Shown: in pieces, positions 1-64,000 of the stretch | Numbering within the stretch: the stretch's first letter is position 1 | How the letters are laid out: each line of letters begins with the position of its first letter | NCBI RefSeq assembly: GCF_040954835.1 | Contig: NC_090711.1 | Coordinates: forward strand, 11,167,501 to 11,231,500 | Source: Lepisosteus oculatus | Taxonomy: Eukaryota; Chordata; Actinopteri; Semionotiformes; Lepisosteidae | Reading direction: 5' to 3' | Length of the DNA: 64,000 bases | Translations under genes and position numbers: made by a program | The notes under the pieces: model-generated | What the model was told of the DNA's origin: nothing | The model's input: the letters and a program-made list of their open reading frames with translations, nothing else | Database searches by the model: none

Positions 1-3000
1 AGCATATTATGCTTACTATGCTGGGAAAGTCTGCAAAATATGCATGGAACACAAACGAGAATAGGGCATACATGCATACAACCAATACACAGCAACAATA
101 GCAAGGCTGGTTGATCTTATGCCATACTGTCACCTCTCCCTCCTGACCTAACTGGAAAAGGACAAAACTATTGTCTAACTGCATTAAACAGAACATACAC
201 ACAAACAATTTTACAAACTACCTGCTGTATTAGTATTGCTTTGGTATGCCAATTGACCTGATTTATTTATCTTTTTACAAATAAACATGAATGTGAAATG
301 CAGTAAGCACAGCAACACTCTTCCAACTGAAATATTATAAAACTTCATTAAGAAAAAGTTGAAACTACTTCTTGTTTCTCATAGTTATCCACCAAACTTA
401 AAACTCTATACTGTTTGTGGTAATCTCTGGAATACCCAGTCAGCTCTGCTATTTTTTAAGAGCAGAGCAGCAGGCGAAATTTATACTTAGATGTTAAATG
501 TATTTTCAGAGCTTGATATTATTCATTCAAAATTAACAAAGTTAATGCTGGATAGCTTTCGGCATGTTCCCCAGATTAACTTCATAACAGCGATAAATGA
601 GTTTGACACCTGTCTGCATTTTGTCTGGTATAAGGATGGCCCCTTGGGGTTTAATTGTTGCATTAGATTTATTTATATACATTAAGGATTGCCAATTATT
701 TTATCCATTTGTTATAAACAAAAATAACACTAACTCTGATGTATTCAGAGATGCTTAATAGTCTTTATAGATGAGTGATGAGACTAGTCAACAACTACAG
801 ACAGCACTGTATTTAAAGTATTTTAATATATCTAAATTCTTTATATATTTTAAAACAGCTAACTAATTTATGGAACTTTAGCATTTTTCTTCACTTAGAT
901 TTTGATGTCATGTGTTAATATAAAATTATATATTTAATCTAATAAGGATAGCAGTTAAACAGGAGACTTCAAGGAACAGATGTATGCCCATTTAGTGTGA
1001 GGTATTACATAATTATGGATCATGAACATTTATGGATAGATTTGAACAAAAAGCAAACATTATGCAGCCTTATAAATGGGGCAAATACTATTACTTCCAA
1101 TAGGATTTGTGCATTTTTAAGGCCTGTAAGTGTATTAAAAGAACTGTCTCAATATAAAACTTGTTTATTTATACAGGTTGTTGAGTTAAGCCTTATTATA
1201 AGCTGTATTGCACATTGCTGTTCTTTACCAAGTTGAAAACACACCAAAAATCAATTCAAGATGTTAAGATACTAGTATATTATGTATGTAAAGCATCATG
1301 AAAACCAGGGAAGATGAGATTTTATCTAAATGTATAAAAGTGTAAAAGTAGAAAGGACATGAAAAACAGTAAAACAGCTGTTATTATTTCTAGGGAAGAT
1401 CTTATAATGGGTGGCATTAAGGAATACCTAGATGGTATGTGAGTGGTAACCTTTGACCGATTGATTTGAAAGAGCGTGAGATATCTTCTACAGCTTCCCT
1501 AACCAGAAAAAAACCTGTTCAAAACCGGCATTAATAGAAGACAGTGCAATCGAAACTAAAAGCACAACCTGTAACCTGTAAACATTTACAGTTTGCTCAG
1601 AACCATTCAGGTTACAAAGGGTTTAATCCTTTGTGGATTACGTATAGCATTCTGTTGGAGATGCTCTTGATACTTCCAAAAGCTTAGCACATTATTTTAT
1701 TATTTTTTTGGACAATGTGTATGCTTTTACCAGTTTCACAGAGACTTGTCTCGCTCATTGTCAGAGTGTTGCACTGGATTCATGCTGTTCTTGCTAGAAA
1801 TCCCTGTAGCTTTTAGCTTTATAGAATACAACCTTAAATACACGGAGATGGAATGAATTATTGGACATACCAAGAAATGGGAGTTATTACCTGACGTTCG
1901 GGAACGATAACAAGTCAATCTCACACAGGTTATTCCTAATCACCAGCACTGTGGAAATTGGCTACACATATCGAGCACAAACACCTCCCTTCGCATGCGT
2001 CTCAAGCATCTCTCTTCAACCACATCTCCACCTTGCAGCTGCCCCTTGGATATGAGTTATCCAAGAATGGAGTTTGAACCTCCTCGTCCTATGGCCAGGA
2101 GGCTACCTAAGCAGCTTAAGCCAAACCTTTCCCAAAAACTAAATCCAAACAATCACAAAGCATGTAATTCTTGGATGTTATTGTCCCTAGTGAAGTTAGC
2201 TCAATAGCCCTTGAAGAATAAGGATTGATGAACTAACATAGGTTTGATCTAAATGAGGCAAAGATGGAAATGCAAATGTGGCATTCAATAGTGGGCAAAG
2301 AATGTATGTCAGTCCCACTCTGTCCCCTTATTCTTTGCCAGCAGACCCCTATCTCCAACCCACAGACTGGATAAAGTAGGACTTCTATCTATCAGTAGAT
2401 CAATCATGAATCTGCAGGGTCTTTAGTTCGAAAACCAGATTTTGTTATTGCTAGTTATTGCCAATACCACTGGGTGACTGTAGATTGCTATTGTGTTTCT
2501 GATGAGAAGAGTAGGCACATCAAATGGAGAATACTAGAAGAACGCATCAGCACCCTGAAATGTGCCTGTGCTCATTCATCTTCCATCTTATGAATTATTG
2601 GTAACTCCAGTGAATAGCTGTCAGGCTGTTAATTAGGAGATATTTATGAACAATTGGATGATGAATGCTAAGACTTTGAATTATTAAGTTAATACCCCTG
2701 CAGCTTCATATTCCTTGAGATCATTTTGCTGTGCATTTCCATTATTGTAAGATCTACAGTAATAAAACATTTAATGCTATTATTATTGTAATAGCAAAAA
2801 GTGGCTTGTAGTCAGCTTTTCTGGAGCATTCAGAACAATTCATTTCTTGTATGTTTCCATATACAGCTTGGAAGGAAAGTATAAACATAAGACAATGGAA
2901 GGTAGTCACATTACCATTTTCATTACATTTAATGTCTGTCCTGTCTGTTTGCAAACATGGTGGGAAGGAACATTCAGGTGATTAAAGCAAAGAAATAGAA

Positions 3001-4108
3001 CAGTGGCCACAATCTCTGCTCTGGAGCGTTCAGAATTATTTATAGAAACAGACTCCAATTTCCTATCTTGTTTTTTTTCTAGTGAAAGAGTTTGTAAAAG
3101 GGCATTATTTGTAAATTTTAGTTTTACATAAAAACTGACACTAAAGCCAACCTATTTAATCTAAGGAGCAAACGTGGACCTGTGTATGTGTTGATGTTGT
3201 TATTATTATTCTAATTTAAGTTTTATTTTTGCCCATGCAGAAGCTTTTATGATTTACTTTCAGTTTTCATCTTTAGTGTAGCTCTTGGCTCTTGCCTTTG
3301 CATAATGACATAAACTGCCTAAAGTCTCAGCATTATATGTCAGGCAGCTGCAAACTTTATTTTCTCCAGAAATTCTAAGTCTTAGCCTCAAGTGGTTAAA
3401 CTAGACAAACAGCCTGGAATCTGCTCAGGTTAAAATCAACAGCCTGGGTGTTGCTGGTTTGAGCCTGGGTACTCTAAGGGTCTGAATGACTGATTAGTGT
3501 TAGAGCTGAGTGGGTTTGACTCAGACAGCACATCCTCGACTTGCTTACTCCAGAAATGTTCTGGGTGTCAGTAATTTTGCAGTGTCAGCAACAAAACAAA
3601 TCTTTGCTAACCCTCCTGGGAGGCAATGTAGACTTGCAACATCACACATCTCAACACTGCCGTTGAGGGGTGTTGGCAGAGGCAATCAATTCTTATTGTT
3701 CATCTAATGGAGAAGGGGTAAGGGTGGTGAGTTTCCATTAAACTAAACTGGAGATTCCAACTCATCCGTAACTTCTTTTAATTGAGTTTTCTTCATTGGT
3801 TTACATATTTCATTTAGCTTCTGCGCCTTGTCCATATTTAAAAGAGCATATAACAATGACTTCAAGAAGGTCATAGATGGCTCACCTTATTAACCCTTCC
3901 AGAATTTTTAAATATGCTTTTAAAAAGATCTGTGATGCAGTATGTGTGTTCCTTTGTGTGTTTCTTTTTTGTTGTGTTCAGGAATAAGGACAATAATGAT
4001 CAAGACAGGTGCTTGCCTAGTACTGTATATACAAGAGGACGTTTTGATAACACACCTTCAATTATTATTTCTTTGGCTTTCTTTGTTACGTTAGGTTTCT
4101 TTTGCTTT

Positions 4109-4125
4109 GTGTGTGTGTGTGTGTG
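4109..4125. repeat. (GT)n microsatellite
   Basis: Uninterrupted GT dinucleotide run of 17 bases in the intergenic left flank. Short and of no visible function. Confidence 0.9.
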
Positions 4126-5620
4126 ACTGTGACCTGGGCACCCACACAGGGACCAGAGGAGAGGCCACTGTATTTCACTCTGCTTTTCAATGTGGAATTA
4201 ACCTACTGTATATTGCTTCCTTATAAATAATAAAAAAGCAGAAATTATTTGTCTTGAAAAATAAAAGGGACACCCCAGGAACATAAATCAGATATGTTGA
4301 ATGGCTCTAACAACATAAGGGGAACTATAAAACTATATTTTTTTTTAAATCCTGCTACTTTCTTTTAAAGTAAGGATCATTCAAGAATTTATAACATTAA
4401 CACTGTTTCTTGCAACCCTGGAGCAAGGGCGCATGTGTTGCCTGTTTTTATTTTCTAAGATAACAGCTAATGAGGAAAACAACATGCTCTGATGCACACC
4501 AGGACTTTATCACCAACATTTTCACAGCTGAGCGAAATGAACGCTTTTGGCATTTTAAAGCTACAAAACACATAATAAATAAATTACCCTAAAGCAGATT
4601 AGGTTCACAAACTGCTGTTTTGATACAATCCACTCTTAACGGTTACATGCATTTGAAGCTTTCAGTGGAGCTACTGTAACTAATCATTTTGATTCAGTTT
4701 AATCACTTAACCTCAGACATTACAGAGTGTGCTATTTTATCTTCAATGACTAATGCATACAGTCTTGTACCTTGAAAATCCATCTCTCCTGACTGCTTAG
4801 CAAAGGCCCATTTCCTTTATTTTTTTTGTAAATAGTCAGCACCTCTGCTGCTTGAAATCTATTAATGTACTGTTAGTGTACAGGGAAAAGCACAGCTAGC
4901 TCAGTGCTATTCAAAGCCAGGCACTTATATTTTCAATGTAAACTTAATCTTAATACTCAAGCAAACAGCCGGGAATCAAGAGCAGAAGAATTTCCTATTT
5001 CCTTTAATAAGGTAAAGGCCTCTGGGGCAAAACCGACTTGTAATATATTGAAGGAGCTCACATTTTGGGCATTTTTCCAAATGAAAAATATAATCATACC
5101 ACAGACACTGTCTCTTTATATCAGGGGAGAGGTAGACCTCCCCTGATCATCTGGTTTAAAATGCACACTGAAGGCTTTATTTGTTTTCCGGGAAAACATA
5201 ATAACAGCAACAGCTTTATTTTGTGTTACTACAGCCCCCAGAGTTAAATAACCTCTTCAGTGGGTTTGTACTGTGTAACATTGATTTGAATGTTAAAATC
5301 GCAGGTGGTTTATTTTGTTATACTACAAACAAGCTGTGCAGAAACACCATTTGAGGGTTACGGCAAGTGACATATCATTGATGTGCTCTGCAGTGGGTTC
5401 AGACCGAAATAAGATGGTAATAAAGTACACTGGATTTTTAGTCAGTTTCTGCAGAAAATTGTATACAGTATTTCCTTTTGGGATGCTCACCTTGGGAAAG
5501 CCTGTATGGTCTCAACAGTCTCAACAGATTTTTAGTAATATAACCTTCCCAGTAAAACTAAACACCCAGCTTAGTTACATTGAAATATAATTAACCTCTC
5601 TGCCTCCTCTTGCAGGAGAA

Positions 5621-5729
5621 GTTCAGAACTGAGTGTTTACTTTTGGATTTTTTTTATTTCTTTCAAAAAAATTTGTTTTTTGATATTTTATCATCAAAAA
5701 AATCCAAAAGCAAACACTCAGTTCTGAAC
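5621..5729. repeat. Long near-perfect inverted repeat (hairpin)
   Basis: The left arm at 5621-5654 and the right arm at 5696-5729 are reverse complements over 34 bases with one mismatch (A at 5639 against the arm copy). They are separated by an AT-rich loop of about 41 bases. The outer half of each arm is mixed sequence (GTTCAGAACTGAGTG on the left), so this is not just an A/T tract. It could be a fold-back MITE or a small-RNA precursor. No obvious target-site duplication or transposon family motif is visible, and either strand would fold. Confidence 0.85.
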
Positions 5730-8700
5730 TTTTTTTCTCTTCTAGGCTGATCTGTTAAAGTACTTAAAATTGTGTTCAATGATCCAAAGGAACAGTGTTA
5801 CACTTAAGAAACTGTTTTTAACCAAAATCCTGTGCTGTTTTCACCAAAATAAAATAGAACTTTTTTACTCCGTTGTAGATACAGTTACCAATTGACTCCA
5901 TGTTGACTGGGACACTTTTGAGACAGGATGGGATTTCAAAACTACAGATTTATTTTAAAAGATATTTCAATTCAAATGAGTGCCTATATGTAGTAACACC
6001 ATTCATCTGTTCAATATTTTGGCAAAGAACCTGACCAAACAACCAACCATAATTGATATGAACAGCTCAACAATTTTACAGATTTATTATAAAAGTAATT
6101 TTCAGGAATGATTTTATAGTGAATAATTGATCAGTACAATATTTGTGTTGTGTATAGGCTGTTAAATACTGATTTTATTTTTAACATAAGGCATGATGCT
6201 GAATTTATCAATCAACATCTTTACAATTAAGACCTGTTTTAAGAAGCCTACCTGTCCGAAAATGCCTAGGTGTCCCTGGAGGTACATGGTCACAATAATT
6301 ATAGAGCATTCATCTAGTTAAATTGATGTATTCATATTATAAATAATACTATCATTGACATAAAAACACCTGATGTGCACATTTCTACCATAATTATGCA
6401 CATAGAAACACTAAATAGTAAGACAATATTTGGACACAAACACAAAGACTCCCCAGAATAAAAGGTACTGGAACAGCAACTGAGTTGGAATCAGGAAGAT
6501 AAATGGCACCAAATGTTAATGCAGATGTATGCATGTTTGAACTTGCTTGCTGGCAAATATCAGAATGTAGAAAGAGGTTGTCAGTTCAAACACAGAAACA
6601 TACAACATTTTAGGAGCCATTTATCCTAACTAGAATGTTGTAATACCAAGGATTTGAGAATGTGAATAGAAGCATTAGTTCAAAATTCCATCTACAGAAC
6701 CTAGTCGTCTACAGAATAATTCTTAAAGAAAGAGGCTCTCAAATCTGTTACATGGTTTATGGTCATTTCTGACTCTTGTTTTTAGGAACTGAAACTTTCG
6801 ATTTAAGGTTCAAAAAGCTTAATTGAGAACCAGCCTTGTGCACATACTGTACAGTAGGTTGTTCAAGATCAGGATTGGGATCACTGCTGCATACAACCTA
6901 TGGGACCTGCAGGAAGAGAGCCGAGAACCCCTGAATACTGTAGAGTTCACAGAGAATAGAGTTTTGTGCCTATACCAGTGCTCTGCTTGATTTTCTTCAT
7001 CTTTCCAATATATCTCAGGGGATTAAAACTTTCAGTTCTTTCTGTGATTGCATTATATAGCATTGCAGACATTTTACACTATTTTGCTCTTCTATTCAGG
7101 GTTTTGTCTTCTATTTACAGAAATAATTCAATGGAGATCTTCTGCTTCTGCTTTGCACCGTTTTGTTCTAAGAGTTAATCCTGATGGATGTGTTTCGCAT
7201 TGTACAAAGCACAGTCTTTTAGATTAATGGATTTGCGGAGCAGAAGAATTGATGTTGATGTTTAGGAACACCTGACAATAAGTCATCTTGATTTGATTGA
7301 TATTGTTGCCTTGTATTGGGTGCTCATGCGTAGTTTCCCCTGAGTGATAAAGAGTTTAAAACTTCTGATCAATGCGAATAAAACTTTTCTAAAGGATTTG
7401 TTCTTTCCCATATAAAAAAAAGATGTGGTAACAGTAGTTGGCTGTTACAATAGTAGAAACCATTAGAGAAGGTTCTCTATTACTGATGCTATTAACACAT
7501 ATACAGTATATTGTAATGCTTGATCTGGTCTAATCTTCCTAAAAACCCTGCACAGATGTGTATATATACTACACATAATAATTTTAGGAAACAGCACAAG
7601 CACTTCAACAGTACATTAAATAAAAACATCAAGACTTTGAAAAGCTCATCAAGCCTTAAAATTGTCTGTCTTGGCAACAGTTTCCTGTAGAAGAGACAGA
7701 ACTGGAATATAAAAATCTTGGAGAAATCAAAGCTCAGCAAACTGCCTCCAAACTTACAGGTTTAACTTGCTGTGTGCTACACACTGGTCTAATATTGCTT
7801 TGTATGAAATGCCACTGATGTGGGATAGCAAACAGAAAAGTCTAATAATATAACTCAGTATTGCACTCATATGTAGAATATATACTGAATGCAGCACTCC
7901 CCCACATCTACTTTGTTATTATTCACCATATATTACTATTTCAAAGTGTTGCTATGAGATTATTTTTTTACCAAACAAATGCTGCACATATCCCACTGTG
8001 AATCTACAGTCTGCAAGCCCAGGCAGAGCCAATAAAACACTAATAATCATATTTCTGCCTGCTGAGCCTTTTCTAATATCTGAATTTTCTAGCCTTTCTT
8101 TCACCAGCTTGACTTCAGCTACTTTTATTCTGTACAGGGAATGCCTTTTTTATGATTTTTTAAAATATTGGAACTTATGTTTATCTTGCCCAGGAAAAAG
8201 TACTAAGCTTCAGAAAGTTCCTTTATGAGTAAGCACAAGATTGTACTATAGTGATGTCTGACAACTTTGTAAATGAAACTCTGTTTTACTGAAAGATTAG
8301 CAAAATAAACAATACAGTGTCCAGCTAAGAAAAGGTCTAAGAGCATAGAGAGCCCTTTCTCCAACCTTAAAAACTAAATAGCAATCTATCACTATTAAAT
8401 GATGAATATCATTCAGCAATATCATACGGCTGTCAGTGGCAATGGTCTTGGCTAAACTGGGTCTTCAATTAGTCCAGGTACATTCCTGGGCTCAAAGGAA
8501 TATTCTAAACTGAATCGTTTTTAGTCTTGACCAGAGAAAATTATGAGTGGCCCTCATTCACAGTCCCTGACAGCATCAACCCAGAAGAACCACAGAACCG
8601 GTACTGAAACACAAACCAGAGGATAAAAAGAAAATATGGGAAAGTGCGTTTAAAACCGAGAACAGGGGCCCTTTTGTGCACAAAGTATTGCAGACGTTGC

Positions 8701-9960
8701 CCAGCCTTGTTGTCAAAGAAATGTTGAAATGGCTACCTTCCCCTCATTTGTATATTTTATGCAGTGTACCCATTAATATACGTTACTAAATGATTTCCTG
8801 TTTAAACTGAAGCATGGGATTATACTTAAATTTTAAATGTTTATGGAAATTACTGCCGTTATTGCATCAAGAGTTTGCTATGCCAGTGACAGTACTGTTG
8901 ACAGAAAGGTTACAAACCAGTTGATCCATTTGGTACATTTTGCAATACGGGACTTTTGTCAGTTGCTGCCACATCCAGAAATTACACATACTCAGCTAGA
9001 AGGACTATCAAAATGTAGGAGAAAAGTGATCACCACTTTGCAGCTAATTAGAACACAAGGTCACTTTCCCTATGGGTCTGACCCAACAGGTCTACTTCTT
9101 CTGAAAAAAGAAGACAAATCCACTTTGAAGGCAACACTGAAACTTTTGCCTTAAATCTCCTACATGAAGCATTGATGCATCTATGACTGTTAAACAAAGG
9201 AAAGTGTATACAAATATTTGTATTACCATGGTTCACCAAGTATATTGCACAGCTGCTGGAATTATCCTTGTCAAAGGGGGGCTGGTTTTACATGGGTTTT
9301 CAATCCATTTGTTATTTTACTTGTGGGTTTTATGTGCAGGCATGTTAAACATACGAAAGAGCTAAATCCATTAAGATTAATGACTCACAAAACCTCAATT
9401 ACATTTACAGTACCATTCGCCCAACGCTGAAAAATTCACACTTTTGTTACTGCTCTCTCAGAAATGTTGTCTCACAAAAATGTATTCATAGAATAAGATT
9501 GTAAATATAGCCCTTAGAAAAACATTACAATTTACCTTAGACCGTCATTGTTTATACCTTTCCTGCCTTCTCACATTACCCTTTTTACCTCTGTGTAAAA
9601 TTTTCCAACAAAATACATGTAAGGCTTGTCTCTCCAATAGTTCATCCTGCAATTCTTTTTTCTTTGAATTTAATGTTAATGTTACTTTATTTAGTATTTT
9701 ACCAAGTTTTTGAAAACACCATAATCATCATAATTTGAATGAAATACAGTTCCTTTGTAGTTTCAATTCAGATTCTCAGCTACTGAAAACGCTACAAAGG
9801 GTTTTTCTACTAAGATTACGGACTTTATGGAATTTAACTGGTCTTTTATGGTAAACTTTCTTTGAACCTGGGCTTTTATTATTCTATTTGATGGCCACGA
9901 TGAAAGCAGAGACAGTGAAAATATGCTAAAATCCAAAAAACACATCACTATACATTGGCT

Positions 9961-9966
9961 TTTATT
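9961..9966 (-). terminator. Candidate PFDN4 polyadenylation signal
   Basis: AATAAA on the minus strand, about 260 bases past the PFDN4 stop codon. It is the first canonical hexamer I found downstream of the gene; another lies near 9875. No transcript evidence is available, so the cleavage site is a guess. Confidence 0.4.
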
Positions 9967-10224
9967 GAGATTGTGTGTTTTGCAAACAAATACACTGTCA
10001 ACGAATGCTGTAAGCTCTACCACTCTGTGATTTCTCCTGTTTTCATGCAAAAACAATAAATAAGCAAATGTTATTTTCTAGAAAAAAGAAAACATCTACG
10101 TATGCATTTTGAAGAGGACCATTAAAAAAAAGTTCTATAAACTCTCTGTGTCATAGGAATTCTGGGGATTTTGATGTGTTATCTGCATGAAAAGTTCATC
10201 TCTCTCAAGCACAGAACAGGGGCT

Positions 10225-13200
10225 TCAGCTGTCGTCAGCTTCCAGGTTTATGTTATTTCCAAACTTGGCGTAGAGTTGAACTTTGAGATCAGACAGTATT
10301 TGCTGAATTGATGCTACCCGGCCCTCCAATGCTTTGATTTCTTCTTTAAGCAGTTCCTAAGGATGAAAATATGAACACCATTGTTACTAAGTAAACAAGC
10401 AGAGCCCATCTACCATTCCAGTTAAAGACTTGTGGAGCAAGAAAACACACCCTTTACAGAAAATACTTGATTTTCTTTGTGGAAATAAATAATCCTTAAT
10501 TTTGCACTTCATACTGAATCAACATACAAAAATACTGTATATACTTTATAGTATATAGTACACAGTACAAAGTATATAAAGTATCTACAAATACCTGACT
10601 CTTCAGCCAAAATGTTTGGTTTCTCTTTTCTAGTTTTTCCATCGTGAAATTAACCTGGTCCTTCACAGCCAACACACACAGAGTTCCTCACAGGTACAAC
10701 AGTATATAACAACAATAGGTAATTTATACAATATACAAAAGTAATCTACATTTATTTCTAAGTCAGAGTTGTCTTGTCGGAGTTGTTTGTGGGAAAACTA
10801 CTTTCACATTTCCAGCTTTCCTCAGGTTAGAGTACATCAGAGTTTAATTTTCAAACTTATATTTTGAGAGTGGCAAAGGAAAATAATTTATATTTTATGG
10901 TTTCTTATTCTGTTAAAGTAAGTGTAGGAAACCACACTACTAAATAGTTTTCTTCTATTAAAGTAAATGATCATTCATACCAGTATGAATATGCATTAAT
11001 TTTAACAATCTTGATGTCAGTTCAGCTATCCCCAAACTTGGAAAGCTTCAACAGCTTAAGTATAGGAGGTAGAAATTGATATGAATAGGGTGTCAATTGA
11101 TGGTACAAAATATCAATGGACAGCTGAAAACTTCTGATAAGGTATATTTCATAGTCACATAAAAGTTACAAGTAAGCTTGAAACTGTACACTGAAACATG
11201 GTTAAATAAGCAAAGAGGAATCTGGGATCTTGGCTCGACATAATTTCTGGAGTAATACTATTCTCTATTATTGTATACAGACCAGACGGACCGTCTGGCC
11301 AAAAAATGCAGACATAATATACACAAGAATCCATACTGAGATACTGTTTCATAATGATACACCGCAAGATCATTTATCTGCCAGTAGCTGCAATGGTACA
11401 GAATCTCACAATTCTCAGACCTCAAGTATTTACATCAAGTCAAAGTTGATTAAAAAAAACAAAGTAACATAAAATTTAGAAACTGCTATAGAGACTCACA
11501 ACTTCATTAATTAACCAATGTGTTTTTGTACAAAAATTAAAAGAAACCATCAATGCAAATAGTATGCACCTGCAAGATTTCAGCAGAAAATCTCACACAT
11601 TCCTTGCAGGAAACTCTGAAAATATCACCTTTGTGTTTATTTACTATATGTTAAATTAAAAATTATGTGTTATTTTTCCTTAATAACTTCATTTACTGCT
11701 GTGAAACAATTCAAATTTTCACATTCCATTTTTTTGCATCTATTAAGATAATTAGGTGAGTCTACAGCTGTTTTAGGTTTCTTTTCATAGCATTTCAGTA
11801 CAAATAAAGTTGAGAACTGATTCTGAAGGGTCATGTTTTAAGAGAGCAGATCAAACATACTATATTGATGAGCATTACGACAGCTTTTTCCAGCTGACTG
11901 TTAACTGATCACAGGGTAAGACTTACTCAGAAGTGAGAACTCGTTAAAAAGGAACAAAGCGATCAGTGTTATTGAGCTCTTCAGAAAGAAGACTGTTACA
12001 GGAAAGATAAAAACCGCCACGCTGCTCTACAAAACACACCCTCTGCAGAAGATAAGCAATAAAATGTGCTTTCAGTAATGTAACTTATGGAATCTGTAAA
12101 ATTATATGAGACAACAGTTTGCTTTTTACTCCATCCATCCATCCATCAAACAGAGCAAGAACAGAGAATTCACCTCAGTCCAGAAACCAACCCAGGACCC
12201 TAGAGCAGTAAGACTCTTACAGCTGTTTACTAACCATGGATTAGAATGAACTTCACAAAGCTAGGCCTACCTTCCCAGTATCTAACATATCCTGTGTTTC
12301 CTCCTGGGTGTGGCTAATGAAGACATCACCAATCTGATACGGAATTAGTAAGGTGTCATCATCAAACATCATGATGTCATCACTGGCGTCCTCCAAGTTC
12401 TGAAGAGATTTCTGAAGAAGAGAGGCAAACGTCATCATGGAATACATAACTGAGGAGATCTGCCCAACAACAAGGCAAACCTTTTTTTGTTGTTGTTGTT
12501 GTTTGTGATTGCTACTGGTATTTTAGAATAGTTTTCTTCCAAGCTCAGATAGTTTTAATAGCCTTCAATTAAATGCGCTAATGTGCACTTGCCAATTATA
12601 AATATACCTTCTTTGCTTCTATTTCTTCTTTGAGTTCAGTCATCCGGTTTGTGTTTCTAGCAAATTTGTTAATCTTCTGTTGGTCTTCAAAGGTGACGTT
12701 CACGTCTTCTACTGCCTATAAAGATATGAAAAAATGTAAAGAAAAGAAAGCAAGTGGGCCCACTTAGCTCGTTGGTGCTTGTAGTAGCTACCCTGTACTG
12801 ATCAGAGTATCTCATTCGGTAATTTCTTGAAAAATCCCCGGGTACTGACTCTCAGACCTGGTCCTCAGCTGTAGTCATTTACAAAAATCCAATGGTCACA
12901 TACTGCGTGCTCAAATTATTTTTGTTAATAATAAGAATAGTTTCAAAGATAATTATCCAACGATATAGAGATTGTACTTGCAACTTCAGAAATTTAAACC
13001 TCATTCATTCCATTTAAAGCGTTTGCGTATTATTTTTACTTAATACCACCCATTTTCGTCTCTTGCTTATGTGAAATGCAGCTGTCGTTTACTAACGGCG
13101 TTTAGGATTGTATTCTTAATAATAAATTACTAAAGAGCTTTATGGAATGCAATATATAACTATATATTACTGTCTGAAACCAACAACAGATCAAAAGCTC

Positions 13201-13402
13201 ACCGATATTAACCACCACACCCATAACAGTCTATAACGAAGATGGACTTAATTAGTGCACACGCTAATAGAACTGCTTTACCAGCTTTAATTTCCAGATT
13301 ACACATAATACATGCCTACCCAGCAAGACCGACAAAAAGATTAATAAAATCTAAAACCTGTTAAGAATTACTTACAACAGACTTCTTCATGGTCGCTGCC
13401 AT
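10225..13402 (-). CDS. PFDN4: Prefoldin subunit 4, complete, four coding exons
   Basis: Coding exons read on the minus strand: 13402-13376, 12715-12608, 12411-12271 and 10356-10225, all phase 0, with donors gtaagt, gtatat, gtaggc and AG acceptors. They give 135 residues against 134 in human. PFDN4 is a beta-type subunit of the hexameric prefoldin (GIM) chaperone, which delivers unfolded actin and tubulin to the CCT chaperonin in the cytosol. Visible family features: N-terminus MAATMKK; first coiled coil (about residues 14-58, with EDVNVTFEDQQKINKFA); the beta-hairpin core with IPYQIGDVFISH (about 78-89); second coiled coil (about 93-126); and the C-terminus YAKFGNNINLEADDS. The start is chosen because MAATMKK matches the family exactly. 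Exon 2 opens with an in-frame Ala-Val, making the protein one residue longer than human. Identification is by recalled family sequence and is very secure. Confidence 0.97.
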
Positions 13403-16290
13403 TTTTATGGACGAATCTATTCATTCACGTGGAGAATTATACCTTCTGGAGTATTTGTTTTGATTTACAGCGTTTTCATTGACGTGCGGGTTCTCATTTT
13501 TTACTTTAAAATATTAATACAATTAAGTACAATGCACAATGATTTTATGTGTAGCTCACATATCGGTTTCTGGATGTATATAATTTATTTAAACAAGTGG
13601 TAGGTTCCGTTTAAAGGGACGCACTCAAAGAACGCATGGAAGTTTAAAAGTTTGGCCGATAAAAAGGAGTTTTACGGTAATACTTCTAATGTCCTGCAGG
13701 TGGCAGACGTGTCACAAAATCATTTAATTATCTTCTTAATACTGGAATAATTACTTTTTAAAACAGTCATAAAAGGGATTTTTAACATATAATTGTTTCT
13801 CCCTCCATTCCGAATATTGAATGCTATATTAGTCAAGGATTTTGTATTTTATCTTAATTTCTTTTCCAACTAATACTTGGTAGTTATAACGTCATGTTGC
13901 ATGCTTAACTCTTGCTGTCGTTACTAGCAATACTAATTAACGCGAATAAGAAATGTCAATAATGGAACAGTGTTTAATAGGATACGGTTTTTTATAGGAC
14001 ACAGCCGCTGTTCTTTGTGATTTATATTTATGATCTATATTCTGTTACAGTTAGCAAACTAGTCGCACACGCATATGATACAGAAGTGACGAGCACGCAG
14101 TCTGCGAACTAAATTCATAAAGATTTAGAGGAAAGACTAGCGAAAACAGCTAACAGATTATATCTTATTTAGATATGTGCCGAGAGTTTCATGCAGGTAG
14201 CAAAAACATAAACATAAAAACTATTACTATAAACTAACTATAAAATGGGAAATGCTGAGCTTGAACAGGCGACCTTAGAAAACCTTACCAGTTCATCCTG
14301 ACAGCATTTTCATCTTCGAGACAGACAGTATAGGAATGTAGGAAAACAATGAAAAAAGCAAATAAAATGTAAGCAAAAAGGCATCACTTCTAAATCAATG
14401 GATATTACAATTTGAAGTTGCAGAATTAAGATGGCATTTACAATACTGTCAGTTTGTCACCTTGTGACCAAAATGTGCTCAAAGACAAAGAAGAGAAAAG
14501 GAATGTTCTTCATTGACAGACTAAAAGAAATATGTATTCACATGAAATATATTAGTCAAACTCTTGCACTGCATGTTATGTATCTGAACACTTCATGTTT
14601 ATGAATCTTCAGCCTTTATGAACGCCGTTTATCACAGCTGATTAATTTAAAAAATGTCCTTTCTGTGTTTGATGGGTTTTAAACATTAGAGGAAACAAAA
14701 AGAAATGCTGAAACAGGCAGGATTAATATAATATTTTTTCTGGTTTTATAATTATAATAAATTTAAGAGCAATATCGAGTTTTTTTTTCTTTTTTAGTTT
14801 AAAGTTTAAGTTGAGGAATGTACAAAAATGATTAACTTTCAGAGAATGTAGAATGAATGATTAACGAAACACCTGTGCCTGAAGGAATTTTTTAAATGGC
14901 ACAGCTACTGATCCTAAATGTGTTATTGACCTGAAGACCTAACTATTGCTGTCATAGAAACCTCAGGTTGCACAAACTGTTGTAATGTAATGGATGATTC
15001 TGCTCAAGAGGAATTGAATGAATTTGAACTCAGTTCACACTGAGCTCAAGTACTTCCTGAACATGATGGGCAAAGCAATTGCTTGTCCTCATTCAGTGGT
15101 GCAATTGATAGGTGAGGATATGAGTGTAACTTCTGATGTTATCTTGAAGGGCTTTTCACTGATCATTAATAATTGATCAGTTAATAATAATCAGATAGTC
15201 TTTACTAATATGATCTCTGATTATTATTACATTACTGCTAATGTTAACCAACTTCACTAAAATGTGTAAAAACGTATCATGTCTATATACTGCATGTGCT
15301 TGAACATGAAAACAAATGACTAAATTGACCAAATTAAAAAATTGACCTAAATTGAAAAAAGTAAAATGTTACTTTTGCAAATGATGACTTAATGTGGGGC
15401 TCTTGTCTGTACACGGTGAACAGGAGTTCCACATATTTTCTGGTCTTTCTACAAATTTGACCTTCTATTCAAATATTTGTCTGTCCACGTATTTGCCGTG
15501 ATGCAAGTTTACTTTATACTGTACATCATCTGCAAAAAACTCATAGCAGAGCCTTATGTAGCTTTGCATGAGATGTGGGTAGGGGTGGACCCCCCATAAT
15601 GTGACCCAATGGGATAATTTGGGTTGACATGTCAGTAATGTCAACCCCTGAGGCTGTCTGAATTGACACTTTTTCCAGATTTCCTGCTGCTTTAGTGATG
15701 TAGTGATGTACCAGAGTCATACATACCTTGTGAGAAACTTTCTGTCCCACAGCAAGAACTGGCCTGACACGTTTCAGCTTTTGTCCTCAGGAATCATGAG
15801 TCATACCAGAGCTAAACCATTTTCACAAGTGTGGACTGGATGGACCACACCTATGAATAATATAGTTCTCTAGGCAGTGCCCAAGAATGTTATTTTTCCT
15901 TTATGCTGTCTGTGCCCAAAACAAATTCAGATGCATCTATTATTTGTGCATGAATAGGTAGTGCAAAACAATGCAAAAGGATCTCTTAAATTAAGACGCT
16001 ATCATTTTCATAGTAATTATGTTTTAGCGGTAGTCCCATAAGTAAGCAGTTCATACCTGTTTTAACACCTGAAACTATTGTAGGGTGTGTTTAGGCAAAG
16101 TAAAGTCTTAAATATATTCTCTATGTTCTTAAAGGTGGATGAAGGCACTATCCCAATAAACAATATGACAGCAAAAGGAATGTCATCTTTTTCTTCTTTT
16201 GCTGTCTTTTATTGTTCTTTTTACCATCACAGTAGTGTACCCTGCCTAGCCAGTTAGTTGTCTATGTAAATTAGAATTTGTAGAATCAGT

Positions 16291-16570
16291 AGGTGATGCA
16301 GTGATTGGCGTTGCTGCCTCAGAGTGCTGGGGTTCAATTCCTGGGATGCTGTCAACATGGAGTTTCTATGTTCTCTCTGCATTAGTGTTGGTTTCCTCCA
16401 GGTGCTCCAGTTTGGTAGGGTATTTGGTTGTGTCTGTCTGTGCCTTGGGATAGACTGGCACCCCTTCCATGGAGTACCCTGCTTTGTGCCCATTGCTTGC
16501 TGGGATAGGCTTCAGTTCCCTTGCCCCCCCCCGAATCGCATGAAGCAGTTAGAAAATGAATGGATGGATC
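16291..16570 (+). mobile_element. Degenerate tRNA-headed SINE
   Basis: Typical fish SINE layout: a tRNA-like head with the B-box-like GGTTCAATTCC at about 16330, a body with TTTCCTCCAGGTGCTCCAG and GGGATAGACTGGCACC, a tail with TTGCTTGCTGGGATAGGCTTCAG, and a terminal ATGAATGGATGGAT. The same layout occurs near 38.7, 45.3 and 54.8 kb. The copy has drifted, so insertion is old. Confidence 0.8.
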
Positions 16571-18383
16571 TTGTTAAGTAAAGTAATAATGATAATAAAT
16601 ACTAAGATTTGGCTACAGTGCTCATATATATACACAGATAAACTGGTCTGCCACTGCTTATCCACATCTTCTATAACACTGCACAGCTATTTCCTGTTTT
16701 CTGATGAGTACGCCTACATTGGCAGCAATTAAATATATACAGGTATATACTAACAAATTCAGATTGTGGGTCCTTAAATCCAGGCTGGATCTATTTTACC
16801 AGGCACATCATTATTTTAGTTAAATCACATGAGAGTTAATGTGTAACCCATATCAGAAGAAAATCAATTTTACATGACTTTTGGATCTTAGAGTGATAAT
16901 GGTCTTATCTTATAATCATTGACATAAGCTGCCAGTGGCGTAAAAGAACTGAAGAACTCATTGCCATTTGAATGTCCTGAATGAACATCTATTAAATAAT
17001 AACCAAAAAAGAGAAAAAAATACATTTTGAACTGATCTGGCACAAGGCTATCAGTCTTCATGTTGACATAATAGATTAACCTTGAATATACTGTTTAGAT
17101 TGCTACCGTGCAAATAAAAGAGGATACAAATTTGTTGAATTCATGAATGAGGGCAAATCATTTTCTAGAATTCTTAGAAAAGGGATACAACACACATGCG
17201 TCACTCAGGTTTAATTGAAAATATATATTTTTAAATATATAGTAATAAAATGTCTTCTGCAGTGTCTATTCTTTTTCTTAAGGTATTGTTTAAAAGAGGT
17301 GTTTTGCATAAGTATCGTTCTCTATATGAACATTAAAACTTTTAAAACCACTTAAAAATAAGTGAAGGTTCTTCTTCTTTAACTCAAGTAATAATGATAA
17401 CAAAAACATTTTATGCAGCTCTTTTAATGAATCTCTGACTGCAGAAATTACAGATGTGCTCCAAAGTCTACCTTAACCCTGACTCCTCCACCCACAGCCC
17501 TCAGACTTCGAAAGTATAAAGCTCTCAGACAGAAAGTTGTCATTTAATATAAATTACATGTTGTTGCACTTTTGTTGCATGCCCTTAGCCAAATGAAACT
17601 TTGAAATGAAATTGAAAGGTTCCAAATGTTTGCAAGTTTTCAATTTTTGTTAGATAGCAAGATTAGATTTTTAATTGGAGCTCCCTTCATCACGTGTCTC
17701 TTGAGTTGAACTGAAGCCTCAGCTCAGGTGAATGACACAGGATGAAATATTTCCTCTATCCAGGCAATTGTCCAAAGTAAAGACTATTGGGAAACTCTGC
17801 GGGGTGCTGTGAGGGGGAAGATCACTTTATGCAAGTATACCTCTTCCTGCAGTATAGTGCTTTTACTACCACACAAACTCTTGAATACCTTATTTTTAAT
17901 GGTGAAGTTCTTGATTACACATGATCACATATCAATACATCCTAGAATATGTTTCACTTACAGTAGCTGTCTCTAAATCAAGACTCACTCCTGTAAACAA
18001 TGAACAGTATCACCACAAGGATTCTGCAACAAGTACAAAGCAGCCACTAAGTTTGAACTCCATGCCTAGACAAAGATAATCATGGAAGAATTCTGGCATT
18101 TTATGCATTCGATTCAGAACTATAGACAACCTGGACAGCACCTCCTTTGTGGTAACAAGGTAGGGACCTAGGGTTAAAAGATAACCAGCCATCTTCACTC
18201 TAGCACAACAAAATAATCTAAATCTATCAAAATCTTAGTAAGTAGCATTGTAGTTAAAATCAATTTTGCATCATTCTGACACACTCATAATTCTGCAAGA
18301 AACAGGATGGCCACCTGCCATTTTCTTCTAATAACTCAGTTTGCCTCCGTCTTGGAAACTGCTGCACCTTCTTCATCCTAGCA

Positions 18384-18735
18384 TTAATCCCACATCGGCA
18401 GGGTCCGCTTGTCGGCACGCCCGTCTCCATTTGGCGCGGTCATAGTGTGCCCCGAGGCGACGTTCACTTCCCGCATGTCTTCAGTGATCCGATCCACCCA
18501 CCCCTTCTTGGGCCGACCTCGCGGGCTCAGTCGCATCGCAGTCCGTGCCACCGTGTGCTCCCCACTTCTCATCACATGTCCACACCATCGCAGTCTTCCT
18601 TCTCGCATCTTCTCCGTTATCGGTGCCACTCCCATGCGTCGGTGGACATCGTCATTGAGGACGTGGTCAGATCTTGTTAGGCCGAGACACCACCAGATCG
18701 TCCTCATTTCCATCATTTTGTTGAATCTTGGCTGA
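18384..18735 (-). pseudogene. Non-LTR retrotransposon fragment, C-terminal end of reverse transcriptase ORF
   Basis: The minus strand encodes a short piece with GVAPITEKMREGRLRWCGHV, MRSGEHTVARTAMRL and RGRPKKGWVDRITEDM. These are hallmark motifs of the region after the polymerase domain in many LINE ORF2 proteins. Near the end the frame shifts: the neighbouring frame carries the expected AKWRRACRQADPAD. The fragment lacks the endonuclease and polymerase core, so it is a dead 5'-truncated copy. It is clearly richer in GC than its surroundings. The exact clade cannot be set by eye. Confidence 0.8.
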
Positions 18736-19639
18736 TATCGTGAACAAGCAAACTGCTTCTGATTTGCACCTCCCAAGCTGATCTGATGTGATTATTTATT
18801 CCAGATAAATAGGGACTACTAAATGATGGGTGCAATCTTGCCTCTTAACTACTCTTTTTTCATGTTTGGACAATAAACTCCAATTTTGGTAGCTAACATT
18901 TTCATAACAATACTACTGTATATACTGTACATATTACAAAATGGTGTTCCTGCATTAATTCCTTTAAATGCGATTTTATTTGGAAAATCCAGGTTACTAT
19001 TGTCTTGTGAAGCACTGCACTAATTGAACCGAAACCTGGCAGATTTCATCACACTAAAATTGAACATGTTGCAGAGATGTTGTTTGCACACACAACAAGA
19101 CATCACCTGCTTGGTATCAATGTCTGCTCATTCCTTCTATTTGTCCAGTGAATTCCAAATCATTCTACTTTCTCCATATCTCGCAGTTCACTCACGCTGT
19201 GGTACAGTTGTCTTTCAAGGCCTCCCACAATATTTTTCCACACATGAGGGCTTTTTTTTTTCTACACTGCATGAGTAGGGACTTGCTTGGAAGCCTTCAA
19301 AACAGCTTGTAGTTCTCTATTTGACAGTGATGTTTCTTCAAAGCTTAATGTACACTCCCTAGACTTCTACAGAGTTGTGGTACTAAGTATTCACAAGCCT
19401 GTGTTTTTATTCAAGTTAATTCCCTAGAAATCCTAACTGGCACTTGTTAAGATGAATGAGTGTTCAAGAAACATAGAGCTGCCATTGTCACATCACCATA
19501 CTTCAACAACAGTATCTCTTATTGTAATATATGACTAAATAGGTGGTTAACTGTTGATGTCCTACACATTACTGTGAAATTACTGCTACCAGGTACTGTT
19601 ATTTTATTATATTAATTATTAAATCACTAATATTGATCA

Positions 19640-20290
19640 ACTTTATTTTATATAGCATCTTTAAAACTGGCTTCTCAATGCACTTTACAGTAAGAAATAA
19701 ACTACACACTGAGAGAAGACAACAGATTTTATATGATTACAGCAAGGGTTTGGGATACAGTAGGAAAGCAATGGGGAAGATACAGAACCACTTTAATAAA
19801 AGCCCTTCTAAGGAAGAAGGTTTAGAGTCTTGATTCCAGGGAAGGTGACTCTCTCATATCCTTAGGGATAGAATTCCAGAGCTTTGGGGTGTGGCAGGAA
19901 AAGGCCCGGTCATCCATAGTGTTTAGACAGGCTTTGGGGAATGAAATTAGAAGAGCCAAGGTTGCAAGGTATGGAGCAGGATGATATTAAGTCTGACAGA
20001 TTCAGATGGGTACTGAGGTGTCAGGCCATGCAGAGCCTTATGGGCAAGCATGAGGAATTTGAAGTTGCCACAAAACCTCATAGGAAGCCAGTACAAAGAC
20101 TCCAGAAGAGGAGATAGAAGGAAAGGCCTCGGGATCACTTGCACAAGATCTGGTGAGGATTCTGGATATACTGAAGTTTAGCCAATGTGAATTTAGATAC
20201 CTCAGTGAGTAGGGTGTTACATCAATCAATTCAGTAGAAAACAAAAGAATTGACCAGCTTTCAGCAAGTTAGGGACAACATAGGATATAG
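19640..20290 (-). pseudogene. Second LINE 3' fragment, L2-like
   Basis: Minus-strand translation shows LLESLYWLPMRF followed by FKFLMLAHKALHGLTPQYPS, then decayed sequence resembling the R-A-F-S..P.LWNSIP end of L2/Rex-type LINE polymerases (around 19865-19900), with several stops. The remnant ends near 19640. The repeat is old and broken; family assignment is tentative. Confidence 0.65.
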
Positions 20291-20651
20291 TCAGAGTACT
20301 TCTCGGAGGTACAGAAATATTATTATTGTTAATAGAAAGTAAAGAACACATTAAGGAAAATGCGTTCACTTCACTATACATTTAATTAGTAATTATTCTG
20401 CATACAGTATTTATTTTAATACATTTGATTAAATCACTATTAATTCTAGGCTTGTGTAATGTATAGCAAGCTGTGTTTGTATCCTTCTTTTCACGTAAAG
20501 ACATTCCCTTCAACTTGAGGGGTTCTGTAAAAACACTTTTAAAGCAGTTGGTATGCATTTAAAACACTATTTATTTATTTTATATTTCATGACATAAAAA
20601 TACATGCAAATGCACAATGCTTCTTATGTACAATGTGTTTATAAAATTGAT

Positions 20652-20657
20652 TTTATT
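20652..20657 (-). terminator. Candidate CYP24A1 polyadenylation signal
   Basis: AATAAA on the minus strand, about 1.3 kb past the CYP24A1 stop; overlapping further hexamers lie at 20570-20579. I saw no earlier AATAAA between here and the stop. A 3' UTR of about 1.3 kb would be close to what I recall for the mammalian mRNA. Confidence 0.45.
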
Positions 20658-21154
20658 ATTACACAATGGGGTTATAATTTAGACAGTAAAAAATAATGCA
20701 GTACTCTATACATGACAACCTTATATACAGATACACTGCCATATACAAGCATATGGGTGAGATATGTAAAGATGGGAAATAACAGCTTTCCTGTTATGTT
20801 CATATCTCAGAACTCTCCATATGGTATGAATATCTTGACTTCAAAACTGTTTTGCCTTTGGAGGCGTTTTTGGCTGTGAAAGAATGTTCTTTCCATTTTT
20901 TTTCCAGCTTTTCAGAGTGCAACTACTTAAGAGGGATCTTCAGGGGATCAGTGGACAACAGCAACATCATTCTTGGAGATAATGTTACCCTGAAGCTCCA
21001 ACAGAGGATGCCAACTGTTCAGAAAAAAATTAAACAGAAAAGCAACTACATTGAGATACTTTCCCGTTTCAAAAATTGATGTGTTCCTGATTGGCCTAAC
21101 CACTTAGATGAGCTGTTGGGAGTCCTGTGACCCTGTGTTTGTACCTGGATCATG

Positions 21155-21350
21155 TTGCTAACAAAGGGGTCTCCTATCCTGCTCCTGGAGGCCTGGCCTG
21201 CTCATTCATTTTCCAGGTCTCTTTGAAGGACCTGCTAAACTGGTCCAATTAAACCAACAGGGAGCTGTTTTAGATTAAGAGCACAGCTGGACTGAAACAT
21301 TGTAGGCACATGGCCCCTCCAGGACTCAGATTGTCAAACCCTGCATTATT
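21155..21350. mobile_element. Degenerate MITE-like element with imperfect terminal inverted repeats
   Basis: The left end reads CCTGCTCCTGGAGG and the right end CCCCTCCAGGACTCAG. They are roughly inverted copies of the CTGGAGGG ends seen in common fish non-autonomous DNA elements. About 150 bases lie between them, with no coding capacity. The element falls inside the predicted CYP24A1 3' UTR. Confidence 0.5.
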
Positions 21351-21958
21351 CAGGAATCACATTCTGACTGTGAATCTCCAAGCTTAGGGAAAGATTAGTG
21401 AATAAGGGTTCCACAGCTTGAGTAGGTTCAGGGGTGCTACAGTATAGGTGAGAGAAGCTTCCTTTCTCCAGGGGTGAGCCTGTGGTACGGGGATGTGCTG
21501 TCTGTGATGTGTTAAAAACGCAAGCGGCTCAAAGGCGCAGAGATGGGATGAACGAGTCTGCCTGCACATTCCCTCTCTCCCTTGTGTGCAGTCACATGAT
21601 GTATTGCAGGAGAAGCAAATACAAAATTTGCAACTACAGGGGAAAGGCAGAGACAAATACAACTACTACATCTCAGAGGGAGACTGAGACACTGTAGCAC
21701 ATCCTCAGTTACATCCGGTAGGCAGCGCTCATAAGCTGGTTTTACAAGGAGAGTTGACATCATCTCTGAAGAAGCAACACGGATTCATAAAGCACACACA
21801 AAATATAGTGATCATCAAAAATAAAAAGAAATAATCTCTTTGAAAATGACCAGCATTGATTTTTCTTCTTTTCAATATTGAGTCCCTGTGTGTCTGCTGT
21901 TTTAGTTTTTCTTTTTTTGCTTTCTATTATGGTGTTACTCCCGACTGAATCTATTACC

Positions 21959-24900
21959 TCATCGTCGGATAAATGCCACTGGTAGTTCACGGTTGGGAAC
22001 CAACGTTCCAGAATGGATTGCTTCCACTGGATCGTTATCAGTCGGCACAATTTCAAATTCCCTTATAATCTGCAATCAAAAGAAAACACAATGGCTTATG
22101 CTGGAATCAGCTTATAGACAGACACATAGAGGCATTACATAGTAGTAAGAGATGAACTATCTGCGCCACCATCCAAAACTGACAGGTTAAAACTGAATGT
22201 GGGAAATGGGACATTAATTGCAGAAGTGAAAAACATTAAATGTACTTTTATACAAGGCTATTAAGTTAAACATCTGTTAAATCATTGAAAGCAGAATTTG
22301 ACTTGATGTAGCGTTTTGTCAGGCTGTCAATGCAGACTACGGTACCGTCTAGTCTTCCTGTTGATGCCAGGTTAATAATGTACTTACCCAGCACAGCGCT
22401 AACTGGAGCTGCAGTTCTGCTAGGCGCCGGCCGATGCACATTCTCTTGCCTATGCCAAAGGGCACATGTGTGAATGGGTTGATTGTATGATTTTGCTGCA
22501 GCCAGCGTTCTGGCTTAAACTGCTTGCCATCATCAAAGTACTCCTCATTGGATCCCATGGCGTGGCTGTTGATCATCAAAACGGTCTGCAGAAATAAAAT
22601 AATTCATGGCACTTGAGACTCAAATGCTTAAATTATGGAACATACACAGAATAAATAAAAATGTTAACTTATAGGGTTAAGGTGGTGTGAAAAATGAGGA
22701 GGCAGTTTTGGGAAGTTATCATCTAATCACCTGTTGTACAATTCTTATATTTATTTCCAACTGGGGAAAAAAGCTCATAATGCTGGATACTTGTTCTTTA
22801 ATTTTAATCAATTGACATACAAATCCAAGAAAAAAATATTTATGCTTTGTGAAAGGCTGAAACAAATGGAGCATTGATTTTTTTATCTGAAGTGACTGTG
22901 TAGAGGTGTGGAAGAAAGCTTCACTGATTTATGCTTGATGTGATGCTTGTTTGTTTTCACAGCCTGCTTCGTTAAGAACTGAGTCTACAAGATCTAAACA
23001 TATTGCAGTGAAACAGAGGGTATTACTTACTCCCTTAGGAAGGACATAATCTCCAAGTACTGTTTCTGTGTCTAATGTCCGACTTGTAAATGGAACAGAG
23101 GGAGACAACCTGCAAAAAAAAAAAAAAGATTAAATTAGAATGACATGACTTCTGGCATGAAGTAGGTAAGTATAGGCATAGTATTAGAATAGTATAGTTT
23201 CCGAAACTGTTCCATCTCACACCAAATTTAAAAAACATCTAAAATGGAAAAAAATGTAAAGGTTTTAGAGAATGCCTAAGATTTTAAGATCTTAAATTAA
23301 AATTTATAGTCACAAGAACATTTTTTTTTACAAAATCTGCTCCATCTCTAAATGAGACACATACAATAAAAAAACAAGTAATAAAAAGTTATTTTATCAA
23401 TGTCACCTTTAAAAGATTACAAATAAGTTTAGAAAATTGTCAAAGCTTTTTTTATTTTTTAAAGAATGGCCTATTTTCCTATATAATATTAAGGCTGAAT
23501 GTACAGTATTATCAGTATTGTGGATGGATTCTCCTCAACGGCAAGAGATCAGTTTCCAACATAGTGTCCTCCAATGGATACATCCTTGAATGGATTGATT
23601 AAATATGCACAAGAAGAGATGTGTCTCAGCTTTGGTCCATGTACCTAATGGGTCATCTTTTCTGACCTTTTTGGCAGCATGATGATTATTTTGTGCGTTT
23701 AAAGGAAAACATGGCTTTGATTGCGGATGAGATTCACAGCCTAGCTTATTGTCTAGCTCTGTGAGGCACCCGACTTGGGAAGAAAAACAGTCGATTGCTC
23801 AAATAAGTCTTAATTTACAGACATGACCATCCCCATCATATCGGACTATCTCCATCACCACTATGACTGCGTGCTAAACGTCAGACCGATTTGCTGCTCC
23901 TCAGGATCTGTGTTCACAGTTTATTAGATGAAGTGATCTTTTCCTAATATTAATTAAAAACACATATCTGGCAAGATATAATGTGAAACAAAGTGGGGTC
24001 AGAGGCCTGTATTAAAATAAGTTTACATACCGCATTGACTCTTTTAGACAGGCCTTGAGGTAAGGCATTTTCTTGATAAGTTCTGTAGTAGGGACCTGAT
24101 TGACGGGCACTACGTCTTTTATTTCCTGGAGAAGTTTCCCCTGAGCGCACGGATTGCGAGAGAGATTGAACACAGCCCACAGCAAGCCGTTGGCAGTCTG
24201 CAACACAAGGAAACGGTCCCCTTTCATCATTTGTAATACAGATCGCCTGTTCTCATTCATCATGGTTATATTTGCCTTTATTGTTTATATTGAAAATCAG
24301 GAAAGTAATTTTGACAGCAGCTGTTGTAAACACAAAACATTTGGATAGGTGATTTTTGTCAATGTCATATGGTGGTAGCACACTTCTAGAAGTACAGATT
24401 TTTTTCTTACTGCGAGAAGGTTATTCCCAATTTATTTGCGACTGGAGTAGTGCTGTTCCACTCACTCCCTCTAGTGTTTGATAATGTCTCAAAATGAAAC
24501 CTGCTTGCTGATTCTCACTGTGCACCTTACTCTCTAAGAATTCAATGGATACCAGTTTGAAATATTCATATATAGAATGTAATGGACATTACAGCTTCTT
24601 TGAGTTTTTGTACTTAAATTAATGGGAATAATCATACATATTTGTGCTATTTCACTTCTTCTGAAAGTTTCTTTTAGTTTAAAATATCTTTATTATCCAT
24701 TACCATGGATTCCATAGTGTGCTGTAATAAATGATTCTTAAAAACATCTCTCATGTAATATGTCACTTAAACTTGAATAACTGCATTTTTAACTTTAAGT
24801 AGAACATGAAAGCACCTGGGCCTCCATGCCTCTTTAATGTGACTGTACTTCCTATGCAAGTATTGTGCTGCTCATGTACTGTTACGCTTCTGAGAAAGGA

Positions 24901-27900
24901 CTGCCTTACCGTTTCTACTCCTCCAATCTGAAGCTCAGTGGTGGCAGCATACAGTTCCTTCTTGGTCAAGTGGCTGCGTTGGTAGATATCACAGAGGAAG
25001 TCATTTGCAGGTTCCCCTGCGTGTCTGTTCAGTCTCTTGTCAATATACATTTTTGCTGGGAAAAAAAAATAGAACAAAAGGAATATTTCTGTCCTTTTAA
25101 AATATGATCTTAAGTATGATATATACATACAACTTCTTGAAGAGAAAATGGTAGAAAGGAATCAAAATCAAATCTTTATAAATGCTTATTCTTGGTATAT
25201 TTCAAGTTTGGGGAGACACTTGTACTGTTATTAGTTTTCCTATGACAAATACAAAATAAAGTGAAGTTTTCAAAATAGCTTTATATTTTAGCCATGCTTT
25301 AGCACAGAGTAAGAAGCATATGATTAAATCCTTGACAGTCTTCTGATTATCAGCTTTCCTGGAAAATATTCTTTTGACTTAATTGTAGGTTGTAATCATT
25401 AACAACTTACAGTTGTTACAGTTCAGGTGGATAATAAAAAAATTAAACTGTGGTAACCTGGTGAAGAAAGGGTGTACTATATGTGTATTTATGCCAGGGA
25501 ACACAAACATGTTTATATATGGCGTGAACAGTGAACACAAAATATCTATAGCATAGCCTTTGGTCAACATTCTTAACCTAATCATGCAACTACAAACAAT
25601 TAGCAGGATTTCTGCTCAGGAGAGGTCACCCAGTTTATTACACAATATCTGGTGAATAAAGATGCTCTGTGTTCTACACGGAAGGCACTAGATTGAAATC
25701 TTATCACCTATCTGGAAACATGCTTTAAGTTGTTCCTAGGTCACATCACCTACTTAGTAATTCTGCTCATTTTAAGTTCCGCATACCTGTACTAAATATA
25801 CGGTCCCAGGCATCTGTGTGGTCTTGCCATGTCTTGGTGTTTAAGCTTTTGTGCAGCTCCACAGGAGTTACCATCATCTTTCCAAAAGTACTCATCATCT
25901 AACGCGGACAAAAAGAAACAGCCAAAATAAACAATGTGGGCTGGTGCTGTACACACCTGAGTACCTGCCTGTTGTTATTTTTTTAAATCATTTACTAGTA
26001 TTTTGTTAGCCGCCATGGAGTTCATCATCAGCTTGTTTTTCTTTCCAGAAAAATATAAATGTTATATGTTGGGAGCTCCTGATGTAAGGCAAATTCCCTT
26101 ATGGGCAATAAAAGTTAAATATTTATATTTATTCAAATATTTCAATTCAAATCCAACAATATTAAAAGTTCACGCACCTGGGTAAAAATGGTAGTGTGTG
26201 CTTGTTCCATTTAACAACCCTGGATATCATTAAAACCTAGTATTGGCTCTTTGGTGTCTGTGACCTTCTTTAGACTAAAAGCTGATGATTATATTAAAAG
26301 GCTGGTTTTGACATTTTGGTCTATCTGACTTTCTACTGAGAAAGGTCCACAGACATAGGTGCTAAGAGTTATTCTCTGGAAAGGTTACCTCCCCCCCCCC
26401 CCCAATGACAATAAAATGTAGAATCAAGCTGTCTCAACAAACTCCCAACACTGAATCTTTCACCGCCTGCTTCTGAGAATATTAATGGCAAGCCAGTGCA
26501 ATAAATAAGACACGCATTATCTTGTACAGAGAACTGCAGGGCTATTCTGTGAATGCTCAGATGCAGCAAACTTAATGAACCTAGTTTTCTAAAGCCTTGT
26601 GAAGGTGCATTCAGTTCAATGTGCTGTATTAAGACTGGAACATTTTGCCTGCCACTTCTAGTTCTTTGCCTCAAAGTCACTGTTAATTGTAGTATTAGCT
26701 TTATTACAAAAGTAATAAAGTTAGCCTCCCAGATAAAGCCCTTTATGTGTAAAAGGGCCTAGTTTTTTTCCCCCACTTACCGTTTTTATTGCTGTAATAA
26801 ACTTCAGTGCTTCTTCATTCACATTTTTCTGCATTAGGCCAAACCTCTTGTCGTACAGCACTAAGCAGATAGCTAGACATAGATAAAACATGAATTAACA
26901 ACAGAAAGAGTCACATTGCAATATTAAAATACTTAATAGATCTGATGGGCTGTTTGTTGATCCACGTTCTTTGTCTTTGTCCCTCTTGAAAGGTGAATTG
27001 GTGAAAGGTGAATTGTACAGAGAAAACTAAATTAAATGTACATATATTAATATCCATAGGTCATAAACTTATAACGCTCATCAGTATAGATAAATGTTAA
27101 ATAACATTAATCAAACTTACTTTCAAAAGACCATTTATTCAGCTCACAGTACAAATCCAGAATTCTGCCATTGTTGTCACTTGCAACTCCAATCCTGTCA
27201 ATGAAGTCAGCCATTACCTGTATTTTTAAACAAATTTAATTTCCATGTTATTTATGGCACAGTTATTAGAAGTGAGCTATTATTTTATTGACATTATAAA
27301 TAATTTATATTTATTTATAGTGTAAGTGCAAAGCAAATCACAAAATGGATTTTAGGGCTACTGGTAGTTATCTTTCATTCTCATAAGCTTTCCAGAAACC
27401 AGTCATTTATCAATCCTATATGAGAGGTTTCACAGAAAATGTCTGGTCCCACACATAAGAAACTTATTTCGCCCGTAATCATAGGGTGTGAATTCTGTCA
27501 CCGTGGTAACCACTGTACACTCAGGTTTCAGGCATGTCCTGATATTATTTCTTCCTGGAAGCCATTTATTATCAGGAATTTCTATGACACAGCAGAGGAT
27601 ACTCAGCAGTACATGTCCTGTGGGGCCCTTGTGGCTTTTTCTCCATGACGGCTATACAGTTCATCCTTTGAAAAGTAGGGGGTTCGATTTTGCTAGCTGG
27701 CCTTACTGTTGCCGAAAAGCTACAGATCCCGAAATATTTTCCCCTTCAACTGCTGTTAGGTTGAGGTTGTTTTTTGTACAATGGACATTGTATGGCTACA
27801 TCTGTCAGCCACCAAAATTAACCACACCTCTGCTTCTGTACAGAGAATGAGATGGGGTCCATGGCACCATACTAGTTGTGATCACAGGTTAAAATGATGG

Positions 27901-29836
27901 GTAATGAAAGGGGTGAGAATTAGGGGAGGAGAGATGAAAGAGGGGGAGAAGCAGAGAGACGGAGATTCTCAGGGATTGCTTTTTTCCCCCTTGATGTTTG
28001 ACTCAAATGTTATTGGATGTTAAGCCCCCCCAAAAAATAACCAATCAAAAATATAATAACCTTCCAGGATTGCTGTAAAACTATTCTACAACCGGGTTCA
28101 GTTTTAAAGGATAAACTACCTGATTAATTTTTCCATCCAGTTTTCCTACTTCTGTAGGCTTCATGAGCTTCTGTTGAAAGGCACTCCTCACCCTTTGCCA
28201 GTCTTTTCCCTCGCTGTGTGAGAGAACAGGAGACGGGGGGAGAGTCAGCTTCTGATTGCAATAGTGGAATCAGTGGGATTTGAATGTATACAGAATGGGT
28301 TTCTATATCTACATAATATCCAAATATTTCAAGAACGACGTCCAAGTATTTATACATCTATCTGCCCACTATCATGAAGCCCCAGGTAACGTTCGGGGAG
28401 CAACAGTGAAGCAATCCTGCTTCATTTCTGACTCCGTTCAGAATCGCATAGGGCGCAATACAGGAGTAAAATCCGAAAAGGACTCTAGCCCATGTAAAGA
28501 ATATAATTAAATAAAATATATAAAGCTATACTTTCTCCAAATGTGGTGTCTCTTGCGATAGAAATATATTTAAAAGGGACTGGGATTGTTACTTTAAAAG
28601 ACACCACTATAAAAAAAAAACACCCATTAAATTCAAACTCGGAAACCTAATGCAACTTACTCCATTCAGAAATGCTAGCCGTGTCTCTACAAAATATTTT
28701 CGCCTCAGTCTGTACATGTTGGAGGACGTGATAATAGCTTTAAGAAATTAACCTTTAAAAACAGTACTTTGGAATCTTACCGCTTGACTCAACAGGGGAG
28801 TGTTAATTACTTTTGAAATAATGCTTTGCAAAAAAAACTAATTTTCTCAGGTCCTTACTAGATCGGGCTCGGAAATGCATTTTTCCGCCTTCGCAAAGCG
28901 GGTTAGCCTAGACGGATTACCCCGGCACAGCATTTCAATTACACGGACCACATAAACTGGAGGGGAAATAAAATATCTTGGATCTCCCCCTCCGTGTTCT
29001 ATTTCGTTCGTTATTCTTTATTTTTAATGGTATTGCTTTAAGTGAAGGATATGTCTAAATTCCTTCGCAATCAATGATACATAAACTGGAGTTCAGACTT
29101 GGTGGACACAGGTGCTAGTGCCAGTCGCGTCTCCTCGCTGGGGAGAACTGCGCCTCCATACTCACAGGATAACCAGCCCGTACGCCTCGTCCCTCAGGTC
29201 TCTGTACGCTTTCCAGGGTTTGATTTCCAGCCGCTGCGGGTAACGTCCCTCCTTCCTGTACAGAGCTTCCAGCAGGCAAGGAGCGCCAATGTGCACGGAC
29301 TCAAAGGAGCCGAGCTTCATTCGAAAGATCTTCCCGAACTTCTTGTGGTAATCAATCTGGAAAGGTAAAATACACCGAGACAAAAAAAAATGTATATTAA
29401 CTTACACGAGAGACGGAGAGGGAGAGATGTTGCATGACGAAAATTAAAACGCCTTTGCAAAATTCTTAAAAAGAACAATACTATGCCGATTTGAATTGCT
29501 TCTTTTGAAATGCTTCGGTCTTTTACAATGCATTTTCTCTCTGTCACACCATTACTGCTTTATTATAAGAAAGTTCTTAGGGTTTATTACCAGTGCCTCA
29601 TGCTGCCTTTTCAGACCCCCCTTGAGGAGGAGCTCGATCAGGCTTCCTACAAGGGGCCAGCTCTTGGGTCCCGGTATGGCAGAAAGGCTGTGCCCGCAAG
29701 GGGATACAGGTAGCTCGACCGCAACCTTGGTGTCAAGCGCGCACGCAGAAGATGTTGGCATGGAGCGCTGGGTCCCCAGTGGTTTCTCTTTCAGGAAACC
29801 CAGAATCCGGTGAGCTTTCTTAACTTGCGTTCTCAT
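21959..29836 (-). CDS. CYP24A1: Vitamin D 24-hydroxylase (mitochondrial cytochrome P450 24A1), complete, eleven coding exons
   Basis: Coding exons on the minus strand: 29836-29591, 29356-29166, 28213-28120, 27217-27121, 26872-26781, 25898-25787, 25055-24910, 24197-24031, 23109-23031, 22585-22388 and 22069-21959. They total 1533 bases, encoding 510 aa against 514 in human, and all splice phases agree. The enzyme uses adrenodoxin electrons at the inner mitochondrial membrane to oxidise the side chain of 25-OH-D3 and 1,25-(OH)2-D3, ending hormone action. Visible features: a basic N-terminal targeting region ([16 protein letters not shown]); a proline-rich hinge at 55-61 (IPGPKSW); I-helix GGVETT at 322-327; ExxR at E379-R382 (KESMR); PERW near 432; and heme loop [13 protein letters not shown] with Cys458 as iron ligand. 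G322 replaces the human Ala326. The start fits the family N-terminus. Exon 9 follows a 14-T tract directly before CAG. Identification is very secure. Confidence 0.98.
26391..26403. repeat. Poly-C run in a CYP24A1 intron
   Basis: Thirteen consecutive C on the plus strand (G on the gene strand) within the intron between coding exons 5 and 6. G-runs in the transcript could act as intronic splicing elements, but the length may also be a sequencing-prone homopolymer. Confidence 0.9.
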
Positions 29837-29885
29837 TTTGCCAATTGATTATAGCACTTCTGCACGGCACTTCTCGCTAGGCAGC

Positions 29886-29905
29886 GTATAATTTAATATA
29901 TTTGT
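29886..29905 (-). promoter_or_regulatory. Weak TATA-like sequence upstream of CYP24A1
   Basis: On the gene strand this AT-rich patch reads AAATATATTAAATTATAC, about 50-70 bases before the start codon. If used, it would give a short 5' UTR and put the DR3 element roughly 250 bases upstream of the start site, a spacing similar to that described for mammalian CYP24A1. A further TTTATAG lies near 30100, so the start site is unresolved. Confidence 0.25.
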
Positions 29906-29924
29906 TTTCTCTCATTAGCAGAAG

Positions 29925-29930
29925 AGGTCA
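29925..29930 (+). promoter_or_regulatory. Nuclear-receptor half-site AGGTCA
   Basis: Perfect AGGTCA half-site about 90 bases upstream of the CYP24A1 start codon, antisense to the gene. Three bases on is TTGCTG, a poor second half-site, so this is at best a degenerate DR3. Mammalian promoters carry two DR3 elements, and this is where a second, proximal one might be expected. Confidence 0.35.
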
Positions 29931-30077
29931 CGGTTGCTGACAATATATACCCTAAGGGATGATAGTTACAACTGATCGCTAAACCAATCATGGACCTTTG
30001 CAGATTGGTGTGGTTGACGAGCCCACCATTCATTTTTGGAAGCACGCTGTGGCTATCGCATGACCCCGGGTAGACCA

Positions 30078-30085
30078 AGGAAGTG
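30078..30085 (+). promoter_or_regulatory. ETS-type site near the vitamin D response element
   Basis: AGGAAGTG contains the GGAA core with good ETS flanks, 37 bases from the DR3 element. ETS factors are known to cooperate with the vitamin D receptor on the rat and human CYP24 promoters. The match is short and could be chance. Confidence 0.35.
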
Positions 30086-30121
30086 CCCTTGCTCATTACT
30101 CTATAAATAAACAAATACTCA

Positions 30122-30136
30122 GGGTGACGCAGTTCA
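30122..30136 (+). promoter_or_regulatory. Consensus DR3 vitamin D response element of CYP24A1
   Basis: GGGTGA-CGC-AGTTCA: two half-sites that both fit RGKTSA, with exactly three bases between, about 290 bases upstream of the CYP24A1 start codon. It reads antisense to the gene, the same orientation described for the mammalian CYP24 elements. The VDR-RXR heterodimer binds such DR3 sites and strongly induces CYP24A1 as negative feedback on the hormone. Function is inferred from sequence and position only. Confidence 0.7.
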
Positions 30137-33100
30137 CTTGGAAACAAATTCCCTTCCGACTTCGACGTTTGACAGGGAGCTGATATGTGTGTGTAAATGC
30201 TACTACTACAAACACCGCTAGGAAGCTCGCTGAACAAACATTTGCTCAATTTTGCAACCCCCTTCGATTTTTTTATTGTGTTTATCGTCAAGTGTTTCTT
30301 CCTTAATTACAATAGAGCTAAACGGCATTCAGGTGATTTCTGACTCGTCACTTGGATGAATGATCGGGTTGAATAAGTTGTTGATTTCCGAAATAAGCCG
30401 ACACCTGTGTAGTGCAGTAGACGCTCTGCATTTTATGTAGAACATTATGTATCGCTGGTAATTCTCTGTTGCAGAACGAAAAATAAATGTTTGATACAAA
30501 TGTTTGATACAAACGTAATTCAGAAAACTATTCTTTTAAACTTCAACAGCAGCGTGAATGTCATGTCCAGTTTTATGTCTTTCATTCCCGCTTCATATAT
30601 GCGTTAGGATGAGGTACAAGCTGTAAAGGCAGTCAAAAGCTTCTACAACATTGTCCTTTTTGCCTGTAATATAAAGTATAAGAAAACAAGGCATTATTCA
30701 ATTTAGTATGTCCGAATATCTATTGAATGACTGATGTAGATTAATATAGGAATAGAGACCGATAGAAATACTCATAGGTAAGTGGAACATCTGTTTTGAT
30801 GGGGTGGGAAGCACTTTTTATAATAACAAGAATGCTCTTTATCAAATTGTATGTAATACCATGCATCCTTCTGAAGGTAAGGTTCTGTAAGTTACTCTGC
30901 AGTGCAAAGCACTGTTTCAAAGACAACATACTTCTGTAGCACAGTTACAAAACACATCACACTTGTTATTGCATTTAAAAGTGCTTACTCACATGGTGTC
31001 AGATACCATTACTGTAACCTTGACCCCAATGCAATGTTTGTAGAATGCAGAGGGTGGGGAGGAGGTAAGAACAAGTGATAGGACCCTGCATGCCCCTCAT
31101 AAGGCAACCAGTTATTAATTTTTCAACAGATCCACTGCACCCTAATTAAATATGTCTATAGAGGGCTTAGACAAACCGTCTTCTTATTTAAATAAACGAT
31201 CTCATTGCTCTTACACAATTTAACAGACACAGTATACTCCCCCAAACAAGTAAAAAGAATAGATTAACACTGTATAACTGAGTTAGTGAAAAGAAAGGAG
31301 GTTTTCTTTATGGTGTATTGATTCTTCTCTTGGATTTTAGTTTATTCTTTACATCTTGGTCCCTCTGTGACATCAGAATAAAATGGGGTGGAATAGTCCA
31401 GTCTTAAATGGGTTGTTTTCAAGTCAAGACTATAAAGGGATTCATTAGAGACTGACAAAATAAAAATAGCGTGTTGATGGCAGTTGAATACGGAGGGGGA
31501 GACAGCAGGAGAATGAACCCACATGAGTTAATATTTGCCCCACAAGGGTACACAGGATCCACGAGAGCTAACAGTCATGAACGTCATCAGGAATGAACAA
31601 TCTGCTTGCCACAGAATTGTAAGAAGCATTGAGTCTTTGCCAGTTTGACAAGCTAGCTTTGACATTTAGAGTAATTATATATTTTTTTTCCTTTCCAGAG
31701 TGTATCTTTTTGTGGAATGGTTCAAACCCTGGGTGGCAATGCTGAATACTTGTAGTGTAGAGGGACTTTGGAAAAAAAGGAGCGACCTTGTTTGTCCATG
31801 GAACAAATACTGCACATGAGGTGGTAATAGCTTGTGAATATTGAACTTTACTAATTACTAGAGTGATAGGCTTACTGCATACTGGCTCTGTTTTTAACTT
31901 ATTTCTGAGGTGTGTGCAAATCTCCAAGGCAGACTGACTACCTGTGCATTTTATTTGAGCTTTTGATCTGAGTTAAACTTGAACAGAATGCGCACTCTAG
32001 GGAAGCAAGATAAACTCAGTGCTCTTCATGGTGGGGTTCTCCTTTGTCACAAGGATGTGAAGATAACAGTTTGCAGGCAAAGCCTTCTTCTTTTTTTTTC
32101 TTCTCAGCTAATTTCACTACCTGATGAACGCTGTAGTTGTAGTAGGAGCGACAGAATCAGCATAGCTGTATTGTTAAAGAGGTTCTTTTGTGATTTGTAA
32201 AGGATAGCATTTCTACTGGGGATCTGCACCTCTGTTTTGTGACAGTTATGTTCAATTCGCAGAAATCTAATCCATGTGTCTGTGATCTACATATATATAT
32301 GTATGTTACATCATATTGCTAAAAAATAGAAAGGCAGAATACATTATAGCTGATTCTGCTCAGCAGCTAAAATCCAGAATGGGGGAATATTTTGTAGAAC
32401 TTAGGAAGTGCATGTAATGTATTTTAAATAGTATTTAAGAATAAAAGTGCATATATGGTGAGAATTTTTAAGCTGACATTTCTATTTTGAGAGTATTATA
32501 CATTTGTAAACTTTGTTATGAGGTCCCCAAAAGCACAGCACACTTGTTAACATTGTAAGTAATAAAGCAATTAAGGTGAAATTAATCTTTCACGTGTCTA
32601 GTATCAGACATGAGGAGTTATACCTTGTAAGACCAAGTTTTATTATATGATTAAAGGTTGCTCTTTAGTACAGTTTACATAACTTTATTATGTGCTTTGA
32701 AAGAACTCATGGAGTTGAATATTGATTATTACTGCACTATTAATTAATAATAGTGTATTATTAATTCTCCAGCTATTTCCTAACAATATTGTTCATGTAC
32801 ATTAAGCCTATATTCAGTTGAAACTCATTTATATTAATTTTCTTAGAAGCAAATGCCTCTTTCACTAATGGACAGGGACAATATGTAAAATTGAGCTGTA
32901 ATTAAGGTTTTAGATTATGAAGGAAAAAATATTGAAGAGACTGTAATAAAATAATAATTTACTGAACTATATAATGGGTGCTGCTCTCCTCCAAACTCCA
33001 TAAGTTCTATTGGCTGATGTTTTCTCAGCCTACACTGATAATGTTTTCTTCTAGTGGTGAATGCAGTGAAGAAGACTATTTTGAGGAGTTGGAGCTTTTT

Positions 33101-36100
33101 ATTTTTTTTCTTTACATTACATTTTGCTTCTGAAAATCTCTATAGCTCAACCACTCTCAGCTTCTGTCAGTAGCTCAGAACACTGCTGTTGATAAAGTAG
33201 TTTTCCTATTTCTGGTTTCCTTGATTAATTATGTTTGTTCCCCTTATGTCTTCCTTCTTTTCCTTTATTATTTGACTAAAACTGATCTGTGATCTGTTTT
33301 ATTCTATAATTGCTTCTGTGTTTCTTCTCCCTTGGGCTTGGGATTTAATTAAATAAAAACAAAAGAATAGTTTAAAAAATCATCCCAATGATATTTACAA
33401 AAAACATATTTGTACAGAGGAAATCACTATCTTATCATACACTGATAAAACCCATTTTATAATGATTATTCATTATAACAGTGCAATATCAATATTACAA
33501 TTTCAACTTAAATGTAGTTAGTGTTAGCATTCCTAATAATTAGTTTAACATTGATAAAACATAGTTTTTTCATAGTTTTATCTATCTAAAACAGTTTATC
33601 TAAGGTAAAAACTTCTTCCTATATTAAGCTTTATACAAATTACTTGTTTTAAAAGGAAAAGTCATACAATGTTTCTGTCAAACTACTTGCAAAGTGGGTT
33701 TGACTGAACCGACCAAAGGAAATGGAGGATGAGCACTGTGCAAATTAGCAGTATATAAAAAACAAAAACCTATAGCAAAATGTCCTCAATGCACGTGATA
33801 TTAGAATAAACAGCAGTCTGGTGTAGACAAGGCAAAAAAACAAATTTTTTCGGCTATTGACAAAGCCTTATTAACCCCAGGACTTCAACCTTCAGCAAGT
33901 ATTTGGCTCTGTCTTTGCGTGGAATTTTCCACTGTACACTGCCGTGACTCCTCTACAACAGAAAGACAAGACAGCTGACGCTGACCTTTAATTAAGCTTT
34001 TCTCTGTAATAAAACATTAATTGAACTGTCTAAAGCATATATTTCAAAGGGCTTCATCCTATGGGATTATGATATATATCTATACTGTAGTATGTATACA
34101 TTTCTGAGTATACTGCACATCTGTCAGATACAAAAGCCATACACTTCAAAGAAACAACACAGTGTGTCTTCCCTTTAGTTGGCAGGTTCTGATGTCTTGC
34201 ATAATTCGCCGTCCATGTTAGAAGTGAAGACCATGAGATTGTGCATATTACCGCAAAGATAACTATTGTGGGCAAGAGAGACAACACTCTCTGGGACTGA
34301 ATCCCATGACTGTCTAGGGTGTGTTCAGACATTAAGTGAAGAATGCCAGTGCATATTCAGTGTGTAAATAAAAATAATTCTTGTTGTGACCTATTGATGA
34401 TTTGCTCAAAACTTAATTTTAGTGGTGTTTCCCAAGGTCTTCTGCTGCTGATACTTCATGTAAACTAGAAAGAATTCTTAGCTGTAGGGAAGAGCTGATG
34501 TGGTCCAGTTTCTCAGATAGCCGGACAAATTCTGAACACAGAAAATAGTGGGTTCAGGCCAGGATTTGATGCGGGCCAATAGCCACCCCCCAAAATGCAC
34601 CATGACTCGTTAAAGGGTTAAAAAATAGTTGTGTAAACTGGCCACCCAACCAGGCCTTGAACTTGAAAAAGCCCCCATTGATAAGTGAAAAGGTTGCAAA
34701 GAGGGGTCATGTCATCAGATCATGCCAGCCATTCAATCTGGCCCACTCTTGTTTCTATCAGGCACCCTGACACCCTGTTGCTGGGCAGAAAGAAGGCCAA
34801 TCAGTCCACCTTCCTTGTCTCTCAGCAGTTAGGGGAGCAGTATATGAGCACTTAGGCAGACCGAATCCCAGAACATCCAGGTGCTGCTCGGAAAATGTCC
34901 TATTTATCTTGGCTACTAAATAGCAATATTTTACATTTGAATTCCTTAATTCTTTGTTTTCATCTAGTTTCAAATTTTAATGTCACTTTCTCAAGGGCTG
35001 TATCCTGGAGTGCAACTGTTAAACAATTTAATTTAATGTGACTGTCTCTGACTATCTGCTATGATTATTTTTTTTTAAATTTAGAATAATCGCTAATTTC
35101 TTAATTTATACTTATCCCATTAAGGGACTGCAGTGATCATGGATTTTCCCAATAGGTTGTCAAAATGCCAAAAAGACATTTTTTTTATATATATTGGAGT
35201 TTGAAGTGTTTATGTGTCCATGTCCCTGAATCCACACTAAGCATGGTTATCTTATGTACTTCGTAATTCTGGACCACCAATTGATTCTGGTCACTCCACA
35301 CATGGGGAGAACCAAACCCTACTTACCTGCCTAATCATTGGAGGTTTCAACAGGACTTCCTGTTGTGGCAGAAATCAAGAAAACCCTAGTCCATTAGCTC
35401 TAGCTCTGTCACTGGAAATTAGTGTAACTGCTTAGGGAATCCTGGGTTCTGTTGGTTAGTGACATAACCCATTTTCAAACTCTTGCACACATTAGTTTGG
35501 CTAATGTTTGGAAATGTCCTTTTTCTCAAAGGAAAAACTTCCAGGTCAGGATAAATTAAACAGCATCCTCAACTCAGCTTCAGATTCAGATTCACTGAGT
35601 AAAAAAATAGTAATTAACCAAAACAGGAGCAAACAAACTGATCTTAATTTAAATTAATCACATTCCTCTCACAATAAACATCATTTTTACACATAGCTTT
35701 CTATGATGATTAGTAATGCAATTTGTGGGGGCTATAATCAGAGAATGGGCTAAGAAAACCTACAGGAATTAAAAACTTTTCAAAGAGCAGCTTTTAAACA
35801 AGCAAGATAACAAAATACAACCAGTAAAATAATAAAAGGGAAATCCATTTATGTTAAGTCTAATCATATGGGAACAGTAGTTCAAAGTCCTTTAAAAGAA
35901 CTGGAGACTTTCTTCACCCCCCAGGATGCAGAAGATGACTGAGGTTTGGTTAAAAAAATGCACTGAAGAGAGGTCAGTCGGTTCAGTATGGCCTAACTTG
36001 CAGGTCCTAGACAGCTGGCTGACAGCCTTTCTAGTGGTGATAAATTAAGTTGCAAGTGGTTTTTTTATTTTTTTTATTTTGAAAACTATGAGAGTATACG

Positions 36101-37681
36101 TATGAGTAGTAATTTGGTATACAATGCACCCCAAGCATACTACATCTGCTTAGTCATTCAATGGTATGTTGTGGTTTCCATTCATCAGACTAGAAAAAGC
36201 CACTAAACATTGAGTAAATAGACATTTCACAGCACACACAACCTCCCTTAACCATGAATTCATTAGCATGAGGGGATAAAAATGTGTAGGGTGTCATCAT
36301 CAAGCTCATCAACTTAAAAAAAGATATCTAAATCATTAGATGAAGTGAAGGCAAATTTTTCCTCCACATATCAGTTTCCTTTATAGCAAAACTTTACAGG
36401 AAACAACAGAACAAATAGCAATTACAGAAAAACAAACCCACAGTGATCCATATGACTGAGACTGCCACTGTCGGCACACACACAGGTTTCTAAAGGCTTC
36501 CACAAACCACTGCTTCAGTACACAACACGATCATTTAGCCTAACCTGGTAAATTGCTCAATTTAAAATCTCAGACTACTGGCAGACTTTCTGCCCCGGTT
36601 CACAATTTTGGCTGAAGGTGCTTCTGGTTGTGCATTGTAAGCAAAAAATGTGCCTGTTTTGCAAAGTGTGGTCTGCTGTCCAGATTGTTGAAAGCCCTTG
36701 AACGAAAAAGGATCTCAAACAGAATTATGCAATTATGTTGGCAATGGCCTTTCATAAGGTGAAAACATGGGTGATTATTTACCAAAATCACCCCCAAAAA
36801 GTTGTCTTTCCTATTTTACTTTTTAACACTATCCTATTTGCATGACTCGCTGTAAAGAAAAAGTTTATAATACAATGCCAAGTAACTCCTAATGCTGCAG
36901 CACAACAGGCTTGGTTGTATGATATATGATTAAGGACAGTATCCAACTGGAACAGTCCACAGCTAAACCTAATCATGCCTATGCTACCACAATACATCCA
37001 GTAGTCTTCATCATACCCTCTCCCTGTATCAGTATATGCAGTTTATAATACATGTCTGAGAGGAAGGTTGGATTCCTAATCTTGCACACTTCCACTCACC
37101 TATGTATATACTGCAAGTACCACACCCAGGCCTTCCCTTCTCATATCTCTCTCACATCCCCCTTCTGCCTCCCCATCTACACCCTTGCAGCAGCTCCCTA
37201 GCTCAATCCTGGCATTAGGGAGGGGAATTCAGGCAGCGAATGCTCCCAGTATTTCACCCCTCTACCACATTCATTAGGATCGAACCTAACTACTGAAATA
37301 TACATAAAACTACTGCTGTACATAGTTGTGCTCTGTTCTTGTTTGCCTTTTCTGTTTTTCTGTGATCCGTTACTGTTCATCAACAGCCCTATTCTTAAAA
37401 CAATAAAGTCTAAACAACTGAACACACAAAATAGGGGTCTCTTCTGTGACAAACAGAAGAATAGAACAGATTATTCAAAAGGTGTATCACTAGGTTCAGG
37501 TTTTGACTTACTATCGCTGTATTTCATGTTAGGAAATTTGACAAACAAAGAAAAGGTTTCCATGCCTTATTTCACTTTTCCACTCTAGCATTGTGTTTAA
37601 TACCTGTATATACTATAGTATAAACCTTGCGTTAAATACAGTATACACAAGCAAATTGCTCTGGTCTAAAGCACAAGGCTT

Positions 37682-37960
37682 TAGGGGGAGCGGTGGCTCT
37701 GTGGCTAAGGATCTGTGCCTGTGGCTGGAAGGTTGCTGGTTCAACTCCTATGGCTGGCAGAGGAATCCTACTCTGTTGGGCTCCTGAGCAAGGCCCTTAA
37801 CCCCAGCTACTCCAGGGGCGCTGTACAATGGCTGACCCAATGCTCTGACCTCAAGCTCCTCTCCTTGTCTGTGTGTCTCATGGAAAGCAAGCTGGGGTAT
37901 GCGAAAAGACAAATTCCTAATGCAAGAAATTGTATAGGGCTAATAAAGTGATCTTATCTT
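37682..37960 (+). mobile_element. tRNA-headed SINE, well-preserved family
   Basis: The head has an A-box-like TGGCTCTGTGGCTAAGG and the B box GGTTCAACTCC. The body includes CTGAGCAAGGCCCTTAACCCC and CTGTACAATGGCTGACCC, and the tail ends in AATAAAGTGATCTTATCTT. It is a different family from the GGATGGATGG-ended SINEs in this window and looks more intact, so it is probably younger. Confidence 0.85.
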
Positions 37961-37979
37961 AAAGGAACAGAAATGGTGC

Positions 37980-38165
37980 AAGCAAAACAATGATGGGTTA
38001 TTTCCATATGTTTCAATACACTGGCTCAACAGGGCACAGCTTGTCCTGATTCCTTTGGTATATCTGTAGTGCCTGTGGCAGAGACTTGAGCTCACAACCC
38101 ACCAGTTTTGAGTCCTGAGATTTACCCACTGCTCTATGCCGCCTTCACAGTAAATGAAGATGTCA
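37980..38165 (-). mobile_element. Possible third SINE family, tRNA-like head
   Basis: On the minus strand, GGCGGCATAGAGCAGTGGG resembles a tRNA A-box region, followed after about 30 bases by a GAGCTCAAGTCTC B-box-like segment and a body with CCACAGGCACTACAG. It lies back to back with the preceding SINE. The match is by general architecture only. Confidence 0.4.
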
Positions 38166-38725
38166 TGTAGTAAATCAGTGGCTTGTGGAAGCCTTGTGCA
38201 TGTGCTTACCACGGCAGCCTCAGTAGCAGGAATCACGGCGGTTTTGTTTATTCTGTATTCGCTCTTTGTTTTGTTTTTATGAGTGTCAGTATGAATGGCT
38301 GAGGTTCAGGAAAACCACACTGAACCTATTGACTCCAGACTCTTCGACCTGAGCATGATTTTTCTTCTCCTGATGGTTGTAACTAGGGAGGGTCCTGCTT
38401 TAGAGGCTAGGTGAGCCTCAAGCTTTCATTTTACACTCTTCGCACACATGTCAACAAGTTCATGTTTTCTGACGAAATCCTCATTGACTTGCTTCAAAGA
38501 ACTACGCAACCATGACAGACAATATGTTTTTTTAGGAGAAAGCTAAGCAAGTCCCTGTTATGCTTTTTCCATAGGTAGTTCAAACAAGTCCCTGGGCAGC
38601 CTGATATATGCAAAAGAATATTTAAGAACAAACCGAAAGTAAAAGTGGCTTATTCATAAGTTTTGAAAGTAATGAATACTGTAAAACACAAATACACAGA
38701 AAAAATAAATAAAAAATAAGTTTCA

Positions 38726-39033
38726 AGGGAGGCACTGGGGCCCTGGTTTCAGATCTGGACCTGGGATACTACCTGTGTGGAGTCTGTATTATTCACATGG
38801 ATTTCTGGGTGCTCCTGTTTCCTCCCCCAGTCCAAAGAGAAACTGGTAGGTTAAATGGCTCCTGGGCAGATTGATCCTGGTATGAGGAGATGTGTCTGTA
38901 TCTGTGTGTGCCCTGCAATGGACTGGCGTTCTGTCTAAATTGTATCCTGCCCTGCGCTTGTTGCCTGTCAGGATAGGCTGCAGTTCCCCCACAACCCTGA
39001 ATTGGAAAAAGTGGTTATAAAATGGATTGATGG
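38726..39033 (+). mobile_element. Degenerate tRNA-headed SINE
   Basis: Same family as the copy near 16.3 kb: TACCTGTGTGGAGTCTG, TTTCCTCCCCCAGTCCAAAG, GGTAGGTTAAATGGCTCCTG, CTGCAATGGACTGGCGT, TGTCAGGATAGGCTGCAG and a closing AAAATGGATTGATGG. The first part of the tRNA head is missing or badly drifted. Confidence 0.8.
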
Positions 39034-41181
39034 GTAATATGAACTCAAGACTTAAGGCATGCTTAGCGTCACCCACATGGTTTGAGGGGTGACAGTCTAG
39101 CTGTTTGGACCAGACAGTTGGAAAACCAAGCATGCTGATGGGGCACATAGGAAAAGAATGCTGGGAAAGGAAAGTCAGAAGTGTCCTGTACTAATACTCC
39201 AGTAAGCAGATGAAAGAGATTGATGGGAGATAGGGTATTTTCCTCTAGTCTCTGTGCATGAGGGGTATGGTTGCAGTGAGACAGATCAGACTCTCTGTAT
39301 AGTTTCTGTATGTTTCAGATTTCACACGCTGCAGGTTCTTCTGTAAGCCAGCATGAGACACTACATAAAAACAAAAAAAGTGTCAAAACTTTTGAAAAGA
39401 TATATGGCTCTAGGAGCATTGAAATCATAGAAACGTGCTAAAAGATCACCTCTCCATCTGTTTTCGATCAGTTTTATCACTCCCACTCTTTAAGGAGATT
39501 AATGATTTCTGATTTTAACTGAGATGGGTTGCTTGTTCAATCCACGAGTGGCACAACTTTAAAAATCGTTCTGGACTGTCTCAGTTCTTTGCCAAGACAT
39601 ACTCTGTATCAAGGTTGTCTTGTAACTTGCAATACAAATAGCAGCTGATTTCCACCTCTGGTGTTGGCTAGTGAAGTCCCGTCAATTATAAACTCCTGAA
39701 AAGCGTAATCAAACAGACCAGGTAAATGAGGTTAAGTGTGCTCTTGAAGTAATCAATGTATTTGCTTTGGAAATCACTTGCCTCCAACTACGTTCAGCTG
39801 ATCTGCAGTGTGGAAATCAGTCCCTATCAAGGTTTTTTTTCTGTTAGCCAGTGATCAGGATGGTCTTGGTTGTAAGCCAGCTGAAAAAGGTGCAGAAAGG
39901 TACTGGTGCACTCTTGAATGAACTCCTGCAACCCTGTGTAGAGGAACTGACAGCAAAAACATGCACTGCCTGACCTCAGAGTCAATAACTGTGAATCCAA
40001 TCCATACTCAAAAGTATCCAGGAGAACTTAATGTTTCATTCACATTTACAGGGTCTCATTGGTGAAAGTAGAGCTATCTGGCTCTGGTGTCCATCAAATT
40101 TATTAGGGGTATTACTTAAAATAATTCCACTGTAATGCTGCCTTCACCTAGGATGACTATATTTGGTGTCTTTCTTGGGATTATTATCATCATTAATGAT
40201 GACAATAATAATAGTAGTGGCAGTGTATATTGGAGTTGGCAAACAGAATTTCCAACTCTGTTCTGTAAACATCTACCTCTGCACTATCTATTATGGAAAA
40301 AAAACACCTCTTGTTGTTGTTTTTTAAAGACACCATATCAGTACAATGATGTTGTAAAGTGTCTTCACATTCTTTACATTTTTCAGGATCTTATTTAAGG
40401 GTCTGTATGGGCAATGTAAATATATGTTTACATTGTAACTTGAAAACCTTATCCACCTGTTACAAATATGTGATTACGAAAACTAGAGAAATATCAGGAA
40501 AAACCAAGCGAATAAATCAATAAGTAAAATAAGTAATCATAACCCCCAACTTGTAAAGATTTATTCCAAGAATAGTTCTTTGTCCTCTGATACAGCTTAG
40601 GAGAAAAGAGTAATAATTAAGTTACACTGTGTTAAAACCTATTTATTAATGATGACAACTACACACTACAACATAATATAAACATACAACACAGAGATAC
40701 ACTACATACACCCATCCTATTAAAGCATTCCAGAGGCCTAACACCCCAACCACCCAGAAAGATCCAGAATGTTATTAAAAGTATTTGACTCACATATAAT
40801 GTCTGGAAAGGTCAAAAGAAGAGAAAGCTGCCTTCTAAACCAAACAGAATTGTGATTTGCGAACTGTGGTTCAATCTCTCTCTCTGCAAACCTGGATGCC
40901 ACAAAATTAATGGGAACCTATCTCTCTACTCTAAAATGCACCCATTTACCAGGATAAGCCATTTTAACCAAGGGATTCTTTACACAGAAAATCAAAAACC
41001 ACAGAATAACAAGCTCTCTTTAACAAAGTTCAAATACGTACAGTAGCTCCAATCTAAGCATAATTCAACATGCCAAATTTTCTACCGAATGTTATTGCTT
41101 CCCAGACCATTGTGTAGTTGTCTGAAAAGACTAAATTTATTCTCCCACTCTCTCTTTTGCTCTCTTTCTCATATCCAGGAG

Positions 41182-41420
41182 CAGCTTACCATCATCAAGC
41201 CTGATCTCATCAGATTTCAGAAGTTAAGTAGTCCAGGGCCTGGTCAGCATTGGAATGGAAAACCTCCAGAGAAAACCAGGCTGCCACAGTGGCGGAATTA
41301 TACTAGACCAGTCCTGATGTCCTAAACCAGTGCCCCATTGTGGTGACCTGCAACACTACTATTGAAAGAGTTGTCCTTCATATGAGATGTAAAACTGAGC
41401 TCCTGATTACAACCATACTT
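41182..41420 (+). mobile_element. 5S-rRNA-derived SINE
   Basis: The head matches the internal promoter region of 5S rRNA: AGCCTGATCTCATCAGAT, CAGAAGTTAAGTAGTCCAGG and GGCCTGGTCAGCATTGGAA. The body carries TTCATATGAGATGTAAAACT and GAGCTCCTGATT, the conserved block of SINE3-like elements (usual form TTCGGATGAGACGTAAAACC). This separates it from a plain 5S pseudogene. Many C-to-T type changes show it is old. Confidence 0.8.
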
Positions 41421-42261
41421 CCATTAATGCTGCTTCTGTAAGCAATGATTCACAACGCAGCACCCTTTGTCCTGACTATTATTTTAATTACCCCTAAAAC
41501 AGTCCTGCCGAAAACACCTAGAGCACACTCGCTGCAGTTGTGCAGCCTGCAAATATTTGTGGTAAAGGCAAAAGTCAATGAAAGATGATGCTCAAGCACC
41601 CAGCCAATAAGAGTGTGATCTGAGACATTTGTTTACAGTTGGCCAGTGCCATTTAAACTTGTGGATGGAAATGAAGATCCAAAACGTGCTTAAACAAAAA
41701 ACCCTTCAGGATTAGCCACGGCCTGGCCCCTCCTGCCATATGTAGCTCCTTCCCATCTCCCACTGATGGGCAGCAGCCTCCTCCTGCTGCCAAGCGAAGG
41801 CAGACTGTGGTTAATATGCACAGGCACTGACAGAATGTATTGGTGTGTAGCCAAGCTCTATGTATTTCATCTGTAACTATATTTTCAAAATAAACTCCTT
41901 TCTCTATTAAATGGAATTTTAATTAAATTCTGTGGTACAAATATCAGTAATGACATTACCAATAGCTGCAATTGGGATGTTTGGGTGTCCCAGACAAATC
42001 CCAAAGGCTATTTTCATAATAGTAGGGGTGTTAACTATGGGGTCCTGGATAAATTCCACTCTGGGATGTTACCATCTGACTTATCTAAATGGTACCCCTT
42101 AATTCAATTGGTGAAACAATTTCTCACTTCTGCTGTGTAGTAAGGCTCTTGCTGCATTAAAGACCAACATCACCTACAGTAGGTGAGCATAGCACTTTAA
42201 TAGTAGATGAAGTGGGTCCCTTTCTATATTTAAAGTGTGTGGATTTATTTATAATAATAAA

Positions 42262-42318
42262 ACTGCAATGAACTGGCGTCTTGTCTTGGGTGTATCCTTC
42301 CTTGCACCTGTTGCTTCA
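42262..42318 (+). mobile_element. Short SINE 3' fragment
   Basis: CTGCAATGAACTGGCGTCTT, GGGTGTATCCTTCCTTGCAC and CTGTTGCTT match the 3' part of the GGATGGATGG SINE family also seen near 38.9 kb. Only about 60 bases remain. Confidence 0.65.
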
Positions 42319-42347
42319 CCATCTGACTTTAAGCTACACAATACAAT

Positions 42348-42405
42348 TAGTAACATAAGACCATTTACAAAAGGAGTCTATTCTGCCCAGAACAAGATAG
42401 CCATT
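42348..42405 (+). repeat. Fragment of 'GAGGCCATTCGGCCC' fish repeat
   Basis: AACATAAGACCATTTACAAA, AGGAGTCTATTCTGCCCAG and the following bases resemble the start of an interspersed repeat whose other copies lie near 44.05 and 62.46 kb. Drifted and short. Confidence 0.4.
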
Positions 42406-44049
42406 TTAATTGTTTCCTCACATTGAATAGAAAATATAACTGATATATCATAACATATAAACAACATAAACACAACATAACACAACATAAAAACCTAAGT
42501 CGTTTTTCATAGGTTGGTTCTTAAACCTCAGTGTTTCCCATTTTTTAGATAATTAAACATAACGTGCAAGGTATTTGTCCATAATTTTATATAAATCTTA
42601 TTACATTTTATTTACTGCTTCTATACTGTTTACCAATCCTCTTTTGGCAATATCTGCAAATTTGACTTGTTTACTAACCATAGCAGACTTGAAATATAAT
42701 TTTATCATGTCCTAGTACAAATTCTTGTGGTACTTCTAGAATTACATCACCAAGATTTCAGCATTCACAGCTTATCTCTAATCTTAATGTTTTGTCTGAA
42801 TGAAAATAATAACCATACACGTATGTTTTAATGGCTATTCCCTTTAATTTGAGAATTAATCTTTTATAATGACCTTTATTCAAAAATATAATCAAAATGC
42901 ATGTCATATAAGATAATTACTACTGTGTTTAATAGCAATTTCTTTCAGCAACTGACACCCCCATTCATTAAAACTCTTGCTTTGAGAAAAGGTTATGATT
43001 GTTTTGTCATAGTACTGTACCACCAACAGATCAAGTGACATGGACATTTTTAATCATTTGTTGGTTATTTCTTGTTTTTGTCCGAGCAAAGTTACCATGC
43101 CATTATCACAGGCATCATGCTAGCATGTTCCATTTCATCAGTTGTACAGATGTTACATAATTCACTAATGTCTAGAAGCAAAGTAACAGTTACATAGTAA
43201 CAAAGTAAGGTTTGTTTGCATAGTCCTTTGCTGGTTCTCTCAGAGGAGCTGCATTAAAATCAAATGCATTCATCTTACGAGAGCAGTTGTGCTCTCTAAA
43301 ACTGTGCTGTAGCTTGTCATGAAAATAGTATTCCAAACGCAACAAGGGGGTGATCAGAAAACATGGCCTTGAGAAAAATCCGGCATCATTTCATGTATGA
43401 ACGTAGTTATTTCTGACTTTGAAGAAGAATGCAAAGATGGAGCTGGCAGAACAGGCAGATAGCAAGCAGACATTTACCTTGGCATTTCCATATACTTTTG
43501 CTACGCAAACAGATTAATCAACAGCATTGCAGTGAACGACCGGATATTGGACTCCAGGGAAAGTCTTGCGTGTCCTTACACTGTGACACGAATGAAACGG
43601 AGAAAGGAGACAGGCAGGGTGGCAGCGTGGCTCTCCTCGTGGCATAAGGCGGAACTTCCACAAAAAATACCTTTATTTGACCAGGGAAGACGGCCTGTTT
43701 GCACTTATAGCAAAGCTCTCATGTTGGAATCTGCCAGGCCCTTAGAAAGGTGGTTTTATTTATTTGTCGTCATTTAAGCGTCAGGACGACTCAACACCAC
43801 CCATTAGTATACTGTATATTTAAGGAGCATTCACAAACAATGCAAGACATACCTTTTGACATTTTTTGCACAATTTTGTTTTCTGACAACAGAGTACTTG
43901 AAGTACTCTGCATCTGTTATAGGGAAAAGTAGAAGGTTCCACAACTTGAAAATGTGATTAAACTCAGACTACTGTGCAAAAGGGGGTATTTGTGGCTGTT
44001 ATCTCCCATGGTCACAAACAGAAGTACAGTAGGAATCTATCTTTGGTCT

Positions 44050-44235
44050 CACAGAGTAACACCGAAGGATTACAAATGAGATGAGGCCATTCAGCCCATA
44101 TAGCCAAATCATTTTAAAACAAACTTTAAATTATTTAAAGTGCAGTTCTTTCCATCAAACCAAGAAGGGGTTCAGATTTGTGAATACTAATATGATTTAT
44201 CAGGAAACATAGACAGCCATCTCATTCATGCAGCT
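44050..44235 (+). repeat. Copy of 'GAGGCCATTCGGCCC' fish repeat
   Basis: GATTACAAATGAGATGAGG followed by CCATTCAGCCCATATAGCC matches the start of a dispersed repeat common in fish genomes. The downstream part is decayed. No coding potential. Confidence 0.55.
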
Positions 44236-44989
44236 TTTTTAAGTTTGAGGAGGGAAAATCTGGTTGCCACCACACATACAAGACAGCATCCTCATCTATG
44301 ATACACAAGTATTTTTAAACAGGAGACAGCTGTTCTAGGATACAAAGACACCATTAATCCAGGGATCAAAGCGAAGAAGAACCCCAGTCTTTGGGGAAAT
44401 TCAAAAACATTACTGTGTTCAAAGAAATGAACACAATTGTAAGTACATCATCATGTTACAAGGAGAACACAGGGATTACCATGAAACAAATCACCTTCAT
44501 CTTCTGTATATTATAAAGGGAGAGTCCATTATCTCTCCAGGCATGTAAAGAAGGCATTAGTGAATCAATACATTACAGTGTAAAGCAATAAGCCCCAAAC
44601 ACACAATTTCTAAAACATGGAGCTTTTATTTATTAATAGAAATAAAAGCCTATTATTCGGTAACTTAAGTAGCTTTTATATAAGTAATTTGATCATTTCT
44701 TGCTTTAATCTCAGAGTGTTTTAAGTGAAGTGGTAACACATAGCTGAAGTGGATGCAGCAGTGCCACTATACTGGGGACCAGACGGAGAAGTGAACATTT
44801 ACTTCACCAGTTGAATTTAAGGGGAAGGTCAGATCATATAAGCCCAGAGTAGAATTAAGCAAGGACACATGGGTTAACAATCAGTTTAACATCAGATCTA
44901 AAGGCTTGTCCTACAGCACAATCACTGCTCTCGGGCTTTGGGTTAGAAATTCGGGTCCTATAGTATCTCCTATAGGTCCAGAAAATCAC

Positions 44990-45068
44990 ATATAGAAATC
45001 TGGTATGCCCATGCCATTACCAACAAGGCCCAGCTTCTGAGATGTAACAAGATCAGGCTACATGCTGG
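44990..45068 (-). mobile_element. 5S-rRNA-derived SINE fragment, opposite orientation
   Basis: On the minus strand: GCCTGATCTTGTTACATCTC, AGAAGCT, then GGGCCTTGTTGGTAATGGCA and TGGGCATACCAG. This follows 5S rRNA with an internal deletion of about ten bases after AGAAGCT. The diagnostic SINE3 body block is not recognisable beyond it, so it could also be a 5S pseudogene. Confidence 0.6.
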
Positions 45069-45300
45069 CAACACTGCTACCAGCCATCAACATAGCAGGT
45101 AGATGTGTTTAAGTCAGAGGAGACCCTGAGAGCTGCCGAGTATTTGGACTGACTAACTGACTTACTGCCTGAGTGACTATTTAAAATGAAATTGTTCCTG
45201 GTCCTTAAAATTTAAGGATGACAAAAAACATACAACTAGCACAATGCTGGATTGTGAGTTTTAGAAGCTTAGTTAAAAGTTTAAATGTCATTATAATATG

Positions 45301-45603
45301 GTTGGGGTGTTGTGGAGCAGTAGTTAGCATTGCTGCCTCACAGAGCTGGGGCTCTGGGTTCAATTCCTGACCCCGGGGGTGCTATCTGTGTAGAATTAGT
45401 GCATTCTCCCCATATTTGCTTGGGTTTCCTCTCACAGTTCCAGTTTCCTCCCACAGTTCCAAGATGTGCTGGTAGGTTAATTGGCTTCTTGGGAAAACAG
45501 ACTGTAGTGTGAGTGTATATTTGTGTGTGCCCTTCCTTGTGCCTATTACTTGCTGGGATAGGCTGCAGCTCCCCAGCTACCATGAAGAATTGGTTAGAAA
45601 ACA
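45301..45603 (+). mobile_element. tRNA-headed SINE, near full length
   Basis: The head GTGGAGCAGTAGTTAGCATT and B box GGGTTCAATTCCTGA are both clear. The body has TTTCCTCCCACAGTTCCAAG, GCTGGTAGGTTAATTGGCTT and CTTGCTGGGATAGGCTGCAG, and the copy ends in GAATTGGTTAGAAAA. It includes a short duplicated CACAGTTCCA. It is the fullest copy of its family in the window. Confidence 0.85.
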
Positions 45604-48600
45604 CTAGGGCGCCATCTAATGTGCAGTAACATTAAAACCATTAACCATTAAAAATTCAGTGTCTTTTACTTTGACACCAGAAGTTGGGAGGCTTATACTG
45701 ATCTCCAGAGGCAATATTCAATTAATTCAATATTTCTAATAAAAACTAACAAACTGTATGTAAACACTCATTAGATAAGCAATCTTTGAAATGATTTAAA
45801 AAAACTATTTTTAGCTAACTGAAATTGCCTGGACCTATTGGAAATACACTTAACTCACTGTTTATTGGGTGCACTTCAGGATACTGTAAAACAGCTAGGG
45901 CAGCAAAACGTTTTATCACAACTTTAACCCATTACAACAAGATTGTCCATTTTTATTGTTCTGTCTAAATTATCACACCTCAGGAACTATCCATTTAGTC
46001 CAGTAACTAGTTGAACTGGGCAGGTAAGAGCTGAGTCTGAGTGAAAAACTGAACAGAATGTTAATTGTATGTGCCCACCATTCAATAGTTTGAAGGGCTT
46101 GGCATTTCAGCATCTCTAATCTATAAAGAGTTTCAGCCATTCTGCTCCTCAAATCCTCTAAATTGCTTTCATGTGAGAAATTTGTAAATTAGTTACCTGA
46201 TCATTCCAGAAACGTTGTCCAAAAATTAGATATGGCAAACATTGAATTTACACATATGACTTCTCAGTACGCACAAATGCAAAATGCTAATAGGATTCTT
46301 TTGAATGTTTGTTAGCAAACAAACCTTTGAAATAAGGCTATCTGAACTCACTCCATTACTCTGAATCCTTATGGAAAGGCAACAAAATTCTTTAGATAAG
46401 TATCTTTTAACCAGGCATACAGTATATGTTTCTGTTTGTGTGTCCTCTTCATGGTGCATTAAAGCAAGGAAAAAATAACCACCGGAACCTATGAAGGTTT
46501 TTGATGAAGACCTTAATCCTGAAAGAATGAAATGTATTACTGCATCTTCTTCAACATCAGCATGATATAATCCAAGTCCTTCAGGCTGGAAATTAGATTA
46601 TTTACTATTCTTTGGAGCAAATCATAGGCATCTTTTTTATGCAGTGTTGCCCTCAGCAAGATACAGTGTTCTGGGATTTAAGATGACCATTGCATAATTT
46701 CCTAACAGTCATCTTCAATTTGTTTTCTGCATCTTAATCACAACCCCAGGACATCCAGGTTTTTTCATAAAGCCAAAACTGACAAAGTAATTTAAGACTT
46801 TTTCCTACTGGCCACTGTCCAGGTTTGTGTGCAACACATTTTAGAAAATATGTATTCTATACAGGTCATGTTTTCCCTTGTTTTTCTGAAATTTAAAATA
46901 ATTTGCATCTGCTTGCTCTTTGTCTACAATTTTCATATTCTTGGAGAAATGAGCAAGTTAAATGCTTTTTACAAATTACCCTTTTCCATCTCTTGCATTC
47001 TAATATAACCCGGATTATTTGTTGCTTATCTATATATAGTGTGCGTTTATCTGTCAGCATTTCTAAATGTTAAGATTCGATAAGATATTAAGCCTTCTTC
47101 ATGTTAGATACTCTATATAGGACATCTTGTTTTTTAAGTACCTATTTGAAGAAACAATGGGGATTCCTTAGAATTAAACTGAATCAAATTAAAATCACAT
47201 TAATTCACATTCAACTCATTCCAAATTATTGTTCTTGCTGTTTTTATTGCCACAAGGGGGAGCTCCAGTTATGAACGATTATTATTTAAACGCCACTAAA
47301 ACAAAACCTATGATAGTCCTCGTAAGCGTAGCGTTATAGCTGTCTGCGCAACACAACATCATATTATAAAGTTGTTGTAAGTTGATATAGCATGCTCAGG
47401 ATCTAGGGCACAACAGAAGTAACAAAATTTTAATTTGCTATAAAAGCTGGTATAAGGTTTTTACCTTTAAAAAGCCTTAAAAATTAAGGGATTTATCATT
47501 ACCTTCATACTGGAATTAGTACTGTTTGAAGTGCATTTCGAAAATAAATGTTATGCAACCCAATAGCATTATCAAATTAAATGAGAAATTTAACTTCCGT
47601 ACAAGTGTGAATGTAATCCCATTCCAGTTACCATAACTGATCATTTTTAATTAAATCTAATATGCATGTGCCTATATTGTGTGGATAACCAGCTGTACAT
47701 ATACACAAGCAAACTCATACATATACAATGCTACATTTATTGAGTAGACACTTACATCTACATTGGTCTATGTATACATATGGTGTTATCTGGTATTTTT
47801 ACATAAGCTTTGTATTTCATTTAATAAAGTCCTTTGCAATTCAATGAGCTAGAATTCTTCTTCTGCCCACATGATTGTGTACGTTCACAATGTGATTCTG
47901 TATTGGCAGAGACTCTATGACATAAGAAATTCCATTCAGATGCACTGTTTTCCCCCTGCAGACATTCCTGTTCACAGAATATAGAGGCGCATCCTGTCAC
48001 TAGCCTTAACTTCTGGTTCATGCACCTCCAATAGTTTATTAATATTATTTATTGTTTTTTTTATTTTAATGCACCTGTTATATTTTTGGAGCCTCGTGAT
48101 GTAAAACAAATGCGGTTTTCAATCAAATCACTACATTTGCTTATTTTAAGGGACGTGAAGTTTTTAATATGTCACTTAAAGCAGTTTCAGAGAATTTTAA
48201 GTGATTGTGGATATTGTTTCATTGTATATATCACTTGGGATCAAAAGAAAAGAAAATGTGCAAAACAAGAAATACATTTTCTCCTGTAGTGTAAGTAGAT
48301 AATATTTAAGTGACATGTCCAGGTAAGTCAGATTATGGCATTGGGAGTCTAGTGAAAGTTTCAGAAACCGTTGGCGAATTAGTCCTGTGTGAACCATCAT
48401 CTCATTTTCATGTCCCTGGTAGCAAGAATAGATGGATTTGATTCCAGTGGTGGAGGAAATGGCCTCTCATGCATAATCTGCAGTACATTTTGCAAGTCAG
48501 TCAAGGATCAGTACTGAGGCACCTGCTAGAGATGTTCGTTTCTCAGTACTCATTGCATCAGGCTCTGATGTTGAAAGTCTGTGGGTCAGTAGCTTGAAGT

Positions 48601-51600
48601 CATGTTCCTCTGATTTAAATCATAAATAAAGTTAAATAAAGTTGCTGAGGGCTTAATGATGTTCATACAAATTCTTGCCATTATGTGGGCTGTTTGTGGG
48701 TTTCTGCAGACCTGAGAAAATGGAAAGTCACCCAGGACCCTATAAGCACCCTATATCTAATAGTAGCTATAGACGCACACATACATACATATAAACATGC
48801 ATATCAGACATCTGAAAAGCCTAGAAAACAGGTCACTTCATAATGGTTCCCTTTAAAATATTTCAAATTTAAAATTGGTTTCATCACAAAATAACTACTT
48901 TGGTAAATATTTCTTTACCCAACACAAGCAAAACAATGAGTAGGCTTTGAATGCATCTAGTGAATGTGTAAAGCACTCCGTGAATTGAACAAGGTTAAAA
49001 GTGCTCACAGCAGCATGAATACCCGGGTTATTGTAGCTGGTGTGGGCAGAGGAGTCACAAGGGATGCCATGGAATTGCATTATAGGAATAATTACTGCAT
49101 TGTTACAGCTATTAGCAGATGTTGAAAGAAACAATAAGATTTTACACATGTGCAGTCTTGTCAAGCACTACTTTCGTAGTAATATATGAAACATGCTGTC
49201 AATTAAAAAGCTAAAAATATAATTAACCCATTGATTTTTTTGTCATCATTATTTTTATTGTAAATCACTGTGGAATTATATATTTTAAGAATTTACTAAA
49301 ACATGAACTGTTTCGCGTTGTAAGGATGAATGGGAATTTTATATTTTTAAATTGGAATTGGTAAGATATCATGATACATGCACGGTGTTGCAAATCTAAA
49401 ACAGCTTTGGCCTTTGTTTGAAACTTTTTTTTTCCAATTTGTGGATACTAATGAAAGTGCATGAATGCAAAAAGCTATCTCTCTCTCAGTGCAATGTTAA
49501 TGTTACCCAATACCTAAGTTAGAATCAGAATATTTTCAAATCAAAATGTTACTCTTGCTGTAATTATACCACTACAATACACTGCAAAATAGTAGGGTCT
49601 AAAAAACAAGTGATGTTGACACTTTACGTGGATTCATAACTCAAACAACCTGAGAATTATGTTAAAGAGTTATTGTTTAATTATAATGGAATGTATTGGT
49701 TTAGTGGATTGTAGGAATGGTAACAAAGAATTTTAGTAGTCTTCACACCACAGACAAATGTTTTGTTGTATTTCCAAGGAGTCAAAATGATATCCTTGGG
49801 GCTGATAGGTTTATTGCTTTTAAGTAATACAGCTGAAATGATTTCTTAAAAATGAATAATGGACTCCTCTTTTAGAGTTTGGCCTTTCTCACGAAATTGA
49901 AAAGCTTATACAGTACCTGTCTGGTGTTTACAGAAGGTTGATAAGTTATTCTTTTCTCTAGTATTTGCACATGAGAAAAGAATTTGCATTGCTGTAACAG
50001 TAAGAATAAGATATATATAACAATAAACTATAGTCATCATGTGCTATTAAATTTGCAACAGTTTTTGTTTCAATATGTTTAGATATTGAAACATTCTTTA
50101 GAAACTACAAATGACAATTTGGCTTACGGCACAAACTTCCATAAGCCTTGCTATTTGTGTTGCTGAAGTTATTTTTTACGTTTTCAATGTTTTACAATGT
50201 TAGCAAAATCGTGAAGTCACCAGTTTCTGTCAAAGAGCACAGAAATTCTGTGTATCTTGTTTCAAGGTTCCAGCCAAAGAACAAAGTGATTATGTAAAGA
50301 ATCTGAGTTAGAGGCCAGAGAGTGGTTTGAATCAGGGGTCTGTGCTACAGCGATGTGCAGGATTTGTTTCTCCAAAAAGAATGCCTTTAACCGTCAAAGA
50401 TGAATTCATAAGATGAACAGGAAGACGATTATCACAGAATCAAAACTACACAGGAATTGGAGCTTTGAAAATGCATCAAAGATAAAGTGATGTCCAGGGA
50501 AACCATGTGCTTTATCTATTCAAATACATTTCAGAATAAACTGATAAAAGTAGCACTTCTTAAAAACTTTTTTCTGGATGCAAATAAATTGGATTATTTT
50601 GTGCAAGCTGAAAACACTCACTGAATTCTCCTTTAAATATCGCTTGTCAACCTTCCTGTGCTTGATAGCATTTACCTGTCAGTTGACTACTGAAACACAT
50701 GAGCATCACCACTGTGTCAAAGGGCACATCACGATGCCATGATGGTAACAGACACAAAGCTGGCTTCTAATTCTTATCTCTTGTCACATGTAAAGTTTGC
50801 ATCGGCCAAAATGCCCAAAACCACAGGGGCTGCAGAAAGTCGATCCTCTGGGTATTCAACATTTTTCTAGTCAAATGTATGTCAATGATTCCCACCATTT
50901 CAGACAGACATCATTCCCAAAAGTAGTTTTCAATTTCAAAGACAGACAAACATTTCTTTTCTAAATGTTTTCTCTGACTAAATTTGCATATATAAATGTC
51001 CGCAGCTTCTTTCAGAAAATCAGGAGTGGAATTGCTTATGGAGGAAGATCTATGGGAAATGACTGACATTTTTTACACTACAAGCATGAGAACATCTTAG
51101 CTTTTCCCTCGTACAAGAAAACAAGCCACCATGTACACAAACAAGCAAACAATTGTCAATGACAGCTGTTGGACCAGTGTGAAAGTGATAGTTCCTAGAT
51201 CAATAACAGGGAGCTCCACCCCTGCAGTCAAACAAGGGAAGGAATTTTCTGTGTCCTGGACAGGTTACTCATATTGTGACTCACAGAGAGACTGGAGCTA
51301 ATATAACAGCTAACAGCAAGTGAACATCCACATGAGGATAAAGGTGACCTGTAATCTCATCTCCTCTTCTGACAGTTGTTCCAACCAGAAAATTACAAAA
51401 GCCAGAGCCTGTGAGATGTAAGAGATACTCCCAGAGGAAATGATACAAGGTAAAAAAAAAACAGTCTCTTAACTCAAGACAACTATTCGTGTGTTTGTGT
51501 GCTTTACTCATGTTGTGTAAGATAAATTTTAAGCATTTATTTCGTTGGTTATTTTAGTTCCTAGGCGGCATCATTATGTATTTCTTTTCATGTTTTTTCC

Positions 51601-52389
51601 ATGTAGCGATTGTACATGGAATTTTTGTATGGATTCCTCTGTAAGAGAATTTAAAGTTCTGATTTATTTTTCACGTTGTAAAATACAAGAGTAAAGCAAC
51701 ACTTTCCAGGAGATGTTCATTTTTCTTTTTCTTTTTTGCATGAAAGGCAAAACATAAATATTGGTGCGTTTCTTAAAGTAGAATATATAGCAGATCACAA
51801 CAAAGCAATCACTACAGGTTAATTGTTACAAAAGCAGGAGGTATTATGTTCCACTTCCTGCTTCAGAAGGAGCTTGAGGGAGCCTTGTTATAATAAGGGT
51901 GCAGCATGCTTACACACAACTGTAAATAACAAAAATCTGATAAGAATTAGCATACTGTATTTGTTCTCATCAACTGGCAGACCTGCTGCATAGTAATACT
52001 TCTATTTCTTGTATTTGGCCAACACAATTCTCTCATCACAATTATATATTCAAAAGTGTAGTACCAAAATCCCGTCACAGTAAAACAAACTGCCTGCACA
52101 CTACTACACATGCTCCACGAAACCAAGCACAAACTGGAGGAGACACAAACACAGCAGGAACCCTGGTTGTGCACTAAGGCAGAACCTAAGGCAGCTAACC
52201 ATGCAAAAATCCCCACCACAAGATAAAGTTAAAAAAGAATTAAGTTGACAAGTGTATCTTCTGTAAGATAGTCTCCGATCTGTCTTATTGATAGAACGTA
52301 TTGCTCTTAATAAGAACCTTAGCTGGACTGGTGTTGAATTACTGTTTTCTCTGCGGCTCCACAGGGTTTTCTTGAACAAACATACAAAG

Positions 52390-55300
52390 ATGGGTAATGA
52401 ATCGTCCAGTCCTGAAACTGCAGTAGAAAATGGAACGGACTCACAGGTATTAATGCAACTTCTTCCTTTTCCACTTCCTCTTAATGTGGTGGCAACACAA
52501 GCTGTCATTTTGTTTGAAACTGCTAGTCAGAGCTGCAGTCAGCCGTAAAACCTCTCTTGATCACACAAATCAGACAGAGCAGAACAAATGCCTTGGAGAA
52601 GACATTTTTAGGAGGCACACATGGTATGAAAAGGTAATGACAACTGCCACTGTTTTCTGATAAATACCCAAGTAAAGGGAAACTGGCATAAAAGAAGATG
52701 GTATTCTAATCAAGCCTGGAGAAAAAAAAATGTTTTTGTTTCTCTACAGAAAAGCAAAAGTAGGCTCATAACAATCCCACATGACTCTACCCATGTTACA
52801 GGCATTTATTTTGTGATAATTAATTTTTCATGCAGCACTACAAATCAGAAGTAAATGAGCTGGGATCCTGAGATTTATGAATATGTTTGTCTTAGGCAGA
52901 GCCCATTCCTCAGAAGCTTCAGAATGGAGGCATCGTTGGCCAACCTTTAACAATTTCCCTCAATGGAACTGGTGATGTGGGTATGTATGCTAAAGAATAG
53001 TCGCTCCTCACTGCATTCGTTAACACGTCAGTGCAGTACTGCTTCATGGCAGTGGTGCAAATGGTGCCACAAGCATACGATGAAATGAGAAACTGCTTGC
53101 TCAAGCTCAGGGTAAGACCTTGCAAGACAAGCCCAAGCACGGCAATGCATTACACACAAATATCAGAAACATCAAAGACAAATTGCTCATTTTTGATCAT
53201 TTTTAACATGTTCAAATCTAAGTATGTGTTACCTTTCTAAGTATTGCTATGGACATCAGAACTGACAGCTAATAGATGAGGAAAAACAGAGGTTTTTCAC
53301 TAGTTTATTATTAAATGTGTTCAATTGTATTTACTGTATTTGTCAGTGGATCAATGCTGACGTGTGCTCTAATGTTGACCTAAACAATTACCTGTCTTAG
53401 TAAGATACACCCTACTCACCATCACATTTCCAGGGACAGACCTTATTTTACCGAGGGCACCACACATTTCAATCAACATGATGCAAATGAAGAGAACTTC
53501 AGATTGCTATTCAAATTAGTCAGGCATAATAATTCAAAAACAAGCTCCTATGCAGTTTACACAGCTAGAAGTCTCAAAGTGTGGTTTCCATTCACAGAAA
53601 TGCTTACACAGAAAGTCTGGCCTCTGCTTTTTTAAAGGACCATGTTTAGCCGATACAAAAAAAAAAACCCTGAATTTAAAGTGTCCTGTACCTGACTGTT
53701 CAATTTTGTTTTAGTGATGTTACGGCTACTGGATTTACAGAATCATGAGAGGCAGACACATTACTACTGAGAAATATTTTTGGGTGAAACATGTAACATT
53801 ATTAACTTACATAAAAACAAATAATGAAACTGGCTACATCACATATTTCCTGTCACTTGGAATAAAAGCCTGCAGAGATGTCGAATTTTGTGAAGTTCTG
53901 GTTCAGACAATATCCATGTGCTCACTCAAGCCTGTCCAGGCTTAAAAATATAGCCTTAGAAATATTTATATGTATTCCAATGTCTGTTGACAATAAAGAG
54001 CATTCCCCCAAGCTTATCTTCCAGTCATATTGTCTCTTCAAGAGTTGTATGTCCATTCATCCTTACAAGGTGTAATTAATATGTTCTAACTAAATAATAA
54101 GTAATTTAGGCAGTAATTTAGGGTTCCAATTTATAAGTACAACTTGGAGATAAGTTTCTTGAGTTTACTTTCAATAGGGAAATTCTGTCCTATCTGAATC
54201 AGAAGTGCATTGCATATTCTTTGTTTGCACACACAATTTAAACAAAGAAACTCCTTGCAATTCTGAATGAGACAGAACTTGGCACTTCTAGAGAACTTCT
54301 CTATAATACAGAAACTCAAGGCAAACAGTAAAAGTAATCTTCCAGAGATTACTTTATCTTGTCTTCATCATTTCTAAAGGATTCCTCAATTGGAAACATG
54401 TGATGAGGTTATTTAGGTGGAGTGAATTTGTTTCTTTAAGTTATCTTTAATTACTGTAACCTTCGAGAGCTACTAAGAATGTTCCGTGTAAAATCTGGGT
54501 GTTAGCACTGACTTGGTAAAGCTCCTGTTTGCGTTGGCCTTATGTAAATATTTTCAATTGGATTTTAAAAAAGCAGAGATACCATTACCAGTAACTATTT
54601 GTTGATATAAGCAACATATACTGAACATTTGGTAATCTCTGAAAAGGCCTTTACCTACTACTTCACTATTAGCTTATAACTACTGCAGTTTTCTCAGATC
54701 ACATTTACAAGTCATCAGCTACAGCACAAGAGCTCTGGCAGATAACCTGTTTTGGTCATACTTCAGATTACGGATTGCAAAATGACATATTTTAAATTGA
54801 TATCACAGTGGCGCAGTGGTTAACTCTGCTGCCTCGCATCGCCGGGATTCTGGGTTCAGTATTGGACCTGGGCTGCTATCTGTGGGGAGTTTGTACTGAA
54901 CGTTCCCCACCCAGAGTGTTCTATGCATTGCTCCTGTTGCTTGCCGGGTTAGCTACTGACTACTCTGCATTGGTAGAAACAGTTAGAATATTGACAGATG
55001 GATGGATAAATTGATAATAAGTGCACTGTTAATACCTTTGCAAAGGATGATAAATGTAATTAATTGAATTCTGCAAATATCCCTAGTTATATCACTCTAT
55101 TAATACTTTAGAAATACATTAAATCTCCAAAACATTTCTTGATGAAACATTTCACCTAAAACAAATTAATTTGACCTTTATTGGCAGTATCAAAGCAATG
55201 GTTCCTGAAAAGCTGAGTCTCTTTGAAACCCTGTTTTACTCTTTCTAGAACCATTGTTTCAGTCCCATGAACAAACAACTTAAATCTACCAGAGATAAGA

Positions 55301-58300
55301 CTAGTGTGATCCAACCTGCACCATATTGTATCCCAAACAGAAAAATCTGAAGCTTTGTAGACCAGTGAATAATATCAATAAGATTCGTTTTTAAAACAAA
55401 TAGATAAAACTGCATTTCTTGTAATGTTAAAATAATATTCCTTTATGTTATCTGAGATAGGTGTGCCATAATAAATCTCCTAATGATCATGAACACTGAA
55501 TCTTATTATACTGTCTTTGTTTTTCTTTTCACCCAAGATATTCTCTGACAGGTGTGCAATAGAATTAGCTGCACCAAAGGCCCATGAGCTTTGCCAAGCC
55601 AAGCTGGAAACTCCTTTAGTAAAGATTGATTAAATATACAAGCTGAAGTTGCTTTTAAGGGAGCAGTGTTTTATTTTCAACACTACACTAGATAAAAATA
55701 TTAATATCCAGATTTCTTCAGCATTTCCAGAAGTGCTCACATTTTTTACAGATACATCAGGCCTACAGTTTGTCCCACATTAAAAGGTGATCATTTCAAA
55801 ATCCTTCCCAACAAAAGCGGTGAGGATTAATTACCTGTCATCTTGGGACAATTCCTTGAAATTCAAGAGACTCCTTCCTAGTTTGTAGTTTTTTCAAACA
55901 ATGTCACATTTACACTGTGTTTTAATATTTGTTTATCAGGGCTCTGGTATGATACTTTTTAGTAGCTTGTATGTCACCAAAAATGTTGGACACAATATGC
56001 ATTGTAATAATACAACATTACAAAACAATCTATTATCAATACATTTTATATTGCTACTATTGTCAATACTGCATATACAACTATGAATAAAAAAAAAGCT
56101 TTAAGCATTGCACTGCAAATGAAACGTGTTTCAGATGTAATGCTAATTTTATTAAATGATGAAGTAGACCATTGTAGTGTGTGCACACTGAAAGTATTTA
56201 ATTTTTTACTACTGTGTGCCTTTCTGTAATACCATAGACAATAGCAGCATTCACTTCTTATTCTTTGCTCAGTATTAATGATGTTAAGCTTTTAGCCTGT
56301 GTAGTTCATTGATCAATGAGCCAGGAAGCAGGCAGTGCTTTTTTTAAAAAAGTTTGCCACCCCCTAATTCTTGCTAAAGCAAAATAGAATTGTTTGTGTA
56401 CACCAGCTGTCTGCACTGCTAACATGGGATAATTTACACTAATATTCTGAACAATGCAGTGAAGATTTTTACTTTTAAACTCATGTCACATTTTTCTATA
56501 ATGGCCTATGTAGTGACACAAAACCTTTAATTAAATGTAGTAAATAGTCTATTTGAGTTATACAACCTTATAGAATAGAAAAACAGTGGGGTTAATAAGA
56601 CAATATTTGCATGGTTTATTGAGACAATGGGGTTTGTTGTTGACTCATTAAAAGAACGAAATAATACTGCGGGCTGCAAAAACATCATTTGAAACATTAA
56701 AGAGGCACCACCCCCTAAGTAAACACGGAGAACTTTTCCACTGCACATTATAAGTGCACTGTAAATTGCTCTGGAAATAATGTGTCGCAGAAAGGAAAGG
56801 ACAGTAAATTAGAAGTGATTTTGAGAGAGCAGTGAAGCCATATAAGTGTTGCAAATTTAATATACCAAGTACCGTGCATTTTTTGTGCATAATGTATATT
56901 TGTATAATGCAAGTATTATACAAAAGTACTTTGGAAAACTGCTTTTTTCAGACACGATAACTAATGTTTAAGCAAAAGCAATTTGAAGTCTATTGTAAAA
57001 ATATCTATACATTATAGAAACACTGTTGAACGACAATAATTGAAATACACTTTAGTTGTGTTGAAAATACAACCAGAACATTTTTAAAGGTTTTGGGTAA
57101 ATATTTATCACTTACAAAATTAAAACAGAAAATATTGAACATAACCATAAGTTACACTGATAACATGTCAGTGTTCATGGCCTTCATGTAAAACTGCTTT
57201 ACTTCTTTTCTCCACAAATCTAGTGTTCTTATAAACATCTTTCTTGTATTTTCTGTGGGAACTATATAGATATGTAATATTCAGATTGTGCCGTACAACA
57301 GGAACATATTATTTTTAAAAGAAGTACTTGAACCCAAAGAAATATTTTTTTGTTGAATGCTGGCCATTTTCATTTTAAACCACCGTAGCAATTCTCAGCC
57401 ACTAATATTAGCAATTAAACCATTAAGATGGCACTTAGTAGGGACTTTGGTTTTTACTATGTTACTATGTTTTACTAGGTAACATATTCGTGCACACTCT
57501 TCCGGTTTCCAGATCCAAGGACACAATGGCATGCTTGTGCAAAGTTTACCCAGCATGTTGTGTTGTATGCACAGATTCATGCTCCTTTATGATTTTTCTG
57601 GGCTGTACTACACTTTCGAGCACAGATACCATGGTACACAACAATATCGTTCTATCATGTGTATTACAGAGCTAGCAAAGCCTTCAGATTCATTCAATTA
57701 TCCTGTTAGTTGAGCACACGAATGTTGATTCTAAGATGATTTTAGAGTATGTATCTCTGGTTGCGCTATTGAATCATTTCTAACTCTTCTGTGAGCTGCT
57801 AGATTAATGCCGGCATTGTGCAATGTCTTAAATCTTAAATGTTTTCCATCGAATCAGATAATCCGATAATTGACCTCCTCTCTATTGTAGTAGACTGTGA
57901 AGCAGCTGTGCAGCAGAACAGTGCACTCCCCTCATCGCTGGATACAAAGGAGAGGAGCTCCAGGTCAGGAAAAGAGGGGGACAAGACCAGGAAAGATGCC
58001 AAGATAATGCTGCCAGCTGCCAAATCCAGTTTCTCACTGTCATTCTCCCAGCCGGTACCAGTCTGTGCTGAAGCCACGGGTGCCACTGATTCATCACCCC
58101 AGCCCCCCAGTGGCACGGTGCCCGCTGTGCACCAGACCGTTTCTCTGAAGCCCACCCCACCGCAGCAGAGCGCAGCCCAGGCAGAAGATGGGAAGCTTGG
58201 CCAAGATCTGCCGCCCAGAGATCCGCCACCCAGAGAGGCAACGGGGCAGGAGAACGGGGAGAGCAAGACCGGCTTCTTCGATAAACTTTTCAAGCAGAGT

Positions 58301-61300
58301 GACAAAGAGAAGGCCAAAGTGAACGAAAAGCCTAAGCAGCCACTTGCTGCCTCAGAGAGTAAAAGTGCATCGGCACCCCAGAGCTCCCCCAAAGAAGTTC
58401 AGCTGACCAATGGCCTTAAGACTGTAAGTGCACTGCTGTTAAAATTTAATAACAATCTTAATCACTCCCTAGGCTCATCGCTTTTCTCCACTGTAACTGA
58501 TAATTAAAGATTATGCAACTCACAGGTAACTCATAGGGGTTAAATAAGCCACGTAGTGAATTGCTCAGCAGAGTGGTCCATCAAACTGCTGGATAAAGGA
58601 ACGAAGTCCTCGGTGGTAAAAAGCTGCACATGACTGCAAAAACACAGTGCAGTCAACTACAGCGACGTGCAGGAATATCACAATGCAGAGAAGAGATCGA
58701 TTTAAATGCCTTTAAAAAGCTATTCATCTTGTCTATTGTCAGCTGGCAATTCAAATGCAATGAAAAGACTTGCAGACGCAAAACCGGAATTAATTATTAC
58801 TTATATCAGGGATTTTCCCAATTTGGTCCTCTTGTGGAGGCTTATGAAACAACAACAATGATAATAAACCTAAATTGTAACTGTAATCAAAAGCAAAGAT
58901 TGTGTTTCCCCAGTTGTATGACTACAAGCAGTCAACAGCCCTGCCAAATTCCAAAAAAAACATTTCAGCAACTGATATTTTAAAGAAATGAAACCATCTC
59001 TTTTGAATTTGTGTTGGTGGGCTGTGCCATCAGAGACCTCTTGCCTGCAGCCCAATCTGTTTATTTGAGTACCGTAATGTATCCAAATTGCAAAATGGAG
59101 AAAACAGAAGTGTTGGCAAATGAGTCGGACTCCTGTGCCTGTGTGTTTGCATTAAAGATTAGGGAGGATCACTCTAATAATGATGTGCTTATTGAATGGC
59201 AGGAAGATTGCGCAGACTGTAAGAACGCTTGTCCAAAGAAATAAACAGTGATTTTAAAAAGGTCCATCGAAAATGTCTCATCAGTGAAAATTAAAACCTG
59301 AATATAAAAAGAAATCTTTCCCTCCTTTTGCTGCTGTTTACAGCTGACAATGAAGTATTGTTGCAAAGAACTCCATTGTAACAACAAGCTCAGTGCGGAA
59401 TGATACAAATTTTCATTTTTATGGTTTATTACAGACATTTTTAAGAGTCACATGCTATCGTGTAAGCCAACAAAATACATTCTGTTTCAAGCAGCAAATC
59501 CTTTTCAATAAAACACTATAAATCTATGCTCTGCTCTTAGTGTGGACAGGATTGAATTTACAAATGCCTGTATTCATGTTCTTACTATGCAGTAGTCCAA
59601 GATTAGTGCTAATCAGGGTCTGTAAATTACTTACAGTGTTAGGTGTTAAGAAACTCTACTGAGGCCACTTGATTTTTAAAGCTAAACTTTTGGGGAAAAT
59701 GCCCTTGCATTCCTCATTGCCTAGAGCACGTGCAGCTAACCAGCTGCAACATTTCTGAATAGTAATAGAAAGCTGAGACACTGCAGATTAATAAAAGAGC
59801 AATTGTTGGGTGTTTGTGTGGGCTGTGGCCTGGGATGAAAAATGTGTGCTCGCGTTTCAATGCCACGATTTACAAAGCGAATAGATTGTAATCATCCCTG
59901 TTGCTCCAGAGTACACTAATTCTTTGCTTGAGCAACAGGAGCCGGGAAACGTAAAGAAGACAGAGACAGCACTTCAAGATCCAGAAGGTAAATCCGTGAA
60001 TACTCCCATCTCTACAAACGTGACAGTTGACAGCACCCTGAAAGACGAGACCATTGCAGTGGAGAGTACAAAGGAGGGGGCAGCCAGAGAAGATCAGCCA
60101 CAGAAGATTATGAATTTTTTCAAAACTTTTGTAAGTCATGCTCTTTTGGTATTTCTTCTTGTTGGGTCCTCTGGCTTCATTTAGCTGATTATTTTAATTA
60201 CTTTCTCCAGAATAAAGAAAAACGCTGTTCCATAGCTCCATCATTAGCACTGTACTAGTCAGAAACTGTGGTCCAAACATTAGCTGGTTCAAAGTGCATT
60301 AGAGGAAAAAAATGGCTTAAGAAGTGTCTTAAGAAAAATGCCTTTTTAATCAAAACTGACAGATTAAAAACAGTTTTAGCACTGTACTAGTCAGAAACTG
60401 TGGTCCAAACATTAGCTGGTTCAAAGGGCATCAGAGAAAAAAAAAACGGCTTAAGAAGTGTCTTAAGAAAAATGCCTTTTTAATCAAAACTGGAGGAATA
60501 CCTGTTTTGGTTTTTAGGTCCTAGAGCTTATTTTCCATCTATACAGAAGAGGTTAAATGTATAAACAAATATTCCCATCAAACATGGAGTGTGGAACAAC
60601 CTTATGATGATCCACATACTTCTTATAGTTTCATAGCTAACTACAAATGGAGTTTCCACCTCGTCTTGTTATTTGGTGTCATTAGTGCTTATACAATGCC
60701 ACACCATATCCAATTTGCAGCGGTAACATTATCCTGGAGTAATGACAGGAGCTGGTAAATCCACGACAATGACCTTCAGGTGATGTCAGCATGTATATTA
60801 CTGTAAATGATCAAAGTCATTGCTTGTGTTAGCTTGCTTTGTTTTGGTTAGGGTAGCTCTCATCTGTGTCTCATCCAAGTATTTTGAGAAAGGAAATTAT
60901 TAATGTACAATAGGAAAGTTTCTGAAGCTTAAACCATCTAGACTTTATAAAAAGAACTGTGTTGGTTCCCAAAGTGAGTGGACTGCCATTGGACTCCCTT
61001 TACAGAGTTGGTCTAGCATAGTGCTAGAATAATGCAAACCTATGTGTAGAAAGAAACCAGATTCAGATAGTGCAATAACCTTTTGTTACCTCTGAAGTGT
61101 CAGCGTGCATGGAGAGCCTGTGAGAGGAGTTTGAAATCAGTAGGAACAAAAGAACAAGTCTTGATGCCTTGTCAGGAGTGCTATAGCAGAGACAACAGAG
61201 AATACATGTGTGGTATTCATTCAGGGGCATAGAGGCTAGCTGGATGTGTGTTGGGGGTGGGGAGGGAGATGGATGGGAGATGAACATGCTTTAAATTCCT

Positions 61301-64000
61301 TCAGTTCTTTATTAGCATGAGAACACATACTTATTATTTTCTTAGCTCTCTAAGGATTCTACAATCCCGCATTTTTACATAAAATGTAGGAAACATGAAG
61401 GTCTTTATACACACTTGTTAACTTCAGTGCAATAATATATCATTTTAATAGTTATAATATACAGTATATAATATATGTTATAGTTCATTTCATTTATCTG
61501 AAATGTGAACCCTAGATGCACTTCACTCCACTTTTTTCCAATATACTTAGCATGGCAGATTTTAACTTCACTTCTCAAAGCTCCTTTGAGAAGGAGCTCA
61601 ATCTCAGATGAAATAATAGCTGAATATTTCCACTCAACAATGTGGTCAATAGAAAAATTAAAGGCACACATTTCATTGTGTAAAGCTTGTTTCAGCTAAA
61701 AAACCATTGAGGTCTCTTCTATGAGTTTTTTAACACTTGCTGTTTCTTTAATGTTGTTATTTGGTTGTTTGGAAAACATCAAAGCAGATGAAATTTCTTT
61801 CACATTTTACGTTTCTTTATATCCCATTTATAGGTCTGAGGAGGTGTAGAAAAGCATTGTGTGTGAAGTGTGCTGTCTTGTCCCTGTCCTGTACTGCTGA
61901 CATATGTATAACACATATTGCACTATATGTATAATAGAGTATGTGTTGTGATTTCTTTCTCCTGACACCAGGCGACACCAAGTAAAACTCCCAAAGCAGA
62001 GCCTGAGTCTCCAGGTGTCTCAAAGGAGAAGGTAAACTGTACAGTTTTTAAAATCAGTTTTTATACACTGATTAATTTAGGAGAAATCCATCAGATATCA
62101 AAATCAGAATGATAGGCTTTTTGAGATTTCATACCCAGCAATTACATAAGACATTCCACATTCCACTGCTTGTGGCAGGATTTCAGGTTCAGGTTACATT
62201 AAACATTCAAGGCACTCATCAAAACGTTTGTTATAAACTTATACTTATAAAATAACCGCATGCACTAAAGCAATGAAAGCATTACCAAAGAGACCGCTAA
62301 AATACATAGCGAAAAGGTAATTTAAATATGATGGAGACCTGAAGAAAAACCGACTGAATTTTCAATAAGATTCTTAGTTTGCATATTGTGTTTTGATTTG
62401 GATATTTAATTCCCGAAAATATAAACCTCAGATGCCCTGGAAAAAAAATGTGTAAGAACTGTTACACGAGAGATGAGGTGATTTGGCCCTTCTCGTTCAT
62501 TTGGTAAATAGCAGCTAATTAATCCAAGGATCTCATCCAGCCATTTCTTAACAGGAGCCAGGCGGACAGCATGGCTGGGTAATTTCCTCCATTCTCCCTT
62601 ATCCCTTTGGGTAAAGAAATGCCTCCCATTCTTGGCTTTAAATGCATTAAGATTACAGAGAATATCAGTCAGGTTGAGTTCAGGGTTTCAAGGTTTCAAG
62701 GTTTGCAGAGTGCAGAGCTTAATATATGCACATTGCTCAACAACAGCACCTAACTTAACAACCAGCCGGACTTAACACAATGACTGGAAACCAGATTCCA
62801 GCCCATGGAAACCATGGACATAGACATGTTGAATGTCATTATAGAGAAAAGGAGCCATTCACTTGTACACAAGCCTATGAGTGCATGAACAACAGTATGA
62901 AACCTGATTCTACATATGGATGGAATAGAAAACTCAACCAAAGTCATTGATCAACCTATTACTATCCAGTTTTCATCTTCTTTCTCTCAATTTCTCAAAT
63001 TAAGCCTTTCAATAACTGAAGGGGAATGATTGTCCAGGAGTATGGATCACTATTACAAGCAGGCATATTAAGAGTACTGGAGGAAAAAAAACATATTATT
63101 ATTATTATTTACTTTGTGCTTTATCTCACAACTTTACTGAAAGCAATTTATGAAGGGTTGCAATTAGAAAACTGCCATACCAAGGAACAAACAAATAAAA
63201 GAATAAGTATCATACAGCTAACAAACCACAGAAGTATCTAGAAGTATTATAATTTTCACAAAGCTTTGTTCGCAGACTTTTTCATTACAACGCCCAAAAA
63301 ATGGTTCCATAAGAATCTAGAGATCACCAAGGGTAGAGCATATCATGGCTACTGACATTGAACTGGCCTAAAAAGTCTTATGACAGACTCCAATATCTTC
63401 ACCTCCTAAAATTTCCTAAAATCAATGGGTAAATAGAAATAAGGTTGTGTTTAACTTGAAAGGACAATTAATGAGAATCTCCACCCTTTCATTCATGTGT
63501 CTTGTCATTCACACCCTGCTAGGCTTTAGCCTAGTGACAGTCTTTCTGTGGCGGCTCTCCCCTCCTGGGGGAGGGGCTAATAGGGGGCTCAGTGGCCATT
63601 GGAAAATTGGATAAGAAGTCATAGTCCTTTCATAGAAAACTAGAATAAAAAGAGCATAAGCACATTTCTTATTGTTTAAGAAATGCTCAGGCTGTGAATT
63701 TGCATATCCTTCTTGCACACGGTGCTGTCCTGTTTGCTTTTCCATGTGTGTCTGTCTGCAGGTCTGTATTTGGCCAGAACAAAGCACACGATCATAAACG
63801 CCTCACAGAAAAGCAATCCCTCCCTGTTTGCGGACTGAGCACCTGATCTCACTGTCAATGTGGTTGGGATCCCAGGTACAATAGGTAGAAACCCATCCAC
63901 TCTCCTCTTCCATCTTCGTATGTGCAGAAGAAAGCCTGTGAGGTGCCAGAAGGAAAGACCAACACTGAGAAGGAGCAGAAGATGCTGAAAATGGAGAAGA
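52390..64000 (+). CDS. BCAS1: BCAS1 (breast carcinoma amplified sequence 1 / NaBC1), first six coding exons, 3' end beyond window
   Basis: Coding exons: 52390-52446 (its exon opens at 52365 after an acceptor), 52896-52980, 57891-58423, 59939-60130, 61972-62031 and 63928 to the edge. All phases agree, giving 333 codons so far. The fourth could start six bases earlier (59933) in the same frame. BCAS1 is a largely disordered protein, known as a marker of newly forming myelinating oligodendrocytes and amplified in breast cancer. Matches to the family: an N-terminus MGNESSSPE like the human MGN; AAKSSFSLSFSQPVP near 120-135; GFFDKLFK near 185-200; and IMNFFKTF at the end of the fourth exon followed by SKTPKAEPE. 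Length, low complexity and Ser/Pro/Lys bias fit. Gly2 with Ser6 makes N-myristoylation likely. Because the mRNA starts upstream of 52365, at least one noncoding 5' exon is expected. Confidence 0.93.
52981..57890 (+). other. BCAS1 intron between second and third coding exons
   Basis: An intron of 4.9 kb running from donor GTATGT to acceptor TTGTAG, with splice phase 1 kept. It contains one degenerate SINE near 54.8-55.0 kb and otherwise no recognisable gene or RNA. Confidence 0.8.
54803..55015 (+). mobile_element. Internally deleted tRNA-headed SINE in BCAS1 intron
   Basis: Head CACAGTGGCGCAGTGGTTAA with GCTGCCTCGCATCGCCGGGA, then TATCTGTGGGGAGTTTGTAC, a jump over most of the body, and TGCTCCTGTTGCTTGCCGGG with a terminal GATGGATGGATAA. 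The middle third of the family consensus is missing. Confidence 0.8.
60244..60492. repeat. Two-copy tandem duplication, 132-base unit
   Basis: The unit at 60244-60375 starts TTAGCACTGTACTAGTCAGA and is followed directly by a second copy at 60376-60492, which lacks the last 15 bases or so. The copies differ at a few sites and in the length of an A run. It lies in the BCAS1 intron just past the fourth coding exon and shows no coding potential. Confidence 0.9.
62452..62655 (+). repeat. Longest copy of 'GAGGCCATTCGGCCC' fish repeat, in BCAS1 intron
   Basis: GAGATGAGGTGATTTGGCCC, then AGCAGCTAATTAATCCAAGG, ATCTCATCCAGCCATTTCTT and GTAAAGAAATGCCTCCCATT follow the order of a dispersed repeat frequent in basal ray-finned fish. 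No open frame. Its class is not clear to me. Confidence 0.6.
63098..63113. repeat. (ATT)n microsatellite
   Basis: Short ATT trinucleotide run in the last BCAS1 intron of the window. Confidence 0.8.

Follow-up and report, generated by a model that had tools for sequence, protein, structure and literature searches.

A natural glycine at position 326 of an intact CYP24A1 and its possible preference for C23 oxidation of vitamin D

Structure and identity of the CYP24A1 gene

The window, a 64-kb stretch of genomic DNA, contains an intact CYP24A1 gene on the minus strand, which we rebuilt from the DNA as 11 exons running from 29836 to 21959 (Table 1). The joined exons form one open frame of 1533 bases, encoding 510 amino acids and a stop codon, and every intron starts with GT and ends with AG. 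The translated protein matched the Pfam p450 family over residues 55–494 (E 1.3e-103). It carries the haem-binding FxxGxxxCxG motif and the K-helix ExxR (ESMR), and its N-terminus, as read from the translation, is rich in arginine and lysine and is a candidate mitochondrial targeting sequence.

The top match among solved structures was rat CYP24A1 (PDB 3K9V; E 4.1e-227, 758 bits), while the runner-up, a chain of ancestral CYP11A1, scored 294 bits. The alignment with the rat enzyme paired query residues 50–508 with chain residues 22–480 without a single gap, and 317 of the 459 residues (69%) were identical. Over the stretch from the I-helix to the K-helix, identity was 66% to rat CYP24A1 versus 28–49% to six paralogues and three CYP11 references, a comparison in which the paralogue at C12:21.1M was represented by a 17-residue motif only and paralogue L043 was left out. 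When the protein was searched against the species' own 1.2-Gb genome, with 61 candidates scored, there were 53 matches, four of which exceeded 51% identity. All four were exons of the window gene, so no second copy of CYP24A1 was found among the scored candidates. Scans of genome-contig and viral-contig collections, which covered close relatives only, did not detect a relative. We conclude that this is the orthologous gene for mitochondrial CYP24A1, the P450 of vitamin D catabolism, and that it is intact.

Table 1. Coordinates of CYP24A1 and its putative promoter elements in the window.
Feature	Position	Strand	Comment
DR3 vitamin D response element-like site GGGTGACGCAGTTCA	30122..30136	+	perfect to RGKTSA-N3-RGKTSA; 286 bases upstream of ATG, antisense to CYP24A1
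TATA-box-like element	29944..29949	-	upstream of CYP24A1 start codon
CYP24A1 exon 1	29591..29836	-	start codon 29836-29834; Arg/Lys-rich N-terminus
CYP24A1 exon 2	29166..29356	-	gene model
CYP24A1 exon 3	28120..28213	-	gene model
CYP24A1 exon 4	27121..27217	-	gene model
CYP24A1 exon 5	26781..26872	-	gene model
CYP24A1 exon 6	25787..25898	-	gene model
CYP24A1 exon 7	24910..25055	-	I-helix, first part; ends ...ELQIGGVET
GGA = Gly322	24922..24924	-	mammalian position 326; Ala in rat
GGA = Gly323	24919..24921	-	mammalian position 327; Ala in rat, Gly typical of P450s
CYP24A1 exon 8	24031..24197	-	remaining I-helix and K-helix ExxR (ESMR)
CYP24A1 exon 9	23031..23109	-	positions 391-397; 395 is Ser versus Thr in rat
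CYP24A1 exon 10	22388..22585	-	haem-binding motif (Cys462 equivalent); Met at position 416
CYP24A1 exon 11	21959..22069	-	Gly499, Thr at position 500; stop codon at end

Promoter and regulation

Two putative regulatory elements lie upstream of the start codon, a TATA-box-like element and a DR3-like site. The usual DR3 half-site consensus is RGKTSA. Under the narrower half-site RGKTCA, which was the first one tried, the DR3-like site has one mismatch, and it is perfect under the wider RGKTSA. The 64-kb window contains two perfect RGKTSA sites, compared with 0.51 expected, and 9 of 100 shuffles also reached two; it is therefore the closeness of this site to the start codon, rather than the number of sites, that speaks in its favour. 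A second DR3-like site with one mismatch is found at 30367–30381, and 21 sites across the window have no more than one mismatch. The CYP24A1 promoter is described as carrying two vitamin D response elements in the available text of a review (PMC8584323), and zebrafish cyp24a1 is reported, in the portion available of another paper (PMC3446910), to be induced by 1,25(OH)2D3 through VDRa. The candidate DR3 at 30122–30136 suggests that CYP24A1 of the window may likewise be induced by the vitamin D receptor, as in its mammalian orthologues, and the regulatory picture fits an ordinary hormone-induced catabolic gene.

Glycine at positions 326 and 327

The 3' end of exon 7 (25055-24910) reads ACT GAG CTT CAG ATT GGA GGA GTA GAA ACG, followed by the donor gtaagg, and exon 8 opens with the codon (24197-24195) for the final threonine of the I-helix motif. 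The initial annotation had placed a glycine pair at 24919–24924, which was exact: the GGA GGA codons encode Gly322 and Gly323 on the minus strand. It had also proposed, from E322, R396 and haem Cys462 as anchors, that adding a constant 4 to the residue number gives the mammalian number. With this offset, the window and rat proteins alike have the glutamate at 322, the arginine at 396 and the haem cysteine at 462. The offset held equally for a set of rat pocket labels that is independent of those anchors, since all 19 of the labels given in the available text of PMC12467546 (R128, L129, I131, W134, M148, I242, K243, M246, F249, L325, A326, V328, E329, V391, F393, T394, T395, G499 and I500) fell on the right rat letter.

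In the gapless alignment with 3K9V the two glycines stand opposite both alanines of rat ELQLAAVETT. The proposed equivalence of Gly322 with human Ala326 is borne out to the extent that Gly322 lies opposite rat Ala326 and that human Ala326 is given in the available text of PMC8584323. A chance match at this column is of no concern because the column lies inside a 69%-identical, gap-free orthologue. Glycine at position 326 is confirmed to the base. Alanine and glycine at this position are separated by one base change (GCN/GGN).

Other residues of the substrate pocket

Fourteen of the 19 named rat pocket residues are kept. The five that differ are 148 (Val, Met in rat), 325 (Ile), 326 (Gly), 395 (Ser) and 500 (Thr, Ile in rat), and outside the named set 327 (Gly) and 416 (Met, Thr in rat) differ as well, giving a total of seven among the positions compared. 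We take Met416 and Thr500 to be the human-type residues. In work attributed to Hamamoto in 2006, the changes T416M and I500T reportedly gave rat CYP24A1 C23 activity. If these roles of 416 and 500 hold, then Gly326, Met416 and Thr500 would all point towards C23. Ala326 and Ile500 are named among the rat pocket residues that influence regioselectivity in the available text of a 2025 docking paper (PMC12467546).

Positions 326 and 327 in other P450s

We compared the same two positions in seven mitochondrial-type paralogues from the same genome, these being the ones with an I-helix exon readable near the genome matches; other mitochondrial P450s, such as CYP11C1, fall outside this count. All seven share the boundary of the CYP24A1 I-helix exon: theirs stops directly behind ..DT and is followed by a GT donor. 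Five of them (L020, L027, L033, L037 and L043) have Ala-Gly at 326/327, and two (L039 and L042/L023) have Gly-Gly. Over the I- to K-helix stretch, L039 is 73% identical to ancestral CYP11A1 and is CYP11A1-like, and L042/L023, a gene whose two exons some 2 kb apart were joined by inference, is 48–64% identical to three other genes that we call CYP27-like, a label assigned by exclusion from CYP11. The genome also yielded three non-mitochondrial matches (L014, L015 and L021), which have Ala-Gly.

The motif in L042 (C12:33945400-33955000), taken together with L023, reads LLLGGVDT, versus LLLAGVDT in four other CYP27-like genes and MLLAGVDT in one. Here, too, glycine replaces alanine at the 326 equivalent, in a mitochondrial-clan family other than that of CYP24A1.

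The PDB search listed four distinct CYP11A1 chain sequences, two of them human and one a reconstructed ancestor, and every one has Gly-Gly. Among the PDB alignments shown, one CYP11B2 chain has Gly-Ser, and two CYP2R1 chains and one plant P450 have Ala-Gly. We also read the residues from the motif strings of 10 prokaryotic P450s, chosen for variety among the plasmid matches listed (60 of 524 records): position 327 was Gly in every one, and position 326 was Ala in nine and Ser in one. The exceptions to Gly327 among the P450s examined were thus rat CYP24A1 (Ala) and the one CYP11B2 chain (Ser). Judged by these sequences, P450s usually carry Gly327, and it is the rat alanine (and, according to the initial annotation, the human one) that is odd. 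Position 326 switches between alanine and glycine, with alanine the commoner outside CYP11.

The double glycine as a special signature of this CYP24A1 was rejected, given that Gly327 is present in all seven paralogues and all 10 prokaryotic enzymes. The earlier observation that both alanines are glycines here is correct at 326 and at 327 when compared with rat, and its second half is uninformative. Because Gly327 is the default across the P450s examined, the second glycine adds no message.

Position 326 and the C23 and C24 routes

According to the available text of a 2021 review (PMC8584323), rat and human carry Ala at residue 326, guinea pig and opossum carry Gly there, the C23 pathway is the major one in the latter two species, and Ala326Gly turns the enzyme into the guinea pig type. 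The part available of a veterinary review (PMC7569877) states that residue 326 decides between 23 and 24 and that with glycine the side chain docks deeper, C23 is hydroxylated, and the pathway ends in the 26,23-lactone, a compound from a family of reported VDR antagonists. Both sources back the statements of the initial annotation that A326G shifts the enzyme to C23 and that opossum naturally carries glycine, to which guinea pig can be added. The C23:C24 ratio is given as about 1:4 for human CYP24A1 and about 1:25 for the rat enzyme in the portions available of PMC8584323 and PMC8134072; since both enzymes have Ala326, position 326 is not the sole determinant. In rats, moreover, the 26,23-lactone is described as one of the major metabolites in plasma once 25(OH)D3 has been dosed, and much of the final step is ascribed to CYP3A (PMC8134072, available text), so the metabolite pattern of an animal is not set by residue 326 alone.

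The reviews weigh residue 326 unequally in the text available to us (PMC8584323, PMC7569877, PMC8134072), treating it either as pathway-determining or as part of a route choice perhaps of little import to the animal, with the Ala326 rat being lactone-rich in vivo. Zebrafish CYP24A1 is a single-copy fish gene, as that of the window is taken to be; it is 63% identical to human and is presumed to work as the mammalian 24-hydroxylase does (PMC3012610, available text). A literature search of limited coverage, in which sources were available in part, did not find the residue at 326 of any fish CYP24A1, which may nevertheless be in print.

CYP24A1 of the window is a further natural Gly326 case, beside the known ones of opossum and guinea pig. 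The human A326G mutant, for which the primary work is reportedly that of Prosser in 2007, has the same substitution in the same column, and its background presumably retains Ala327, unlike the window enzyme with Gly327. Opossum and guinea pig share the natural glycine and use mainly the C23 route (PMC8584323, available text); they differ in being mammals, and their comparison with the window enzyme covers position 326. Rat CYP24A1 (3K9V/3K9Y) shares the haem site, the K-helix and most pocket residues with the window protein and differs from it at 326, 327, 416, 500 and 148. It is mainly a C24 enzyme, by about 25:1 in the available text of PMC8584323.

Predicted product route and alternatives

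With its natural Gly326, CYP24A1 of the window is predicted, by a narrow balance of probability, to prefer C23 over C24 oxidation, and we consider this prediction reasonable and partly supported. By the mechanism described in mammals, the lack of the Ala326 methyl group on the I-helix would let the side chain of 25(OH)D3 or 1,25(OH)2D3 slide deeper, and the deeper docking would bring C23 instead of C24 above the haem iron. The first product would then be the 23S-hydroxy compound, and oxidation at C26 would follow, leading into the 26,23-lactone route and not to calcitroic acid. The presumed human-type residues Met416 and Thr500 should push in the same direction as Gly326.

That the glycine is an artefact of misalignment, of a pseudogene, or of a wrong gene or reading frame has a negligible probability, and we regard it as ruled out by the gene model, with its GT-AG boundaries throughout and single 510-residue frame, by the gapless rat alignment at 758 versus 294 bits for the next chain, by the Pfam P450 match, and by the numbering of the pocket residues. 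Another alternative is that Gly326 is neutral in this protein, with Val148, Ile325, Gly327, Ser395 or a flexible Gly-Gly I-helix repositioning the substrate, so that the enzyme would be mainly a 24-hydroxylase or a mixed enzyme. The cited cases of a glycine effect, in the text available of PMC8584323 and PMC7569877, are the A326G mutant, opossum and guinea pig only. The effect of position 326 was measured in the human background and may not transfer, because five of the 19 pocket residues as well as 327 and 416 differ from rat. The Ala/Gly toggle at 326 among paralogues with presumably other substrates also argues for neutrality. On the other side, the identity of 14 of the 19 named residues with rat implies a pocket that is largely unchanged, and positions 416 and 500 would favour C23. 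We hold a neutral glycine to be quite possible while leaning away from it.

A further reading concerns the age of the glycine pair and fits either product outcome: Gly-Gly would have been the state in early vertebrate CYP24A1, the Ala-Ala of rat would be derived, and nothing would be special in the window species. Gly327 in every paralogue and prokaryotic enzyme compared is consistent with this, as is Gly326 in the CYP11A1-like paralogue, in one CYP27-like paralogue, in the four listed CYP11A1 chains and in the CYP11B2 chain shown. Against it stands Ala326 in the other five paralogues, in L014, L015 and L021, in the CYP2R1 chains, in the plant P450 and in nine of the 10 prokaryotic P450s. On balance we incline slightly towards an ancestral Gly-Gly, and our guess is that Gly326 is somewhat likelier to be general and old in fish than to be new there. 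We think it unlikely that, beyond this, the C23/lactone route was the ancestral vertebrate way to end vitamin D signalling, with Gly326 original in CYP24A1 and C24 oxidation to calcitroic acid dominant only after the gain of Ala326. Opossum and guinea pig would in that case have reverted to, or retained, Gly326. Early vertebrates would then have silenced the signal with an antagonist as well as through removal of the hormone, since the lactone belongs to the VDR-antagonist family.

If the predicted preference for C23 is right and the enzyme is a 23-hydroxylase, the residue-326 switch described in mammals would hold across some 430 million years, assuming that the window comes from a ray-finned fish. 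The fish would make the stable 26,23-lactone, of the VDR-antagonist family according to the available text of PMC7569877, in place of calcitroic acid. Such a result would matter for how fish are fed vitamin D, for its toxicity to them and for their use as vitamin D models, and it would offer a test of which route is ancestral; its interest would rise if Gly326 turned out to be the original residue and C23 oxidation the older route. If the enzyme is not a 23-hydroxylase, the residue-326 switch would be background-dependent.

Neighbouring features of the window

Three stretches at 12715-10228 on the minus strand, downstream of CYP24A1 and in the same orientation, matched PFDN4 (E 1e-16 to 3e-22, 73–85% identical each) when human PFDN4 was used as the query. 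We take the human order to be one in which PFDN4 neighbours CYP24A1 on its upstream side and points away. Relative to that order, either CYP24A1 or PFDN4 seems to be inverted.

Ten of the 30 ORFs listed in the window were checked, and none gave a Pfam match at E 0.01. Two open frames on the plus strand, 57839-58504 (222 aa) and 59885-60181 (99 aa), have no Pfam match and, going by the human neighbourhood as we assume it, may be exons of BCAS1. A 135-aa frame at 18387-18791 on the minus strand, also without a Pfam match, presumably resembles the final part of a LINE reverse-transcriptase protein. At 41176-41290 on the plus strand lies a 5S rRNA-like match of full length, whose Rfam score of 38.2 barely exceeds the gathering score of 38; it is perhaps a 5S-derived SINE or a pseudogene.
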